From: a virus
Strand: one strand, 5' to 3'
IMG/VR virus record: IMGVR_UViG_3300010371_000006
Coordinates: 1-58,166 of that record
DNA: 58,166 nt
Below are positions 1-58,166 of the stretch, piece by piece. Position 1 is the first letter of the stretch. Each line of letters begins with the position of its first letter. The position numbers and the translations under genes were made by a program. Below the pieces are notes generated by a model. That model worked only from the letters and a program-made list of their open reading frames with translations. It did no database searches and was not told the origin of the DNA.

Positions 1-89
1 TGCAGCTCGGTGTCACGCAGGAGCTCGCGCTCCCAATCCGCGAGGTCGGGCAAGAGGTGGAAGGCGAGGCCGATCGCGTGGTTCGTCAT
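1..89 (-). CDS. 5' part of the small gene 57929-58132 (duplicated by the terminal overlap)
   Basis: This is the N-terminal part of the 67-residue protein that is complete at the right end of the window, starting MTNHAIGLAFHLL. It is cut by the window edge, not truncated biologically. The start codon lies six bases after a TATGAT -10 box, as in the full copy. Confidence 0.85.
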   Translation of the reverse strand, partial: MTNHAIGLAFHLLPDLADWERELLRDTEL

Positions 90-123
90 ACATACATCAT
101 ACCACCCCAGCATACCCTGTCAA
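1..123. repeat. 123-bp exact repeat of the window's right end
   Basis: Bases 1-123 are identical to 58044-58166. The simplest reading is that a circular or circularly permuted genome was opened with an overlap the length of an assembly k-mer; a short true terminal redundancy is the alternative. The copy holds the 5' part of the leftward gene 57929-58132 and its promoter (here at 96-123). The true unit length would be about 58,043 bp. Confidence 0.95.
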
Positions 124-146
124 TGATGGGTGCGCGGCGATATCGA

Positions 147-210
147 GCCCCCTCAGACAAGATCGGACCGTGCGGAATGCCAGCATACCTCATCTCGAGA
201 TCTTGCCTCA
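147..210. repeat. 64-bp structured intergenic element, copy A
   Basis: This is one of three copies (others at 978-1041 and 56554-56617) that align over exactly 64 bp without gaps. Shared blocks at fixed positions are GCCCCCT (1-7), GATCG (15-19), GGAATGCYAGCAT (28-40) and GATCWTGCCTCA (53-64). The blocks around 8-17 and 53-62 are inverted repeats that fold into a 9-10 bp stem with the conserved GGAATGC motif in the loop. In this copy the stem has one A-C mismatch. Function is unknown; RNA element, protein-binding site or origin iteron are all possible. Confidence 0.8.
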
Positions 211-292
211 GCGGCGCTCAGGAACAGATACACCCCTATACATACTACGTATCATCCCCACACCTTAAGATGCGCCGGCGCATACACACCGG

Positions 293-310
293 TGCGCCCC
301 GAGGGGCGCA
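293..310 (-). terminator. GC-rich hairpin after the gene 327-761
   Basis: TGCGCCCC and GGGGCGCA form a perfect 7-8 bp stem just past the stop codon of the leftward gene. A second small palindrome, TGCGCCGGCGCA, lies at 271-282. There is no clear T run, so its efficiency as a terminator is uncertain. Confidence 0.5.
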
Positions 311-326
311 TGGTAAGCGGTGTATG

Positions 327-761
327 TCAGACCTCGTCGAGTTCGATGTCGTCGAGCTCGTCGTCGGTCTCGTTCATGATCCCGTCGAGATCGGACTCCG
401 AGGGCTCGTCGGCGTCGTCGGCGATCAGCGCCTCCTCGTTGGTGTACTCCTCGTCGAGTTCGGCGATGTCGGCCTCGGTGACCGCGCCCTTGGCGGCCTC
501 GGCGGTCGCCGCCTCGACGGCGGCGGCGATGCGGGCGTTGGCCCGCTCGATCTTGGCGGCCTCCTGCGCGGCGGACCAGCTGGCCCAATTCTTCTTGACC
601 TTCGCGAGCTGCGTCGCGGTCAGCTCGATGTTGTACCGGCCGCCCTTGCCGACCGACTCGATCCCCGAGAGATCGGAGCGCAGGAACTTGCGCAGCTCCT
701 TCGGGTTCGGCGCGCCGATCGCCTCGGTGAGCGTCGCGGTCGTGTACGAAACCTTCGCCAT
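327..761 (-). CDS. Small putative DNA-binding protein with acidic tail (LRKFLR family)
   Basis: The protein has 144 residues. Residues about 10-50 form a helical segment with KELRKFLRS followed by GKGGRYNI, which reads like a small winged helix-turn-helix. An Ala/Glu-rich helix follows, and the last 45 residues are strongly acidic. The same N-terminal pattern occurs in the protein at 10838-11434 and more distantly in that at 26131-26670, so this is a phage paralogue family. An AAGGGG ribosome site precedes the ATG. A regulatory or nucleoid role is inference from the fold-like pattern only. Confidence 0.65.
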   Translation of the reverse strand: MAKVSYTTATLTEAIGAPNPKELRKFLRSDLSGIESVGKGGRYNIELTATQLAKVKKNWASWSAAQEAAKIERANARIAAAVEAATAEAAKGAVTEADIAELDEEYTNEEALIADDADEPSESDLDGIMNETDDELDDIELDEV

Positions 762-782
762 GATGTTCCCCTTCGTTCGTCG

Positions 783-798
783 GGGGGCGATTGCCCCC
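783..798 (-). promoter_or_regulatory. Hairpin in the leader of the gene 327-761
   Basis: GGGGGC and GCCCCC pair around a 4-base loop in the 5' untranslated leader, between the predicted promoter (812-840) and the ribosome binding site. It could be an attenuator or an mRNA-stabilising stem. Confidence 0.45.
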
Positions 799-811
799 TT
801 GCGATGAGATA

Positions 812-840
812 ATCATTGCACCCCCAGCGCCCCCTGTCAA
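812..840 (-). promoter_or_regulatory. Leftward promoter for the gene 327-761
   Basis: On the minus strand TTGACA (840-835) is followed after 17 bases by AATGAT (817-812). The -35 box is perfect and the -10 box matches four of six positions. Upstream lies an AAAAGATCTT block (about 870-880) that also precedes the promoters at 56482-56510 and, less exactly, at 56006-56035. Confidence 0.6.
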
Positions 841-916
841 GCTCCAAATCACCTCAAATCGGACGACTTTCGAAGATCTTTTGGGATTTTGCTTGGTAAA
901 ACTTCGGCGCGCAGCC

Positions 917-945
917 TTGACAACGTTAGATCAGTATGGTATCGC
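917..945 (+). promoter_or_regulatory. Weak rightward promoter candidate
   Basis: A perfect TTGACA (917-922) is followed after 17 bases by TATCGC (940-945), a poor -10 box. If active, its transcript would start near 952 and carry copy B of the 64-bp element and the inverted repeat at 1119-1159, so it could make a non-coding RNA. Confidence 0.35.
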
Positions 946-977
946 GCGTGCGCGCCATATATAATCGCCCCGTATAA

Positions 978-1041
978 GCCCCCTAAGGCAAGATCGGTCT
1001 CGCCGGAATGCCAGCATGCCCCGTCATCTGATCATGCCTCA
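978..1041. repeat. 64-bp structured intergenic element, copy B
   Basis: It aligns gap-free with copies at 147-210 and 56554-56617. The stem AGGCAAGATC / GATCATGCCT has one internal A-A mismatch, at the same position where copy A has an A-T pair and copy C a T-A pair. The loop keeps GGAATGCCAGCAT. Confidence 0.8.
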
Positions 1042-1118
1042 GAATTCCCGTGCGGAATTCCATTCTTTGTTATCCATTCGTTATGTAGCTCGTATTCGCT
1101 CGCCTTTGACCCCCGTTA

Positions 1119-1159
1119 CGTGATTGATATGATCCATTTATGAGATCATATCAATCACG
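1119..1159. repeat. 16-bp perfect inverted repeat
   Basis: CGTGATTGATATGATC (1119-1134) and GATCATATCAATCACG (1144-1159) are exact reverse complements around a 9-base loop. No T run follows on either strand, so it is not an obvious intrinsic terminator. It may be an RNA stem or a protein-binding palindrome in a possible origin. Confidence 0.7.
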
Positions 1160-1276
1160 GGGCGCCATTTCTTACTCTCACGATTGGATAACGCCGCCAA
1201 CCGATCACGTCTGGGATGTCCGTTTTGACGTGGTATGTCCCGGTACCGGAGATCGGAGAGATTTTTCCGGCGGAAA

Positions 1277-1327
1277 GTCCCCAAGAGTCTGATTTATATA
1301 TCTATATATATCTATATATCTTTTTTC
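1277..1327 (+). other. Decayed terminator-like AT tract
   Basis: AAGAGTCTGATTTATAT here nearly repeats AAGAGTCCGATTTATAT, the left arm of the 19-bp terminator at 56804-56846. Here the right arm is missing and an alternating TATATC tract with a six-T run follows. It looks like a degenerate copy of that terminator. Confidence 0.4.
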
Positions 1328-1931
1328 TGACCGCGCGCGCCTCGTTTCTTCCCACACCGCCGACGTGTGATGCCGCGAGCGCAGGTTAGACCGACCGTTT
1401 CGCCCTTCATTCCCTCCGTTGGTTCTCAGGATCTCAGGAGCGAAAATCTGGGGTTTAAACCGAGATTAACCATGGTTCTACCGTGTTCTCTCGAGAGTTT
1501 TCCGAAGGTAATGCCCGAGTAAAATAACCACGTGTCTGTTTATTGCTGCTCGGCTTTTTATTGTCAGTGTCGATTGATGTACACCTATTTGCATCATCTT
1601 CTATCAGGCATTTCGCACTTTCCATCAGCGTTTTGATCATGAAATCTCTGAGCGTGATCGGCGATTTTACTAGGTTTTTGCCAAAGATTATCTCAGGGTT
1701 TTACTCTCAATCCTACCCATTCCTCTCGGAGTGTTGACTCAACCCCAGTAGAGTGTATACGGAACCCCAGCTATTCCGTGAAAGGTCGCCACGTGACCGA
1801 ACTCCAGCGAGTCGTGGATAGCTGTCGCACCTCTGATTCACCCCACGTGGATATATCGTCGCCTCAGTGTTCAATCGTGGTAGGGTATGATCCTCCCCGA
1901 TCTATGAAAGCCTTCAGACACACTCCTAAGA

Positions 1932-2010
1932 CTCGAGCATAGCGTCGACGATCAATCAGTCGCACCCATATATGCCCGAGCCTTAGAAGAGCGATTCGTC
2001 AATCCCTAGG
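1932..2010 (-). other. 3' hairpin element after the gene 2006-2668, copy 1
   Basis: The leftward transcript reads CCTAGGGATTG, in which the TAG is the stop codon of the gene, followed by a hairpin (CTCGAGCATA 1932-1941 with TATGCCCGAG 1971-1980, nine of ten pairs) whose loop includes GGGTGCGA. The same layout follows the VRR-NUC gene at 13647-13722. It is probably a 3' RNA structure for termination or stability. Confidence 0.55.
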
Positions 2011-2668
2011 TAGCACGATTATCAATCGCATCGATCGCGTCGACGATCGCTTGCCCGACGATCGCACCCTTAGGACCGTTGCCCCTGCCCCCTTCAACCC
2101 TTCCCTTCAGGGGCATCACCGCCATAAGCTCCCCAGTGCCCAGATCAACGCCCACGCCCAGAGCTGCAAGCTCTGCAGCCACATCACGAGCGATGGCACG
2201 AAGTCGCTTGTCCGCCCTCCCCTTGATCTCAGCAGCCTCCTCCATTCCCACCCCAGCGACGCGACCAGTGCTTCCCCGTGATGCGCCACGCGAACCGCGG
2301 CGAGCAGAGCCACCGCTACGGACAACGAGCTCCGCCATTCGGGCTTCAGAGCGATCAGTGACTCGAGTGCGACCCCCAGCTCCACCTCCCATATTCTTCG
2401 GATCAGCAGCCACGGCCACCTCTTCAGCACGGCTCTGTCCATCACCTCCCGCACCAAAACCAGCCCCTCCCTCACCTATCAGCGATAAATCCCACAACAG
2501 CTCGTAGGCCCTCACCAGCTGCGGCGGCAGCATGTAGAGCACCTCCACACCCACCCGGCTGTGAGCGACGCCGGCGGCGGCGCCTATCTCATGCAGCCGG
2601 GCCCTCACCATGGCGTCGACCTGCGACATCGGCACCATCTTCTGCCGGTCATCCTTACTCGCCATCAT
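2006..2668 (-). CDS. Unrecognised protein, last gene of the leftward small-gene operon
   Basis: The protein has about 220 residues. The start chosen is the ATG-ATG pair after an AGGAAG ribosome site; a longer frame to 2695 has no such site. The N-terminal 80 residues look helical and globular. A Gly/Arg/Ser-rich, probably disordered middle (about 85-150) contains RRGSRGASRGS. The C-terminal 70 residues are again ordered and Gly-Val rich. It overlaps the previous gene by 14 bases. I do not recognise a family. Confidence 0.6.
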   Translation of the reverse strand: MMASKDDRQKMVPMSQVDAMVRARLHEIGAAAGVAHSRVGVEVLYMLPPQLVRAYELLWDLSLIGEGGAGFGAGGDGQSRAEEVAVAADPKNMGGGAGGRTRVTDRSEARMAELVVRSGGSARRGSRGASRGSTGRVAGVGMEEAAEIKGRADKRLRAIARDVAAELAALGVGVDLGTGELMAVMPLKGRVEGGRGNGPKGAIVGQAIVDAIDAIDNRAT

Positions 2669-3011
2669 CACTCTTCCTGTGTCGGCCAGCCTCACGTCGC
2701 TCCGATATAGCCCGAGCTATGATGACGTTGGAGGTGTGGGGTGGAAATGTGTGGAGCGCCCACATCCACTCCTCGTCGGTCAGCGTAGCGACGATCCCAT
2801 CAGCGGCCCGCTCACGTTCGATCATGGCCAGTGTGCGGGCCTTGATCAGCCTCAGCAACTCCACCCTCGGCGTGTCGTCGTTCACGGTCGTGTCAGACCA
2901 CAGCACGTGGATAGCCTCGCGGTCGGCTATCGCCCTGTGTTCGTCGGACAGACCGAGCCGCCAGCGCAGATAGTCCGTGCTGGCGGCCCACTCCTTGGTG
3001 CCTGTGTTCAC
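2655..3011 (-). CDS. Unrecognised small protein
   Basis: The protein has 118 residues, mostly helical, with charged and tryptophan-containing segments (DEEWMWALHTF near residue 78). It has no signal peptide, membrane span or metal site. It lies in a tightly packed leftward operon and overlaps the next gene by 14 bases. No family recognised. Confidence 0.6.
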   Translation of the reverse strand: MNTGTKEWAASTDYLRWRLGLSDEHRAIADREAIHVLWSDTTVNDDTPRVELLRLIKARTLAMIERERAADGIVATLTDEEWMWALHTFPPHTSNVIIARAISERREAGRHRKSDDGE

Positions 3012-3013
3012 TA

Positions 3014-3280
3014 CTAGCTCAACCTCAGATCATCCCAGTCGGTGATGTAGTTCAGATCCAGCGTGTGGTCAGGGTCGAGCATGTCCCACAGCTCGGTGGT
3101 GTCGATGCCGAACGGACCCGGTGTCAGATCGCCGGCGGCGTCGACGACCTTCTTCAACATCGGAGCGATATACTCCGTGATGAGCTGAGAGACTACGGCG
3201 TCAACCTCTCGACCCTCGCCCTGTCGCAGCTCCTCGGTGAACATCTCCGAGAGAGCCTGCATCATGCTCCGATCAGACAT
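3014..3280 (-). CDS. Unrecognised small acidic protein
   Basis: The protein has 88 residues, with a helical first half and an Asp-rich C-terminus. The start codon overlaps the stop of the upstream gene as TGATG, which implies coupled translation. Function unknown. Confidence 0.6.
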   Translation of the reverse strand: MSDRSMMQALSEMFTEELRQGEGREVDAVVSQLITEYIAPMLKKVVDAAGDLTPGPFGIDTTELWDMLDPDHTLDLNYITDWDDLRLS

Positions 3281-3720
3281 CAGAGCTCCACCCAGTCGAC
3301 GACCGGCTCGTGCAGATACCAGTCCTCGAACTTGGGCGAGACCGGCGATCCGGTGGCCACCCCGGCGATGGCGTCAGCGACTCCAGCCTCATAGGCGGCC
3401 TTGACCATCGCCTGCAGGTCGTCGACCACCCGGCGAGCAGAGATCCTGAGGTTCTCCTGAGTGACCGAGGGCAGCTTCTTGTATCCCTCAGCCTCACCAC
3501 TCATGACCTCGTCCACACCAGCCCGAGAGACTGCCCCGAAGCCGGCCCTCCCGTCCATGGCGGCGCCCAGCAGCGTCTTCTTGACGGTGGCCATCATCTT
3601 GGCCCGCCGGGAGTTGAACCGGCCCTTCACGACCCCCCGAGCGCTGTTCTTCAGCGCGGTGGTCTCGGCAGGCACACCGAGTCCGAGCTCGAGTCCATCA
3701 TGATCTCGCCTCTGATCCAT
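3280..3720 (-). CDS. Unrecognised basic/helical protein
   Basis: The protein is about 146 residues from the ATG that follows a GAGGAGG ribosome site; an upstream ATG at 3759 lacks one. The first third is basic (GRFNSRRAKMMATVKK). The remainder is helical with a possible binding segment RISARRVVDDLQAMVKAAYE. It overlaps the membrane-protein gene upstream by 70 bases. No family recognised. Confidence 0.55.
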   Translation of the reverse strand: MDQRRDHDGLELGLGVPAETTALKNSARGVVKGRFNSRRAKMMATVKKTLLGAAMDGRAGFGAVSRAGVDEVMSGEAEGYKKLPSVTQENLRISARRVVDDLQAMVKAAYEAGVADAIAGVATGSPVSPKFEDWYLHEPVVDWVEL

Positions 3721-3926
3721 CCCATCCTCCTCATCCACTTGTACAATGTCCTGAACCATCCGAGACTGACCTGCAGTCCCACGACCCAGACTCCTCGTAT
3801 CTCAGCCGGGCCCTCGGTCCACATCGTCCAGCCTGCGGCGATCACTGTGCCCATGGCCAGCCCAGTGATCAGGCATCCCACCCAGAGGCCCAGATACATA
3901 CCCACCCATCGGGCCAGCCTGCTCAT
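3651..3926 (-). CDS. Small membrane protein
   Basis: The protein has 91 residues. A hydrophobic segment at about 8-33 and a weaker one at about 45-58 suggest two membrane passes, separated by a short loop with TEGPAEIR. The tail is basic, then Ser-rich. GAGAGGA precedes the ATG. It could influence the host envelope early in infection; nothing more can be said. Confidence 0.55.
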   Translation of the reverse strand: MSRLARWVGMYLGLWVGCLITGLAMGTVIAAGWTMWTEGPAEIRGVWVVGLQVSLGWFRTLYKWMRRMGWIRGEIMMDSSSDSVCLPRPPR

Positions 3927-3933
3927 TCCTCTC

Positions 3934-4224
3934 TCACTCTCTCGTGTCGGTGGCTTCCTCGTTGTTGAGCCTCGAGATCTCCTCGAGACATCCCAGGCAG
4001 GTGACGTGGCGGTGATTGTAGGTCGACTTGAGCTTCGACCTCATCATCCCCTTGGCCGGCTCGTTCAGCCCGCACCCGATGATCTTGGTGCCGCCGGAGC
4101 CTCCCTTGTTGCGGTCAACGACCTCCTTGATCCAGTGGATGTCGCCGGCGACCTTATCCGCCCGCACTATCACCGGGGTGAGCGACTGGTGTCGCTCGGG
4201 CACCCGCTCGTAGTTGCTGCCCAT
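3934..4224 (-). CDS. Small protein with C-terminal CLGC motif
   Basis: The protein has 96 residues and is basic. One Cys lies near residue 51 (IIGCGLNEP) and a CLGC pair near residues 76-79, with His at 71 and 73, so a single zinc site is possible. It lies four bases from the next gene in the same operon. Function not recognised. Confidence 0.55.
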   Translation of the reverse strand: MGSNYERVPERHQSLTPVIVRADKVAGDIHWIKEVVDRNKGGSGGTKIIGCGLNEPAKGMMRSKLKSTYNHRHVTCLGCLEEISRLNNEEATDTRE

Positions 4225-4227
4225 ATG

Positions 4228-4674
4228 TCAGACTCCCGCCCCATCCTTGTAGTCCTTGATCCCCAGACTGTCGTCCGGAGTGTCACTGAGTGAGGCCTGA
4301 CCTCCCCACACCCGGGCTGTCGAGGTGACCCGGGAGATTCTCCCCTTGATCTCGACGGTGGTCGAGTGCGTGGCGATCGTTCGCCCCACTTCAAGCATCA
4401 TAGCCTCTCTCACCTCCCTCGTCAATAGCCGGCCCTCGTTCTGCGCCAGCATGTGATCTACCTCGCGAAAGATGGCGATGCCGTCGACCAGCGGGGCGAT
4501 GATCTCCCACAGGGGGGTGTGAGCCTTCATCATGTCGTCGCTGGCGTCAGAGGTCCAGCCGTTCATGATCATCTCGGCGATGTCGACCCAGTGGTTGGAG
4601 TCGGGGTTCAGGAGCTCCTTCAACCGTGAGGCGAGGTGGGTGGTGATGAGCAGCTTTCTCTCTTCGGGTGTCAT
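4228..4674 (-). CDS. Unrecognised helical protein
   Basis: The protein has 148 residues and starts MTPEERKLLIT. It is predominantly helical over the first 100 residues, with a looser C-terminus. Its start overlaps the stop of the upstream gene (ATGA). No cysteine cluster or membrane span. No family recognised. Confidence 0.6.
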   Translation of the reverse strand: MTPEERKLLITTHLASRLKELLNPDSNHWVDIAEMIMNGWTSDASDDMMKAHTPLWEIIAPLVDGIAIFREVDHMLAQNEGRLLTREVREAMMLEVGRTIATHSTTVEIKGRISRVTSTARVWGGQASLSDTPDDSLGIKDYKDGAGV

Positions 4675-4892
4675 GTCAGCATGTTCCTCTCTCGTTGTTT
4701 AACACCCATCTCCTTCATCAGGAAATAGATGTCGGCGATAACGGCCCAACAGTCCTGGCAGTCGACATCGCCCACTCGGTTGTAGCCGCCGCCGAGGGCT
4801 ACCAGCGAGTCGCCCGACTCCATGCGTCGATACTTACCATCTCCACAGATGGGGCCGTACTGGCTGTCCGGGCCGGGCGTTAGGTGTTTCAC
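4671..4892 (-). CDS. Small Cys-containing protein
   Basis: The protein has 73 residues from a GTG that overlaps the preceding stop as GTGA. It contains PICGDGKY and CQDCWA, three cysteines that could bind one zinc with a histidine. Many very small phage proteins in this genome share this style of metal site. Function unknown. Confidence 0.6.
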   Translation of the reverse strand: MKHLTPGPDSQYGPICGDGKYRRMESGDSLVALGGGYNRVGDVDCQDCWAVIADIYFLMKEMGVKQRERNMLT

Positions 4893-5158
4893 CCTCGCCC
4901 CGCCTCGTAGTTGTTGGTGAAGTTGGGCCGAGCCCGTCGCATATAGAACCGGCCGGTCTTACTCTGAGCGACGAAGCGGCTGAGCGGGATACGCTCACCG
5001 GGCACGTAGGTCCAGGGCATCTTGGCGAGCCGGCGGTTGAAGCAGTAGAGACAGACGGTGTCCTTGTCGTGCTCCTTGTGCATATCCATCAGACTCATGC
5101 GCATGCCCCGCATGATCTGAGCACGAAGCTCAGCTTCCTGCATGTCGCCGTTGATCAT
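4889..5158 (-). CDS. Small protein with CLYC knuckle
   Basis: The protein has 89 residues. The N-terminal helix (MINGDMQEAELRAQIMRGM) is followed by CLYC near residue 36-39 and a basic C-terminus with aromatic residues. A strong AAGGAGG ribosome site precedes the ATG. The CxxC with nearby His suggests a zinc knuckle; nucleic-acid binding is inference. Confidence 0.6.
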   Translation of the reverse strand: MINGDMQEAELRAQIMRGMRMSLMDMHKEHDKDTVCLYCFNRRLAKMPWTYVPGERIPLSRFVAQSKTGRFYMRRARPNFTNNYEAGRG

Positions 5159-5229
5159 CTTATCCTCCTTCTACCTGAGACCCGGTGCAGAGAGTTACCT
5201 CCACACCGGGCGATCGGCGGTCGGGGCGA

Positions 5230-5517
5230 TCAGCCTTCGCCCCATGGGATGGTGAGGCCTCGGTGGGCGAGTACATTGACCGGTTCACCCATGCCCAGAG
5301 CTCGGAGCTTCCTGGCGATCTCGGGTGGCATGTTGCGTCGGTTCTTGTTCATCCACTCGATGAGAGCCTTGCAGGCGGTGCAGGTCAGCTCGTTGTGGTC
5401 GAGGCTGAGTTCCTCGGGAGTCAGGTCGGCGAAGGGCACGAGCTGACAGATGACCTCCCGCTCCTGGTAGGATGGGTAGTGTACGTGGCCGAGTTCGGGG
5501 GTTTCCTTGGGTGGCAT
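5230..5517 (-). CDS. Unrecognised protein, first gene of the small-gene operon
   Basis: The protein has 95 residues, with a CTAC motif at about 46-49 followed by a helical, basic segment (IEWMNKNRRN). It has the best ribosome site in the genome: AAGGAGGTGATC, complementary to the 16S 3' end. It is first behind the promoter at 5542-5570, so it should be the most strongly made product of this operon. Family unknown. Confidence 0.6.
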   Translation of the reverse strand: MPPKETPELGHVHYPSYQEREVICQLVPFADLTPEELSLDHNELTCTACKALIEWMNKNRRNMPPEIARKLRALGMGEPVNVLAHRGLTIPWGEG

Positions 5518-5541
5518 TGTTGATCACCTCCTTTCCTTGTT

Positions 5542-5570
5542 AGTATATCAGATCCCGACTTCTCGCGCAA
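5542..5570 (-). promoter_or_regulatory. Leftward promoter of the 2.0-5.5 kb operon
   Basis: Minus strand: TTGCGC (5570-5565), 17 bases, TATACT (5547-5542). The -10 box differs from consensus at one position and the spacer is ideal. Confidence 0.75.
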
Positions 5571-5820
5571 TGAGCTAGTATCCTACCCCTTACTTTGTCA
5601 CTCAATGGAGCCTGACTACGATGTTATATTATGACCCCGCTGAAGCGAAGCGGGAAGCGGGGGCATAGTATAGTATCCGTGGACCAAGGGGCCAGGGACT
5701 GACCTGCCCTGATCGTTGATCGGGCCGCTTATCATCGGCCGATTTTTTTACCGAAGGTAAAATGCGCGCGCGAGGAGATAATGAGGGGGTATGATTCCTC
5801 GCGTGCGCCCGCGGACTTTT
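5571..5820. other. Intergenic region with two hairpins
   Basis: No gene fits here. A hairpin CCCCGCT / AGCGGGG (5635-5641 with 5656-5662) lies on the 3' side of the primase gene and may end its transcript. A rightward intrinsic terminator lies at 5719-5749. The rest shows nothing definable. Confidence 0.5.
5719..5749 (+). terminator. Rightward intrinsic terminator
   Basis: ATCGGGCCG pairs with CGGCCGAT (one bulged G) and is followed by seven Ts. Both flanking genes run leftward, so this would stop an antisense or unsuspected rightward transcript. Confidence 0.6.
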
Positions 5821-7899
5821 TCATTCCTGAAACAGGGCCCACTCGCGGCCTTCTTTGACCACGAGGCCGTAGGTGTGGGCTCGCTGGAGGGCGGAGTGGG
5901 CGTTGGAGGGGGCCATGTTGGCCTCGCGGGCGATGTCAGCGCAGCGGTGTGGACCGGGGCCCAGACGGCGAAGGGCGTTGACGACCTTGGGCTTTCGGGC
6001 GTGGGTCCATTGTTTGGGGGTGTTATCGATGACGGTGGTGCGAGCCTTCGGCTGTGTGACCTCCTCTACTCTGGGGTCGTGTATCTGGGCGCCCACGTCG
6101 AGGGTGTGACGGGGCGACCAGGTGCGCTGGGTGGGGTCGGTGACGAACTCCCAGCGGTTGCTGGGGGCTGTCTTCGACTCTAGCTCCATGGCGAAACCGT
6201 GTTCGCGGGCGGTGAGATAGAGTGAGTCCTCCGCCCAGGCGTGAAGCGCCTGAGAGCCGAGCAGGCGGGTGCCGCCGCGTACCTCGCCCTCGGGCTTGCC
6301 CTTGTTGAAGTGGTGGACGAGCATGATCGTGGTGTCCTCGCGCTTGGCGATACGCGTGAGGGGGTCGAGGATGGTGTTCATCATCTCGCCCATGTGGTTG
6401 ATGTCTGCGCCGCCCATGCCGCGCATGAGGGTGTCTATCAGCACCAGGGCGAACTTCGACTTGCTGCCGTCGCTGTGGGTGACCCCCTCGCGTATGCGCT
6501 GATGTATCATGGCGATGCAGTCGGGGTCGCTCAGGTTCACCCGCTGGTTGTGCACCAGCGTCAGCGGTATGCCCATGGTGTGGGAGGCTTTCGGCGCCCA
6601 GTCGAGACCACCTGAGCTGTTGCGCACGAGGCCCACACCGTCGAACTTAGTCTTCGACTCCCAGATCTGCCTCATACGAGCGCTGAAGAGATACTGACCG
6701 TCCTCGAGTACGAAGTACAGCACGGGGCCTGCGCTCATCACCGAGAACTTGTCGAGGAAGGGTGCGTTGTAGCCTCGGCTCGTGGCGGCGATGGACATGG
6801 CGAGATCCAGTGCCACCCAGCTCTTGCGAGCCTTCGGCTCGCCGCCGATGAATCCCACACTGCCGCGAACCAGCATGTCCTTCACGAGCCACTTCGGCGC
6901 TTTCGCAGTTCGGATGAACTCGTCGGCGGTCATGCCAGCGTAGCTCACCTCCTCGCGCAGTGACTTCTTGCGCTTCTTCCAGGCCGAGGTCGCCTGGTTG
7001 CCCAGGTCCTCGATCTCGGTCGGCCGCCCCTTGAACTTATTCCATCGTGTGGGACGAATGACCGCGACTATCTCTGCGACGGTGCAGCCCACGTCTGCCA
7101 GGCATCGCATGAAGTAGAACATCGGACGGCTACGATCTTCGCCGTCTTCAGGCCCCTTCTCCATACGCGCAAGCGCTGCGGGCGGCATATCATGCCTCAC
7201 CCGATTCAGAACCCGCTCAGCTTCGATGCTATCGACCTGGTCGAACAGCTCAGCGTCGATCGGCACCTCTTCCGAGAGGTTAGGAATCTCAGGCAGAGCG
7301 TTGAAATCCTCGGCCTGGTAGTAGGGGCCGGGCTTCTTATCCCCCCACAGCAGGCGGCCTTTCGGAAACTCCCCGTCGACCTCATACTGTGATTTGTGGT
7401 TGACCCACCCCGGCAACCTGAGCAGCTGGGTGGTGTCCCACCCACTGGGGTCGGCGTCGACCAGGTAGGTCATGCGATGGTTGTCCGCCCCCTTACGAGA
7501 GGCGCCGTAGAGATCCTCAGCCTCAGGATCCTCGAGCAACCACAGCGCCTGATATCTGCCCGGCGAAGTCTCCCACGCTACGGTCGGCCTCCACTGAGGG
7601 TCGATCTGCCGAGGGTCAGCCTCGTCGAGATCCGCCCACAGGCAGTACTCTTCCTGCGCGTAGGGCACCCGGCGCTGATCCTCGCTGAAGAGCATCGGAC
7701 ACCAGTAGAGGTCGTGATCCTCGTGAGCCACCATGTGGTCGAGGACCTCAAGGCGATCGGTCGGCCAGTAGAACGACTTGGTGTGGAACGTGCGGTTGCT
7801 GCCTTCCACCCAGGGAAAGAAGCAATAACCTTCGTTGTCATCCGACCCCCATGCCTGCGATATAATCGCCAGTATGCGGTCGGCTTCGTTAATCATCAT
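5821..7899 (-). CDS. Primase-helicase (AEP-type primase, RepA-like ATPase, winged helix)
   Basis: The protein has 692 residues. The N-terminal part (about 1-220) resembles RepB-type archaeo-eukaryotic primases: WADLDEADP carries the paired acidic metal ligands (about 90), with TSPGRYQALW and LLRLPGWVNHK further on. The centre (about 340-560) is a RepA/RecA-like ATPase with GGEPKARKSW as P-loop, in which Arg replaces the usual Gly before Lys, and LVLIDTLMRG as Walker B. The last 60 residues form a winged helix (REANMAPSNAHSALQRA). It should prime and unwind DNA at the fork. The ATG lies seven bases after the -10 box, so the mRNA is probably leaderless. Confidence 0.8.
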   Translation of the reverse strand: MMINEADRILAIISQAWGSDDNEGYCFFPWVEGSNRTFHTKSFYWPTDRLEVLDHMVAHEDHDLYWCPMLFSEDQRRVPYAQEEYCLWADLDEADPRQIDPQWRPTVAWETSPGRYQALWLLEDPEAEDLYGASRKGADNHRMTYLVDADPSGWDTTQLLRLPGWVNHKSQYEVDGEFPKGRLLWGDKKPGPYYQAEDFNALPEIPNLSEEVPIDAELFDQVDSIEAERVLNRVRHDMPPAALARMEKGPEDGEDRSRPMFYFMRCLADVGCTVAEIVAVIRPTRWNKFKGRPTEIEDLGNQATSAWKKRKKSLREEVSYAGMTADEFIRTAKAPKWLVKDMLVRGSVGFIGGEPKARKSWVALDLAMSIAATSRGYNAPFLDKFSVMSAGPVLYFVLEDGQYLFSARMRQIWESKTKFDGVGLVRNSSGGLDWAPKASHTMGIPLTLVHNQRVNLSDPDCIAMIHQRIREGVTHSDGSKSKFALVLIDTLMRGMGGADINHMGEMMNTILDPLTRIAKREDTTIMLVHHFNKGKPEGEVRGGTRLLGSQALHAWAEDSLYLTAREHGFAMELESKTAPSNRWEFVTDPTQRTWSPRHTLDVGAQIHDPRVEEVTQPKARTTVIDNTPKQWTHARKPKVVNALRRLGPGPHRCADIAREANMAPSNAHSALQRAHTYGLVVKEGREWALFQE

Positions 7900-7906
7900 G
7901 TTAGCG

Positions 7907-7936
7907 ATAATATCATCATCATGAACGGGGATTCAA
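7907..7936 (-). promoter_or_regulatory. Leftward promoter of the primase-helicase gene (leaderless)
   Basis: Minus strand: TTGAAT (7936-7931), 18 bases, TATTAT (7912-7907). The start ATG at 7899 is seven bases past the -10 box, where transcription should begin. Confidence 0.6.
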
Positions 7937-7973
7937 TACCGGCGCCAACTGAGAAGCCGATCATCCAGGATAG

Positions 7974-8003
7974 TTGACCAACCGCGCGGCGAAGCGATAT
8001 ACT
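7974..8003 (+). promoter_or_regulatory. Rightward promoter opening the 8.0-13.6 kb block
   Basis: TTGACC (7974-7979), 18 bases, TATACT (7998-8003). It is divergent from the primase promoter. Confidence 0.7.
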
Positions 8004-8033
8004 GGTAGCACGCAATCGATTGAAGGGGCGCAC

Positions 8034-8459
8034 ATGGCAGACTTTGAGCCCAAGACCTGGGTGGTGGCGAGGGACACACCGACACTGCTCGGTGTTGGAC
8101 GGGTCATAGACACGCCATCGTACTCCTCGCCCCGCCTGACCTGGGCTGAGTTCGGGCCGCGAGGCAGCAAGACCACTTCGGCCTTCGAGCCTGGTGAGCT
8201 GATGCCGTACGGTGAGTGGATCGCCACTCATAACCACCAGACGCCTCGAGTCGGGATCATCTACGACAAGGTCGTGATGCCCGACACCGATATGCCGTGC
8301 ACCCACATCGACATCCCAGGCCCGAGACAGCCCCATATGGCCGTCTCGCTCGATCGATTGCGCGAGATGATCGACCAGGAAGAGTTCACTGAAACGCACA
8401 GAATTGGGAGGTCTAGGCATGAACAAGCGACAGATGATCAAGGCTGCGCAAGAGCTTAA
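8034..8459 (+). CDS. Unrecognised protein
   Basis: The protein has 141 residues from the ATG after GAAGGGGC; an earlier in-frame codon lies inside the promoter. The sequence is beta-rich in its first half (WVVARDTPTLLGVGRVID), reminiscent of a small SH3-like barrel, and helical later. It overlaps the next gene by 41 bases. No family assigned. Confidence 0.6.
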   Translation: MADFEPKTWVVARDTPTLLGVGRVIDTPSYSSPRLTWAEFGPRGSKTTSAFEPGELMPYGEWIATHNHQTPRVGIIYDKVVMPDTDMPCTHIDIPGPRQPHMAVSLDRLREMIDQEEFTETHRIGRSRHEQATDDQGCARA

Positions 8460-8670
8460 GGAGACGTTCAACCCCCTGACCGACCCGGCGAGTCAGGGCG
8501 ACGACGTCATGCTGACCGTCGAGATGGCGGCCAAGATCGTGGCAGTCGCCGAGCGGTACCTGCTCGTCCAGTCGATCATCGACAACAACACCCGGCGCAA
8601 GCCCAAGAAGTCGACTGCCCACTTCGCCGGCACCGCCAACTGCGGTCCGGACTGCTGCGAAGCCCGCTGA
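8419..8670 (+). CDS. Unrecognised small helical protein
   Basis: The protein has 83 residues from the ATG that follows GGGAGGTC. It is mostly helical, with a basic stretch NTRRKPKKS and a C-terminal HFAGTANCGPDCCEAR where His and three Cys could bind a metal. Function unknown. Confidence 0.6.
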   Translation: MNKRQMIKAAQELKETFNPLTDPASQGDDVMLTVEMAAKIVAVAERYLLVQSIIDNNTRRKPKKSTAHFAGTANCGPDCCEAR

Positions 8671-8679
8671 GAGAGTTAC

Positions 8680-9201
8680 ATGATTCCGCTGCCCGAGCTC
8701 CTCAAGAACGACAAGACGTACGCCAAGTTCTTCCGCACAGTACCGCCGTTGTACCCGATACAGGTTGAGAAGGGCCGCGAACCCTGGCGGCTGTGGGTCA
8801 AGATGACCCCTGATGGTCCTTGGAGGAAGAAGAATGTCGGTCTCTACTCCGCCGCGGTGGGATACGTTCTCGATCGGATCGACGACGTATACGACGCGGC
8901 TGTCCAGTCACGGTCTCGATCGTATGGCCCGCCTGATCGTCTCATCCGCCTTACGCAGGGAGGAAAGCCGATTCCGGGGCCAGAAGGTGTGCGCCGCACT
9001 ACCTGGCGACCCGCCCCAGAGCTCATACGGGAGTACGGCCCACACGACTGGTGCTACCAGTGCCGCCGGCCGACCGAGTTCGGGTACTACGCAGACCATC
9101 CCGCTTTTCGGGGCACTCTCCTTGAAGGCTTTGCTTCGAACGCTGTTCGTCGTTGCGCTCTGTGCGGCATCAGCCACACTTTCATTCGTTCTTCCCGCTG
9201 A
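8680..9201 (+). CDS. Protein with C-terminal zinc-ribbon-like cysteines
   Basis: The protein has 173 residues. CYQC near residue 125 and CALC near residue 160 form a two-knuckle zinc ribbon. The N-terminal 100 residues are basic and aromatic. A role in nucleic-acid or protein binding is plausible but no family is recognised. Confidence 0.65.
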   Translation: MIPLPELLKNDKTYAKFFRTVPPLYPIQVEKGREPWRLWVKMTPDGPWRKKNVGLYSAAVGYVLDRIDDVYDAAVQSRSRSYGPPDRLIRLTQGGKPIPGPEGVRRTTWRPAPELIREYGPHDWCYQCRRPTEFGYYADHPAFRGTLLEGFASNAVRRCALCGISHTFIRSSR

Positions 9202-9215
9202 GATAAGGGGCAACC

Positions 9216-9437
9216 ATGTCCGCAGAGGTATCGTCCGACGTGCAGTGCGACGACTCGCCTACGGGGTTGCACGAGTGGATGGCTATATCCATACAGCACG
9301 GCGTCATAGTCGGTGTGGACAGCACGGGCGCCCCCGTTTTCATCCCGGACGACACTGCGGAATACGGGCTCGATTCCCCGTCCTTGGCCGTGCCGGCTTA
9401 TGGGTGCGCACACTGCAGCGCGCCCTGGGCAGCCTGA
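9216..9437 (+). CDS. Unrecognised small protein
   Basis: The protein has 73 residues from an ATG after AAGGGGC. One Cys near residue 11 and a C-terminal GCAHCSAPW give three cysteines plus His, a possible zinc site. The centre is hydrophobic and beta-like. Function unknown. Confidence 0.6.
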   Translation: MSAEVSSDVQCDDSPTGLHEWMAISIQHGVIVGVDSTGAPVFIPDDTAEYGLDSPSLAVPAYGCAHCSAPWAA

Positions 9438-9454
9438 TCGATCACCAGCTCGCC

Positions 9455-9483
9455 TTGACAAGGCAGCGCTGGGATAGTATACT
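9455..9483 (+). promoter_or_regulatory. Rightward promoter, near consensus
   Basis: TTGACA (9455-9460), 17 bases, TATACT (9478-9483). It serves the gene starting at 9516 and those behind it. Confidence 0.85.
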
Positions 9484-9515
9484 GCTTAGCGAACTGCCCC
9501 CCATTTTTGGAGACG

Positions 9516-9878
9516 ATGATGACGCACCCCTCCATACCCCTCGAGAAGACGCCGACCTTCGCGTCGATGCTCACCGACCCCAGGTTCGCGGAGATCGCTC
9601 GGGAGCTCTTGGACAACCCTCGCCCGCCGGCCGGCGACCCGTACAATGGGTCCTCTCACTCGGTCTACCTGCGACGTCACACGGGGCTGGACAACTGCCC
9701 CATCTGCCAGCCGATTTCACTCAGCTTCGAGCTGACCAACCCGCGCCCCCCGCGCGACGACCGGCACCTGGCTATCTGCGCCGTGCCGGCGACCGACCCC
9801 TCCCGCCTCGAGCCGGTGAAGACACACAACAAGAAGCCGGGTACCCCCCGCCGCCGTTCAACGAAGGTGTCCCGCTGA
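9516..9878 (+). CDS. Unrecognised basic-tailed protein
   Basis: The protein has about 120 residues; two adjacent ATGs after TGGAGACG leave the exact start open by one codon. The first half is helical, a CPIC motif lies near residue 61, and the C-terminus is Lys/Arg-rich (TPRRRSTKVSR). The single CxxC could be half of a metal site. No family recognised. Confidence 0.6.
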   Translation: MMTHPSIPLEKTPTFASMLTDPRFAEIARELLDNPRPPAGDPYNGSSHSVYLRRHTGLDNCPICQPISLSFELTNPRPPRDDRHLAICAVPATDPSRLEPVKTHNKKPGTPRRRSTKVSR

Positions 9879-9879
9879 C

Positions 9880-10293
9880 ATGGCGCCCACCGGTACCCTT
9901 CGAGGCATCATCATCCCGGCGAACCCCGGCGACACGCTGATCGAGATCACGATCGACGGCGGCTACAGCGCCTGGCTGGAACGCATGGCGGATCGCATCG
10001 CCTACGGAGACATGATCGAGATGGTCCACTCCACTAAGCTGTGCGAGTTGTTGCGCAAGCCGTGGTACAACCACATTCTCTCGATGGTGGTCCACGAAGA
10101 CGGGCATAAGGTAGGGTTGGCCGTCAACCCCCGGGCCACCATCTTCTACCCTCACTACCCGGGCATCGCCGGCGACGCCATGATCATCGGCGAGGACCGC
10201 AGTGACCCCTACGAGGGCGCTTGGCCAGAGACGCTGCCCGACTATATCACAGTCGGTCGGCTCAACGAATACATCCACCACAACTCCCGCTAG
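9880..10293 (+). CDS. DUF3846-like protein
   Basis: The protein has 137 residues. The arrangement of an N-terminal strand, YSAWLERMADRI helix, VVHEDGHKVGLAVNPRAT and GIAGDAMIIGED matches what I know of DUF3846 proteins, small phage and plasmid proteins of unknown role. It lies two bases after the previous stop. Assignment is from pattern memory, without a profile search. Confidence 0.55.
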   Translation: MAPTGTLRGIIIPANPGDTLIEITIDGGYSAWLERMADRIAYGDMIEMVHSTKLCELLRKPWYNHILSMVVHEDGHKVGLAVNPRATIFYPHYPGIAGDAMIIGEDRSDPYEGAWPETLPDYITVGRLNEYIHHNSR

Positions 10294-10305
10294 GATATCA
10301 CGCAG

Positions 10306-10533
10306 TTGAGCCTCTTTCTTAAGGGGATCGTCGAGTTCGGCCTCTCTCTCGGGGTCGGACTCGGCGTTCCTGTCGGCCTCTTCATCTACCTCGGCATGGT
10401 CACTGAGCAGTGGCTTGAGAACCGCAAAGCTCTCCGCATACGGAAGAACTCCACCCGCCGCCCCCCATCCATCTCGGGCAACACTGAGCCGATACCCATG
10501 GTTATCCCCGACGGTGTGGAGCACGAGCTGTGA
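10306..10533 (+). CDS. Small single-pass membrane protein (TTG start)
   Basis: The protein has 75 residues, apparently from a TTG codon. A hydrophobic segment (about 7-31, GIVEFGLSLGVGLGVPVGLF) is followed by a basic, Pro-rich cytoplasmic-type tail. Its stop overlaps the next start as GTGA. The unusual start codon and weak ribosome site leave the N-terminus uncertain. Confidence 0.5.
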   Translation: MSLFLKGIVEFGLSLGVGLGVPVGLFIYLGMVTEQWLENRKALRIRKNSTRRPPSISGNTEPIPMVIPDGVEHEL

Positions 10534-10769
10534 CCGTCAACATCCCCCGACCCACACTTGAGGCTCAGCCTTTCAAGTCCCTAGTAGTCAACGCGCTTGA
10601 GCCTCTCACTGGCATGCAGTGCGCCCAATGCGGCGAGCCCATCGTCGCCTGTGGATTCGACTGCGCCTTCCACGGCTACCTGCATAGCGAAGGGCCTCGC
10701 CGCGGCAGCCATAAATGTGGCGATATCAACGGCGACCGGACCGTAGTCAACGCATCTCTCCTGCCTTGA
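10530..10769 (+). CDS. Small zinc-knuckle-like protein
   Basis: The protein has 79 residues from a GTG in the overlap GTGA. CAQCGEPIVACGFDC near residues 31-45 and a later HKCGD give four or five cysteines, a likely zinc site. Function unknown. Confidence 0.55.
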   Translation: MTVNIPRPTLEAQPFKSLVVNALEPLTGMQCAQCGEPIVACGFDCAFHGYLHSEGPRRGSHKCGDINGDRTVVNASLLP

Positions 10770-10796
10770 CAAACCTTAATTGCCTGGTGATATATT
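10766..10796 (+). promoter_or_regulatory. Rightward promoter for the LRKFLR-family gene
   Basis: TTGACA (10766-10771) with TATATT (10791-10796) at a long 19-base spacing; GATATA at 17 bases is the alternative -10 box. Confidence 0.6.
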
Positions 10797-10837
10797 GGTA
10801 AACGACGCATCAAATCACACAGGCAACAGGAGGCATG

Positions 10838-11434
10838 ATGGGCACGTCCCTCTCGACGGGTGAGATAGCCGCATCCTTCGGCACCACCGCTCGTATTCTT
10901 CGAAAGTTCTTGCGATCGCCGCAGTCTCCATTCGAAGCAGTCGGTCAGGGGGCCCGGTACAACATCGGGACCGAAGACCTCGACGACCTCAAGGTGAAGT
11001 TCGAGGCCTGGGCCACTCGGCCCGGGTCTCGCTCCACTTCGACGGCGACGGATGAAGAACCCTCGAAGGCGGCTAAGCGATCGAAGGCGGTGCCCCAGCG
11101 ACGCAACCCGCTCGACGAGGACGACCTCCAGACCCGACTCAGCGGCTCCATTTTGGATCGCCGGCGAGCTCATGGCATGACCTGCAACTTCAGCTGGAAG
11201 CATTCGAAGGTGGCGGGCCTCGACATAAGCTGCAAGCACGACACCCACAACGGTACTAGGTTCTGCATCATGCACCAGCAGATCACCTTCTGCGGCGATC
11301 TCGACACTCCCCAGCCGGGCTACTGCGGTCCGGGCCCATACCCCAAGCCCTTCTGCAAGTGGCACAACGGGGAGATAAGCGAGGAGGAACTCGAAGCTCA
11401 TCTCGCCCTACCGGTCGAGCAGTGGGATAAGTGA
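10838..11434 (+). CDS. Putative DNA-binding protein, LRKFLR domain plus Cys/His-rich C-terminus
   Basis: The protein has about 198 residues; AGGAGG sits just before two ATGs. Residues about 5-55 contain ARILRKFLRSPQSPFEAVG and GARYNI, clearly paralogous to the protein at 327-761. A Ser/Thr/Lys linker follows. The C-terminal 85 residues hold seven cysteines and several histidines (CKHD, CIMHQ, FCKWHNGE), likely a multi-zinc module absent from the other paralogues. It has its own promoter and is followed by the RNA hairpin at 11471-11543. A regulator is a fair guess. Confidence 0.65.
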   Translation: MGTSLSTGEIAASFGTTARILRKFLRSPQSPFEAVGQGARYNIGTEDLDDLKVKFEAWATRPGSRSTSTATDEEPSKAAKRSKAVPQRRNPLDEDDLQTRLSGSILDRRRAHGMTCNFSWKHSKVAGLDISCKHDTHNGTRFCIMHQQITFCGDLDTPQPGYCGPGPYPKPFCKWHNGEISEEELEAHLALPVEQWDK

Positions 11435-11470
11435 CCCCATAAACTTCCCTCTTCGTTCAGAGGGACAGAG

Positions 11471-11543
11471 CTGAGCGACTGCCGCTTCCCCTAGGCCGGG
11501 TTAAACCATATCCTCGTACCGCCCGGCGCCGGCAGTCGCTCAG
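11471..11543. ncRNA. Long structured RNA hairpin
   Basis: CTGAGCGACTGCCG (11471-11484) and CGGCAGTCGCTCAG (11530-11543) are a perfect 14-bp inverted repeat. Inside it GCCGGG and CCCGGC form a second stem around an AT-rich loop. It lies between a gene end and a consensus promoter and contains no open frame. It may end or protect the upstream mRNA or be a discrete small RNA; there is no T run. Confidence 0.6.
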
Positions 11544-11558
11544 TGGTGTGTGGGGAGG

Positions 11559-11587
11559 TTGACAAACCCGCACATCGTTGGTATACT
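11559..11587 (+). promoter_or_regulatory. Rightward consensus promoter (leaderless)
   Basis: TTGACA (11559-11564), 17 bases, TATACT (11582-11587). The next ATG (11594) is only six bases past the -10 box, so transcription should start at or next to the start codon. Confidence 0.85.
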
Positions 11588-11593
11588 GGGGCT

Positions 11594-11863
11594 ATGCAGA
11601 ATTACACCAAGCGAAAGCTCATGGAGCTGCTCGAGAAGCTGCCCGAGGATGCGATGATCGCCTTCGTGGCTGCGCACGACATGGAGTCGGGCGACATATT
11701 CATCCCCCTGGGTGAGTACGACCCCGACCACCCGAGCTCCGACTGCTTCTACATCGCGGCGGGTGACCCGGACGAAGCCGAGCTCGGCGAAGTCAGTGCC
11801 ACTCCGATCCCGGACTACGATGACGGCATGAGCAACTTCATGCCCGACCGGGAGGAGCCGTGA
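11594..11863 (+). CDS. Unrecognised acidic protein, leaderless gene
   Basis: The protein has 89 residues, starting MQNYTKRKLMELLEKL. The basic N-terminal helix is followed by beta-rich residues and a strongly acidic C-terminal half. There is no ribosome site because the start codon coincides with the predicted transcription start. It overlaps the next gene by GTGA. No family recognised. Confidence 0.65.
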   Translation: MQNYTKRKLMELLEKLPEDAMIAFVAAHDMESGDIFIPLGEYDPDHPSSDCFYIAAGDPDEAELGEVSATPIPDYDDGMSNFMPDREEP

Positions 11864-12102
11864 CTGAGAACGCCGAGAATGCCGCGCAGGCCGCGCTGAG
11901 GCTGGACAGGATGATCGACAACACCGTCGATGACCAGGGCACTATTAACGCCCAGGACATCATGGACATCGAGACGATCATCTACCGCCTGAGGATGCTC
12001 GAGTCCGCCCTTCAGTTCGGCATCGTCACCATCGGAGGAGGTTCGCCGGGCATCAACATCCCTCCCGGCGAGTACACGCTCGTACCAGTGGTCAGGAGTT
12101 AG
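11860..12102 (+). CDS. Unrecognised small protein
   Basis: The protein has 80 residues from a GTG overlapping the previous stop. The first 60 residues are helical and acidic; the end (GGGSPGINIPPGEYTLVPVV) looks like a short beta segment. Translationally coupled to the gene before it. Confidence 0.55.
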   Translation: MTENAENAAQAALRLDRMIDNTVDDQGTINAQDIMDIETIIYRLRMLESALQFGIVTIGGGSPGINIPPGEYTLVPVVRS

Positions 12103-12103
12103 C

Positions 12104-12322
12104 GTGAGACTCTGGCTCGGACTCGGGGAACGACTTGGACCCTTCTGGGCCGGAGTCACTCTCCTCTCCACACGCAGGCACAGCAGCATCGAAGACTGGC
12201 CCGACCCCCGAGTGCCAGCGAAGATCAACCCCTGGGCCATGACCTGCGCTGGGGTATTCGTGTTGATCGGGGTGGCTGTAGCCACTACCCTCTTCGTAGC
12301 TTTTCTTGTCCTTCTGCTCTAA
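12104..12322 (+). CDS. Small membrane protein (GTG start)
   Basis: The protein has 72 residues. The last 27 residues are strongly hydrophobic (AGVFVLIGVAVATTLFVAFL), a single membrane pass with a very short outer end. The N-terminal half is amphipathic. Last coding gene of this transcript before the tRNA. Confidence 0.55.
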   Translation: MRLWLGLGERLGPFWAGVTLLSTRRHSSIEDWPDPRVPAKINPWAMTCAGVFVLIGVAVATTLFVAFLVLLL

Positions 12323-12326
12323 GCTA

Positions 12327-12355
12327 TTGACACCTTGGCGCAGAGATGGCATCAT
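12327..12355 (+). promoter_or_regulatory. Rightward promoter of the tRNA region
   Basis: TTGACA (12327-12332), 17 bases, CATCAT (12350-12355). The -35 box is perfect and the -10 box matches four of six. It would drive the tRNA and the structured RNAs after it. Confidence 0.6.
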
Positions 12356-12443
12356 CTAATCATCGCACCCGACGAACGACCCCTTCGGTACATCGGCTGC
12401 GATTGCTCCCTTACCTTCTCCCCCCCGAGGCGAGGGAGTACAA

Positions 12444-12517
12444 TGCGGGATAGAGCAGCTAGGTAGCTCGCCAGACCCATACTCTGGAGGTCGCAGGTTC
12501 AAATCCTGCTCCCGCTA
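12444..12517 (+). tRNA. tRNA-Met (CAT), initiator-like
   Basis: A complete 74-nt cloverleaf: acceptor pairs 2-7, D arm GAGC/GCTC, anticodon arm CCAGA/TCTGG with loop CCCATAC (anticodon CAT at 12478-12480), variable AGGTC, T arm GCAGG-TTCAAAT-CCTGC and discriminator A. Like bacterial initiator tRNAs it lacks a 1-72 pair (T-T) and has A11-T24 in the D stem. Unlike them it lacks the three G-C pairs in the anticodon stem, and position 33 is C where U is nearly universal. CCA is not encoded. Confidence 0.85.
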
Positions 12518-12520
12518 CAA

Positions 12521-12586
12521 GGAACTCCTATCGGCGATGAGCTTGGTCCCACCACCTTACTCATCCACGGAACCGGTAGGAGTTCC
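12521..12586 (+). ncRNA. Structured RNA directly after the tRNA
   Basis: GGAACTCCTA (12521-12530) pairs perfectly with TAGGAGTTCC (12577-12586), and GATGAG (12536-12541) with CTCATC (12560-12565) inside it. At 66 nt it is tRNA-sized with an acceptor-like stem, but it has no T loop or anticodon arm, so it is not a normal tRNA. Confidence 0.5.
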
Positions 12587-12603
12587 GTTCCATGTTACCC
12601 CTA

Positions 12604-12667
12604 GGGCCATCAGGACGCTGACATATGGGAAAGCCGGCAGGCGAGCGGTTCGAATCCGCGAGGCCCA
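12604..12667 (+). other. Degenerate tRNA-like sequence
   Basis: GCGG-TTCGAAT-CCGC is a good T arm, and GGGCC (12604-12608) pairs with GGCCC (12662-12666) as an acceptor stem. The interval is 64 nt and lacks a clear anticodon arm, so this is a decayed or highly reduced tRNA, or an unrelated RNA that mimics one. A short hairpin, CATCAG/CTGATG, follows at 12672-12687. Confidence 0.35.
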
Positions 12668-12724
12668 CTACCATCAGGAGCCTGATGAGCGAGATCTAAC
12701 CTTGCGTCTACACTACCAGGCCAT

Positions 12725-12753
12725 TTGACGGACCTGTACCTGGCCCCTATAGT
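12725..12753 (+). promoter_or_regulatory. Rightward promoter of two mini-genes
   Basis: TTGACG (12725-12730), 17 bases, TATAGT (12748-12753), 45 bases before the small gene at 12798. Confidence 0.65.
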
Positions 12754-12797
12754 TATCTTATCGCCCCTACGCAGGGGGCCGAACTAGGAGGGGCGCC

Positions 12798-12899
12798 ATG
12801 AACGGTACCTCTGCCGGCATAATATCGCCTGCCAACGGCGCGAAGGTCGTGAGGAGCCCGTTGGCAGGGACGACCACCACTCTCACGACGGCCCCATAG
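12798..12899 (+). CDS. 33-residue peptide
   Basis: A short frame (MNGTSAGIISPANGAKVV...) with a strong AGGAGGGG ribosome site at good spacing and a promoter just upstream. It is Thr/Ala-rich without a membrane span or cysteines. Support is context and translation signals only. Confidence 0.5.
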   Translation: MNGTSAGIISPANGAKVVRSPLAGTTTTLTTAP

Positions 12900-12952
12900 G
12901 GGTTACTGCCACCTCCCCGTACGGTCTGCAGCAACTTCATGAGGGTGACACC

Positions 12953-13114
12953 ATGAGCGCCAAGGACTACGTTCCTCCGCCGGGTTACCGGCCCCCGTTT
13001 CCCCCGCACGCCCCGGCTCCTGACGACAGCGATTGTCCCCACGACAAGGAAGTCGTCCTAGCCGGTCGACGCATCTGCCAGGCTGGCTGTAGCAGGGACC
13101 TCGGTCCCGCCTAG
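12953..13114 (+). CDS. 53-residue Pro-rich protein with zinc-like site
   Basis: GAGGGTG precedes the ATG. The first half is Pro-rich (YVPPPGYRPPFPPHAPAPDD). The second half has CPHD and CQAGC, three Cys and a His at zinc-finger spacing. Probably co-transcribed with the 33-residue peptide before it. Confidence 0.55.
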   Translation: MSAKDYVPPPGYRPPFPPHAPAPDDSDCPHDKEVVLAGRRICQAGCSRDLGPA

Positions 13115-13157
13115 CCCCTCTATCCTCGGTGGTACTCCCCCTCGGCCGCCGATGAAC

Positions 13158-13200
13158 ACTGCCTCCCGCTCCTCGCGCCCCGCCCCGGGCGGGAGGCAGT
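13158..13200. other. 12-bp perfect hairpin
   Basis: ACTGCCTCCCGC (13158-13169) and GCGGGAGGCAGT (13189-13200) pair around a GC-rich 19-base loop, after the stop of the 53-residue gene and ahead of a true terminator. Likely an mRNA 3' structure. Confidence 0.5.
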
Positions 13201-13232
13201 AGGCCGGATGAGCACCGGAAGCCCGGCCCCAG

Positions 13233-13266
13233 AAGACCCTCCCACTCTGCTCAGGGAGGGTCTTTT
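13233..13266 (+). terminator. Rightward intrinsic terminator
   Basis: AAGACCCTCCC (13233-13243) and GGGAGGGTCTT (13254-13264) form an 11-bp stem ending in a run of Ts. It ends the transcript of the tRNA and mini-gene region. Confidence 0.85.
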
Positions 13267-13290
13267 GGCGTGGTCGTGCCATTAGCCGCC

Positions 13291-13319
13291 TTGACAAACC
13301 CACACCCGGCCCATATACT
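13291..13319 (+). promoter_or_regulatory. Rightward consensus promoter
   Basis: TTGACA (13291-13296), 17 bases, TATACT (13314-13319), driving a single-gene transcript. Confidence 0.85.
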
Positions 13320-13364
13320 TTACTCATCGCCCCCCGTCGGGGGGCACGACACCTAGGGGATGGT

Positions 13365-13553
13365 ATGAGCACGAAGCTGACCACCAAGCTGATGGGGCTC
13401 CACAAGTACCTGGCGCCGAGCGCCGGCGACATACAGTCCGGCCGCTGCCAGCCCTACCCCTTCGAGCAGTTCCAGCGCGAGTGGGCCGAGCTCAGCCCCC
13501 ACGCCAAGAACCAGCTCACCACCGGCATCAACTCGCTGGCCTTCACCTACTGA
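13365..13553 (+). CDS. 62-residue protein, monocistronic
   Basis: It starts MSTKLTTKLMGLHKYL after a GGGGATGG ribosome site. It has its own consensus promoter upstream and a strong terminator right after the stop, so it is a stand-alone, probably highly expressed gene. The protein is basic at the start, then mixed, with no metal site or membrane span. Function unknown. Confidence 0.7.
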   Translation: MSTKLTTKLMGLHKYLAPSAGDIQSGRCQPYPFEQFQREWAELSPHAKNQLTTGINSLAFTY

Positions 13554-13565
13554 CCCACATTCCAG

Positions 13566-13601
13566 GAGCCCCTGCCTACTCTTCCCAGGCAGGGGCTCTT
13601 T
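13566..13601 (+). terminator. Rightward intrinsic terminator
   Basis: GAGCCCCTGCCT (13566-13577) and AGGCAGGGGCTC (13587-13598) form a perfect 12-bp stem followed by TTT. It closes the rightward block before the convergent leftward operon. Confidence 0.9.
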
Positions 13602-13646
13602 GGCGTGTCGCATCGATCAAAGCTCCTAGTGTCTTCTCTAAGCGAA

Positions 13647-13722
13647 GGGCATATAGCGCGCGACTCATTTATCGCACCGCTATATGCCCAAGCTTCAGGA
13701 ATGCTTCCCAGCAATCCCTAGG
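13647..13722 (-). other. 3' hairpin element after the VRR-NUC gene, copy 2
   Basis: As at 1932-2010, the leftward transcript has the stop codon inside CCTAGGGATTG and then a hairpin. Here GGGCATATAGCG (13647-13658) pairs perfectly with CGCTATATGCCC (13678-13689), with GGTGCGA in the loop. The shared layout after two unrelated genes points to a mobile or conserved 3' RNA module. Confidence 0.6.
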
Positions 13723-14044
13723 CCTTCTTTTTGTGCGATGCGCGCATCGATGCGCGCATGCCCTCGACGGCCGAGACGGCTTCATCGACCGTGCAGACCA
13801 CGACGCACACACCGCCAGCCTTGCGGATCTGGTCGTGCATATGGGCCTGCTTCGCAGACACGTTGTCTATCGTCTGAGGTGTCTTGACCTCCAGACCGAG
13901 AAATGCCCCGTCCACGCAAGCGATCAGATCAGGCAGGCCTGCCGGCATGAGCGCGCTACCATGCACCTTGAAGACGAACACCCCCAGCTTACGCAGCTCC
14001 TTTTGTATGTTGGCCTGTATTCGCCCCTCGGGTGTGGAACCCAT
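13718..14044 (-). CDS. VRR-NUC domain nuclease
   Basis: The protein has 108 residues, the usual size for a stand-alone VRR-NUC protein. GLPDLIACVDGAFLGLEVKT carries the PD-(D/E)XK core (Asp, then Glu-x-Lys), followed by AKQAHMHDQIRKAGG, the typical Q-containing helix. Phage members are thought to cut branched DNA, as a resolvase does. It is the last gene of the replication operon, but also has its own promoter 140 bases upstream. Confidence 0.8.
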   Translation of the reverse strand: MGSTPEGRIQANIQKELRKLGVFVFKVHGSALMPAGLPDLIACVDGAFLGLEVKTPQTIDNVSAKQAHMHDQIRKAGGVCVVVCTVDEAVSAVEGMRASMRASHKKKA

Positions 14045-14088
14045 ATTCTCACCGTCTCTTCTTGGCCTTCATCTATTCAAACAACAGT

Positions 14089-14135
14089 AAGACCGCCGGC
14101 TGACGCACCCCAGGCAAAGGAGTACCGGCGGTCTT
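14089..14135 (-). promoter_or_regulatory. Leader hairpin between SSB-like and VRR-NUC genes
   Basis: AAGACCGCCGG (14089-14099) and CCGGCGGTCTT (14125-14135) form an 11-bp stem in the leader of the nuclease mRNA. It may act as attenuator or partial terminator of the long operon. Confidence 0.5.
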
Positions 14136-14184
14136 ACCGGAGAACTAGCACCACCCACAGGCGCTTTATCTCTGCTGCCAAGTC

Positions 14185-14214
14185 ATTATCTCATCGAGAT
14201 CAACGGCTTGTCAA
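14185..14214 (-). promoter_or_regulatory. Leftward promoter of the VRR-NUC gene
   Basis: Minus strand: TTGACA (14214-14209), 18 bases, GATAAT (14190-14185). It lies just after the stop of the SSB-like gene. Confidence 0.75.
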
Positions 14215-14220
14215 CATGTC

Positions 14221-14937
14221 CTACAGGTCGTCCAGGTCCAGGTCCTCAAGGTCGTCGTCGGTGACCGTGCGCTGAGCCGACGGCTTCTTCTTGGAGGCTG
14301 CCTTCTTGGCCGGCCGCTTCGGAGGCTCGGGCTCTTCCTCCTCGTCCTCCGGCTCCTCCTCGTCCTCCTCCGGCTCGGGCTCGGGCTGACGCTTGGCAGA
14401 CCGCTTCTTGGCCGGCGGCGGAGTGGGCTCCTCGTCCTCCTCTTCCTCCTCGTCGTCGTCCTCAGTGGTCTCGTCCTCCGGCTCCTCCTCGTCTTCGTCC
14501 TCGTCGTCGTCGACCTCCTGGCCGCTGGTCACCTCGGAGGCGGGGATGGTGTACTGCACCTCGGACTGCAGCCGGCCGTTGTACTCGGTGTCCTGCAGCG
14601 TCACGCCGATGGTGCGGCCGACGATCTTGTTGGGGTCGAGGGCGACCCGCTTCTTGGGTATGACAGTGCCGGCGGCCGCGAAGAGCTGGCGCAGCTTCCA
14701 CAGCGAGTTCTCTTCGAGCTTGCAGTAGACCGGGTAGGTGCCGACCTGGCTGACGCCCTTGGTCGTGACCTTGACTTCGATCGTGTACAGGTACATCGGC
14801 GTCTTGTCCTTGGCGACGACGTCCTGGACGTCCTTGATCCTCGCCAGGTAGTCGCCCTCACGGAGGCGCAGCTTGTTGAACTGACCGCCCCCGTCCTTCA
14901 CGTTCGTGAAGTCGACTGTCTGCTTCTTGGCAGGCAT
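14221..14937 (-). CDS. Putative single-stranded DNA-binding protein with acidic tail
   Basis: The protein has 238 residues. The first 130 residues are beta-rich (LREGDYLARIKDVQDVV, YLYTIEVKV) as in an OB fold. The second half is a long Glu/Asp-rich stretch broken by basic KKR blocks and ends DDDLEDLDLDDL, the acidic tip used by SSBs to recruit partners. It sits next to the Sak4-like gene, where many phages put their SSB. I infer the function from composition and position; no OB signature residue proves it. Confidence 0.6.
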   Translation of the reverse strand: MPAKKQTVDFTNVKDGGGQFNKLRLREGDYLARIKDVQDVVAKDKTPMYLYTIEVKVTTKGVSQVGTYPVYCKLEENSLWKLRQLFAAAGTVIPKKRVALDPNKIVGRTIGVTLQDTEYNGRLQSEVQYTIPASEVTSGQEVDDDEDEDEEEPEDETTEDDDEEEEEDEEPTPPPAKKRSAKRQPEPEPEEDEEEPEDEEEEPEPPKRPAKKAASKKKPSAQRTVTDDDLEDLDLDDL

Positions 14938-14988
14938 GTGCTTAACTCCTTCGGTGTGGATGTGCGAGTATCATGCTATCGCACTAGA

Positions 14989-15777
14989 TTACTGAGATCT
15001 GACTTTCCCCGTGACCGTGCCAGTCGCCAGAAGCCGTTCGAGCTTCGGGATCGTGGGGTTCTTGAGGTAGTCGGGCAGCTCGTACTCCGAGCGCCCACCC
15101 GTGTCGTACAGCGGGTGCTCGCCGAGCCACAGTCGCCGCTGCTTCTTGACGACCCCATTGACCTCGACTTGGACGACGTAGATGCGTCCGATGACGTCGA
15201 CGAGCGAGTTGACGCAGCTGCGTGACCCCTTGGGCAGGTCGGCCACGAAACCCATAGGTGCCTCTGCGACATCCTCGTCGGCCTCTGCACCGTCTTGCTC
15301 GAGCGGTCGCTCCTGAGCGGTGTATATCACGCCCATGTCACGGAGCTGGTGGAAGTTGGTCATCATGGTCTTCATGACCTTGCCAGCCTGGCCCCAGTCC
15401 TTCTGGGCCACCATCCCCGGCTGGGCGTCGAGGGAGCGCTCCTCACGTACCCGCATCGTAAAGTCGAGCGCCATGTCGTTCAGCTTGGTGAGGCCGTCGA
15501 CTACCACCCATCGGTAAGGATGGTTGCCGGTTCGCAGGTAGTTGTAGACCTCGTTCAGGTCCTCCCAGCGGCGGACTTCCCAGGTGTCGGGATCCTGCCC
15601 CGTCATCCAGTCGGTGCCCTGCTCCGGGTCTATGACCAGCACGTCGGGCGCGGTGGCCGCCAGTGTGGACTTACCCTTCTTGTTGCGCCCGTAGATCAGG
15701 ACGCGAGGGAGCCGCTTCTTCTGGGAGGGCTTCATTATTCGTTTCGCGGCTATCGCCGCGTAGTCCTTGTCCGGCAT
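14989..15777 (-). CDS. Sak4-like RecA-fold recombination ATPase
   Basis: The protein has 262 residues, the size of phage Sak4 single-strand annealing/recombination ATPases. The P-loop is GRNKKGKST (about 30), Walker B is WVVVDGLTKLND (about 90), and a RecA-like Gln strand IYTAQERP follows. With SSB-like and Cas4-like neighbours it makes a typical phage recombination set that would promote annealing and recombination of replicating DNA. Confidence 0.75.
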   Translation of the reverse strand: MPDKDYAAIAAKRIMKPSQKKRLPRVLIYGRNKKGKSTLAATAPDVLVIDPEQGTDWMTGQDPDTWEVRRWEDLNEVYNYLRTGNHPYRWVVVDGLTKLNDMALDFTMRVREERSLDAQPGMVAQKDWGQAGKVMKTMMTNFHQLRDMGVIYTAQERPLEQDGAEADEDVAEAPMGFVADLPKGSRSCVNSLVDVIGRIYVVQVEVNGVVKKQRRLWLGEHPLYDTGGRSEYELPDYLKNPTIPKLERLLATGTVTGKVRSQ

Positions 15778-16842
15778 CTAGGATCGGGTCCCTTCGCGCT
15801 CGTCCTGGTAGTAGTACATCGGGTCTTTCTCGATATAGCCGTTGGTACGAACGGTTCGAGGGTTGCCGCCCATCAGCTCCACAGTACAGAGATCGCCGTA
15901 GCTGCAGGTGTACTCGCAGCTGCGATCCACGACGCGCTCGATCGAGTCTTCGTGAGCAAACGGGTACCGTTGGATGCGCTGCACCGTGTGGTAATACTCC
16001 TTGGCCACCTTCTGCAGCATCACATGGTCTTTGTCAAGCGACTCACGTCTGAAGAAGGGGGAGGTTTGGATCTCGCCGGGCTTGTACTTCTGCTTCTTGA
16101 GGTATGTCAGTTTGGCCTTGATCTGTTCAAGGTCGACCGGCCTCCGCTGCAGCTGACCCGAGCGCATTAGCGCCTCCACACCTCGCCGCATCGTGAGGTA
16201 GTCGGTCTCGCCCATGACCTTCGAGAGGCGGGTGCCGTCCTTAAGAGCCTTTGGCTTCGACGGCGGCACGGTGCGGATGTAGTTCCATTTGAAACCACAG
16301 ATGCCCAGGTTCTTCTTCAACGCAGCCCACAGGTAGAGGGCAGATTGGCCGTCGAGCAGCCGGAAGGTGAGATCGGGCATCTTCTTATGGGTCTTGTGGT
16401 CCCAGATCCAGAGACCGAACTGGTCCTCCATGAGGGCGTCGACCCGGCCACGATAGAGCACCCCGTTGGGCAGTTCGGCCTCTATGGTGTACTCAGTGGC
16501 GATGCAGGTGACTGGGTCGTCCTCGTAGTACCAGAGGTAGGACTCCATGAGGTCGGCCAGCTCTGTGGGAAGATCGCCGTAGTAGTCCTTCTCCTCGTCG
16601 AAGATCTGGTTGAACTTCGCCGACCGCCGCTCGTGTTCGGCCTTCCAGTCACGCCCCGAGTGATGCTCTTCGAGAAGGGCGTGCATCCAGGTGCCTCGTT
16701 CGAGCGGCTTCGAGAGGCGCTTCGGAGCGAGTCGCTGCAGGTACTTGTAGTCGTACTGCTTGGGGCAACGACGGAAGACCTTCAGTGAGGAGTGAGTGAC
16801 CACCTCCTTACCAATAGCCGGGTCGACGTAGAGATTACTCAT
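15778..16842 (-). CDS. Cas4/RecB-like Fe-S exonuclease (PD-(D/E)XK)
   Basis: The protein has 354 residues. GRVDALM and WIWDHKTHKK (about 145-170) give the Asp and D-x-K of the nuclease core, and RGTWMHALLEEHH near 50 the upstream histidine. A Cys at RRCPKQYDY (about 27) plus C-x3-C-x5-C near residue 308-318 (SCEYTCSYGDLC) match the split four-cysteine 4Fe-4S site of Cas4 and AddB nucleases. It should resect DNA for recombination with the adjacent Sak4-like ATPase. Its stop lies next to that gene's start. Confidence 0.8.
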   Translation of the reverse strand: MSNLYVDPAIGKEVVTHSSLKVFRRCPKQYDYKYLQRLAPKRLSKPLERGTWMHALLEEHHSGRDWKAEHERRSAKFNQIFDEEKDYYGDLPTELADLMESYLWYYEDDPVTCIATEYTIEAELPNGVLYRGRVDALMEDQFGLWIWDHKTHKKMPDLTFRLLDGQSALYLWAALKKNLGICGFKWNYIRTVPPSKPKALKDGTRLSKVMGETDYLTMRRGVEALMRSGQLQRRPVDLEQIKAKLTYLKKQKYKPGEIQTSPFFRRESLDKDHVMLQKVAKEYYHTVQRIQRYPFAHEDSIERVVDRSCEYTCSYGDLCTVELMGGNPRTVRTNGYIEKDPMYYYQDEREGTRS

Positions 16843-17029
16843 CTTTCTCCTCTACTACCACGTTTTGAAGAGCGACAGAGCCGGTCTCACCCATATACAG
16901 GCCCACCGCTGCGTCAAGCACCTGGTAAGAGATGCCCTCGGAGTTGATCCGTTGTCCCTTGTTGAGGATAGGCAACTGACCCTGCCAGATGATCTTACCC
17001 TCTCGGTTCATGACCTGTGTGGCTAGCAT
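16835..17029 (-). CDS. Unrecognised 64-residue beta-rich protein
   Basis: It is strand-rich throughout (KIIWQGQLPILNKGQRI, GSVALQNVVVEE), with Gly turns as in a small barrel. AGGGAGGATGAG precedes the start. It overlaps the Cas4-like gene by 8 bases and may be a partner of it. No family recognised. Confidence 0.6.
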   Translation of the reverse strand: MLATQVMNREGKIIWQGQLPILNKGQRINSEGISYQVLDAAVGLYMGETGSVALQNVVVEEKDE

Positions 17030-17064
17030 CTGCTCATCCTCCCTTCGTTGTCGTCGTAATCTCT

Positions 17065-17094
17065 AGTATATCATGGCCGTCAACTGCTAGGCAA
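17065..17094 (-). promoter_or_regulatory. Internal leftward promoter candidate
   Basis: Minus strand: TTGCCT (17094-17089), 18 bases, TATACT (17070-17065). It overlaps the polymerase stop codon and would boost the recombination genes. Confidence 0.5.
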
Positions 17095-19612
17095 CCAACC
17101 CCATCTTGTCGAGGGTCGTGAAGTTGTAGATCTGGTCTTCGGTGAGCTCCTTCGAGTCGCCCCAGTGCCGCCCGACCTTGACGTCGGCGATGATCGGGAT
17201 GTCCATCTCAAGGCCGAAGAGTCGGTGCATGTTGTCCATATCCTGCATGGACTCCTTCAGCAGAACCATCGCTTCGCCGGCGATCTCATCATCTGCCTCG
17301 ATGTTGATCGCGTCGTGCACGAGCCCGAGCACTGCGACTCGGTCTTGAAGATCTCTCTCCTCGAGCCGCTGGTTGAAGAGATTCATGCCGGCGAGTGCCA
17401 TATCGGAGGCGAGCCCCTGCACAGGCGAGTTGATCGCCTGTCGCTCAGCCTCTGCACGAACCCCCGCCTCAGGCGAGTAGATGTCGGGCAGGTGTCGGAT
17501 TCGCCCGATGGGCGACTGCACCCGGCCGTTGGCGGCGACCAATCGGCGCTGACGGTTGTGCCAAGATTCGAGATCAGGATAGAGATCGAAGTACGCCTTA
17601 CGGTATTGCTGAGCCTCGTACTCAGTGAACTTGACCCCATAGTTGTTGAACGCGGTGATGATGAACTTTCGCCAGCCCATCCCATAGAGGAAGCCGAAGT
17701 TCACTGGCTTGGCCTTCTTGCGTTCTTCCTTCGTGACGTGCTTCTCGCTCTTGCCCGTCATGCGCATGGCGGTGACCATGTGAATGTCTGCGCCCTGGCG
17801 GTAGAGCGACATCATCATGCGCTCACGGGCTATGAACGCAGCGACCCTAAGCTCGATCTGAGAGAAGTCAGCTTCGATCCATGTTCTGCCAGGAGTCGCT
17901 CCGAAGAGACCACGAATAAACGGGTCTCTTGGTACCTGCTGGAGATTGAGTCCGCGCAGCGCAGAAGTTCTGCCACTGAGCTTTGAAGCATCTTCCTTAC
18001 CGCTACTAAGCCGCCCGGTGACAGTGCCGGCCAACTTGAACGAGGTGTGGACATGGTGGGTGTCATCATAGAGCGTCGAATACGGGCCGAAGAACGACGA
18101 CATGGCCTTCTGCCATTCGATGCGAGCCAGCATACTCGGCACGACAGGGTGTGGATTTGGCACGTCGTTGAGTAGGAGTAGAACTCCCTCAGCCATGCTT
18201 GGATCGCCGGGCCGGCCATCAGGTTTCTCTTTACCTCGAGCCAGTACAGGTAGCCCGAGATGTTCGAAGAGGAGCCACTTGGAGAAGATTGAAGCGTTGA
18301 GATTAACCTCCACCTTCTTGCCAGCTTTGTTCCTCGGCCACGTTTCGATGTCGGCGTCGGGAATGTGCAGCCTGACCTGGCTCTCGATCTCGTCGAGCTT
18401 AGCCTGGGCGATCGGGGTGCGTTCGCGTAGCCTCTCGACGTCAATCCAGACACCATGACCCTCCGCGGTCGTGAGATTGTTGCTCGCCGGCATCATCAAC
18501 TTCATGAAGATACGCAGCAGGCGAGGCTGGGCGATCAGCTCTTCGCGGAGCTGGAGATAGATCAAGTAGCCGTAGTAAGTGTCGAGGAAGTTGTACTCGA
18601 GCACCTCATCTATCGCCATCTCCAAGAGGTTCTTCGTGTCGACGCCCCATGGTGCGACGCCAAGACGCATCTGCCCCTGGGGCTTGAGGCCTTTCTGCAC
18701 ATTCTCATCGAGTAGATGCACAGCAAGCATGGTGTCGAATGATAGTTCAAGTTTGACCCCGGTGAATCTTCGGAGCCACCTGCAGTCGAACTTACCGTTG
18801 TGAGCGATGCGAATCTTGATCTTCGCCATGATGGGTACGATATGGCGGAGCACGGATCGCCAGGTAGTACGCCAGGGTGACTCAGGGTGGAAGAGTGGCA
18901 GTTTGAATCCGAGCAGCTCGCCGTCGACCATATAGGTTCCACACATCGAGATGATGCGCGCGCTCGGGTCGAACTCTTGCAGTGGGACGATGTTGGTCTC
19001 GATGTCGAAGTAGATCAGTGAGGCCTTCTTGAGTCGGCCCATGAGCTGTGAGAGATCACGCTTCGACTCGATCACCTTGGCGGGGATGATCTCGACCTGA
19101 TCTGCCTGCTGCCCACTCACAAGTGTGGAGAAGAACTTCAGATCGGCCTGGTAGCTGGGCCGGTTCTGAGGTCGAGCGAGCACCGCTGAGGGGGATATCG
19201 TCGGAAAGACTATGTATCCGTCCTTCTCAACAGGGCGGCCTCGATACTTGGTGATGCCGCTGTGACCCGTTGTCGACAGTAGCGCCTCGTTGCCCAGTGA
19301 GAGGATGTACTTGGGCTTGACCTGAGCTATCTCGGCTTCAAGATACTGTCGGCAGGCCTTCACATCCGAGTTACTCGCGTTGGCGTCGAAGTTCCGGCAC
19401 TTCAGCGCGGTTGACCACCAGACCCGCCTCAGGTCCACCCCAGCCTGCGCGAGGTCTTCCTCGAGCGCATCCTGATAGCGTTTGGAGTTTGGCATCTTCG
19501 ACACCACCATGATGTCGGCCTGCTTCGGTCCGAAGCCCGGCTCGCAGACTTCGTCCATCCCGCGATGAAGCTTGCAGGCGGTGCAACTGGAATTGTAGAT
19601 CATCTGCACCAT
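17087..19612 (-). CDS. polA: Family A DNA polymerase with UDG-like N-terminal domain
   Basis: The protein has about 841 residues. Residues 1-170 resemble Fe-S uracil-DNA glycosylases (Cys at 10, 13, 23 and about 74; VKPKYILSLGNEALL). The catalytic blocks are altered: SKMPN stands where GEAPG is expected and TISPSAVLARP where HPS is expected, so glycosylase activity is unlikely. A DEDDy 3'-5' exonuclease follows (YFDIETN, AHNGKFDCRWL, LDTYYGYLIY). The polymerase has motif A DFSQIELR (about 590), B KPVNFGFLYG (about 640) and C VHDAINIE (about 770); no 5' nuclease. A UDG-like module also heads SPO1 polymerase. This is the replicative polymerase. Confidence 0.9.
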   Translation of the reverse strand: MVQMIYNSSCTACKLHRGMDEVCEPGFGPKQADIMVVSKMPNSKRYQDALEEDLAQAGVDLRRVWWSTALKCRNFDANASNSDVKACRQYLEAEIAQVKPKYILSLGNEALLSTTGHSGITKYRGRPVEKDGYIVFPTISPSAVLARPQNRPSYQADLKFFSTLVSGQQADQVEIIPAKVIESKRDLSQLMGRLKKASLIYFDIETNIVPLQEFDPSARIISMCGTYMVDGELLGFKLPLFHPESPWRTTWRSVLRHIVPIMAKIKIRIAHNGKFDCRWLRRFTGVKLELSFDTMLAVHLLDENVQKGLKPQGQMRLGVAPWGVDTKNLLEMAIDEVLEYNFLDTYYGYLIYLQLREELIAQPRLLRIFMKLMMPASNNLTTAEGHGVWIDVERLRERTPIAQAKLDEIESQVRLHIPDADIETWPRNKAGKKVEVNLNASIFSKWLLFEHLGLPVLARGKEKPDGRPGDPSMAEGVLLLLNDVPNPHPVVPSMLARIEWQKAMSSFFGPYSTLYDDTHHVHTSFKLAGTVTGRLSSGKEDASKLSGRTSALRGLNLQQVPRDPFIRGLFGATPGRTWIEADFSQIELRVAAFIARERMMMSLYRQGADIHMVTAMRMTGKSEKHVTKEERKKAKPVNFGFLYGMGWRKFIITAFNNYGVKFTEYEAQQYRKAYFDLYPDLESWHNRQRRLVAANGRVQSPIGRIRHLPDIYSPEAGVRAEAERQAINSPVQGLASDMALAGMNLFNQRLEERDLQDRVAVLGLVHDAINIEADDEIAGEAMVLLKESMQDMDNMHRLFGLEMDIPIIADVKVGRHWGDSKELTEDQIYNFTTLDKMGLVA

Positions 19613-19827
19613 TCGCACTTTCTATGTGTGTGGCTGTGTTTCTCTTGACCCTCGGGATGAGTGTGGGCGAAATAGCCCCCACACCTGGCGAGATGCTCGT
19701 GCCAGTTCGGTCCGAACTTCTCGCCAGGAAAGAGGCCTACCAACTTCTCTCGGTCGCCCGACCACTCATCAACACCGTAGCCCTTGTCAGGAGCTATGTC
19801 GGGCGCCTTAGTGCCACGATCTTTCAT
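19600..19827 (-). CDS. Small Cys/His-rich protein
   Basis: The protein has 75 residues. It ends with a His-rich run and CEWC (HSHTHRKCEWC); an earlier HLARCGGYFAHTH adds Cys and His, so one or two zinc ions are likely. It overlaps the polymerase gene by 13 bases and the deaminase gene by 4, so it is co-translated with both. Function unknown. Confidence 0.6.
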   Translation of the reverse strand: MKDRGTKAPDIAPDKGYGVDEWSGDREKLVGLFPGEKFGPNWHEHLARCGGYFAHTHPEGQEKHSHTHRKCEWCR

Positions 19828-20324
19828 GTACCAAATTTTACCACACTCAGGCCGCCGGATCTAAGGAGGTCCTGCCCCTCGTGAGATCGGTAGGTCTCCA
19901 GGTACTGGACCTCCACTATGCCCGCATTGATAATGAGCTGAGCGCAGGCATAGCAAGGAGTCAGCGTGGAGAACAACCTCGCGCCGGCGAGTGCGATGCC
20001 GTTACGTGCAGCGAAGGCGATGGCGTTGGCTTCACCATGTACTGCGATCTTGCACGGCGTCTGAGTAGCGCAGGTCGTCGCGTGCAACTGGACTCGACGG
20101 TACGGAGCTTTATTCTCGCAGTTGCACCGGTGGTCGCAGTGGGGCATGCCCGACGGCGCGCCGTTGTAGCCGGTGCAGAGGATGCGATTGTCGGCCGAGG
20201 CGATCACTACTCCTACGTTGTTGCGGTCGCAGGTGGATCGTCGCGCCCAGACCTGGGCGCTGTGCATAAGCGTCTCCTCGATCGGGGGACGTTTGCGCGG
20301 GGGGAAATTATCGGTGACGGTCAT
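19824..20324 (-). CDS. dCMP deaminase
   Basis: The protein has 166 residues, normal for this family. The zinc site is complete: HGE (AVHGEANAI, about 96) with the catalytic Glu, and PCYAC (about 122). An extra Cys/His cluster (MPHCDHRCNCEN) lies in the insertion that binds a second zinc in phage and ComE-type deaminases. It makes dUMP from dCMP for dTMP synthesis. It overlaps the next gene by ATGA. Confidence 0.9.
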   Translation of the reverse strand: MTVTDNFPPRKRPPIEETLMHSAQVWARRSTCDRNNVGVVIASADNRILCTGYNGAPSGMPHCDHRCNCENKAPYRRVQLHATTCATQTPCKIAVHGEANAIAFAARNGIALAGARLFSTLTPCYACAQLIINAGIVEVQYLETYRSHEGQDLLRSGGLSVVKFGT

Positions 20325-21202
20325 CTCAAGCTCCTAAGCAAGCTCTCAGACTTCCTACGGCCGTACCCATCAGCGAATTGCTCGAGCGCATGCAAGTCGC
20401 CAGCGAAGCAGTGCATGGACATGGTGTGCATAGTCAGGTTGCCCATCATGACCTTGGGATTACTGACATCCAGGTTGAACTGGTGGTTGACCCACTGGGC
20501 GAGACGAATCGCCATGTAGACGTCGTCGCGGAAGTGTCGAACGAAGTCGACCGCCCGTATCAGATACGTGACGTGAAGCTGGTTGTCACGTATCATGAAG
20601 TGGTAGCCGAGAGTACATGGCACTCGCTGACCCTGAGTGGCACCCGTGTCCTCGGAGAACCATACGGGCAGATAAGCCTGACGGGTCTCGGGATCCTTGA
20701 TCAACAAGTTAACCACGTCACGCAAGTCACCAAGCTGAAACCGGATACCTGCCTGGGGTCCAGCCGGGCACATTTCATCGGCTCGGGCTGTGCTGCAGTA
20801 CCCAGAGATATCGTGGCCCGCGTGCCTGGGCCAGAATCGCTCGGGGTATGTGTGGGAAAATTGACCCCAGTGGTCCGTATGGCTACTGTGACCTGCCTGA
20901 GCATGGGGCCAATGAGCTGCGCTCGGAGGCGGATTCAGAGGCACACCTCCGACCCGCTCTTGGAAGTGGTCCTCCGCCCACGGCAGGTTAGGCTGGGTGT
21001 AACTGGCGGCGACGTCCTTGCGTGCCGGCATGTTCATCTCGAAGATGACGTTCTGGAGCTCGATCGGTACCATGTCAGGCTGGGTACGTATGTCCTGCCC
21101 CTGCCATCGTGTGGAACCCTCGACCCGCTGGCCCAACGCCAGCAGGCGCTGAGCGATGTCCTCATAGATCTGAGGAAAGCTGTGTGAACTGATGACGTGC
21201 AC
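20321..21202 (-). CDS. Thymidylate-synthase-fold enzyme, probable dCMP hydroxymethylase (first copy)
   Basis: The protein has 293 residues from a GTG after GAAGGAGGG. RVPCTLGYHFMIRDNQ aligns without gaps to the ThyA catalytic region (Cys in PC), and YLIRAVDFVRHFRDD to the YQRSCDVFLGLPFN block. ThyA Arg166 and Asp169 are kept. The Asn that reads the uracil ring (E. coli N177) is Asp here, as in T4 dCMP hydroxymethylase. The likely reaction is transfer of a one-carbon unit from methylene-THF to C5 of dCMP. The N-terminal half is divergent, so substrate is inferred from one residue plus gene context. Confidence 0.75.
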   Translation of the reverse strand: MHVISSHSFPQIYEDIAQRLLALGQRVEGSTRWQGQDIRTQPDMVPIELQNVIFEMNMPARKDVAASYTQPNLPWAEDHFQERVGGVPLNPPPSAAHWPHAQAGHSSHTDHWGQFSHTYPERFWPRHAGHDISGYCSTARADEMCPAGPQAGIRFQLGDLRDVVNLLIKDPETRQAYLPVWFSEDTGATQGQRVPCTLGYHFMIRDNQLHVTYLIRAVDFVRHFRDDVYMAIRLAQWVNHQFNLDVSNPKVMMGNLTMHTMSMHCFAGDLHALEQFADGYGRRKSESLLRSLR

Positions 21203-21459
21203 TATGCCCTCCTTCTCTTGATAGCGATACCTGCGTTCATCTGACTCCTCATCTGCAGCCGGTGACGGATCTCGATCAGCTGCAGAGTCTGTACCAGATA
21301 GGCCGCGTCCTTCATCGTGGGGTAGGTCATGATGTGGATCTTGTGCTGCGGTGAGCCTTCGATCCATCGTACAACATCCCACTGATCGCCGCTAGGCTCC
21401 GCGGCGAACTCGTAGACGATGCCCTCGTTGAGGGCGACTCCGCTGCTACCCTTCGCCAT
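21202..21459 (-). CDS. Unrecognised small protein between the two TS-fold genes
   Basis: The protein has about 85 residues from the ATG in GAGGATGGCG. It is beta-rich first (IVYEFAAEPSGDQWDVVRW), then helical with a basic end. It is linked to the following gene by TAGTG and overlaps the preceding one by 14 bases. Its place between two base-modifying enzymes suggests a partner role, which is inference only. Confidence 0.6.
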   Translation of the reverse strand: MAKGSSGVALNEGIVYEFAAEPSGDQWDVVRWIEGSPQHKIHIMTYPTMKDAAYLVQTLQLIEIRHRLQMRSQMNAGIAIKRRRA

Positions 21460-22510
21460 CCTCTTCATCCTCCCCACACAAGATGCAGAACGCATCCGAC
21501 GTCTCGATTTCGTCGAGCGCCTTCGGCATCTCGCCGGGCTTGAACTTGATCGGCGAGAGATCGAGACCCGACGTCCAGCAGTTGGGCAGAGGCTTGTAGG
21601 CGGCGAAGAACTCCCGCTCCTGCCCAGCCTTCTCGTGGCCATTCTTGTAGTAGGAGTAACCTTCGAACTCCTGGGCCTTCTTGTGCCCGAGCACCTCGGT
21701 GTGCCACCGCCGGCGGACTCGCCGGTAGGTGTTGTACGTTGTGTCGCCGAGCGTGTAGCCGAGCTGATCCTCTTTGCGGACCATGTTCAGCCACCGCCGA
21801 GAGATGTTCATCGCCGGCGTGGTAGCCAGCGCCATCATCTCGGGATTGTCGTCCCAGGCGCTGAGCTTCTTGAGCAGAATCCTGCGGTACAGCGAACGGA
21901 TGTCTTCGTCGGTGTTGGTCAGGGCGAAGGGCAGCGACTTGAAAGCGTGCCACTGCACCGACTCGGCCATCCACACGAATCGGAAGTCGCTCATCTGCAG
22001 CTTGAGCTGCTGGGCGAGGTATCGCGCCAGCACTTCGGCGATCGTGAAGTCCAGCGCCGAGAGGTACCCGAGATAGGATGTGCGACTGTGGAGTGTGATG
22101 GTCGGCTGGGGCTTCGCGCGATAGCTGATGCTCAGCATGCACGAGCCCCATCGCCGGGTCTCCATGTTGGTGTGACCTGTGGCGGCACCCCCGCGCGGCT
22201 TGACCACTCGGGTACGCAGCACTGCCTGGCCCCGGTCGCGGCGACCGATGCGGTTGACGCACTGGCTCATCCAGACCGCCACATCGAGCGGGTCGAGGTA
22301 CTGCCGGACCATCATGGACCATCGGGAGCTGGTGAGCCACAACGACTTGAGGTCGAAGTCCCACTCCATCGAGTCGGCCTGACCGACAATGTTGTCGATG
22401 GTCACGTCGACGTTCGAGATAACCCCGAGCTGCTCCCTCGGCGCTTGCATGATGTCCAAACACATCTTAGTGTGCAGGGCGTTCATGTCTTCGGCCGTGT
22501 AAGTCTTCAC
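21446..22510 (-). CDS. Second thymidylate-synthase-fold enzyme with Asp at the base-reading position
   Basis: The protein has 354 residues from a GTG after GAAGGG. RRWGSCMLSISYRAKPQ gives the catalytic Cys, and LHSRTSYLGYLSALDFTIA aligns with the YQRSCDVFLGLPFNIA block. LAQQLKLQMSDFRFVW matches the helix and strand after it. Arg166 is kept, Asp169 is Tyr, and N177 is Asp as in the sister gene. A long basic C-terminal extension (about 240-354) ends with CILCGEDEEDGEG, unlike normal ThyA. It may act on another pyrimidine nucleotide or pair with the first copy. Confidence 0.7.
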   Translation of the reverse strand: MKTYTAEDMNALHTKMCLDIMQAPREQLGVISNVDVTIDNIVGQADSMEWDFDLKSLWLTSSRWSMMVRQYLDPLDVAVWMSQCVNRIGRRDRGQAVLRTRVVKPRGGAATGHTNMETRRWGSCMLSISYRAKPQPTITLHSRTSYLGYLSALDFTIAEVLARYLAQQLKLQMSDFRFVWMAESVQWHAFKSLPFALTNTDEDIRSLYRRILLKKLSAWDDNPEMMALATTPAMNISRRWLNMVRKEDQLGYTLGDTTYNTYRRVRRRWHTEVLGHKKAQEFEGYSYYKNGHEKAGQEREFFAAYKPLPNCWTSGLDLSPIKFKPGEMPKALDEIETSDAFCILCGEDEEDGEG

Positions 22511-22647
22511 TAGAACCCTTCGATGATCTTGATGGCCAGGTAGACGACGCATAGGAATGCGAGAAGGAGACCGCCCCCGCAGATCACGAGGGCGGCCACC
22601 TGCCCGAAGACCTTGGCTACCCTAGTAGCCGGTGGTCTGTCGCTCAC
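22510..22647 (-). CDS. 45-residue membrane protein
   Basis: A GTG-initiated frame (VSDRPPATRVAKVFGQVAAL...) preceded by GGGAGAAG. Residues about 15-40 form one strongly hydrophobic span (LVICGGGLLLAFLCVVYLAI). It fills the only gap in the nucleotide operon, overlaps the pyrophosphatase gene by 26 bases and joins the next start as TAGTG. Packing, ribosome site and composition support it as real. Confidence 0.6.
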   Translation of the reverse strand: MSDRPPATRVAKVFGQVAALVICGGGLLLAFLCVVYLAIKIIEGF

Positions 22648-23110
22648 GGTTCTTCTCCCAGGCGTGGAAGTAGCCCCAGAACAGGTCGTTCGGCGTGATG
22701 CCGGCGACGATGCAGAACTCGATGAAAAAGTGCAGGGTGTCCGAGACCTCCTCGACGAACTCCTGCCGATCGGTCGGCCGGGGGTTGTCCTTCCAGGGCT
22801 TCATGTCGAGATGGCTCATGGCCTCGGCCATCTCGCGGGACATGAAGCCGTAGAGGCTGTGGAGGCGCATCTGCACGGTGCGGGACTCGAGGATGCCGTG
22901 GTCGTCGACCTCGGGCATGGGCTCGCCGTTGCGCTTCTCCTGCTCGTGGTACTTCTGCATGAGCGCGGTCTGGCCGGCGAAGATGGTCGCCAGCATGTCG
23001 TAGGTGTGGCGCTGCGGGTATCCGTCCTCCACACGGTTGGCGGGGACGAACGGCACGCCGGACTTGCTGGAGTTCTCGTTGTCTTCGGGGTCGGCGGGTA
23101 TCTCGATCAT
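22622..23110 (-). CDS. All-alpha NTP pyrophosphatase (dUTPase_2/MazG type)
   Basis: The protein has 162 residues from the ATG that overlaps the kinase stop (ATGA). The C-terminal helix pair EFVEEVSDTLHFFIEFCIVAG with GYFHAWEKNRERQ is characteristic of dimeric dUTPase/dCTPase proteins, with E-x2-D metal ligands. T4 gp56, which destroys dCTP and dUTP, belongs to this all-alpha group. Here it could remove dCTP or dUTP and supply dCMP or dUMP to the neighbouring enzymes. Which nucleotide it prefers cannot be read from sequence. Confidence 0.7.
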   Translation of the reverse strand: MIEIPADPEDNENSSKSGVPFVPANRVEDGYPQRHTYDMLATIFAGQTALMQKYHEQEKRNGEPMPEVDDHGILESRTVQMRLHSLYGFMSREMAEAMSHLDMKPWKDNPRPTDRQEFVEEVSDTLHFFIEFCIVAGITPNDLFWGYFHAWEKNRERQTTGY

Positions 23111-23655
23111 CTGTGGATCCATTTCTTGTAGGTCTGGTCGAAGTGGTCGAGCCACTGGGACATGTCGTGCTCGTCGTACTTGTAGACCAGCTGATACTGC
23201 TGGCCCATCTCCCACAGGGCGGTCCATCGCGCGATCTCGGCCATGTAGCCCCGGTAGATCTTGCCGATGAACGGCCGGACGAACTCGTTCTCCTTGCCGG
23301 CGCAGTTCTTCTCGACGACGTCGAAGTTCGGCATGCACCAGATGATGAGCGGCTTGAGCGAGTAGAACTCAGCGATCTGGGACCGCAGCCAGTCGACATC
23401 CCAGAAGGTCTCGTCGCGGTTGCCGCCGATGGCGAGCGAGTAGATCGGCTCCGAGATCAGGCGGTGCCGGTCGTACAAGATCTCCGGTTCGCCGATGTCC
23501 TTCTGGAGATTCTGCTCGACCCAGAGCCGCAGGTTAGTGAGCGGGTTGGTGTTCTGATCGACTACCCGAGCAGCTACGGGCAGCTTGTACACCTTGGCTA
23601 GGTGTTTGATGAGCGTGGTCTTGCCGGCCCCATCGGGACCCTCGAGTATGATCAC
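23107..23655 (-). CDS. dNMP kinase (thymidylate-kinase-like)
   Basis: The protein has 182 residues, slightly short for thymidylate kinase. The P-loop EGPDGAGKTTLIKHLA (5-20) and DRHRLISEPIY (about 80) match the family. It should phosphorylate a deoxynucleoside monophosphate. Its position between the pyrophosphatase and TS-fold genes suggests it accepts the modified nucleotide, as T4 gp1 does; a role in dTMP phosphorylation is equally possible. Confidence 0.75.
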   Translation of the reverse strand: MIILEGPDGAGKTTLIKHLAKVYKLPVAARVVDQNTNPLTNLRLWVEQNLQKDIGEPEILYDRHRLISEPIYSLAIGGNRDETFWDVDWLRSQIAEFYSLKPLIIWCMPNFDVVEKNCAGKENEFVRPFIGKIYRGYMAEIARWTALWEMGQQYQLVYKYDEHDMSQWLDHFDQTYKKWIHR

Positions 23656-23996
23656 TTTCGGGCCACCAGAGCCCGGACGATCTTACCCACCCCGTAGCAG
23701 GCGGCGTCCGGATGGGTCGTCTCACCCCGGTAGTGCAGGAGTGCTCGGCCACTCTCGTTGGCCGGCACAGTCTGCAGGCACTCGGGACACCTGCCCTCGT
23801 GGGTGGCCGGGTGCTCGGGCGGTGCGGGCTTGTTACTACCCCGCTCGAAGTAGATGTAGATCGGGTTGTTGCCGTTGCGGTTGTTGGCGATCGGCTCGTC
23901 CGCGTCATAGCCCTCGGCGCGACCCGCCTGGATCAATGCCTCGAGATCGCCGAGCGTCTCGACGACGATGCCTATTCGACGATGTATCTCACTCAT
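23652..23996 (-). CDS. Small protein with zinc-knuckle motif
   Basis: The protein has 114 residues from the ATG after AAGGAGG; upstream in-frame codons lack a ribosome site. The first 60 residues are ordered; CPEC (about 72) with HYRGETTHPDAAC (about 91-103) supply Cys and His for one zinc. It overlaps the kinase gene by ATGA. No family recognised. Confidence 0.6.
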   Translation of the reverse strand: MSEIHRRIGIVVETLGDLEALIQAGRAEGYDADEPIANNRNGNNPIYIYFERGSNKPAPPEHPATHEGRCPECLQTVPANESGRALLHYRGETTHPDAACYGVGKIVRALVARK

Positions 23997-24048
23997 GGGT
24001 GGTACCTCCTTCACTACATACTCTATCATCGAGTCGACGGTTAGTAAA

Positions 24049-25533
24049 CTACGAGCTGAGACCGAGAAGCAGTCGGGGGCTGGCCATGATCCGCTTGGCC
24101 ACATCGCCGTCGCCCTGGAGCGTGTCGTAGATCGCCTCTTCGACCGTATCGCGCGCTACGAAATATACGTATCGGGTGCCCTTCGGATTCAGGGCGATGC
24201 GGTCCTCAGCCTGGGTGTAGTCGACGTAGGAGTTGGTCAGAGAGAACCAGATGAAGGTCCCTGACGTCGAGAGATCGATGCCGAGCGATCCTGCCTGAGG
24301 CTGCATGATGAACGCTGCAGCGTCGTCAGTCGCTCGGAAGTCCTTGATGTTCTTGTCGCGATCTGTTCGCTTGACCGCGCCGTACAACATGAAGGTCTTC
24401 ATCTTGAGTCGCTTACAGATCGTCTCGATCGCCAGCAGATCTGCCTTAAACTGTGCGCCGATGACCACCTTCTCGCCCTGCTCGACCAAGTCCTGGAGAT
24501 AGTCTTCGAGCGCATCGAGCTTCTCCTGACCCACCCGGTAGAGTCGGCCCTCGGGGTATTCTTCGGTCGGCAGTGTTCTCGCGACTCCTGAAGCGATCTG
24601 TCGCAATCGAAGAGTCTGGGTGATCACCAAGGCAGCTTCAGTGATCTCGCCAGTCTCGATCTCATGGATCATCTTCTCGGCCATGTCGTTGTAGGCTGGT
24701 CGAGATTTCTCGAGGTCGACATAGACGATCTGGTTATCCACACGGGGGGGCAGATCGAAGCACTCAGCTCGAGTGATCGCGTAGGCGTCCTGGTGAATCT
24801 GCTTGTGCAGCAGATCGGTGTTGTTGTTCTTGACCCAGAGGGAGAAGCCGTTCATCGGCACGAACTTACCGTACGTGGACTTGAACTCTGCGTGACTCAT
24901 GGGGAAGCGCTCGGGGTTCAGGAACTTCCACTGAGCCCAGATGTCGTGCATCCGCTTCTTCTTCGTCACCACAGTACCGGTCATGATCACCCGGTAGTCC
25001 ACCCCCTCGCCAAGCTTAATGATCATCTTGGTCTTTTTGGCGGTGGCGGTCTTGATACGGTGTGACTCGTCGAGCGCGATGAGGTGAGGACCCCAGGCGC
25101 TCAACGCCTTGTAGACGTCGAAGCGACCACCTCGATTCCTCGACCGAACGTCGTAACCGTCCTTGTTCACGTACCTCGCCCCAGGTGTGGAGAGAGCGTC
25201 GTAGTTCAGAATGACCACGTCAAGAATACCTGACTTACGTGGAGGCAGTGCACCCGTCTTACGAGCCTTACGGTCCCACACCGTGATACGGTATGGCACC
25301 GGGCAGTGCATCTCGAACTGATCCTCCCACACCCCAAGCACTGACACCGGGCAGAAGATGATCATTCGCTCTATCCGACCAAGCTGGTGGAGGATGGATG
25401 CGTAGTCGATGACCGTCTTGGTCTTGCCCGTTCTCGGCTCCATCAGCAGGGCGCCACCGAAGCCCGTGGACATCAGCTTGAGGATCGCCTCTACCTGGTG
25501 CTTGTACGGGCGGGTCTTCCACTTATACTTCAC
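24049..25533 (-). CDS. SNF2-type superfamily 2 helicase
   Basis: The protein has about 494 residues from a GTG after AAGGGTGAG (an upstream extension to 25701 is open but lacks a start signal). Motif I is MEPRTGKTKT, motif II ALDESHRIK (DESH), motif III MTGTVV, and the C-terminal lobe has QAGSLGIDLS with a Q-x2-D-R motif VI (YTQAEDRI). KYKWKTRPYKHQVEAI is the Q-like entry. Phage SNF2-like helicases remodel forks or recombination intermediates. It is the second gene of the replication operon. Confidence 0.8.
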   Translation of the reverse strand: MKYKWKTRPYKHQVEAILKLMSTGFGGALLMEPRTGKTKTVIDYASILHQLGRIERMIIFCPVSVLGVWEDQFEMHCPVPYRITVWDRKARKTGALPPRKSGILDVVILNYDALSTPGARYVNKDGYDVRSRNRGGRFDVYKALSAWGPHLIALDESHRIKTATAKKTKMIIKLGEGVDYRVIMTGTVVTKKKRMHDIWAQWKFLNPERFPMSHAEFKSTYGKFVPMNGFSLWVKNNNTDLLHKQIHQDAYAITRAECFDLPPRVDNQIVYVDLEKSRPAYNDMAEKMIHEIETGEITEAALVITQTLRLRQIASGVARTLPTEEYPEGRLYRVGQEKLDALEDYLQDLVEQGEKVVIGAQFKADLLAIETICKRLKMKTFMLYGAVKRTDRDKNIKDFRATDDAAAFIMQPQAGSLGIDLSTSGTFIWFSLTNSYVDYTQAEDRIALNPKGTRYVYFVARDTVEEAIYDTLQGDGDVAKRIMASPRLLLGLSS

Positions 25534-25615
25534 GGACTCACCCTTCTTCTGGCCTGTCAGCGTTCGCCGCTGAATCGCGACCCCATTATATCGCCTGACT
25601 TCTGGGACGAAGATC

Positions 25616-25972
25616 TCACTTGAAGCTAGGGTGGTATCCCTGGTCCCAGAGGGTAAGCTGCTGGACGTATGTGGGCGGCGCCTGAACACTGTGTTCCACA
25701 TCCTTGGAGTCGATCAGGTTCTTGGTCAACTGAGCCCCATAGCCGGCACGGTGGCACTTGTCGTGGACCCACCACCCGAAGAGACGCCCCCTGAGCGACC
25801 TCTTCTCCGCCGGCACCCGACGACCGAAGCGCATCTCGAAGTTGTCGCACTTACAGCGTGCCTTCGGCACCTGGAACATGCCCGCGATACGCGCCGACTT
25901 CAGCGAACTGAACTTCGTCACGAGCTTCTCAGCAGCTTCATCATCATCGACTTCTATCAAAATCAATCGCAT
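25616..25972 (-). CDS. First gene of the replication operon, function unknown (leaderless)
   Basis: The protein has 118 residues. It begins with a strand-helix unit (MRLILIEVDDDEAAEKLVTKF), then has CKCD near residue 40 and WWVHDKCHRAGYG near 67, giving Cys and His residues for zinc. Its ATG is six bases past the -10 box, so its mRNA should lack a leader. Likely a small nucleic-acid-binding protein; not recognised. Confidence 0.6.
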   Translation of the reverse strand: MRLILIEVDDDEAAEKLVTKFSSLKSARIAGMFQVPKARCKCDNFEMRFGRRVPAEKRSLRGRLFGWWVHDKCHRAGYGAQLTKNLIDSKDVEHSVQAPPTYVQQLTLWDQGYHPSFK

Positions 25973-25978
25973 GCTTAC

Positions 25979-26008
25979 ATGGTATCATTGCGCCTATGAC
26001 CATGTCAA
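25979..26008 (-). promoter_or_regulatory. Leftward promoter of the replication operon (leaderless)
   Basis: Minus strand: TTGACA (26008-26003), 18 bases, TACCAT (25984-25979), then six bases to the ATG at 25972. It faces the rightward promoter at 26056. Confidence 0.65.
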
Positions 26009-26055
26009 CTTCCGTGGCGATATATATAGGCGTGCCGCGCAAGGCTTCCGTCGCC

Positions 26056-26084
26056 TTGACATGAGGCCCCACCTCGTATAAAGT
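26056..26084 (+). promoter_or_regulatory. Rightward promoter of the gene 26131-26670
   Basis: TTGACA (26056-26061) followed by TATAAAGT; TAAAGT at 26079-26084 gives 17-base spacing, TATAAA at 26077 gives 15. Confidence 0.65.
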
Positions 26085-26130
26085 AGGCCTTGTTCAAATC
26101 GATAGCTGATCCACTCATCAGGAGGCGATT

Positions 26131-26670
26131 ATGCCCACCCGCAGCCGCAGCACGAAGGCGAAGGCCGCGCCGAAGGTCGAAGAGCCCGAGGTCGAAGAGG
26201 TCATCGAGGACGAGGAGTTCGACGAGGTCGAGGAGGTCGAGGCCACCGAGGCGCCGGCCAAGAAGACGGGCAGTCGACCGACCGTCGACTTCGGCATCCG
26301 ACAGGTCTGCGACCTCATCAAGCAGAAGACCGGCAAGGAGGTCACCCCCCGCGACCTCCGGGTGCTGGCCCGGAAGCTGGCCAAGGACGGCTCCAACCGC
26401 ATCGACCGCGAGATCGTCGCCGGCAACCGCTCGCAGTACAGCTGGTCCGGCCCGAAGGACCCGGAGGTCGTGGCGCTGGTCGCGGCCTACACCGCCGGCG
26501 AGGGCGACGCCGAGAAGAAGGCGAAGCTGCAGGAGCTCAAGGACCGCCAGGCCGCCAAGAAGTCGGCCGCGCCGGCGAAGGCCCCCAAGAAGACCGCCAA
26601 GAAGGCCGCGCCGCCGGTCGAGGAGATCGACGAGGACGAGGACTTCGACCTCGACGAGGACGACGAGTAA
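26131..26670 (+). CDS. LRKFLR-family-like protein with acidic and basic tails
   Basis: The protein has 179 residues after AGGAGG. A central ordered segment (about 48-115: VTPRDLRVLARKLAKDG, GNRSQYSW) has the same helix-then-RYxI pattern as proteins at 327-761 and 10838-11434, though more distant. It is flanked by an acidic N-terminal arm and a histone-like Lys/Ala stretch (KAPKKTAKKAAPP) before an acidic tip. This make-up suggests an abundant DNA-binding, nucleoid-type protein. Own promoter upstream, perfect hairpin downstream. Confidence 0.6.
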   Translation: MPTRSRSTKAKAAPKVEEPEVEEVIEDEEFDEVEEVEATEAPAKKTGSRPTVDFGIRQVCDLIKQKTGKEVTPRDLRVLARKLAKDGSNRIDREIVAGNRSQYSWSGPKDPEVVALVAAYTAGEGDAEKKAKLQELKDRQAAKKSAAPAKAPKKTAKKAAPPVEEIDEDEDFDLDEDDE

Positions 26671-26692
26671 CCATTCACCGCATCGCCGGCGA

Positions 26693-26733
26693 GAGGCCGG
26701 CAGCCTAAACTGAATCACTAGGCTGCCGGCCTC
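26693..26733. terminator. 15-bp perfect hairpin between two rightward genes
   Basis: GAGGCCGGCAGCCTA (26693-26707) and TAGGCTGCCGGCCTC (26719-26733) pair perfectly around an 11-base loop. No T run follows, so it may stabilise the upstream mRNA rather than stop transcription. Confidence 0.6.
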
Positions 26734-26756
26734 CGGTGTAGCCTGAGAGAGAGTCC

Positions 26757-27293
26757 ATGATCTTACCAGTGATACTGGGTCAGGCACCATCCCGTCAGGG
26801 AGATGGCCGACCTTTCACCGGCCCTAGTGGGGACCGGTTGCTCAAGATGATCGGGGTGGCGACTCGAGACGACCTGCTCACGTTGTTCCGCCTGGAGAAC
26901 TTGTTCAACACTCCGTTGCCCCCACACCCGCCGCGCAAGCCCAACGGCCACACGGTGAAGAACACCTTCAACAAGGCCCGAGGTCGTGAGGCTGCGTTGG
27001 ACTTCGTCCAGCGGCAGAACGACTACCTGATCAACCAGCTGGGTCCGAAGGGTGCCGAAGACTTCCACAAGGTCCACAATTACATCGAGGTCATCGTCCT
27101 CGGCAAGAAGGTGTGGGAATCGTTCGGACTGAGGGGTGACGCGAGCTTGTTCTCCTCGGTGCGTAGTCGCCGGTGGTACATCCAGTTCTACCGGTTCCCT
27201 CATCCGAGCGGGCTGAACCATCAGCTCAACGATCCCGAGATCCTCCAAGCAGCTTCTCAGCACTTGAAGCGCATCGCCGGCATTACCTCTTGA
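26757..27293 (+). CDS. Uracil-DNA-glycosylase-superfamily protein
   Basis: The protein has 178 residues. The N-terminal VILGQAPSRQGDGRPFTG followed by SGDRLLKMIG is the UDG motif A region (usual form GqaP/GxxP). The motif B region FPHPSGLNHQL near residue 142-152 keeps the His-Pro-Ser-Gly-x-Asn loop. It has no Fe-S cysteines. Unlike the UDG-like domain in the polymerase, both catalytic blocks are intact. It could remove uracil or a modified or host-damaged base; the real substrate is open. Confidence 0.7.
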   Translation: MILPVILGQAPSRQGDGRPFTGPSGDRLLKMIGVATRDDLLTLFRLENLFNTPLPPHPPRKPNGHTVKNTFNKARGREAALDFVQRQNDYLINQLGPKGAEDFHKVHNYIEVIVLGKKVWESFGLRGDASLFSSVRSRRWYIQFYRFPHPSGLNHQLNDPEILQAASQHLKRIAGITS

Positions 27294-27348
27294 CCGAGGG
27301 CTGCCAGCGATCCTAATCGCTTCCCTAGAATCTCCTCGACACACAAAA

Positions 27349-27391
27349 GATCGCCCCCCGCTGATGGCCATGATATCAGCGAGGGGCGATC
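27349..27391 (-). terminator. Terminator of the late operon (convergent)
   Basis: GATCGCCCCCCGCTGAT (27349-27365) pairs with ATCAGCGAGGGGCGATC (27375-27391) with a single mismatch; on the minus strand it is followed by TTTTGTGT. It separates the end of the leftward late operon from the rightward UDG gene. Confidence 0.85.
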
Positions 27392-27415
27392 CACTGTCAG
27401 TATATGATGAACGTG

Positions 27416-28474
27416 CTACAGTTGCAACGCAGCGTTGGTCTCCTTGCCCGCGACCCCGTCGGCCTTGAGCTCAGCCGAGGTCTGGAAGTGGACGACCGCG
27501 TCGTGAGTCAGGTGGCCGAAGTTCCCATCCACCTTGAGACCGTAGCCGTGCAGGGCGTTCAGCCGAGTCTGCAGCCACTTCACCGCTGAGCCAGTGTTAC
27601 CCTGCTTCAGCTGCGGGCGAGTCGTGTCGTAGATCAAGTTCAGCTTCTGCCAGGTGACCGGGCCAACGACCCCATCGTCCGCAATCTCCGCCGCGTGCTG
27701 GAAGACGATGATCGCGTGCTGGGTGTGAACCCCGAGATCATCGTCCACTTGGAGTGTGGGGGAGAATGGCCAGCGGTTGAGCTGGATCTGCACCTGCTTG
27801 ACAGTGGCCACCCAACCGTGAGGGATCGCCGGCAGATGCTGGGGCGGTTTCGGAACTGTGGGCGGGGTATCCCACACCACATTGGCGTCGGCCGCGTCAG
27901 CGTCGACGTGCTGCCCACCCACGATCGCGTTGCTCGTGAACTGCAGAATGTCGGGCTTCTTGTTGCCGTACTGGTTCCAGCCGGCGAAGCCATCGCCCGG
28001 ATACAGCGACGAGGCGTAGCCGGGGGCGTTGGTCGGGTAGTCGCTGGCGATCAGGTAGCGGATGCGCAGCTTGGACAGATCGGGCGAGCCGATCTCGACC
28101 CATCGCCAGTGGGGCAGGTAGAGGTCGACAGCGTCGAACTCTTCGGTGTGGGCCGCCTCGACATGTTCAGTCAGCTCGGCCAGGTTACGAGCGCCGCCCG
28201 TCTCCTCGTCGAGCATGCACTCCTTGACGTTGGGACCGACGATGTGGCGCAGGTACTTCATCTGCGCGTCGCCGTCCTCCAGCGTGCAGTAGTGGTAGGG
28301 AATCTCATGGAGGCCGCCGGGGTTCGCTGCCCAGGTGGCGTAGTAGGGATCGACGTAGTTAGTGCCCTGCGTGGCCTTGACGTAGGCGAACGCGAAGCCC
28401 TCGCCATGAACCTCAGATAGGTTCATTCCCTTCTGATACGAGGCTATATCCACCCCGTACATCTTCGGTGCCAT
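27416..28474 (-). CDS. Endolysin: GH25 muramidase with two peptidoglycan-binding domains
   Basis: The protein has 352 residues. GH25 fold at about 1-205: YGVDIASYQ at the start, FAYVKATQGTNYVDP, the acidic catalytic strand MLDEETGG and YLIASDYPT. Two PG_binding_1-like repeats follow (about 222-285 and 292-352), each with DDLGVHTQHAIIVFQ- or GNFGHLTHDAVVHFQ-type motif. It cleaves glycan chains of the host wall. There is no signal peptide, so it needs a holin; a holin-like gene precedes it with a 62-base overlap. It is the last gene before the late terminator. Confidence 0.9.
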   Translation of the reverse strand: MAPKMYGVDIASYQKGMNLSEVHGEGFAFAYVKATQGTNYVDPYYATWAANPGGLHEIPYHYCTLEDGDAQMKYLRHIVGPNVKECMLDEETGGARNLAELTEHVEAAHTEEFDAVDLYLPHWRWVEIGSPDLSKLRIRYLIASDYPTNAPGYASSLYPGDGFAGWNQYGNKKPDILQFTSNAIVGGQHVDADAADANVVWDTPPTVPKPPQHLPAIPHGWVATVKQVQIQLNRWPFSPTLQVDDDLGVHTQHAIIVFQHAAEIADDGVVGPVTWQKLNLIYDTTRPQLKQGNTGSAVKWLQTRLNALHGYGLKVDGNFGHLTHDAVVHFQTSAELKADGVAGKETNAALQL

Positions 28475-28799
28475 CCAGTCTCTCCCTTCGATATCTACCC
28501 CTGAACAGGGTGTAGGTCACCTTGCCACCTCGCCACGTCATCGCCAGTAGCACGATCCACTCTGCGACGAGGAAGTACCATTGCCACCCAGACGTAGCGG
28601 TCCTGACATGGTAGAGCCGGCGAAGCTCGATGGGCATGTCGAGCATCCACAGGCCGAGGTCCATGATCATGACCATCCAGCCGAAGTCGTAGGTGTACCA
28701 GTTCCCCCACCATGTCCAGAACACGAAGATGAGAAGGGGCACTATCAAGAAACCATAGCTTGCGGTAGCGCTAAGCCAACCTTCTACGCCCGTGTTCAT
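28413..28799 (-). CDS. Putative holin (membrane protein)
   Basis: The protein has 128 residues with hydrophobic spans at about 10-30, 38-55 and 73-90 and a charged, probably cytoplasmic C-terminus (RGRYRRERLDG). AAGGGAACC precedes the ATG. Position immediately before the endolysin is the main reason for the holin call; the sequence itself is not diagnostic. Confidence 0.6.
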   Translation of the reverse strand: MNTGVEGWLSATASYGFLIVPLLIFVFWTWWGNWYTYDFGWMVMIMDLGLWMLDMPIELRRLYHVRTATSGWQWYFLVAEWIVLLAMTWRGGKVTYTLFRGRYRRERLDGTEDVRGGYSLVSEGNEPI

Positions 28800-28806
28800 G
28801 GTTCCC

Positions 28807-29046
28807 TTATGTCTCCTTTGGTCTAGCCTCGCTCAACTTCTCGAGGAGTTGGCCGAAGCCGTTGCGCTGGTCGATACGCCTAGCTCGAGCACCCACCGCC
28901 TCAGCTCGACGACGGTGGGACTGAGCTTCTTCAAGAGCGAGCCTGCTCTCCTCCACAGCCTGGAGTACCGGACCGAAATCCGTCTCCTCGGCCTCGCCCC
29001 CGGAAGACTCAGCCTTGTGAAGATGCTTGAAGATGTGCAACTTCAT
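28807..29046 (-). CDS. Small coiled-coil protein of the lysis region
   Basis: The protein has 79 residues, mostly one charged helix (VLQAVEESRLALEEAQSHRR) ending RIDQRNGFGQLLEKL. Small helical proteins of this type are common beside holins in actinobacteriophages. AGGGAGAACC precedes the ATG, which lies inside the end of the upstream gene. Confidence 0.55.
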   Translation of the reverse strand: MKLHIFKHLHKAESSGGEAEETDFGPVLQAVEESRLALEEAQSHRRRAEAVGARARRIDQRNGFGQLLEKLSEARPKET

Positions 29047-29365
29047 CCGGTTCTCCCTGGTGTGCGCTAGCAGTCAGCGCGTGGAGTGCCTTAGTAGTTA
29101 CCTCACCCACAGTGATGAGGTTGTTGGAAGATCGCATGATCTCGAGGTTAGCTGTCCGGTAGTTCTCAGCTATCTCTCGCCAGAGAGCGATCTCCTTGTC
29201 CTTCTGTTCGAGCTGTCGATCCTTGGACTTGATGTCCTCGTTCTTGGACTTGACGATCTGGTTGTGTGTCCACCGGGGAATCAAGTAACCGAAGAGTACC
29301 GACAGAATGAAGATGGCGACAAGCGCGCCGGCGCCGTACTGCAGATTAGAAACCCCGGTGATCAC
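29009..29365 (-). CDS. Membrane-anchored coiled-coil protein (lysis accessory)
   Basis: The protein has 118 residues from a GTG after GAGGGAG. One N-terminal membrane span (about 10-30, AGALVAIFILSVLFGYLI) is followed by a long charged coiled coil (IVKSKNEDIKSKDRQLEQKD). The layout resembles an accessory holin or spanin-like anchor. It is one of three small lysis-region genes before the endolysin. Confidence 0.55.
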   Translation of the reverse strand: MITGVSNLQYGAGALVAIFILSVLFGYLIPRWTHNQIVKSKNEDIKSKDRQLEQKDKEIALWREIAENYRTANLEIMRSSNNLITVGEVTTKALHALTASAHQGEPDEVAHLQASSQG

Positions 29366-29380
29366 GGTCTCCCTCTTCTG

Positions 29381-29752
29381 TTACTCCTCGTCGGACTCCG
29401 CATCGATCATGGTGGCCCGCTTGTTCACCCTGAGCACGGTGCCCCCGAGGTTGCCGTTGTTCATCTCCCCGATGAAGGTGTCCGGTTCGAAGCCGTGGCT
29501 CCGCAGCGAGTCCTTGAACAACTGGAAGTCACGGAGCTGGGCTCCCTGGGCCTCGCACTGGATGGCGAGCCGACGGTGTTCGCGGGCCTCGTGCTCGTGC
29601 ATCCCCCGAAGCTGTTCGAAGCCGGCTCGCTGCAGGGTGAGCTGCTGGTTGAGCTCGCTGTTGTCCTTCTGCAGCTGGGCCATCAGGTACTGCGGATCGA
29701 CGCGGAATTCGTCCGTCGGCGTCATGGTCGTGAGTTCTTCAGAGTTATCCAC
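29381..29752 (-). CDS. Coiled-coil protein
   Basis: The protein has 123 residues from a GTG after AGGAGGCACA. A heptad-like helix spans about 25-80 (MAQLQKDNSELNQQLTLQR), then a small ordered end. It has no membrane span. A tail-end or lysis accessory role is possible from position. Confidence 0.5.
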   Translation of the reverse strand: MDNSEELTTMTPTDEFRVDPQYLMAQLQKDNSELNQQLTLQRAGFEQLRGMHEHEAREHRRLAIQCEAQGAQLRDFQLFKDSLRSHGFEPDTFIGEMNNGNLGGTVLRVNKRATMIDAESDEE

Positions 29753-29789
29753 TGTGCCTCCTAGTAGGGGTTACATCCCTCCCATCATA

Positions 29790-30239
29790 TCATCTGCCCA
29801 TCTGACTTCGAAGGTCCCGAACGTGTTTACGTTGTATAGCAAGTGCTGGATGGTGTGGGTTCCAAGCCCTCCGGATGACATCCAGCTGGTTGTTAGGATC
29901 GAGATGTACGACCCGAGATTTAGCCGCTTCCACACGGCCGAGGTGAGCCTGCCGAGCCGTCGCCTCGTCAGTATTCCACAGGTGGGTGGGGTTGCTGTGA
30001 ACGTTGTCGGTCATGTGGAATTCGTAGATCGCGACTTCGATCAACTTGTCGATGTCGTTCGGATCGAGGTTGTACTCCGCGACTCGCCATTGAAGCCTGC
30101 TGTGTGGGAAGATGTACATCCAGGAGGAACCCCCCTCGATGTCATGATCGATGAACCAAAGCGGCTCAGGGTAGTGAGACTTCTGCTCGGATGATGCATC
30201 CCGAACCCGAGTGATGGTGCGCTTCTCCACTGTCATCAT
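29790..30239 (-). CDS. Unrecognised protein after the tail-hub gene
   Basis: The protein has 149 residues. It is rich in Trp, His and Asp, with strand-like stretches (PLWFIDHDIEGGSSWMYIF). Its ATG lies in the TAATG overlap with the large tail protein, so the two are co-translated. Could be a small tail-tip or adhesion component; no family recognised. Confidence 0.6.
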   Translation of the reverse strand: MMTVEKRTITRVRDASSEQKSHYPEPLWFIDHDIEGGSSWMYIFPHSRLQWRVAEYNLDPNDIDKLIEVAIYEFHMTDNVHSNPTHLWNTDEATARQAHLGRVEAAKSRVVHLDPNNQLDVIRRAWNPHHPALAIQRKHVRDLRSQMGR

Positions 30240-33200
30240 TACCTCAATCGCCAAGCCCAGAAGAAGATTGACCAGGTGGCAGGCGACGACCCTGACAGAG
30301 TGAAGGCGAAGCCAGTGCTGGTCAGGCCGTTGACGTTACCACCCGTCTGACCTATTGTACCACAAGAGTACTGAACCACGGGAACAGTCGTGCTGATGGG
30401 CGTCGGGCCGAATCCGATGTTCGCCCCACCGGCAGTAGCCGTTAGACCACCGATGTCCGCTGTGATAATTCCCGTCCAGGCAAAGACCCCAGTCCAGTTA
30501 GGCTGAAATCCGTCAATCTCCCACTTCGAGTCTGTAGACGAGGCGTCGTAGTCGAAACGCAACTGACCGCCATGTGCAGCCCCCTCGATGAACGTGCCGA
30601 TGACCGAGAAGGTGGGACCGATGTAGACAAGCCCCCCATTAGCCACTTCGTTGTTGTAGTCTATGCAACGGTAGCTTGAACCGACTTCATCCGCCATCAG
30701 TAGCTGGTAGGCGTAGGTACCGGCAGAATGGGGGAAAGAACCACTCATCAGCATAACGCCGGCTGAGTTACCGCCCACATGAGCGGTGGACAACACGGAG
30801 CTGTTGCTATTGCTGGAGTCGAACATACGCATGGTGGGATAGACTGCCGTGGCTGCTGAACCTCCGCCAATCTGATTGCCGAAGAGGTTCGGCACTAGAG
30901 TGACGTCCTGAGAGTTCATGACTATCTTGGCAGTGCCACTCTGAGCTGACAGAGTCAACGAAGTACTACTGTCATTGACATCGAAGGTGAGAGCACCGGT
31001 TGCATCGTAAGCATGGAAGCCGGTGCCATCCATGACGCATCGCTGACCCGAGGCGGCTGTGCCGATCGACCCTGAGATGATCACTCCGGCGGACAGCGTG
31101 CCGGCGATGATCTTGTTGGCGGAGACTGTGCCGATCTTGGCGTCGGTGATCGCCGCGTTAGCTATGAGGAAGTTGTCCTGCTGCATCCGCACTTCGATGT
31201 TGTCCGCCCACACCTGCCCCGCTGTGTGGGAGGATGTAGCCAGGACGAACTGCGCAATCACTGCCCCAGTCGGCGCTGTCACAGCCTGAGTGGCGATGCG
31301 ACTTCGCCAGGTGTTGTCGTTGGTCGACGGGGCTGTCTGACAGTAGCTCAGGTCGGAGTACCCCAGCGACGCGCCGGTGATGTCACGGAAGGTTACTCCC
31401 ACAGCCACACGCATGGTTCCCGTAACCGCAGCGCTGACCTTCCAGTCAGCTGCACCCATGAACGTCTGGCCCACCGTGCAGTTGACCGTGTTGAGCACGA
31501 TCGTCTCAGTGGTCTGACCACCGGTGCCGAAGTGGGTGATAGACCAGGTGCCTGAGGAGGAGGTGGTGTTGTCCAGGCCCCAGTGACTACCACCGAACTG
31601 AGCGTTGCGGGTGGCTCGCCAGTTCGCGTCTTCGAACGAGCCGTTGTCGATCAGGTTACCGACGTCAGAGAAGGACAGGTTGGAGATGCTGACCTGACCT
31701 GTGTTGATGTCGGTGGCTACGACCTGCGCAAGAGTAGCCGAGCCAGCAGCCGACGGAGTCGAAGCGTTGCCCGTACGATCGAAGGCGACCAGTCGTGCAT
31801 AGTATGTTGTTCCATAAGTGAGTACTGCAGATGGGACTGTGACTGTGCCTCCGCCACGCATGTTCTGGTACAGGTTGGCGGATGAGGGGGTGAAGGTGGG
31901 GGAGGAGGAATCGACGTAGACTGCGACATGGTCGAAGTCGCCCGGCATGTTGCCGCCGAGGTTGTCCTTCGCATCCCACGTGATCGACAGCTGACCCAGC
32001 AGCGAAGTCACCCCAGGTGTGGAGGGTGTGTTCGGCGGGAGGGTGTCTGATGCAGTCGTGATCGTCTGAGTGGCTGACCAACCCGAGTAGTTCGCCTGCG
32101 AGTCGTAGCACTGAACCCGGTAGTCGTACTGCACGGCAGGCTGGAGCGCGCCGACATAGAATGACAGGGTGTTGCTGTCGCAGTTGAAGGTGGTCCAGTC
32201 GGTGGAGCCGTGCACCGTGACCTGAATCTGATACCCGGCGATGTTGGTGTCGACTTTGCCGGTGGTGTCCTCGGTGACTGCTGACCACGCCACGGTGATC
32301 TCAGCCATGGTGTGGCCCTGGTTGTCCAGGTACGGTGCGGTGCCGGCGGACACAGTGGCAGGTACAGCCGGAGGATTGAGAATCTCGTTGACCTTGGTAG
32401 TCTCCGAGCCACCAAGAATCGTGCTACCATTCTCGATCGCATCGACCTGAGCCTGCAGCCTGGTGAGGAACTCCCCGAAGATGTTGTCCAGGGCTGTGGT
32501 GCCGGTCAGCACTCCTTCGTTGTCTTCAGTGATGGAGTACTGCAGAACTCGCTGACGGTAGTTGGTGCCGTCGATACTTGTCCACACCCAGTCGCCGAGT
32601 TCGAAGTCGACGCTTGGCACGGGACTGCTGGGATCACTGAAGATCAATTCATTGGTGCGTGCGATCACGTCGATCGACGCCGCCTCAGCAGCCTGATCTC
32701 CCAGTTGTACGAGCTGCAGCAGATCGGTGATGCCCGATGCACTTGTGCCAGTTTCGCGACGGCCTCTCAGGGCGACTGCAGGAGTGTATTGGGTTTCTGC
32801 GTACAGGTTGGCCGACCCACTGGCAAGCACGACCGTCTTCAGATCCCTGGTGCTCTCCTGGACGCTCGACTGGGTGAGGTCGCGCCCCTTACGGATGATC
32901 ACCGGCGGACTCTGGGTCGTACGGTCCACCCCTAGCGTCTGGTAGTTGTACAGCTTCAGGCTGTACACATCCATGACCGCGTCACACTGGGCGTAGGACT
33001 GCAGGTCCTGTACCACCTGTAGGTAGGTAGTTTGGGCGTCCCATGAGATCGAGATCGCCGTGGCCCAGGGCTGACCTGCCGAGTCGTGGGTGTCGGTGAA
33101 GCTGGAGATGTCGATCTCGACGATCGTGCCTCGCAGCTGAGCCGCCTGAACTAGCGTACGCAGAATGAAGCCCGGAGTGTCTGCGGTGAAGGAGAAGCTC

Positions 33201-33556
33201 GGCGGATCGCTGCTGTGGGGCCAGTTCTCGGGGTAGACGATCGCCCGCTCCATGCGAGCCATGGAGGTACGGCAGGTGATCTGAGCGAGGGCGCCCTCCT
33301 CGGCAGGATCCGCATCATTCCAGGATCGCTGCTCCATGGTCGAGCGAAGCAGGCCCAGCTCCACACCACCGTAGAAAACCGCGAGGTCGCGGTCCATGAC
33401 GACCTGCTCGTAGTTGTTGCCGTTGTTTGGGTAGGAGAACTGTACTGTGCCTGCGTCGCTGATGACGGGCGAGACCGTCCATCCAGCAGTGTCGCCAAGC
33501 ACCCACTCAGGCTTACCCGTGGTCGGATCGATGACTCGGAGTTCGAAGGTCTTCAT
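30239..33556 (-). CDS. Large tail-hub / minor tail protein with fibronectin type III domains
   Basis: The protein has 1105 residues. Residues 1-370 look like a phage tail-associated (Tal/siphovirus ReqiPepy6-type) hub domain. About 385-610 hold two fibronectin III-like repeats (VAWSAVTEDTTGKV, WDAKDNLGGNMPGDFDHVAV). About 625-770 form a carbohydrate-binding-module-like beta sandwich (NLIDNGSFEDANW). The ISNLSF and ITDAKIGTVSANKI linkers precede a C-terminal beta-rich fibre. It sits after the distal tail gene, so it is probably the baseplate hub with receptor- or sugar-binding arms. Confidence 0.75.
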   Translation of the reverse strand: MKTFELRVIDPTTGKPEWVLGDTAGWTVSPVISDAGTVQFSYPNNGNNYEQVVMDRDLAVFYGGVELGLLRSTMEQRSWNDADPAEEGALAQITCRTSMARMERAIVYPENWPHSSDPPSFSFTADTPGFILRTLVQAAQLRGTIVEIDISSFTDTHDSAGQPWATAISISWDAQTTYLQVVQDLQSYAQCDAVMDVYSLKLYNYQTLGVDRTTQSPPVIIRKGRDLTQSSVQESTRDLKTVVLASGSANLYAETQYTPAVALRGRRETGTSASGITDLLQLVQLGDQAAEAASIDVIARTNELIFSDPSSPVPSVDFELGDWVWTSIDGTNYRQRVLQYSITEDNEGVLTGTTALDNIFGEFLTRLQAQVDAIENGSTILGGSETTKVNEILNPPAVPATVSAGTAPYLDNQGHTMAEITVAWSAVTEDTTGKVDTNIAGYQIQVTVHGSTDWTTFNCDSNTLSFYVGALQPAVQYDYRVQCYDSQANYSGWSATQTITTASDTLPPNTPSTPGVTSLLGQLSITWDAKDNLGGNMPGDFDHVAVYVDSSSPTFTPSSANLYQNMRGGGTVTVPSAVLTYGTTYYARLVAFDRTGNASTPSAAGSATLAQVVATDINTGQVSISNLSFSDVGNLIDNGSFEDANWRATRNAQFGGSHWGLDNTTSSSGTWSITHFGTGGQTTETIVLNTVNCTVGQTFMGAADWKVSAAVTGTMRVAVGVTFRDITGASLGYSDLSYCQTAPSTNDNTWRSRIATQAVTAPTGAVIAQFVLATSSHTAGQVWADNIEVRMQQDNFLIANAAITDAKIGTVSANKIIAGTLSAGVIISGSIGTAASGQRCVMDGTGFHAYDATGALTFDVNDSSTSLTLSAQSGTAKIVMNSQDVTLVPNLFGNQIGGGSAATAVYPTMRMFDSSNSNSSVLSTAHVGGNSAGVMLMSGSFPHSAGTYAYQLLMADEVGSSYRCIDYNNEVANGGLVYIGPTFSVIGTFIEGAAHGGQLRFDYDASSTDSKWEIDGFQPNWTGVFAWTGIITADIGGLTATAGGANIGFGPTPISTTVPVVQYSCGTIGQTGGNVNGLTSTGFAFTLSGSSPATWSIFFWAWRLR

Positions 33557-34434
33557 TACGCGACCACGTACTTCCTGTAGCCAGTGACTGTGAGCTGGGT
33601 GTGGGAGTCGGGATTAGTGCAGCTCCATGCGATCTGAGGCGCAGAGTTCTGCCAGCCTGGCGGCAACGACAGCCAGAAGTTAGATCCCGAATGGGTGATG
33701 TCGGACACCAGTGGTGATCCACTCGATGCAGACACACCCCAGTCACTAGAGTCCAGTGTCAGAGTAGCTGCCGAGTTCACCCCTGCGTTGTACTGCACCC
33801 AGCAGTCGAGCTCCAGGGGTGAGCCATTCTCCAGCGCTTGCAGCTTGAACTGGGACACCTTGCCGGTCACTGTGAACTGCAGGTCTTCCATGGGTGCCGT
33901 GGCCCCGATGAAAGACTGGAGCGTCAAGATCTCAGAGACAGGCAGGCCTGCCGGTGAGGCCCATGTCACCGGGTTTACATCTCGCCAGAATGGGTTCGGT
34001 AGAGTGAACGCCACGTTGAACTTGGCGAGCGGATTCGCCGCCGAGCTCTCGGGAGTGATGACAGCCAGCACCTCAGCGTCACACTGTCGAACACTGCCGT
34101 CCGGTTTGACCTGCTGTATGTTGATCAGACCGGTTCGTCGGGTGAAGACTTGCATCAGCATGTCCAGGTTCTCGTAGAACAACCGACGCTGTATCTTCTG
34201 TGTGGGAACGGATCCGTCGCTGAGCGCGCCCTTCACCCACATGGTGAGAGTGAAGGAGCCCTCCTGGAACTTCTTGTTCCGAACACGCAGCGTGCCATGA
34301 CGACCCGGGATCTCCACGTTCTTGGTTCGGAGATCTGGGGTCGTCATACGACCGGTGATGGTCGATATGTTGTACGCATACGTGTTGAGAACAACTCCAT
34401 CGACAGAGACCGTCTCGGCGGTTGATACTGCCAT
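33556..34434 (-). CDS. Distal tail (Dit-like) protein
   Basis: The protein has 292 residues. The first 140 residues, with TTPDLRTKNVEIPGRHGTLR and LTMWVKGALSDGS, match the N-terminal ring-forming domain of siphovirus distal tail proteins; a beta-rich C-terminal domain follows. The start lies in TAATG overlap with the tape measure gene. It should join the tail tube to the hub encoded next. Confidence 0.75.
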   Translation of the reverse strand: MAVSTAETVSVDGVVLNTYAYNISTITGRMTTPDLRTKNVEIPGRHGTLRVRNKKFQEGSFTLTMWVKGALSDGSVPTQKIQRRLFYENLDMLMQVFTRRTGLINIQQVKPDGSVRQCDAEVLAVITPESSAANPLAKFNVAFTLPNPFWRDVNPVTWASPAGLPVSEILTLQSFIGATAPMEDLQFTVTGKVSQFKLQALENGSPLELDCWVQYNAGVNSAATLTLDSSDWGVSASSGSPLVSDITHSGSNFWLSLPPGWQNSAPQIAWSCTNPDSHTQLTVTGYRKYVVA

Positions 34435-37241
34435 TAGAATGCTCCCAAGTTGGCGAGTGACTGCAGTTTCTTGGTGGTAGAACTTGCCGCGTATTCTGCA
34501 GTCGGATTGAAGACGTTGACCTCGAGCACCTTGGTCGGCTGACCCCCCACACCGTTGGCGAATGCGGTGGTAGAGGCGGTCTGCCATCCAGGCACGGAGA
34601 CTGCGCCCGAGACTCCGATCTGCTTGAGCTGACTCTGCTGGTTCGCAGCGAGCTGGCGTAGAGCAGCCTGAGAGTTCAGCGAAGCCTGTAGCACGGGGTT
34701 GCTATTCTTCAGGTCGTTGCCCAGCCCGTGTATCTGACGGACGTACCGGTCGATGTTGCGGGTCTCATCGTCCATGCACTTACTGATCTGCACCATCTGC
34801 TTCTCAATGAAGGATGGGGAGTTGATCCCAAGACCCTTCTTGAAGCCATCCCACAGACTGCCGGCGAAGTTCTTCGCTGACTGGAACGCGCTAGAGACCC
34901 AGCCTTCGATGGTGTTGATCACGTTGTTCATGATGTTCCACATCAGCGACGGCAGCTGGCTGATCCAATTGACGATGCCACTGACGATGTTGCTACCGAT
35001 GCTCTCTGCATCGGTGATCATGCGCAGACCGATGTTGACGAAGTCGTTGTACGCGGTCGTGGCGAAGTTGACGATCTCGCCAGGCAGCTTCTCGAAGAAG
35101 TTGATGACAGCGTTCAGAACATCCGACCCCCACTGCCGGGTGTCGTTCAACATACGGACCTGGAAGTTGATCCATGCGTTGAACGCGGCGGTGGCGAAGC
35201 TGGCGATGTATCCTGGCAATCTCTCGAAGAAGCCGATGATCGCGTTCAGGATGTCGGAGCCCCACTGTCGAGCATCCTCGATCATGCGAATCTGGAAGGC
35301 GACCCAGTCGTGGTACAGATCCTCAGCGTACTGCATGATGCGGCCGGGCAGCTTCTCGAAGAAGTTGACGATCGCCTGGGCCAGATCTTGCATGCCTGTG
35401 TTGATAGCTTCGACCAGCTCGATGTTCCACCGAAGCAGGCGACCCAGGGCGAAGCCCAGCCAGTAGGCGAACTGATCAGGCAGCTTGCCTAGTTCGGTGA
35501 TGATCGCCTTACCAAAGTTCTCCATACCAGTGAGGGCGTCGCTGCCCATCCGCTCGAAGAACTTGGTGATCGTGCCGCCGAACCTATCCCACAGCAGCTT
35601 ACCGATTTCACCGATGGGGTCGAGGATGAACCCGACAATCGTCTCCCAGTGCTTCTTCAGCCAGTCTAGGGCAGTGTCGAACACCTTCTCGACTGCGTGG
35701 AGAGCGTCTTCGAAGTACTGAGGAACCTTCTTGAACCAGTTGACCGTGGCTTCGAAGGCGGTCTTGAACGCATGACCTATGTCGTTGATGATGTTTCGGA
35801 AGGCCTGACAGTGCTCATACAGCTCGTAGAATGCGACCGCCAGCGCGATCACGGCTACTACGATCAGCACGATCGGGTTCTCCAACAGAGCCACGGAGAG
35901 AGTTCGGACCATGGTGATCAGACTCTTGCCCACACCCCAGAGAAACTTCATCGCCTCGCTCAAGTCCTGGATCGTCTTCCAGAGCTTGAGACCTATGGAG
36001 ATGGTCTTGCCCACGATACCAAGGAACAACGCCAGCCCGGCGACGATGGCGAGAACGTGGATGATGAGAGTCTGTGTCTGGGGCGACAGCTTGGCGAAGC
36101 CCTGCACCACTCCGGTGATCGCCTTGACGATTCCGTTGAGGAAGTTCTGCAGCGGCTGACCTGCGGTGATGGCCATCGTCTTCAGCGACGAGGTCAAGAT
36201 CTTCAGGCTGCCCTGGAGGTTGTCCATTCGCTTGGCTGCGACGTCAGCGGCGGTGGTCTTGTTGATCGCCGCGTTCATCGTGTCGAAGCCCTTGGCTCCG
36301 GCCTTGGTCAGGATCTCCGCGCCGGCGAGAGCTCGAGAGTTGAAGATGGTCTTCAGAGCGGCAGTCTGCTGCTCAGCCCCCATCTTCGAGGTCGCGTTCT
36401 GCAGAATCTGGAAGACTTGCCCCAGCGATTTAGCTGTACCGTTCGCGTTGAACAGCTGGTTGGTGCCGTTCTTCGTGATGATGCCGAGCTTCTGCAGCTC
36501 AGCGGATGCAGCCTTAGTGGGGGCAGTCAGCTGCAGGAACATCTGCCGAAGTTCAGTACCGCCCATCGAACCCTGGATGCCTGCTCGACCCATCAGGGTC
36601 AGGGCGGTCGTGGTGTCACTCATCGAGACGTGAAGAGTGTCAGCGACCGCGCCGGCATACTTCATTGAGGTCGCCAAGTCGTCCACAGATAGGACCGAGT
36701 TGTTGCTTGCGCCGGCGAGCTCGTTCGCCACCATCTGTGCGTCAGACGCCTTCAGATTGAAGGCGGACATGATGGTAACAACATCCTTGGTGGCGTTAGC
36801 CAGGGGAATCTGTGCGGCCTGTGCGAGGTTGGTGCACGCGTCAGCCACACCGCCGAGGATGTCCTTGGTGGACTCACCCGACTTCGCCAGCTGCGTGAAC
36901 ATCTGAGCGATGTCCTCTGTGGAGAACATCGTCGTCTGGTCGAGCTGGATCGCCTTCTGACGGATAGCCTCCATCTGAGACTGTGTCGCATTAGACACAG
37001 CCTGGAAGTAGTCCATCTCGGCGTTGAACTTGGCCGCTTGGTCAGCAGCATATCCCAGGGCGCCGGCGATCGCTATGCCGAAGCCGAGGAACATGTTGCT
37101 GACCTCGCCGATGGTCTTGCTCGAGCGCGTCAGGGCGCTCATCGTGGAGGCGTTCGCAGATCGGGCCGCAGCGTATGCGGCGACAGCCTGGGATACGTCA
37201 ACCTTCAGCTGACCAGTAACTGTCCCCAGCAGATTAGCCAC
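34434..37241 (-). CDS. Tape measure protein
   Basis: The protein has about 935 residues from a GTG after GGAGGTGG. TLTRSSKTIGEVSNMFLGFG and GIQGSMGGTELRQMFLQL typify the TP901-type tape measure N-terminal domain (about 80-380). Hydrophobic spans lie at about 405-435 and 465-490. From about 620 to 800 are four to five imperfect repeats of about 37 residues around DARQWGSDILNAIIGFFERL. At about 0.15 nm per residue the tail would be near 140 nm, short for a siphovirus of this genome size. Confidence 0.9.
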   Translation of the reverse strand: MANLLGTVTGQLKVDVSQAVAAYAAARSANASTMSALTRSSKTIGEVSNMFLGFGIAIAGALGYAADQAAKFNAEMDYFQAVSNATQSQMEAIRQKAIQLDQTTMFSTEDIAQMFTQLAKSGESTKDILGGVADACTNLAQAAQIPLANATKDVVTIMSAFNLKASDAQMVANELAGASNNSVLSVDDLATSMKYAGAVADTLHVSMSDTTTALTLMGRAGIQGSMGGTELRQMFLQLTAPTKAASAELQKLGIITKNGTNQLFNANGTAKSLGQVFQILQNATSKMGAEQQTAALKTIFNSRALAGAEILTKAGAKGFDTMNAAINKTTAADVAAKRMDNLQGSLKILTSSLKTMAITAGQPLQNFLNGIVKAITGVVQGFAKLSPQTQTLIIHVLAIVAGLALFLGIVGKTISIGLKLWKTIQDLSEAMKFLWGVGKSLITMVRTLSVALLENPIVLIVVAVIALAVAFYELYEHCQAFRNIINDIGHAFKTAFEATVNWFKKVPQYFEDALHAVEKVFDTALDWLKKHWETIVGFILDPIGEIGKLLWDRFGGTITKFFERMGSDALTGMENFGKAIITELGKLPDQFAYWLGFALGRLLRWNIELVEAINTGMQDLAQAIVNFFEKLPGRIMQYAEDLYHDWVAFQIRMIEDARQWGSDILNAIIGFFERLPGYIASFATAAFNAWINFQVRMLNDTRQWGSDVLNAVINFFEKLPGEIVNFATTAYNDFVNIGLRMITDAESIGSNIVSGIVNWISQLPSLMWNIMNNVINTIEGWVSSAFQSAKNFAGSLWDGFKKGLGINSPSFIEKQMVQISKCMDDETRNIDRYVRQIHGLGNDLKNSNPVLQASLNSQAALRQLAANQQSQLKQIGVSGAVSVPGWQTASTTAFANGVGGQPTKVLEVNVFNPTAEYAASSTTKKLQSLANLGAF

Positions 37242-37251
37242 GGTCCACCTC

Positions 37252-37659
37252 CTATGCCTTGGCACCGCCAAACATCAGTGCAGGGTCTGCGTACAGCCCC
37301 GGCGTCGGGGCACTTTCTGGGGTCTTGAAGTATTTGTCGAAGACCCTCTGGCGGTTCCTCAGCAGATCGTTGCCGCTTCCTTCGCATTGGTTGAGCTCGC
37401 TCTCAACCATGTTGCCGAAGTAGCTGACGGCCTCGTCGAGGCAGTACCTTACGTATGGATCACTTAGCGCGAGGAGGTCGCTTGGCCGGCTTGACCACGT
37501 TTTCGCGTTGTTGTACAAGATCCACACCTGCGGCAAGTTCTCCACGAAAGGATTCGAGGTCCGTGGTACCTCCTGTCGCGATCGTGAAGATGTACATCTT
37601 GTCGGCGTCCTCGAGCTCGTCGATGTAGAGCAGATCGTCGTCCCGGTCGTCCTCGTCAT
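37252..37659 (-). CDS. Tail assembly chaperone, frameshift extension (T)
   Basis: The useful part begins near 37505 (NNAKTWSSRPSDLLALSDPY) and continues with YCLDEAVSYFGNMVESEL, the usual C-terminal half of siphovirus gpG-T chaperones. It has no ribosome site or good start and must be reached by frameshifting from the gene 37460-37984. Its frame is +1 (equivalently -2) relative to that gene, not the usual -1. A slippery GCGAAAACG lies at 37506-37498 just upstream of the conserved RPSDLL. Confidence 0.7.
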   Translation of the reverse strand: MTRTTGTTICSTSTSSRTPTRCTSSRSRQEVPRTSNPFVENLPQVWILYNNAKTWSSRPSDLLALSDPYVRYCLDEAVSYFGNMVESELNQCEGSGNDLLRNRQRVFDKYFKTPESAPTPGLYADPALMFGGAKA

Positions 37660-37984
37660 CGGGAATCGGGTGGCACTTGGGCTCGATCATGAGCACCATG
37701 ACCACCGTGTCGACGATGTCGAACATGCTTTTCAGCTGTTCGGGGTTCTCCAGAAGGTCGTGCATGACCTCCTCCTCTGTACCCCCTTGACGAGCGACGG
37801 AGATGGAGTTGATCACACTCAGCAGCGAGTTGGGAATCTGGCCGCTGATGATGAAGCTCTGCAGGGACTTGTGGCTCAGTTTCACGACCTGGCCCGAAGG
37901 CAGCTCGACGTCGCGACCCCTGTTCTTCTTCTTGAAATCCGCGGCGGAACTTGTCTTCTTCGGGATGTTGTTACGGGCAGGCAT
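37460..37984 (-). CDS. Tail assembly chaperone (G)
   Basis: The protein has 174 residues. A basic N-terminus, a helical core (LSHKSLQSFIISGQIPNSLL) and an acidic C-terminal third are typical of the short chaperone made before the tape measure. Its end overlaps the T frame by 200 bases. It should coat the tape measure during tail assembly. Located exactly between tail tube and tape measure genes as in other siphoviruses. Confidence 0.8.
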   Translation of the reverse strand: MPARNNIPKKTSSAADFKKKNRGRDVELPSGQVVKLSHKSLQSFIISGQIPNSLLSVINSISVARQGGTEEEVMHDLLENPEQLKSMFDIVDTVVMVLMIEPKCHPIPDDEDDRDDDLLYIDELEDADKMYIFTIATGGTTDLESFRGELAAGVDLVQQRENVVKPAKRPPRAK

Positions 37985-38018
37985 TGGTCCTCCTGGGGAT
38001 CAGCCGGTGAGCGAGTTG

Positions 38019-38564
38019 TTACGAGGCGATCGCGGTGACCGTCTCGTTCTGGATGAAGTCGTACAGCTTCAGGTCGCCGCCCTCCTGGACGTTGCCGAAG
38101 CCGGTGCCGGTGGCCTTGGAGACGAGGAACTTCGAGTTGGCCATGGAGCCGTCGAAGCCGCCGTCCGCCTTGCAGCGGTAGACCACGCCGTGGAAGTCGC
38201 CACCGGAGTCGGAGATCGCCTGGCCCTCGACCTGGAAGTACGGTCGCTGGTCGAGCGCACCCTTGGTGTAGGTCTTGATCTGGTTGGGCGTGGTGCCGGA
38301 TAGGGTGACCGTGCCACCCATGATGACCGCGTAGGCCTCGAGCGAGATGCCGCCGGACTCCAGCTCCCAGGTGACGGTCGGACCTCCACCGTGACTGGCG
38401 AGGTTCAGGTCGTCGCCCTTCAGGATCTCGAAGGTCTCGGCCTCCTTGAAGCTGAAGGTCTGGGCCGCCGGCAAGTCCACACCTGCGCCGAGGTTGCCGG
38501 CGTCGTCGATCGGGTAGACCTTGACGTCACGCAGTCCGAACGGGAGGGACTGTCCCAGGGTCAT
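38019..38564 (-). CDS. Major tail tube protein
   Basis: The protein has 181 residues, beta-rich (FSFKEAETFEILKGDDLN, GGTVTLSGTTPNQIKTY), the right size for a tail tube subunit. It is preceded by connector genes and followed by the chaperone pair, the standard position. The function is assigned by position and composition. Confidence 0.8.
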   Translation of the reverse strand: MTLGQSLPFGLRDVKVYPIDDAGNLGAGVDLPAAQTFSFKEAETFEILKGDDLNLASHGGGPTVTWELESGGISLEAYAVIMGGTVTLSGTTPNQIKTYTKGALDQRPYFQVEGQAISDSGGDFHGVVYRCKADGGFDGSMANSKFLVSKATGTGFGNVQEGGDLKLYDFIQNETVTAIAS

Positions 38565-38760
38565 GTCGACCCTCCTTTCTTGTTGCGGGGTCGCGGAACT
38601 GCCGGGTGTGAAGCAGCTTGCCAGTGTCGAGCGAGAAGGTGTGGAGGGCTATCACTCCTGGCCCGTGTCCACACCCTCGGCGCTTGCACTTGACCTCGAG
38701 CACGCGACTCTCGAGGTCGATGCGTGCGTGCATCGTTCCCGGACATCTCAATTCAATCAT
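38527..38760 (-). CDS. Small zinc-ribbon protein (Com-like)
   Basis: The protein has 77 residues from the ATG after AGGAGATCCG. LRCPG and VKCKRRGCGHG give the four-Cys zinc ribbon spacing seen in Mu Com-type and similar small RNA-binding proteins. It overlaps the start of the tail tube gene by 38 bases, so it could regulate that gene's translation, though this is only a guess. Confidence 0.55.
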   Translation of the reverse strand: MIELRCPGTMHARIDLESRVLEVKCKRRGCGHGPGVIALHTFSLDTGKLLHTRQFRDPATRKEGRHDPGTVPPVRTA

Positions 38761-38883
38761 CGGATCTCCTAAGCGCTCGGGTATCGTCGCGCGCTCGATG
38801 ACTCGACGATCAGGTGCCGACATGACGAGAGGCGCTTCCCAGGCCGTCCTAGGTAGCACCCCTCGTCAATCGATCGCGTGCGA

Positions 38884-39333
38884 TCAGTTGGTGCCGGTGT
38901 CCGGCTGGTCGGCCGCGACGGCCGTGGTCGCCGGCGTCTCCACCGGGGCAGCCACGTTCTCCCCGACGGTCTCGGCGTCGGTCTCCGGCTCGGCGGTCGG
39001 CAGGGAGGTGCCGTCGGTCGGAGTCGTGCCCGCCGGCGACGAGTCGCCCGGGCCGGCGCCCTCGGTGACCGGGTTGGTCACGTTGGCCAGGTCCTCGTCC
39101 GCCGCCTCGTCGTCGGCCAGCACGTGGAACTCGGCCGAGAGGGTCGGGTGGCTGGCGATGAAGTGGGCCAGGCCGGTCTCGAGCTCGTGTACCGCGTTCT
39201 TGGCGAAGGTCAGGACCGAGTTGCCGGAGAGCGACTTGAGGTCCTCCTCGGTGGCACCGATGTTCTTGAGATCTTCGGTGGTGAACACCCGCTTGGCGGC
39301 GTCGCCGATGTACTTGATCAGGTTGAAGCTCAT
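38884..39333 (-). CDS. Unrecognised protein with disordered acidic C-terminus
   Basis: The protein has 149 residues. The first 85 residues are helical (IKYIGDAAKRVFTTEDLK...); the rest is Thr/Pro/Ala/Glu-rich and probably unstructured. It lies between tail terminator and tail tube genes. A minor virion or assembly protein is possible. Confidence 0.55.
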   Translation of the reverse strand: MSFNLIKYIGDAAKRVFTTEDLKNIGATEEDLKSLSGNSVLTFAKNAVHELETGLAHFIASHPTLSAEFHVLADDEAADEDLANVTNPVTEGAGPGDSSPAGTTPTDGTSLPTAEPETDAETVGENVAAPVETPATTAVAADQPDTGTN

Positions 39334-39346
39334 GGGATCTCTTTTT

Positions 39347-39766
39347 CTACTGGGACTGGATCAGTTGGTATCGACTGTACCTCACGACCGTGTCCATGGT
39401 GTGGTCGTCCATGTCATCACTGGTCTCAAGGAACTTCACAGCCATTATATGCGCGTCGGTCGAAGTTTGATCCGTCCTCAGCGCATCCTTCACCAGACTC
39501 AGCACCTGATCGACCTGGACATAACTGGGTCGAGCATCGTGGCACCAGACCTCGAGAAACTGACGGTGGGGCCGGAAGGCGATGTCTGGATCGTCGAACT
39601 GCTGCTCGTCGCTGTCGGTGCCGAACTTGAGCACCAGAAACGGCCGCTGAATCTGAGCGGTCATAGCGCTCTGGCCCGGTAAGATGGATGACGGCGGCAC
39701 TATCTCAGTGAGCGCCTGACTTGCGCAAAGCGTCTGATAGACCCATTGACGGGCGGTAGCCATCAT
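39347..39766 (-). CDS. Tail terminator-like protein
   Basis: The protein has 139 residues. The pattern of an N-terminal helix, LVLKFGTD strand, FLEVWCHDARPSYVQVDQVL and a final strand RYSRYQL resembles siphovirus tail terminators (DUF3168-like). It follows the tail completion gene with a TGATG overlap. Assignment rests on order and size. Confidence 0.65.
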   Translation of the reverse strand: MMATARQWVYQTLCASQALTEIVPPSSILPGQSAMTAQIQRPFLVLKFGTDSDEQQFDDPDIAFRPHRQFLEVWCHDARPSYVQVDQVLSLVKDALRTDQTSTDAHIMAVKFLETSDDMDDHTMDTVVRYSRYQLIQSQ

Positions 39767-40128
39767 TCACCTCCTGAGCTGAGTTGAGCATGTAGTTCCT
39801 CGAGAAGAGGAAGCGAGTAGTCTTGAAGAGTCGGCATGATGATCGAGAAGTTGCCGCTCTGAATAACCTCCAGCCAAAGCCCGTACTCAACCGTGTGGTA
39901 GAGCTGCATGTACAGCATCCCGGAGTCGCCGTCGACGTTCACGCTGAGGCCGTTGCGCGCGTCGCCAGTTCGATCCTCCCAAGGCGCGTTGGCCTTCGCG
40001 TAGTCGAGCGACTTCCGAGCAACTTCCTCTAGCAGCTCTTTGGCCTGCTCGACAACCTCCACGTCAGCTTCTGCCAGGCCGATGGTCAGCGAGTCTTGCA
40101 GCACGAAGAACCCGCTCAGCCCGGCCAT
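39763..40128 (-). CDS. Tail completion protein (HK97 gp10-like)
   Basis: The protein has 121 residues. KSLDYAKANAPWEDRTGDARNGL is the typical motif of the HK97 gp10 family, followed by YHTVEYGLWLEV. It should join the head connector to the tail. The TGATG overlap with the preceding gene implies coupled translation. Confidence 0.8.
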   Translation of the reverse strand: MAGLSGFFVLQDSLTIGLAEADVEVVEQAKELLEEVARKSLDYAKANAPWEDRTGDARNGLSVNVDGDSGMLYMQLYHTVEYGLWLEVIQSGNFSIIMPTLQDYSLPLLEELHAQLSSGGE

Positions 40129-40535
40129 CAGGTCGCCTTGTCGCGGATCTCGATCAGGATCGTGAGACGGTCGGACATCTCGGGCAGCTCCGTCTTCGGT
40201 TCCACACCGATGACCTTCATCCAGGCATCGCCGAGCATGAACTCGTCGTAGCGTTGGACGTCGGCGTTGTACGCAGCGACCAGCGAATACTGGACGTTGG
40301 GCACGTCGCCGGCGGTGATCATGTCGGTCAGAGCAGCGAGCCGGCGCTTGTAAGGCACCAACCTCATCACCTGTGGAGCCACCGGGATGGTCGGCCCCTT
40401 CTTCCAGCCTCCCGCACCATCGTCGATACGGGAGTATCGCGTGAAGACGATCGTGACCGGGTCAGCGTTGATGTAGACCTGGAGATTACGCCGGCGAGCA
40501 CGCATCTCAATCGTCTGTTGTGCGGTGAGTACCAT
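40128..40535 (-). CDS. Head closure (stopper) protein-like
   Basis: The protein has about 135 residues. Strand-rich with VTIVFTRYSRIDDGAGGW and GDAWMKVIGVEPK, it fits the head-closure/connector family by size and position. It starts at the ATG after GGTAGGTGG. The call depends mainly on gene order. Confidence 0.6.
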   Translation of the reverse strand: MVLTAQQTIEMRARRRNLQVYINADPVTIVFTRYSRIDDGAGGWKKGPTIPVAPQVMRLVPYKRRLAALTDMITAGDVPNVQYSLVAAYNADVQRYDEFMLGDAWMKVIGVEPKTELPEMSDRLTILIEIRDKAT

Positions 40536-40544
40536 GACCACCAC

Positions 40545-40886
40545 CTACCAGGGCATAGTGCGTCGGTTGACGATCTGACGAGACCTGCCGATGTAGGCGT
40601 TGTTGTCAGGCTGGTTGGCCCAGTACTTCGCCTGAGAGTTGGCCTGGGTGTAGGCCTGGCTCATCTTGCGCTGTGAGTTACCCTCCACCACGTCAACCTG
40701 AGAGGCGAACCAGGCAGCCTTGACTCGCCAGGCGTTAGCGGTCGAGGCGTTGACGCTGTTGTTGTTCATGGTCAGGAAGGTTTGGATCTGGTCGTCGGTG
40801 AACATCGTGTCGGCGTCGGATCCCCCCGGGGGGATTGACTCGCCGCACTGCAGACGCACCAGATCCGCCGCCGACACGTCGCTCAT
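40545..40886 (-). CDS. Head-tail adaptor-like protein
   Basis: The protein has 113 residues, helical (DLVRLQCGESIPPGG, WRVKAAWFASQVDVVEGN), like connector adaptors of HK97 gp6 type. It is the first connector gene after the capsid set. The start MSDVSAAD follows the end of the preceding gene directly. Confidence 0.6.
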   Translation of the reverse strand: MSDVSAADLVRLQCGESIPPGGSDADTMFTDDQIQTFLTMNNNSVNASTANAWRVKAAWFASQVDVVEGNSQRKMSQAYTQANSQAKYWANQPDNNAYIGRSRQIVNRRTMPW

Positions 40887-40887
40887 G

Positions 40888-41226
40888 CTACTTGCTCGCC
40901 TTCTCGGCGTCGGCCGCCTGGAGCATCTCGATGAGCTTGCTCCGGTTGGACTTGGTGCCGGACTCGACCAGGCCACGCTGCTTGGCCTCGGCGAGCAGGT
41001 CCTTGGACTGCATCTCCGAGTACTGGATCACGCCGTCGCCGTTGTCCGGTTCGACCGTCTCGTCCTCTTCGACCTCGTCGTCCGGGCTGCCGGCCTGCTC
41101 CCACAGGGCCTGCGCCATCGGGTAGTCCGGGTGGTTCGAGAAGAACGAACCGTCGGGCCGACGGAACACCACGATCGGCTCGCCGTCGCGGTCCTTCAGA
41201 GCCGGAGGCTCCTTCATGTTAGCCAT
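40888..41226 (-). CDS. Small protein after the capsid gene, SAP/LEM-like end
   Basis: The protein has 112 residues. The N-terminus is basic and aromatic. The C-terminal 40 residues (SKDLLAEAKQRGLVESG, SKLIEMLQAAD) look like a SAP or Rho-N-type helix-turn-helix. Similar small proteins often follow phage capsid genes. Function unproven. Confidence 0.6.
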   Translation of the reverse strand: MANMKEPPALKDRDGEPIVVFRRPDGSFFSNHPDYPMAQALWEQAGSPDDEVEEDETVEPDNGDGVIQYSEMQSKDLLAEAKQRGLVESGTKSNRSKLIEMLQAADAEKASK

Positions 41227-41241
41227 GTTCAGTTACCTCCC

Positions 41242-42486
41242 TTACTGGTTGTACGCGGCCGGGACCGTGTAGGTGGTCGAGGTGGAGGCGACGAGCTGGA
41301 CGACGTAACCGCCCCCTCGCTGCCGGACGCCGGTGCCGAAGCCGCGGCGGTAGTGCGCCTCCTTCAGGGGGTAGGCGCCGTTGTCGCCGGCGACCAGCTG
41401 CAGACCGCCGAGCGCCGGGTTGATGTGCTCGCGGAAGCCGACGGGGTTGTTGATGTTGAGCTGACCGCCCGAGACCAGGGCCACGATGTAGCCGGCCGGG
41501 ATGTACGGCTCCTCGATGATGTGCCACGGGCCGTAAGTGCCGATCTCGCCCTGGACCGGGCTGCCGTCGGGACGACCGACGATGCCCATGGACGCCGGCA
41601 GGATCACGCCGCCACCCACGTGCTGCGACGGGATGAAGTCGTAGGTCGCGCCGTTCAGGACCTTGAACTTGCGGATGGCGACACCCTGGGCACGGTTCAC
41701 CCAGAGGACCAGGTCGTAGCCGTTCTGCAGCGTGTAGCCGTGGTTGTAGAAGTCCGACTCGAGGTCGTCCAGCGTCTGCGGCTGCAGCTGCGCGTTGTTG
41801 ACCTGCGAGGGCAGGCCGTAGGAGGTCGCGTAGTGGCTGTGGGAGCCGGTGAAGGTGATGTTCTTGTAGGTCGGCGGCACTTCGCCGTCGCCGTTGTAGA
41901 ACTTGTACACCGTCGTCGGGATGTTCTTGTCGGCGATTCCCACACCGTTGGCGCTGTTGAACACGGTCGACATGACCTTGTTGAACAGCAGCCGGTTGTC
42001 GGCCTCGAGCGCCATGTTCGTGTACTGGTCGATCTGGGCCCGGCCGGCCTCCGCGAGGAAGAGCCAGGTGTAGCGGATCGCCAGGTCGTAGAACTTGAAG
42101 TCGTAGCCACGGGTGTAGAAGCCTTGGCCCCGGATGCCCTTCGGCTTGCCGTACTCGGTCGCTTCCTCGAAGTCGACCTCGACCGGCACGCCGACGTAGT
42201 CGATGACGTCCGTCACCTGGAAGGTGAGGTAGTCGATCAGCCGGTCTCGCTGGCTGTTCCAGACCGAGAGGATCTGCTGGATCTCGGCCCAGATCTCGTT
42301 GATGTCCGAACCGTCGGCGGTCGGCACCAGGACGTCGGCGCGCTCGAGGGTACCGCCGTCGAAGCCTCGGACCATCAGGTCCTGCAGCGACTCCCCTTCC
42401 AGCATTCGCTGGAAGAGGTTCTTGCGGGTAACCGGGTTCGAGTAGACCACCGGCTCCTCGCCATACAGCAGAGGGATGTTGTCCAT
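41242..42486 (-). CDS. Major capsid protein
   Basis: The protein has 414 residues with an AAGGAGG ribosome site. FKFYDLAIRYTWLFLAEAG, a long middle helix and VPPTYKNITFTGSHSHY belong to an actinophage-type capsid protein by composition and size. It sits after scaffold and decoration genes. I see no N-terminal protease propeptide. The HK97 fold is expected for this gene order but not provable by eye. Confidence 0.8.
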   Translation of the reverse strand: MDNIPLLYGEEPVVYSNPVTRKNLFQRMLEGESLQDLMVRGFDGGTLERADVLVPTADGSDINEIWAEIQQILSVWNSQRDRLIDYLTFQVTDVIDYVGVPVEVDFEEATEYGKPKGIRGQGFYTRGYDFKFYDLAIRYTWLFLAEAGRAQIDQYTNMALEADNRLLFNKVMSTVFNSANGVGIADKNIPTTVYKFYNGDGEVPPTYKNITFTGSHSHYATSYGLPSQVNNAQLQPQTLDDLESDFYNHGYTLQNGYDLVLWVNRAQGVAIRKFKVLNGATYDFIPSQHVGGGVILPASMGIVGRPDGSPVQGEIGTYGPWHIIEEPYIPAGYIVALVSGGQLNINNPVGFREHINPALGGLQLVAGDNGAYPLKEAHYRRGFGTGVRQRGGGYVVQLVASTSTTYTVPAAYNQ

Positions 42487-42508
42487 GTTCGGCTACCTCC
42501 TTCCTTGG

Positions 42509-42967
42509 TTAGGAGCCCGCGACCTGGGCGAAGCCGGTGCGGACGATGAGTCGGGTGGCCTCGACGGTCCAGCCCACGAGGGGGCCGTCGGTCGAAGTCG
42601 CGGACAGGGTGCCGTCGGACTTGGCGTAGTACTTCGTCCCGGCCACGAGAGCGGTGCCGAGGATGATCTCGCCCGCCGTCATGATGTCGACGACGTTGCC
42701 CGCCTTGCCACCCATCGGGACCGCGGCGTTGACCTGGCCGGCGATGTTGCCCAGTCGCGGATACTGGGGCAGGTTCTTGACGAGGACTCCGACGAAGCCG
42801 GACGCGCCGGCGGTGCCGACCACGACCTGTCCGCTCGCGTTCAGCGAGACACCGACCGGGCCGTAGCCGCCGGAGGCGCTGATCGAGCCGCTCGGCAGGT
42901 CCGCAGCCAGCGGCGCTCGGAAGATGCCGACTTCGGGATTGACCTTGTCGTAGCGCGAGTCAGCCAT
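42509..42967 (-). CDS. Head decoration / capsid-stabilising protein
   Basis: The protein has 152 residues, Gly/Ala/Val-rich and beta in character (GPVGVSLNASGQVVVGTAG, IMTAGEIILGTALVAGTKYY), which matches DUF2190-like head decoration proteins. It lies between scaffold and capsid genes. Confidence 0.7.
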   Translation of the reverse strand: MADSRYDKVNPEVGIFRAPLAADLPSGSISASGGYGPVGVSLNASGQVVVGTAGASGFVGVLVKNLPQYPRLGNIAGQVNAAVPMGGKAGNVVDIMTAGEIILGTALVAGTKYYAKSDGTLSATSTDGPLVGWTVEATRLIVRTGFAQVAGS

Positions 42968-42988
42968 CGTTCACCTACTTTCGTGTTG

Positions 42989-43705
42989 TTACCGAACGTT
43001 TCGCAGGGCGGGAAGGCGTTCCTTCCACCCGTTGACCGTCTCGGCGGGAGTGGGGGTCTTGCTGGCGTTCCCTGCCGGGCCGGAGAACTTGGAGCCACTC
43101 GGCCGTGTGGGAGTCTTGGGGGTGCCCTTGCCGTCGTCGTTCGCCGGCTTCAGGAAGTGGGGCTTGCGCTTGGCGAGATCCTTCAGTGCGGTCTTGATCT
43201 CGGACTCATCCCACACCACGTTGGACGGGTCGTCGTCGTCCTGCGCGTGGGTGATCAGGGACATGTCGAGCGCGGCCACCGCGTCGTCGGGATCGACGAA
43301 GTTGGAGGCCAGCTCGCGAACGGTGGTTCGGAAGGAGGTCTTCACGAATGCGGCGTTGAGCTTCTGGAGCTTCTCCTCAGCCGCTCGGGCAGCAGGGCTG
43401 CGTGACGCCTTGCCCTTGCCCTTCTCGGGCTCCTGCGGCTCTTCCTCGGGCTCCTCATCGCCTTCCCCGGTCGCGCCCTTCGATGCGGTCGCCTCACGCA
43501 GCCGCTTCTCGAGGTTCTTCGTCCGGAGTCGTTCGGCGGCGAGGGCCTTCTTTAGGCCGTCGTTGTCCGGCTCCTTGTCCGCGTCGGTCTCGCCACCTTC
43601 ACCGGGATCACCCTCGGTTCCGGTACCGCCCTGCGGGTCCTCGTCTTCGTAGCCGATGAGCATCACGCTCTTGAGCCACAGGGCGAGCTCACTCTTAGGA
43701 AGCAT
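42989..43705 (-). CDS. Scaffold protein
   Basis: The protein has about 238 residues from the ATG after AAGGAGAAGCG. Its centre is a charged coiled coil (LKKALAAERLRTKNLEKRL), flanked by acidic disordered stretches, with a compact C-terminal region and basic end, the usual plan of a capsid scaffold. Position between portal and capsid genes supports it. Confidence 0.7.
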   Translation of the reverse strand: MLPKSELALWLKSVMLIGYEDEDPQGGTGTEGDPGEGGETDADKEPDNDGLKKALAAERLRTKNLEKRLREATASKGATGEGDEEPEEEPQEPEKGKGKASRSPAARAAEEKLQKLNAAFVKTSFRTTVRELASNFVDPDDAVAALDMSLITHAQDDDDPSNVVWDESEIKTALKDLAKRKPHFLKPANDDGKGTPKTPTRPSGSKFSGPAGNASKTPTPAETVNGWKERLPALRNVR

Positions 43706-43738
43706 CACGCTTCTCCTTCCTGGCCTAGGCATCACGCC

Positions 43739-45475
43739 TTAGCGGCCTCTGGGTTTCTTAGCAGTTGTCTGCTTCGCCAACTTCTGACCCGACTCAGTCC
43801 CGTCGGACTCGTTGGTCTTGTTGGCGTTGTTACTCTGGTTGGGCTTCGGAGGCAGAGTCGTCGACTTCTGTCCGTTGACCCCGGCGGGCATCTGATCAGG
43901 ACCCCCACCACCCTGAAGAGCGGCGGCCGCTGCAGCAGCTGCGGTCTCAGCAGGGACGTTTCCGAGTTGACCGGCAGGCGTGTTGTACTTGAGTTCCTTC
44001 TCACGCTCAGCGTCGATCTGGTCCTGGATGTCGTCAGGGAACTCGTACCCGAGGAGGGAGACCTCCTGGCGGTAGTATTCGATCGAGATGACATCACGGT
44101 CAAGCATGTTGTTCAGCTCGTTGATCCGCTCAGTGCGGTCCTTGGGCAGCTTGTCGCCAACCTCGACGCAGATCTCGAGACCATCCGGCCAGGCCTCGCC
44201 TTCGTACGCCTCGCGGAACTGAGTCCACATCCAGAAGATGTGCTCGAGCTTGGCGATGCCGAAGAGGTCCCGCTCCTGAACCTTAGACGCGGTAGGCAAG
44301 AAGTTGACCGCGAGAGCCATCGGGTTCGAGGCGACCGCCGGCGGGACGTCGCCCATAGCTGCCGCACTGATACCCGAGGCTTCCTTGATCTTGTTCTCAG
44401 CGTACTTCACTGCATCAAGTGAGGGAGTGACTGAGGTGACCCCATCGATCCGCTTCATGAAGTTGCCGTTGGGGACTTCGAGCACCTGACCGGGCTCGAT
44501 GTTCCAGGGCAGCTCCTGACCCTGAGGTCCAGTCGGGGGAGGCGCGTCGGTGACGAACTGACCCAGACCGTCGAGCGCCAGAGCCACGTTCAGGTCAGTG
44601 ATCTGCTGGCTGACCCCGCGCATGACCCGCTCCATGCCCCGCATGTCCGAAGAGCCGAAGGGCTGACCGTCCATGGCGATGTTCTTGAACCAGAACACCG
44701 GAATGTGGTTGATTTGGTCAGGTAGCTGGTCGCCGGCGTTGAGGACCTTGTAGACTTCCTCTTGATCGGTCCAGAGCTTGTCGTTCTGAACGAGGATTTC
44801 CTCCTCGCTCCACACGTACCGATCCTTACCGGCCTGGGCGAGTTCGAGATCCGGCGGCACGGGCGTGTCCGGGTCGTCAGTGTTGGTCGAGACCTTGCCG
44901 ATCTCGTACCAGTAGTGGAGCCGGCGGACGAGCAGCTTGTCCTTGTCGGCCGGGTTGACGTAGGGCTCGACGATCCAGACTTCGGTGATGTGCTCGCCGT
45001 CGTCGTCGTCGAACTTACGCAGCACCTTGCCCGGATGCACCGAAGTGAGCGAGATGCGCTTGCCCTCAGGTTTGTCCGGGTCGGCCGTCATGTGGAGAAC
45101 GAAGTCGCCTCGGATGCACCCGCTGTGCTTCGCGGTGTGGAAACGAGGATAGAACATCTCTCGCTTCAGGAAGGCCTGGAGGTCGTCGTTCTCCTTCTTG
45201 TTCTTCTCCACATCCTCCAGCTTGATCAGGAGGCCCTTGAGGAGATAGTGGCTGATCGTGTCGACGACGATGCGGCCGTTCGGCACGTAGATCGGCTGCT
45301 CGGTGACCAACACGCGAAGGGCGTAGGACGAGTCCTCGGTCCAGTACATCGAGTCGAGCGAGTCGTAGACTGCAGCTCGCTGGGCGTCGTCCTTGGGCAG
45401 CCACGCCGGCGGCTGGCAAGTCGGGAACGGGTATGCCTGCCAGGGAGGCTGACCGCCGAAGTACTTAGTGCTCAT
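43739..45475 (-). CDS. Portal protein
   Basis: The protein has 578 residues. Central segments with IPVFWFKNIAMDGQPFGSSD and RGVSQQITDLNVALALDGLG match siphovirus portal cores; a Gln/Asn/Ala-rich C-terminal tail follows. It overlaps the large terminase gene by ATGA. It forms the ring through which DNA enters the capsid. Confidence 0.85.
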   Translation of the reverse strand: MSTKYFGGQPPWQAYPFPTCQPPAWLPKDDAQRAAVYDSLDSMYWTEDSSYALRVLVTEQPIYVPNGRIVVDTISHYLLKGLLIKLEDVEKNKKENDDLQAFLKREMFYPRFHTAKHSGCIRGDFVLHMTADPDKPEGKRISLTSVHPGKVLRKFDDDDGEHITEVWIVEPYVNPADKDKLLVRRLHYWYEIGKVSTNTDDPDTPVPPDLELAQAGKDRYVWSEEEILVQNDKLWTDQEEVYKVLNAGDQLPDQINHIPVFWFKNIAMDGQPFGSSDMRGMERVMRGVSQQITDLNVALALDGLGQFVTDAPPPTGPQGQELPWNIEPGQVLEVPNGNFMKRIDGVTSVTPSLDAVKYAENKIKEASGISAAAMGDVPPAVASNPMALAVNFLPTASKVQERDLFGIAKLEHIFWMWTQFREAYEGEAWPDGLEICVEVGDKLPKDRTERINELNNMLDRDVISIEYYRQEVSLLGYEFPDDIQDQIDAEREKELKYNTPAGQLGNVPAETAAAAAAAALQGGGGPDQMPAGVNGQKSTTLPPKPNQSNNANKTNESDGTESGQKLAKQTTAKKPRGR

Positions 45476-46878
45476 CGTCTACCTCCCACCGTCTTAGTGG
45501 TTCGAGTTTGCCGGGAACGACCCGCTCCGCCAGTCTTGGCAGCGCCGATGTGACCCTTGAAGAATCGACCTAGCGCCTCGGGGCCGTGGTTGTCTCGGTC
45601 GAGCGGCAGCTCGCCGGGATTCTTGCCTTCGCCGTACTTGGGATCCTTGTGCTCGGGCCAGCGGTAACCTTGACGCATCTCCCAGATAAGCTGCTCGCAG
45701 CTGCGGTCTACCCACAGGCTGGGCTGCTTGTCAGGGTGGTCGTCAGGCAGATGCTCAGGACGAACCTTCAGCGCGCGTCGTATCATGCGCACCCGGTCGA
45801 TGATCTCACCACCGGTGTTGTTGTTCGTATTCTTCTGCAGCTTCCTGCGAAGTATGTTGGCGTCAGAGGGTGCGGCCGGGTCGACATAGATCATGTTGAC
45901 GTGCTGGGTGAGTGGGTGCTCCAGCAACTCAGCGGCGATCTCTTCGGTGTCCCTCATCTGCCAGCGCTGTTCGTAGATGACGTAGACCTTACCCCATACG
46001 TCGATCTGTATCAGCAGCCAGACCCAGTCGTTGACGTAGCCGAAGTCGACTGCGGCATAGAGAGGAAGCGCCCGGTTGTACTCGATGTCCTTGACATGGA
46101 TGTCGGAGTCCCACTCCTTCATCACTCGTCCCACACGTTCGACGAACTTGGCCCCATACTGGCGGTCGAACTCGTCGTCGGTCAGGTCGTCCTTGGCCTC
46201 CTGAATCTCAGGATCATTGTATCCGCCAGGGAACACGATCTGGTTGGTCCAGGAGGGCATACGGATCGACCACCATGACTGCTTGGTGGGATCCTGACCC
46301 CGTTGGTACAGCGAGTAGAGCAGCGAGTCCTCCGCTGCCCCCTCAGGCACTCCCGACGTCAGCGACCAACCCCGCTTGTCGGAGAGCGCGGGTCGAACGT
46401 AGTCACCCCACATCTTCCGGCGTTGGCGGCCAGCCTCGACGATGAGCACAAAGTCGAGACCCTCACCGACAAGGGATTCCGGGTGTCGAGCCGATCGACA
46501 CTGCAGGTCGAATCCCCACTTGGTCTTGATGTGCATGTTGCCGTTCTCAACGTTGTTGAGAAACCGCTCGGAGAGGGTGTCGATGCCGAGAGCTCGGAAG
46601 GAGTTGTAGATGACACGGAACTCCTTCTCACAGTCGGTGTACTCAGGGCCGATGATCCACCCGATCATGGGCTGGCCCAGGAAGTTCCTGACGAAGGCCG
46701 CTGCTTCGCACTCCTTGCCGCCGACCAGCGTCTTGCCCCACCGTCGTCCGTTGCACAGCACCCGGTGTCGAGCCGGGTTATAGTGCACGAGCCGCTGCCC
46801 CCCGTGGGGGGTGTAGCCGGTGTTCTCGAAGTACAGATCCTTGCGGAAGACCTTGCCGCCGGGCGTCAGGGCGCTCAT
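45472..46878 (-). CDS. Terminase large subunit
   Basis: The protein has 468 residues. ATPase: CNGRRWGKTLVGG (Walker A, about 38-50) and DFVLIVEAG (about 140), in which the usual Asp before the catalytic Glu is Val. Nuclease: YAAVDFGYVNDW (about 275) and MIYVDPAAPSDANIL (about 335) give the RNase-H-type acidic residues. It packages DNA with the portal encoded next. The altered Walker B is the one oddity. Confidence 0.9.
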   Translation of the reverse strand: MSALTPGGKVFRKDLYFENTGYTPHGGQRLVHYNPARHRVLCNGRRWGKTLVGGKECEAAAFVRNFLGQPMIGWIIGPEYTDCEKEFRVIYNSFRALGIDTLSERFLNNVENGNMHIKTKWGFDLQCRSARHPESLVGEGLDFVLIVEAGRQRRKMWGDYVRPALSDKRGWSLTSGVPEGAAEDSLLYSLYQRGQDPTKQSWWSIRMPSWTNQIVFPGGYNDPEIQEAKDDLTDDEFDRQYGAKFVERVGRVMKEWDSDIHVKDIEYNRALPLYAAVDFGYVNDWVWLLIQIDVWGKVYVIYEQRWQMRDTEEIAAELLEHPLTQHVNMIYVDPAAPSDANILRRKLQKNTNNNTGGEIIDRVRMIRRALKVRPEHLPDDHPDKQPSLWVDRSCEQLIWEMRQGYRWPEHKDPKYGEGKNPGELPLDRDNHGPEALGRFFKGHIGAAKTGGAGRSRQTRTTKTVGGRR

Positions 46879-46888
46879 GACGACCTCC

Positions 46889-47092
46889 TTACTTTGAACT
46901 GGGCAGGTTCGGGTATCGCCGCTTGACGGCGGCCCTCACCTGCGCCTTCTGCTGTGGCGTGCCGTCAGCGTTCACACGAGCGAGGGCGTCGACGGCGTGA
47001 GCCTTGTCCATGATCGGGTATTCCCGGGTGGCAGGGATGGCGAAGGCGGAGGCCGGGAGATTCTTCCGCATCTTCGTCGTCAGTTTGGCCAT
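46889..47092 (-). CDS. DUF6582-like small protein
   Basis: The protein has 67 residues. MRKNLPASAFAIPATREYPI, then DKAHAVDALARV and KRRYPNLP match a small domain (DUF6582 as I recall it) found in many phage head genes. Its role is unknown. It lies just before the large terminase gene. Confidence 0.65.
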   Translation of the reverse strand: MAKLTTKMRKNLPASAFAIPATREYPIMDKAHAVDALARVNADGTPQQKAQVRAAVKRRYPNLPSSK

Positions 47093-47094
47093 CG

Positions 47095-47415
47095 CTACAT
47101 CCAGTTCTGCGTGGCGTCGATGACGTCCTGGGTCGCCTGCCAGGCCTCGCCATACGTGGGGCCGTACGGCTGGCCGGTGACGAACCACGAAGGACGACCG
47201 TCGTTATAACGAAGTCCCACCCAGTTACGACGGTCCTCAAGAGCCATGCTGTTGTTGGGCTGACCCGTGAGAGCAGCAAGTCGAATCCGCTCCGTCTGGG
47301 TCAGGGCAGATGCCGCCTTGGGCTGTATGGTGTTCTTGACGGCGCGGGATTCGTACTGGACCCCGCCGTACTCGGAGCCCATCCGCTGGTCGTTGACGAA
47401 CTGGAAGGGCATCAT
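47095..47415 (-). CDS. Unrecognised head-region protein
   Basis: The protein has 106 residues. It is Gln/Asn/Tyr-rich (RYNDGRPSWFVTGQPYGPTY) with a helical end. It lies among small late genes upstream of the large terminase gene. Possibly a minor virion protein. Confidence 0.55.
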   Translation of the reverse strand: MMPFQFVNDQRMGSEYGGVQYESRAVKNTIQPKAASALTQTERIRLAALTGQPNNSMALEDRRNWVGLRYNDGRPSWFVTGQPYGPTYGEAWQATQDVIDATQNWM

Positions 47416-47422
47416 GCACCTC

Positions 47423-47758
47423 CTAGATGGCGTAGGCCGCCAGGTGGATCAGCGCCGAGTCGGCGGTGACCTCGAGGCTGGAGCTGTAGTCGGCCACCGA
47501 GAAGGGACCGAACTTGATCGGCACGGTGGTGTTCGCCGGGATGGGGATCGGCGCCGGGTTGACCGAGGCGCCGGCGACCATGCGCGTCGGCTGGATGGTG
47601 ATGTGGTGGATCGAGGTGTCGGTGTTCGTGACCTCGATCCAGGTGGACAGGCCGGTGTTCTGCACCGAGTTGCCATTGACTGCGTCGGCCGCGACTCCCG
47701 CGGAACCCGCCGTGCCGGCGGCGGTGACTTGATTCACCGTGATGGCGGTACGAGGCAT
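47423..47758 (-). CDS. Putative capsid decoration or small structural protein
   Basis: The protein has 111 residues, beta-rich throughout (TGLSTWIEVTNTDTSIHHIT, IPANTTVPIKFGPFSV), resembling a single Ig-like or jelly-roll domain. It could decorate the head or fibre. It has its own ribosome site. Confidence 0.55.
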   Translation of the reverse strand: MPRTAITVNQVTAAGTAGSAGVAADAVNGNSVQNTGLSTWIEVTNTDTSIHHITIQPTRMVAGASVNPAPIPIPANTTVPIKFGPFSVADYSSSLEVTADSALIHLAAYAI

Positions 47759-47766
47759 CTTGACTC

Positions 47767-48000
47767 CTAGCTGAAAGCGGCCGGCGTGCCGCCAGCGACT
47801 GAGGTTAGTGTTTCGACTTCGGCCTTGTTGACCACGAAACTCGTGCCCTCAGGCCAGGTAAGTGCTTCGAGAGCGGTCTGAAGAGACAGGGCGAACTCAT
47901 CGGTCCAACCATCGTTGTTGCTAGTCATGGAGATGAGGCCGTTGGATGCGTTGCCCGAGATCATCAAGCTATAGACAGTCTGACTATTCTGATTGCTCAT
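47767..48000 (-). CDS. Small protein after the fibre-like gene
   Basis: The protein has 77 residues with a polar N-terminus and a hydrophobic core segment (FALSLQTALEALTWPEGT). Start overlaps the fibre stop as TGATG. It could be a fibre chaperone or small tail component, by position only. Confidence 0.55.
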   Translation of the reverse strand: MSNQNSQTVYSLMISGNASNGLISMTSNNDGWTDEFALSLQTALEALTWPEGTSFVVNKAEVETLTSVAGGTPAAFS

Positions 48001-49910
48001 CAGTTCTCCACTACCGTGATGCTCATGGATGTGTGAGTCGCCTTCACGGCGTTACCTACGTTGTTCACACTGCAGCTGGCACGCAACTTGCAGACGTAGG
48101 TGCCGGCGGTTACACCAGTGACTCGCCAGGTCTGTCCCACACTAGCGCGGTAGCCGTTCGCTGCGGCGATGAACACCGCCTGGCGGGTGAGGTCAGATCC
48201 GTTCCAACTGCAGAAGCCGTTCATGGTGCAGGCGCCACCGTTGATCAGCATGTCGAAGGTGCCGTCGATCTCGATCGTGGCGTTCGAACCGGTAACTACC
48301 ACGCTCACCGAGCAGCCGGGGATATCTGTCTCAGTGCCGAAAGTGTTGAGATCGGAGGTGGAGCCTACGTCGTAGGTGCGCACCATGCCCAGAGTCAGGC
48401 CAGTGGAGCTGCTGTCCCGCCAGACCGGCACCCCGCTCTTGGCGTATAGAACACCACCACCGGCGGGGTTGGCCGTCGGGGCTGTGGTGGTGTTAGCCAG
48501 CTCCAGGCCACCGACCGTGCCAGACCCGAGCGTGGCAGAGGCGCCCAGCAGCAGGGTGGTGCCGATGTACAGCACCTTAGCGGCAGCACGACCCATCATG
48601 ATGTCTCGAGTCGCCGAGCCGCTGCCCCAGTTGTGGCCGCCGTTCACGTCGACCATGTATCGACCGACTGTGTCGCCTGCCACCGTGCCGCTCACCAGCC
48701 GACCCGTGTTGTCGACCGCGTTGTAGGCGATCGCCGCGTTGGTGGCGTTAGTCGTCGTGGTGTAGGTGATGTTGATCGCCGACGAGTCGGATGTTCGGTT
48801 GATCGCCGTCTGGTTGTTGACCGTCAGCTGGTTGCTGAAGATCTTGTTGCCGGCGATCGTCTGACCCGTGGTCAGGTCGACGAAGTTCTGAGTCGCCGAG
48901 CCGGTGCCTCCGTTGGCGACGCTCACCGGTGTGGAGAGGGCAAGGGTGTTGCCGGTCTTCGTCAGACCCGTGCCGGCGGTGATCTCACCTGCACCAGAGA
49001 ACTGGGTCCAGTTGATCGCCGTGGTGCCGACCACGAAGGGTCCAGCAGATCCCACGGTCCACCCTGAGGCACCGTTGGTTGTGCCCGACTCGACGAATAC
49101 GAAGGCGCCGGCGATCTCTGACGCCTGATCCATGTCCACATGACGGGTCAGGATGTACGGATGAGTGCCGTCGCCGACCTGGGTGAGGGTGTAGAGACCG
49201 TTGTTGGCCGCTGTCGCCTCATTTTTGACCAGCAGAAGCTGTCCTGCGGTCAGCGTCACACCGTCCTGAGCCGTCAGAGCCGCGTTGCTGGTCGCCGTGA
49301 GGGTCGCCCCCACACCGCTGGCGCCGTTGGCGTACGTGTTCGCCGGCAGAGTGCCTGTCGTGGCAGCCACTGCGCTCGGTTTGGCGGCGACACCCTGGAC
49401 GAAGGCGTCGACATACTGCTTAGTAGCTGCCTGAAGGTTGCTGGTCGGGTCGGCCGCGAGCGTCAGGGCGCCCGTCATCGTCCCGCCGCTTAGAGACAGC
49501 TTCAGAGCCGTCTGAGAGTCAACATACGACTTGCGCGACAGCTGATTCGCGGTCGTCGGGTCGCTGGCAGGTCCCACAGGAATCGAGCCGAAGGTCTTCA
49601 CCCCGTTGACCGTCTGCGTGGTGGCGAGGTCGACGAAGTTGCCGGCGAGGCCTGACAGGGGCAGCTGAGCGATTGGCACGAGCGCCGAGGCGTCGAGCGA
49701 CGGAACTCCGTTGGCCACACCCACGGCGGTGAGCGCGACAGCCCCTACATCTGCCGCATTCAGAGTGATGGAGCCGCCAGACTTGCCGTTGACGACCGTC
49801 GGGTTGCCCTGAGGACCCTGCATACCCGCCTGAGAGACCACGACCTGAGTCGTCGGTCCTGCGTCGGTGACTGAGACCTCGCGCATGGCGTCCAGAACAA
49901 GCACTGTCAT
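48000..49910 (-). CDS. Tail fibre-like protein (collagen-type stretch and TMTGAL repeats)
   Basis: The protein has 636 residues from the ATG in the ATGA overlap with the preceding gene. A short collagen-like GMQGPQGNP lies near residue 33. LSLSGGTMTGALTL with AATKQYVDAFVQG is the classic phage fibre repeat. The rest is Gly/Thr/Ser-rich beta structure ending in a compact C-terminal domain with four Cys. It is likely a receptor-binding or capsid fibre. It lies far from the other tail genes, before the head genes. Confidence 0.75.
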   Translation of the reverse strand: MTVLVLDAMREVSVTDAGPTTQVVVSQAGMQGPQGNPTVVNGKSGGSITLNAADVGAVALTAVGVANGVPSLDASALVPIAQLPLSGLAGNFVDLATTQTVNGVKTFGSIPVGPASDPTTANQLSRKSYVDSQTALKLSLSGGTMTGALTLAADPTSNLQAATKQYVDAFVQGVAAKPSAVAATTGTLPANTYANGASGVGATLTATSNAALTAQDGVTLTAGQLLLVKNEATAANNGLYTLTQVGDGTHPYILTRHVDMDQASEIAGAFVFVESGTTNGASGWTVGSAGPFVVGTTAINWTQFSGAGEITAGTGLTKTGNTLALSTPVSVANGGTGSATQNFVDLTTGQTIAGNKIFSNQLTVNNQTAINRTSDSSAINITYTTTTNATNAAIAYNAVDNTGRLVSGTVAGDTVGRYMVDVNGGHNWGSGSATRDIMMGRAAAKVLYIGTTLLLGASATLGSGTVGGLELANTTTAPTANPAGGGVLYAKSGVPVWRDSSSTGLTLGMVRTYDVGSTSDLNTFGTETDIPGCSVSVVVTGSNATIEIDGTFDMLINGGACTMNGFCSWNGSDLTRQAVFIAAANGYRASVGQTWRVTGVTAGTYVCKLRASCSVNNVGNAVKATHTSMSITVVEN

Positions 49911-50143
49911 GCTGAAATCCATCCCCCGTCTCGCCAAAAGCCGTGAGTTCCACACCTAAGGCAGTGCACCGACGGGTGTATAGTCTGTCCGGGCTCACCA
50001 ATCCATACCCAACCAGAAACACCCGGCTTATCGAGCGGCAATTGACGCCTGTTGTTGGGGTTCTCCGTCTTCTTGTCTGCCATCAGACAGTCGTGGATAA
50101 AGGTGAAGGTGTCCGTGTCACCTATCTCACAGCGAGGCGTCAT
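49907..50143 (-). CDS. Small zinc-binding-like protein between fibre genes
   Basis: The protein has 78 residues from the ATG in overlap with the preceding stop. HDC near residue 19, then SVHCLRCGTHGF near 58-69 supply Cys and His for a metal site; WVWIGEPGQTIHP is beta-like. Function unknown. Confidence 0.55.
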   Translation of the reverse strand: MTPRCEIGDTDTFTFIHDCLMADKKTENPNNRRQLPLDKPGVSGWVWIGEPGQTIHPSVHCLRCGTHGFWRDGGWISA

Positions 50144-50526
50144 GGCTTCGCCACCCTGTTCGGAGTGATCTGACCTGCCAGGATGTCGTACGCCGAGTCC
50201 GTGCCGGGGTTCGCCCACAGGGCCCAGAAGCAGTAGCCACCCCGACTGTCGAAGATCGCCTCAGTGGCGGTCGGCGACAGCGTCAGAGTGACCGTGCCAT
50301 TCGTAGGTGTGGGAATGCTGACCGACCCCATGGGGTTGCTGACGTCGGTGCTCAGGATCTTGACGGCCTGCACGAAGTCAGTTCCCTCAGCGGTGAACTC
50401 GACCACGACGCCGGTGAGATTCTGATTGCTACCGTCAGGATTCTGACACTGTATGGTCAGCACCCGCTGAGCTCCTCGGTCGACAGAGAAGTTAAGCTGA
50501 TCGCCCGAGCCGGTGTTCGTCGGCAT
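50140..50526 (-). CDS. Small beta-rich structural protein
   Basis: The protein has 128 residues. The pattern LNFSVDRGAQRVLTIQ, GVVVEFTAEG and NGTVTLTLSPTATE is an Ig-like/BppU-type N-terminal domain often found with phage fibres. It lies between two fibre genes, so a fibre-network part is likely. Confidence 0.6.
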   Translation of the reverse strand: MPTNTGSGDQLNFSVDRGAQRVLTIQCQNPDGSNQNLTGVVVEFTAEGTDFVQAVKILSTDVSNPMGSVSIPTPTNGTVTLTLSPTATEAIFDSRGGYCFWALWANPGTDSAYDILAGQITPNRVAKP

Positions 50527-50530
50527 CTTA

Positions 50531-52213
50531 TCACCGCCCATACATGACGTAGTGACCCGTGTTCAGCGAGAAGCTCGACGGGGTGAAGTTGGATGGGAAC
50601 GTGGTCTGACCTGTCTTGAAGACTGATATGTAGTGGCCGTTCAACACCGGGATGTTGGCGGTCGAGGCAGTACCAGTGGCGGCTGCCTTCGGCACCGTGC
50701 CCGAGAAGTGGGTCAGCGCACAGAGGTAGTAGTTTGTGCCGGCGGTCACCGTGTGAGCCGAGGCCATCGTGCCCTCGGCGAAGCCGATAGAGCTCATGGC
50801 GGTGGTCATGTCGCCGGTCTGGTCGATCAGCACTCCGGCCTCGGTGAACAGTGCCAGGGCATTGACTCCCGAGCCGGTCACGCCCGCGGCCGTGATCTGA
50901 ATGCCCAGGGTCTGGATCGACTTCGTCTTCGTCGCCGTGACCAGGTTACAGACCATGTTGCCGGCCGTGATGTTGACCGTGAAGCCTGACTCGGTCGGTG
51001 GCACCGTCAACAAACCCAGGCCGAGCATGTCCAGCCAGTTGGCGGTCAGCGCGTTGATCGAGTCCGGCGACACCGGATCCGTCTGTCCCACACCATGGGA
51101 GGCGGCGTGAGCTGTGGGCGTCCGGCTGTTGCTGGTGGTCGCGTCGTTCGCTGAGAGCGCCTTAGCGGCGCCCGACCCGGCGGCACCGACCACTGGCACC
51201 TGGCTGAAGATCACATAGTCGGTGCCTGCTGAGGCGGCTGCACCCCCCGTGAGCTTCTGACCGTTGAGGTTCAACGCAGCCGTGGGCACAGCCATCTGAT
51301 CGAGCCGTACCGTGGCGACCTGACTCTTGAAGTTCGTGGTCGCCGAGACTTGCGGATTCGGATAAGTGCCCTGCAGGTCGCCCCCGGCCGTCCCTGATGG
51401 GGGCAGGGAGCTCGGGATCGTCGGCAGCTGACTCATGATGACGAAGTCGGTGCCCGCGACTCCCTGAGCGCCTCCAGTGATCCTGTGGCTGCCCATATCG
51501 AGCGCGCCTGTCAGCGCACCGCCGCTGAGGGGCAACAGCAAGCCCTCAGCCGTCATGGCGCGCTGTCGCTCAGTGGTCACCAGGCCGCTGGCGTAGGTCT
51601 CTGCGTTGTCCTGAGCTGTGGTGGCGTCGCCGGCGGAGTCGAAAGCTGAGGCGTTGGCGAAGGCCGCGCTGCCCAGCGACGCAGCGAGAGTGTTCAGGTT
51701 TTGGTTCGTCGTGTCGAGCGATGATTGCTCGGCGAGGCCAGTGACAGCGCCCGTGCGGCTGTTGACCGAGCTGACCGACGCAGCGGCGGCGTCCGACCAC
51801 TCAGCCTGGAAGTTGCCCAGCGACAGCAGAATCTGTCCGGCCGTGCCGGCGTTCGTCACTGTTAGGCCAGGCAGGGGCGTGGTGTCCACATCAACCGGCG
51901 TCTTGGCCGAGAGGTCGATCTCAGGCCCGTCAGACGACAGAATCTGTATGGGGTAGCTCTTCTCAGGCAAGCCCCGGAACTTCTGAGTGACCAGGTACGT
52001 CGAGTTGTCGGCGATCAGGTCGTTCGGCACCAACGGTGTGGGAGTCATGAAGCCGTTGACCACGGTCATGCGGACCGGAGCGGCCTTGATCAGTATCCCG
52101 TCGGTGGGATCTACGTAGTCAGAGGACAGAGTCAGTTCGACGAAGCCGTTGAGGCCGTCCAACGAAGGGTCGAACAGGTCTGTGCCGGTCAGTTTTACAG
52201 TAGTCAGGGACAT
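50531..52213 (-). CDS. Large fibre-like / minor structural protein
   Basis: The protein has about 560 residues from the ATG after GGGAGGTGG. After an N-terminal beta domain (1-120) come fibre repeats: VNSRTGAVTG, LLPLSGGALTGALDM and GTDFVIMSQLP / GTDYVIFSQVP. The C-terminal 170 residues form a compact beta domain (LDMLGLGLLTVPPTESGFTV). It is the second fibre candidate of this genome and shares the LSGG-MTGAL/ALTGAL motif with the gene at 48000-49910. Confidence 0.7.
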   Translation of the reverse strand: MSLTTVKLTGTDLFDPSLDGLNGFVELTLSSDYVDPTDGILIKAAPVRMTVVNGFMTPTPLVPNDLIADNSTYLVTQKFRGLPEKSYPIQILSSDGPEIDLSAKTPVDVDTTPLPGLTVTNAGTAGQILLSLGNFQAEWSDAAAASVSSVNSRTGAVTGLAEQSSLDTTNQNLNTLAASLGSAAFANASAFDSAGDATTAQDNAETYASGLVTTERQRAMTAEGLLLPLSGGALTGALDMGSHRITGGAQGVAGTDFVIMSQLPTIPSSLPPSGTAGGDLQGTYPNPQVSATTNFKSQVATVRLDQMAVPTAALNLNGQKLTGGAAASAGTDYVIFSQVPVVGAAGSGAAKALSANDATTSNSRTPTAHAASHGVGQTDPVSPDSINALTANWLDMLGLGLLTVPPTESGFTVNITAGNMVCNLVTATKTKSIQTLGIQITAAGVTGSGVNALALFTEAGVLIDQTGDMTTAMSSIGFAEGTMASAHTVTAGTNYYLCALTHFSGTVPKAAATGTASTANIPVLNGHYISVFKTGQTTFPSNFTPSSFSLNTGHYVMYGR

Positions 52214-52234
52214 GTGGACCACCTCCCACACCAA

Positions 52235-52267
52235 CCCACCCGGCGGCGTGTAAGCCGACCGGGTGGG
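52235..52267. promoter_or_regulatory. Strong hairpin between the early-late genes and the fibre genes
   Basis: CCCACCCGG (52235-52243) and CCGGGTGGG (52259-52267) pair, and CGGC/GCCG extends the stem inside. It lies in the only sizeable gap of the upper late operon. It may partly terminate leftward transcription or protect the downstream mRNA. Confidence 0.5.
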
Positions 52268-52280
52268 AGCTTTTGTTGAC

Positions 52281-52430
52281 TCAGCTGTGCTTGAAGCCTC
52301 TCGCCAGACTAGCGCAAGCTATGGCGCAGGTCACCAGCGCCACCGACCAGGCCCAGCTGCCACCGTAGGCGCCGGCGAAGATCCCAGCGCCCGTGTAGAC
52401 GCAGGCCATGATCTTGAGGGCTAGGTTCAC
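52281..52430 (-). CDS. 49-residue membrane protein
   Basis: It starts at a GTG that overlaps the ThyX stop (GTGA). Two hydrophobic stretches (LALKIMACVYTGAGIFAG and AWSVALVTCAIACASLA) make a likely hairpin in the membrane. Function unknown. Confidence 0.6.
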   Translation of the reverse strand: MNLALKIMACVYTGAGIFAGAYGGSWAWSVALVTCAIACASLARGFKHS

Positions 52431-53275
52431 GGTGCGACCCTCCCGTACTGCTGGAACGCCCGCCACGTGAACTGCATGTGCTGACCGAGGAACTGCTCCA
52501 TCGCCCGAGCCACCTGCTCGATCTCAGCCTGCGGCTTGCTCGGGTAGGCTGCCGACGGGGCCGAGGTGCGCAGGCTCAGGAAGTGCATGAGCGACCGGGC
52601 GTTGCAGGTGGCGTACATGGAGCTGTAGATGCCGACCGGCAGCACCGTGCGGGCGACCTCGCGAGCCACCCCGGCGTTCAGCATCTTACGGTAGGCGCGC
52701 CAGGCGACCTCGTAGGCGACGTGAGTGGCCTCAGTCACCGCCAGCTCCGTCTCAGGCGTGCCGTGTGTCAGCTCGTAGTGACCGGACTTGCCGATCTGCA
52801 CGAGCTTACGACCGACCTCAGGCACCCAGAAGTGAGGCTGCAGCTCACGGTACCGTGCCGACTCCTCGTTGTAGCTCCACCCCACACGGTGGCGGTGGAA
52901 CTCGCGCATCACGAAGACCGGCGCGGTGATCAGAAACGTGAACTGGTTGTGCTCGAACGGCGAGCCGTGACGGTTTCTCATCAGGTACTTGATCAGCAGC
53001 TCGCTGGGCTGGTCCTCGACGTAGGTGCCCGTGTCGGCACCGAGCGTGCTCACCCGGGCGGCGGCTACGACCATGTCGTCCGACGCGTTCACCGCCACCA
53101 GCTGCACGTGCATGTCGCTGTCGTACCGGATGTCGTACACCGGCACCGGATAGCCCTGCTCGTCCTGCTTGTGATGACGAGGCGTGCCTCCCGGCAGCCA
53201 CACGGTCGCCGAGTCACCCGCCTCGAACTGCTGGGGCGGATCGATCGGCGTCTCTCCCAGTACGTTGTCGTTCAA
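52427..53275 (-). CDS. thyX: Flavin-dependent thymidylate synthase ThyX
   Basis: The protein has 282 residues. The signature FHRHRVGWSYNEESARYREL lies near residue 131-150, with eight residues between RHR and S where the textbook motif has seven. AGVAREVARTVLPVGIYSSM and NARSLMHFLSLR are the conserved C-terminal parts. It makes dTMP from dUMP with methylene-THF, FAD and NADPH. It is expressed from the late operon, away from the other nucleotide genes. It relieves the two TS-fold enzymes at 20-22.5 kb of dTMP synthesis. Confidence 0.9.
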   Translation of the reverse strand: MNDNVLGETPIDPPQQFEAGDSATVWLPGGTPRHHKQDEQGYPVPVYDIRYDSDMHVQLVAVNASDDMVVAAARVSTLGADTGTYVEDQPSELLIKYLMRNRHGSPFEHNQFTFLITAPVFVMREFHRHRVGWSYNEESARYRELQPHFWVPEVGRKLVQIGKSGHYELTHGTPETELAVTEATHVAYEVAWRAYRKMLNAGVAREVARTVLPVGIYSSMYATCNARSLMHFLSLRTSAPSAAYPSKPQAEIEQVARAMEQFLGQHMQFTWRAFQQYGRVAP

Positions 53276-53294
53276 GATATACTCACCCCTCCGG

Positions 53295-53693
53295 TTAGAA
53301 GAGAGTCGCCTGGAGGCCGGCCTCGGTCACCGCGATGACCATGTACTGCAGGCCCTCAAGCCTCTCTCTCATATCTCCTCGAGAGGGTCCCACCTGACCC
53401 GACGGGTGGCTGTGCCACAGAGTCAGTGAGCAGCCCTCGCTGATAGCAGTAAGTATATCACGACCACCATGACTAGCGAAGGCTCTCTTAATCTCAGCGA
53501 CCTCGACCTGGTAAGAGTGCTCAGGGTCTTCTGAGATGTTGGTGAGCGGTATCACCTCAGCGAAGGTGCCCGGCTGCTCCACGAGAAGGCCCACGGCCTC
53601 CCTGGGCAGCTCGTCGGCGATATAGCCCGCGATGCGCGCGAGGGCGTGATCAGGCAGCGGCGCCGAGGACAGCCAGTCAGCGTCAGCGGTCAC
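53295..53693 (-). CDS. JAMM/MPN-domain metalloprotease-like protein
   Basis: The protein has 132 residues from a GTG overlapping the end of the previous gene. HSHPSGQVGPSRGD (about 93-106) is the complete JAMM zinc motif, and EAVGLLVEQ near 32 gives the catalytic Glu region. The domain cleaves isopeptide or peptide bonds; prokaryotic members process thiocarboxylated or ubiquitin-like proteins, and many phages place one in tail assembly proteins. Here it stands alone, without an NlpC domain, next to ThyX and the terminase region. No ubiquitin-like partner is visible. Confidence 0.8.
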   Translation of the reverse strand: MTADADWLSSAPLPDHALARIAGYIADELPREAVGLLVEQPGTFAEVIPLTNISEDPEHSYQVEVAEIKRAFASHGGRDILTAISEGCSLTLWHSHPSGQVGPSRGDMRERLEGLQYMVIAVTEAGLQATLF

Positions 53694-53970
53694 TGGGAGT
53701 CTTGCCCACGAACAGCATGGCGTACTGCTCCTGCGTGATGACGCCCAGCTCAAGCAGCATCTTACGCAGCATGATGTCAGGCGACGGAGCGATCACGACC
53801 TGGGGCTGTTGGGGTCGGCTGGAGCCGAACGTGCCCGGCGGCGTCCGCTCCACAGGAGCGAGCTGACCGTCGCCGGAGAACTGGTGGTTCACCTCGCCGG
53901 ACTGCTCAGCGGGCTTGTGCTGGTCCTTCGTACGTCCACAGTGAGCGCACGGAGCGTGGTCAGCCTTCAC
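53683..53970 (-). CDS. Small protein with N-terminal zinc-knuckle
   Basis: The protein has 95 residues. CAHCGRTKDQH near residues 8-18 is a CxxC plus His site. The middle is disordered and Pro/Gln-rich; the C-terminal 35 residues are helical (IMLRKMLLELGVITQEQYA). It overlaps the first late gene by 11 bases. The helical tail resembles SHOCT-like segments. Confidence 0.6.
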   Translation of the reverse strand: MKADHAPCAHCGRTKDQHKPAEQSGEVNHQFSGDGQLAPVERTPPGTFGSSRPQQPQVVIAPSPDIMLRKMLLELGVITQEQYAMLFVGKTPSDR

Positions 53971-55348
53971 CGGAGTCCTCCACCTCCTCGTCGTCCTCGA
54001 CGATCTCGGCGTCGATGTAGCCAGCGGCGGTGAGCGCCTTGATCTCTGGGTCGATGTAGTCCGTGCGGTAGCCCCGCTGACCTGCCAGCATGCGCCCTGT
54101 GGGAGCGACGCCCTGGTTGGGGTTCATCGAGAGCTGCTCAAGCGACGGCATCGCCACCTCGGGCGAGACCATCACACCTGCGAGGATGCGGGACAGCTTC
54201 ACCGAGATGTCTGTCTCGACCGTGGCCTTCGGCTTGCCCAGCAGATGCTCGATCAGGAACTTGGCCGCGTCAAGCTTCGTGCCGGCGGCGACCACCGGCT
54301 TGCCCTTAAAGTCCACGTCGTCGTTCTCAAGAATCTGGTTCATGAGAGTCAGCGCCGAGATCGTGGACTCGTTCATGCTGCCCCGGACCTTCTGCTTGAA
54401 AAGCTCCGCCGACCGCTCACGGATCTCCTGCTGCAGGTACTTGCCCGGCGCACGCCCAGTGAAGTTGCCGTGTATGTCGCGCGGACGGCCCTTAGCGAGC
54501 TCCTCAAGATCCCACTCTTCGAGCGGCCTGTCGTACAGAGCGAGAAACTCCTCGTCCGTCAGCCGCTCGCCGGCGCGTGCCTTACGACGAGCACGGGACC
54601 TGATCTGCCTGGGCGTCATCAGCACCGGTGTGTCGCCGGTGAACCGAGGATTGCCCGTGGTCTGGGGACGGTCGTCGCGCAGACTGACGCGGTGGTTGAA
54701 CGCGTCGTGCGCCGGCGAGCCCGGCAGGTATGGGTTGAAGTCCGCCGGGAGATTCTGCCTGTCCATCTGCTCCCAGTACCACTCGTTGCGCGACTGCCGG
54801 CCGAGTGCGCCCTTACGCGGATCGTGGGTGTGGGCCTGAGCCTTCGCCCACTTGTAGAGTGGCTTCTGAGGGTGCTGGGAGCCCTTGAAAGCCGGGTGCA
54901 ACCGCTCAGGGTTGATCGGCTCCTGGACGTTGGAGAAGTCGATGATCAGCGGCGTGGCGCCGATCGGTTCCCACACCCGCGAGTGGTGGGCGATGATGCC
55001 GCGCCGTTTGGCTTGGTAGCTGGGGTCTTCGGGGTCGAGCTGGGCGAGTAGGGCCTGACCCTCTTCGTCGACCTGTGTGGAGAGCGGGGAGAAGTTGCCG
55101 GCGTGGTCCGTCTGGACGTGTTCGCTGCGCTGACTGCGACGAGAGCGACGAGGTCGCTGGGCTTGCTCCTGCGCTGCGGGTGAGCGGGGCATCTCTGTGG
55201 AGACGATCAGGACGCCGGCTTCACGACGGAGAGCTCGCTCTCGACTCGCTTCGGGGTTTTTGGTGAAGTTGTCCGTGGAGCGAGGGTGAGTCTGAGAGGT
55301 GATCGATGAGTGAGCGGGAAACGCGAGGTGGGAGTTGTGTCCGCCCAT
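53960..55348 (-). CDS. First late gene; putative terminase small subunit
   Basis: The protein has 462 residues with a GCAGGTGATC ribosome site at the ATG. The first 250 residues are Arg/Gln/Pro-rich and mostly disordered. The C-terminal part contains DIHGNFTGRAPGKYLQQEI (about 296-314), a helical stretch ISALTLMNQILENDDVDF and KLDAAKFLIEHLLGKPKATV. These patterns resemble actinophage small terminase proteins. The large terminase gene is 7 kb downstream, so the call is tentative. It is the first gene after the late promoter. Confidence 0.45.
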   Translation of the reverse strand: MGGHNSHLAFPAHSSITSQTHPRSTDNFTKNPEASRERALRREAGVLIVSTEMPRSPAAQEQAQRPRRSRRSQRSEHVQTDHAGNFSPLSTQVDEEGQALLAQLDPEDPSYQAKRRGIIAHHSRVWEPIGATPLIIDFSNVQEPINPERLHPAFKGSQHPQKPLYKWAKAQAHTHDPRKGALGRQSRNEWYWEQMDRQNLPADFNPYLPGSPAHDAFNHRVSLRDDRPQTTGNPRFTGDTPVLMTPRQIRSRARRKARAGERLTDEEFLALYDRPLEEWDLEELAKGRPRDIHGNFTGRAPGKYLQQEIRERSAELFKQKVRGSMNESTISALTLMNQILENDDVDFKGKPVVAAGTKLDAAKFLIEHLLGKPKATVETDISVKLSRILAGVMVSPEVAMPSLEQLSMNPNQGVAPTGRMLAGQRGYRTDYIDPEIKALTAAGYIDAEIVEDDEEVEDSGEG

Positions 55349-55393
55349 GGTAGATCACCTGCTCTCTTGGTGACAGTGATGTCCGATACGACT

Positions 55394-55423
55394 AGTTTAC
55401 TCCTGGGAGTGATCGTTTGTCAA
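55394..55423 (-). promoter_or_regulatory. Late-operon promoter
   Basis: Minus strand: TTGACA (55423-55418), 18 bases, TAAACT (55399-55394), 46 bases before the first late gene. It is the only clear promoter found for the 28-kb leftward late operon. Confidence 0.75.
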
Positions 55424-55713
55424 TGAGGGGGTGATGGACGAGGAATCAAGTAATGGTGTTACACTTTTGGGGGAGAGCTCTCAGCCGGTCGACAACACCG
55501 TCCGGCAGATGGACAATCGCCCATACCCAGAGATTCCACCCGGGGGGGTTCAAATCGGACAGATGGGATACTATTCCGGATCGAGATAGATGAGATATTC
55601 GAGATTATGCTAGATATACATGGATATACTGGGATATACCCATATATATCCCAGTATAAACACCCGTATATCCCCCGATGAAAGGGGATATAAGGGGATT
55701 TATTCAGATTGCA
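55424..55713. other. AT-rich intergenic region with two hairpins
   Basis: No gene is visible. It holds a 13-bp perfect inverted repeat (ATACTGGGATATA 55626-55638 with TATATCCCAGTAT 55645-55657) and TATATCCCC/GGGGATATA around 55667-55693. These lie downstream of the leftward gene 55714-55962 and may terminate it. Confidence 0.55.
55626..55657. repeat. 13-bp perfect inverted repeat
   Basis: The two arms pair exactly around the loop CCCATA. It could form the 3' end of the transcript of the gene 55714-55962; no T run is present. Confidence 0.6.
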
Positions 55714-55962
55714 TTAGTTCGCATCAAGGGGATGATATCCCTCGCAGCAGATTGCAATGATAGGGGAAATTACTTCCCCAATCATGATGTGATTTGCATC
55801 GAAAAGCGAATCGATGATTTCCCCGCATTCGCTGCATTCATCCAGTTGCATTTCAGCGATTTCTGCGTTATCTTCATCATTGCGTCGCGTGATCGGCAGC
55901 TTGTTCTTGATCTTGTCGTCGAGCTTGATCAAGTATTCGAGATCAGATCGGTAAAGCATCAT
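55714..55962 (-). CDS. Small Cys-containing protein
   Basis: The protein has 82 residues; GAGGGG precedes two ATGs. CSECGEI (about 43-49) and CCEGYHP (about 72-78) provide four Cys and a His, a likely zinc ribbon. It is A/T-richer in codons than the late genes. Part of the regulatory region and probably expressed early. Confidence 0.65.
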   Translation of the reverse strand: MMLYRSDLEYLIKLDDKIKNKLPITRRNDEDNAEIAEMQLDECSECGEIIDSLFDANHIMIGEVISPIIAICCEGYHPLDAN

Positions 55963-56005
55963 GATGTTTCATCCCCTCATCATTTCGTGTTTTGTTGATG
56001 TATTC

Positions 56006-56035
56006 ATCATATCCCCCCTAGGGCATGATCGTCAA
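56006..56035 (-). promoter_or_regulatory. Leftward promoter of the gene 55714-55962
   Basis: Minus strand: TTGACG (56035-56030), 18 bases, TATGAT (56011-56006). Upstream AAATCTTGAAATCCCCC resembles the block before the promoter at 56482-56510. The -35 end lies in GGCATGATCG, shared with the 64-bp element. Confidence 0.75.
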
Positions 56036-56165
56036 GGGGGATTTCAAGATTTTTTGGATGATGTTTTAACCCCGTATCAATCCCCGTATACACGAGCTCG
56101 CATATATCAACTCGCATATATGAGCTCGATTCTCAAACCCCGTATATACAACGATACTTATCAAC

Positions 56166-56203
56166 ACGCTGATATGCCCCCTCATATCAAGGGGGCGATA
56201 TCA
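56166..56203 (-). terminator. Hairpin after the gene 56204-56449
   Basis: GATATGCCCCC and GGGGGCGATATC pair with one bulge around TCATATCAA. It lies right at the gene end. Further left at about 56095-56130 are two direct repeats of CTCGCATATAT between GAGCTC sites. Confidence 0.5.
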
Positions 56204-56449
56204 TCAGATCGAAGTGAGGGTGTTTTGGATCATCCCCATGATGTCGATCGGCGTGTGCATGATCATGCAGTCGTATGCAAGATCGTGCGCGAAGCGGAAG
56301 ATCATCATGTCAAGATCTTCAAGGGCGTCATCCTCATCGGCGACCATGAACTCGTTGATGAGGGCGCGCATGATCGCGTTGAAATCGTTCTCGATCATGT
56401 TCTCGAGCATGAGCTCGTTCGCGAGTTCGTTGATCAGTTCGTTGATCAT
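56204..56449 (-). CDS. Small acidic, Met/Ile-rich protein
   Basis: The protein has 81 residues, starting with a repeated INEL/NELM pattern (MINELINELANELMLENMIE), then DEDDALEDLDMM. It is fully helical by composition, with unusually many Met. AAGGGG precedes the ATG. An early host-interaction or anti-host factor would fit but is unproven. Confidence 0.6.
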   Translation of the reverse strand: MINELINELANELMLENMIENDFNAIMRALINEFMVADEDDALEDLDMMIFRFAHDLAYDCMIMHTPIDIMGMIQNTLTSI

Positions 56450-56481
56450 TTCGTTCCCCTTCGTTTTGATTTGATACCCCC

Positions 56482-56510
56482 ATCATACCCCCTCATCGCG
56501 CGATGCGCAA
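56482..56510 (-). promoter_or_regulatory. Leftward promoter of the gene 56204-56449
   Basis: Minus strand: TTGCGC (56510-56505), 17 bases, TATGAT (56487-56482). AAAAGATCTTGATTTCCCCC stands immediately upstream, an UP-element-like block also found before the promoters at 56006 and, further away, at 812. Confidence 0.75.
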
Positions 56511-56553
56511 GGGGGGAAATCAAGATCTTTTGCCGCGCCGATCTCGCTGAAAC

Positions 56554-56617
56554 GCCCCCTGCGGCATGATCGATCTGCAGGGAATGCTAGCATAGGGGAT
56601 TAAAGGATCATGCCTCA
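56554..56617. repeat. 64-bp structured intergenic element, copy C
   Basis: It aligns gap-free with copies at 147-210 and 978-1041. Its stem GGCATGATC / GATCATGCC is perfect, and the loop motif is GGAATGCTAGCAT. It lies between two divergent promoters, 18 bases before the rightward TTGACA at 56636. Confidence 0.8.
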
Positions 56618-56635
56618 AATCCCCCTCGTACGCCC

Positions 56636-56664
56636 TTGACACCCCCATGATCCTCTGATACAAT
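56636..56664 (+). promoter_or_regulatory. Rightward consensus promoter of a mini-gene
   Basis: TTGACA (56636-56641), 17 bases, TACAAT (56659-56664). It is the only strong rightward promoter in the otherwise leftward regulatory region. Confidence 0.85.
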
Positions 56665-56703
56665 GTAATTGATCCAAATCGAGCGATCGGAGAGAAAACG
56701 GAC

Positions 56704-56835
56704 ATGTCTAGACATCAGAAACATTTATCTCGAAAACAGACATATCTCCCATGTCCGACATGGCGGACACCTCCTCACGGGATTCCGCAGACTAAAACGT
56801 CCAAAGAGTCCGATTTATATGATTATCTCATATAA
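56704..56835 (+). CDS. 43-residue peptide inside a short rightward transcript
   Basis: A frame starting MSRHQKHLSRKQTYLPCPTW with GGAGAG upstream. It lies between a consensus promoter and a 19-bp terminator, and its last residues are encoded by the terminator stem. It is basic and Pro-rich. The transcript may equally be a small regulatory RNA, since the peptide's end is set by the terminator sequence. Confidence 0.45.
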   Translation: MSRHQKHLSRKQTYLPCPTWRTPPHGIPQTKTSKESDLYDYLI

Positions 56836-56855
56836 ATCGGACTCTTGGGATTTTT
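56804..56855. terminator. 19-bp bidirectional terminator
   Basis: AAGAGTCCGATTTATATGA (56804-56822) pairs perfectly with its complement at 56828-56846 around TTATC, followed by GGGATTTTT on the plus strand and T-rich sequence on the minus. It ends the rightward mini-gene and the leftward gene 56859-57230. Confidence 0.9.
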
Positions 56856-56858
56856 GTG

Positions 56859-57230
56859 TCAGTGTTTGGTCGTCGCCAGCCAGTTGCAAGCGTCGGCGAA
56901 GTGCTGTTGGCAGTCGTCCTGCTTCGCGGTGGCGAAGCCATCATTCCAATCGGCGACCTGCGGATCAACTCCCTTCTCGATCGGCTCGCAGACCTCAGGC
57001 GCGAAGCCGTCGCGATGCGCGAGCGTCAGGCAATCCTGCGCGGCTCCCTGAGCGCCGTGCGTCGGCATGGCACCGCGCGCGGCATCAATCACCGCCAGCA
57101 CGATGCCGATCGTCACCAGGAGCGCGAGGAAGCCGGCGATGATGATCAGCGGCAGCTTGATCAACTTCGGCATGCGCCGGCGAGCCTTCTTGGAGGTGAT
57201 CACGTGGGTGTAGCCCGAGATGTTGCTCAT
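56859..57230 (-). CDS. Single-pass membrane protein with Cys-rich outer domain
   Basis: The protein has 123 residues from the ATG after AAGGGG. A basic N-terminus and one membrane span (about 30-50, LPLIIIAGFLALLVTIGIVL) precede an outer domain with four Cys (QDCLTLAHRDGF, EVCEPIEKG, DDCQQHFADACNWL), probably two disulphides. The type resembles small secreted actinobacterial proteins. It could modify the host envelope, for example in superinfection control; that is inference. Confidence 0.65.
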   Translation of the reverse strand: MSNISGYTHVITSKKARRRMPKLIKLPLIIIAGFLALLVTIGIVLAVIDAARGAMPTHGAQGAAQDCLTLAHRDGFAPEVCEPIEKGVDPQVADWNDGFATAKQDDCQQHFADACNWLATTKH

Positions 57231-57304
57231 GGTGTCAGAATCCCCTTCGGAGTGTTGCCTAGAGCCCAGCCTTAACCCCAGCTTCATCGTGGGGCGTTAC
57301 TTAT

Positions 57305-57333
57305 ATACTACCCCCTGCCCCCCGCAGTGTCAA
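57305..57333 (-). promoter_or_regulatory. Leftward promoter of the membrane-protein gene
   Basis: Minus strand: TTGACA (57333-57328), 17 bases, TAGTAT (57310-57305); a leader of about 70 bases follows. Confidence 0.8.
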
Positions 57334-57353
57334 GGGGGCAGGAGGAAGATGTT

Positions 57354-57590
57354 TTAGTCGTTCGCGGCGTCGCCGGCGATCATCATCTCGCAGATAATCT
57401 CTTCGAGATCGAAAGCGTCAGCGTCGGAGAGATCATGAAACTCGCGGTAGTTCTCGATCAGACTGCCTGCGGCGATGGCGAAACCATTCTCATCGTCGGT
57501 CGCCTGATCATGCCCGTCGGCGATGATCTCCGCGATGTTCGGCAGGGCAAGCAGCGAGATCGCGAGCGCGTTCAGTTCGTTCTTCGTCAT
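57354..57590 (-). CDS. Small acidic protein, leaderless gene
   Basis: The protein has 78 residues, starting MTKNELNALAISLLAL. It is helical and acidic, with no Cys pairs or membrane span. The ATG lies six bases beyond the -10 box and there is no ribosome site, so the mRNA should be leaderless. Early gene of unknown function. Confidence 0.7.
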   Translation of the reverse strand: MTKNELNALAISLLALPNIAEIIADGHDQATDDENGFAIAAGSLIENYREFHDLSDADAFDLEEIICEMMIAGDAAND

Positions 57591-57596
57591 GATTCG

Positions 57597-57625
57597 ATTG
57601 TATCCCCCCTCGCCCACGTTGTCAA
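57597..57625 (-). promoter_or_regulatory. Leftward consensus promoter (leaderless)
   Basis: Minus strand: TTGACA (57625-57620), 17 bases, TACAAT (57602-57597), then six bases to ATG 57590. Confidence 0.85.
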
Positions 57626-57680
57626 GGCGCGTGGCGACGTGTTTCAGCGCCCTTCCCACACCAGGATAGCTGGCATTGCA

Positions 57681-57717
57681 GTCGAGTTTCGACGCCGCGA
57701 GCGGCCCCGTAGGGCCG
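57681..57717 (-). terminator. Two hairpins after the gene 57732-57932
   Basis: CGGCCC-CGTA-GGGCCG (57702-57717) and GTCGA-GTT-TCGAC (57681-57693) follow the stop of the leftward gene pair. No T run; termination is likely but not certain. Confidence 0.45.
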
Positions 57718-57731
57718 TCGGGCTATGTAGG

Positions 57732-57932
57732 TCAATCCCCGAATACCATGCGATCGATTCGGATGATCTCAATCTCAGTACATCCCTTGATGAGGTCGGC
57801 GACGTACGCGGCCGCGTCGGTGACGTCCTTGCCGCTCTTCGCCTCCCGCCAGAGGTCGTAAGCGTCCATCCCTGCGGCCTGCGCGGTCTTGAGGATCTCA
57901 CGCACGAGATCGTTCAGCGTCGGCATGATCAC
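57732..57932 (-). CDS. Small helical protein
   Basis: The protein has 64-66 residues from a GTG (57932) or the ATG two codons later; the GTG overlaps the previous gene's stop as GTGA. It is all-helical (LNDLVREILKTAQAAGMDAY, DAAAYVADLIKG). Co-transcribed with the gene 57929-58132. Function unknown. Confidence 0.65.
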   Translation of the reverse strand: MIMPTLNDLVREILKTAQAAGMDAYDLWREAKSGKDVTDAAAYVADLIKGCTEIEIIRIDRMVFGD

Positions 57933-58132
57933 TCCGAGTAGTAGTAGTTTTCGAAGGCGTTCCAGGCGTCGTCGTCGATCAGCGGGCGATTGATCTTGGG
58001 GTTGCAGTAGTTGTCGCTGTCGATCACCAGCGGCTCCCAGGCGTGCAGCTCGGTGTCACGCAGGAGCTCGCGCTCCCAATCCGCGAGGTCGGGCAAGAGG
58101 TGGAAGGCGAGGCCGATCGCGTGGTTCGTCAT
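57929..58132 (-). CDS. Small acidic protein, leaderless gene (complete copy)
   Basis: The protein has 67 residues, with AFHLLPDLADWERELLRDTE and an Asp/Asn/Tyr-rich end (NAFENYYYSE). The ATG at 58132 lies six bases after TATGAT, and the longer frame upstream runs through the promoter, so this start is preferred. Its first part is repeated at 1-89 because of the terminal overlap. Confidence 0.7.
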   Translation of the reverse strand: MTNHAIGLAFHLLPDLADWERELLRDTELHAWEPLVIDSDNYCNPKINRPLIDDDAWNAFENYYYSE

Positions 58133-58166
58133 ACATACATCATACCACCCCAGCATACCCTGTCAA
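58044..58166. repeat. 123-bp exact repeat of the window's left end
   Basis: Identical to bases 1-123; see that entry. Confidence 0.95.
58139..58166 (-). promoter_or_regulatory. Leftward promoter (leaderless) at the genome junction
   Basis: Minus strand: TTGACA (58166-58161), 16 bases, TATGAT (58144-58139), then six bases to the ATG. The same promoter appears at 96-123. Confidence 0.8.

Follow-up and report, generated by a model that had tools for sequence, protein, structure and literature searches.

A phage-encoded initiator-like tRNA is present in a 58,166-base IMG/VR virus contig, the whole length of which was analysed (the window). We consider it reasonably probable, judging from the sequence, that this tRNA was recently gained and works in ordinary translation initiation. 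It carries cytosine at position 33, and the distribution of C33 indicates that this is an unusual but workable variant which is not unique to the phage represented by the contig.

A tRNA of initiator type

ARAGORN called a tRNA-Met(cat) at 12444-12518 on the plus strand and the Rfam model RF00005 also detected it (59.9 bits, E 1.7e-10). The tRNA, at 12444-12517, is intact, with the anticodon CAU. At minimum energy it folds into the full cloverleaf (z = -2.06), and the match is therefore not due to chance; no other tRNA was found in the window. The acceptor (UGCGGGA/UCCCGCU) has pairs 2-7 intact and U1·U72 unpaired, the D stem (GAGC/GCUC) contains A11:U24, that is, purine 11:pyrimidine 24, and the T arm (GCAGG-UUCAAAU-CCUGC) is followed by A73. 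Every stem is fully paired apart from the initiator-specific 1-72. CCA is not encoded, UACAAG being found instead. The bases and the two programs thus bear out the first-pass annotation, which had described a phage-encoded tRNA with a CAT anticodon, no 1-72 pair, A11-T24 and an initiator-like body. The unusual bases are located in the anticodon arm:

12471-12487, plus strand: anticodon arm CCAGA-CCCAUAC-UCUGG, tRNA positions 27-43

The loop consists of C32, C33, CAU, A37 and C38. The cytosine at position 33 (base 12477), reported previously, was confirmed, and C38, in a position usually occupied by A, is a second unusual loop base, absent from that earlier description. The site of the initiator G-C triplet is occupied by A29-U41, G30-C40 and A31-U39; the three G-C pairs had been described as missing, and the triplet is indeed incomplete, but one of the three (G30-C40) is kept.

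The known determinants of formylation are an unpaired 1-72, G2-C71, C3-G70, G4-C69 and A11:U24, and all of them are present in the sequence of the contig tRNA. These features are shared with bacterial tRNA-fMet, as are CAU, the TTCAAAT T loop and A73, whereas C33 for U33, C38 for A38, the single anticodon-stem G-C pair out of three and the unencoded CCA are differences. Judged by CAU, the lack of a Watson-Crick 1-72 pair and A11:U24, the tRNA is of initiator type and probably functions like an initiator; it lacks U33 and the three consecutive G-C pairs 29-31/39-41. Since these pairs have been termed universal in initiators in a review (PMC4611024), we refer to it as initiator-like and not as a full member of the class.

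Initiator-type tRNA-Met of Clavibacter phage CN1A, Mycobacterium phage Myrna and Streptomyces phage Wakanda have an initiator-like body and are 81–85% identical to the contig tRNA over the tRNA. Unlike the latter, all phage tRNAs of this group that were compared base by base have U33. Myrna and Wakanda encode many tRNAs each, whereas the contig phage encodes one. The CN1A gene (KF669650.1, 50113-50184; 3001-3077 of contig L360), with the loop CTCATAT, lacks a tRNA annotation in its record. The CAU anticodon, being common to initiator, elongator Met and Ile2 tRNAs, would equally suit an elongator tRNA for Met, or an Ile2 tRNA modified with lysidine, that only resembles an initiator. We regard such an identity as very improbable in view of U1·U72 and A11:U24; moreover, the Wakanda elongator Met tRNA, encoded beside the initiator of that phage, has a pyrimidine at position 11 and a different body.

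The noncoding unit around the tRNA

The genes for the polymerase, helicase, exonuclease, tail, portal and terminase lie on the minus strand of the contig. The closest named phages, as judged by the polymerase, infect Curtobacterium, Microbacterium, Streptomyces and Gordonia, and the host is therefore likely to be actinobacterial. The contig also encodes a ThyX thymidylate synthase (52427-53275) and a GH25 lysin with peptidoglycan-binding domains (27416-28474). The tRNA is contained in a noncoding stretch (12323-12952) and is on the plus strand, in the following surroundings:

12104..12322, plus strand: 72-aa ORF directly upstream of the noncoding unit, with a similar reading frame at the matching place in contig L003
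12327..12355, plus strand: sigma-70-like promoter TTGACA-17-CATCAT preceding the tRNA; L003 has identical hexamers, equally spaced, at the syntenic position
12362-12403 and 12404-12440, plus strand: two leader hairpins in the interval between promoter and tRNA (fold, z -4.12)
12521..12586, plus strand: long hairpin immediately following the tRNA on its 3' side (fold, z -4.80)
12604..12673, plus strand: tRNA-like element with a 5-bp acceptor, GACG-loop arm, T arm and ACTACCA tail
12725..12753, plus strand: second promoter-like site TTGACG-17-TATAGT, opening the next rightward unit

The first promoter is separated from the tRNA by 88 nt. L003 is the closest relative of the contig (polymerase 80% identical) and possesses a similar upstream ORF, the same promoter spacing, a counterpart of the long hairpin and the tRNA-like element; the tRNA is absent. 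The hairpin counterpart (about 17855-17776, minus strand) differs in its stem bases, yet these still pair, and TCATCCACGGAAC and GTTCCATGTT are common to both; a search of the viral contigs for this hairpin found it elsewhere in L003 only. No match to the tRNA was obtained in any of 11 records of relatives with polymerases 52–80% identical, some of which are fragments. It therefore appears to be a specific recent gain of the contig lineage, probably inserted into an older noncoding unit.

The same absence from all 11 relatives would be expected of a functionless relic or a neutral hitch-hiker from recombination with a drifting anticodon arm, and this arm does depart from the consensus at several places. 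However, all stems are paired except for the initiator-specific 1-72, and the tRNA sits behind a promoter common to L003; we consider a relic unlikely.

The tRNA-like element has homologues in L003 (about 17922-17854, minus strand), L401 (about 432-361, minus strand; the same contig as L392) and L402 (about 3325-3252, minus strand). In the four related phages it is compact, combining a 5-bp acceptor, an invariant GACG loop, a variable arm and a canonical T arm; several stem positions vary on both sides with pairing kept. AUGGUAAAG follows the GACG-loop arm in three of the four elements, and three of four end in CCA or CTA. Neither ARAGORN nor the Rfam tRNA model called the element, for which only weak tmRNA T-arm matches were obtained. 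It is apparently previously undescribed and possibly represents a new RNA family.

Position 33 in viral and bacterial initiators

A scan of viral contigs for the C33 initiator-like core, with a pattern fixing A21-G26, G30, C32, A37, C40 and AGGTC, retrieved at least 120 stretches in a sample that depends on scan order. When any base was allowed at position 33, 115 of the 120 stretches listed were new loci, all with T33, and five were already in the C33 set, so that C33 accounts for ∼4% of the viral initiator-like tRNAs among the matches listed (5/120; 95% interval 1.4–9.5%). Matches of L124, L125, L126 and L128 to the pattern GGGCCNYCAGGACGCTGRCAT were chance-like, with no T arm following. The 17-nt anticodon arm of the contig tRNA was found to be identical in L045 only, among the viral contigs compared. 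The base at position 33 comes from a single record and might be a sequencing or assembly error; at least 120 further stretches of viral DNA carry C33, and L045, an unrelated contig, has the identical arm, which makes this scarcely credible.

A single lineage of C33 phage tRNAs was rejected: C33 is scattered among U33, and clustering is weak at most, the nearest neighbour having the same position-33 state in 0.56 of cases versus 0.50 in shuffles (p = 0.057). Among the matches listed, the full G-C triplet is present in 34/107 C33 and 27/114 U33 phage initiator-like tRNAs, and 68–76% thus have incomplete triplets; a weak anticodon stem is therefore ordinary in these tRNAs. C33 is associated neither with loss of the triplet (p = 0.23) nor with an altered position 38 (p = 0.18). 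Of the 107 viral C33 cases listed, 97 have A38, so there is no general linkage between C33 and C38.

C33 is also found in elongators: 16/183 calls in the contigs of the C33 sample versus 7/302 in those of the U33 sample, some of which may be false. The excess is significant per tRNA (p = 0.0018) but marginal when counted by contig (9/30 vs 4/41, p = 0.059), and is driven in part by L005. In this contig (3300036820_000009) C33 elongators number six of 28, in addition to a C33 initiator; in L226 (3300031576_000001) they number four of 36.

The C33 core is not a phage-only trait, since bacterial chromosomal C33 initiators were found. A scan of GTDB retrieved at least 116 stretches, and the matches listed include Weissella, Leuconostoc, Convivina, Erysipelotrichaceae, Saccharibacteria, other Patescibacteria, Elusimicrobia and Phycisphaerae. 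In the genus of Weissella halotolerans, 27 of 28 genomes matched, with C33 in 51/51 matches, and BLAST searches with the Weissella tRNA detected only C33 copies in two genomes of the genus (G001 and G002). Two complete Phycisphaerales chromosomes (G006 and G007) have one C33 initiator each and no other initiator detected by BLAST. On this sequence evidence, there seem to be living bacteria that depend entirely on C33 initiators to start translation. As the sole initiator type found in the Weissella genus and the two Phycisphaerales chromosomes, these initiators indicate that C33 is compatible with ordinary bacterial initiation. The initiators of Weissella, Leuconostoc, Erysipelotrichaceae, Saccharibacteria, Elusimicrobia and Phycisphaerae resemble the contig tRNA in C33, CAU and A11:U24 but are chromosomal and keep A38; those of Weissella also retain the full G-C triplet, unlike the contig tRNA. 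Eukaryotic cytosolic initiator tRNA has C33 in vertebrates, although it differs from the contig tRNA in its paired A1-U72, full G-C triplet and separate origin.

In Actinomycetota, the probable host phylum, 328 of 397 genomes contain the T33 core. The C33 core occurs in one of the 397, the genome chosen as centre of the sample, where it is found beside a T33 core and on a contig encoding phage-family proteins. The contig tRNA differs from Actinomycetota initiators, those of the probable host phylum only, at positions 33, 38 and 39.

A probable role in translation initiation and possible nuclease evasion

The first-pass annotation took C33 and the weak anticodon stem as marks of a special function. 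For the two features as such this is not supported, in view of the phage triplet counts and of C33 in Weissella and the two Phycisphaerales chromosomes; as a whole, a special function is only partly supported. The suggested tuning towards leaderless mRNAs gained no support. An obvious ribosome-binding motif is missing before some ORF starts in the contig, and GTG or TTG serves as start codon in several, as might suit an initiator specialised for leaderless or non-AUG starts; however, 20 of 33 checked ORFs, many of them unconfirmed, are preceded by a Shine-Dalgarno-like motif of at least 4 bases, weak motifs included, and all starts in Weissella are served by C33 initiators alone. Such a specialisation seems highly unlikely.

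According to the ordinary-initiation reading that we favour, the tRNA would be transcribed from the 12327 promoter within the noncoding unit, processed by host enzymes and completed by host addition of CCA. It would then be charged with Met and, since 1-72 is unpaired, formylated, and would be used in the ribosomal P site, topping up or replacing the host initiator pool during infection. We infer expression, charging, formylation and function alike. The cloverleaf with initiator hallmarks, the promoter syntenic with that of L003 and the bacteria relying on C33 initiators count for this reading; the retention of only one anticodon-stem G-C pair out of three and the occurrence of C33 in elongators count against it. 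C33 might be tolerated because an initiator escapes A-site decoding, but given the C33 elongators, tolerance restricted to the P site is not the whole story. Protection against host anticodon nucleases may be an incidental benefit of C33.

The main rival reading, a possible one, makes such evasion the cause: C33, C38 and U39 would have been selected in a nuclease-resistant stand-in for a host initiator cut during infection. Initiator tRNA is a substrate of enteric VapC, which cleaves it at A38-C39, and also of leptospiral VapC (PMC4105405); the enteric site is C38-U39 in the contig tRNA. Phage tRNAs with altered anticodon loops have been proposed to evade anticodon nucleases (PMC10264068), and here loop positions 33 and 38, together with position 39, are non-canonical. 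The higher frequency of C33 elongators in contigs with C33 initiators and the U33 initiators of the probable host phylum point the same way. On the other hand, C33 is the normal chromosomal state of initiators in Weissella and others, and C38 shows no general linkage to C33. We hold this explanation to be tentative and rather less than probable.

C33 initiators in bacteria or phages were not described in the literature searched, which covered few subscription journals. To our knowledge, U33 is regarded as nearly invariant outside eukaryotic initiators. The natural bacterial and phage initiator-like tRNAs reported here break the U33 rule, the G-C triplet rule (PMC4611024), or both, and in one genus, Weissella, no U33 initiator was found. 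It is conceivable, though improbable in our estimation, that U33 is replaced time and again in phage tRNAs, initiators and others alike, yielding a tRNA set immune to those host nucleases which depend on U33; the contig tRNA would add C38-U39 against VapC-type initiator cutting, and the host-side counterpart would be found in the C33 initiators of bacteria such as Weissella. The wider C33 pattern is more interesting than the single contig tRNA, and the organisms that display it allow direct tests of what position 33 does in initiation and of whether it contributes to escape from anticodon nucleases.
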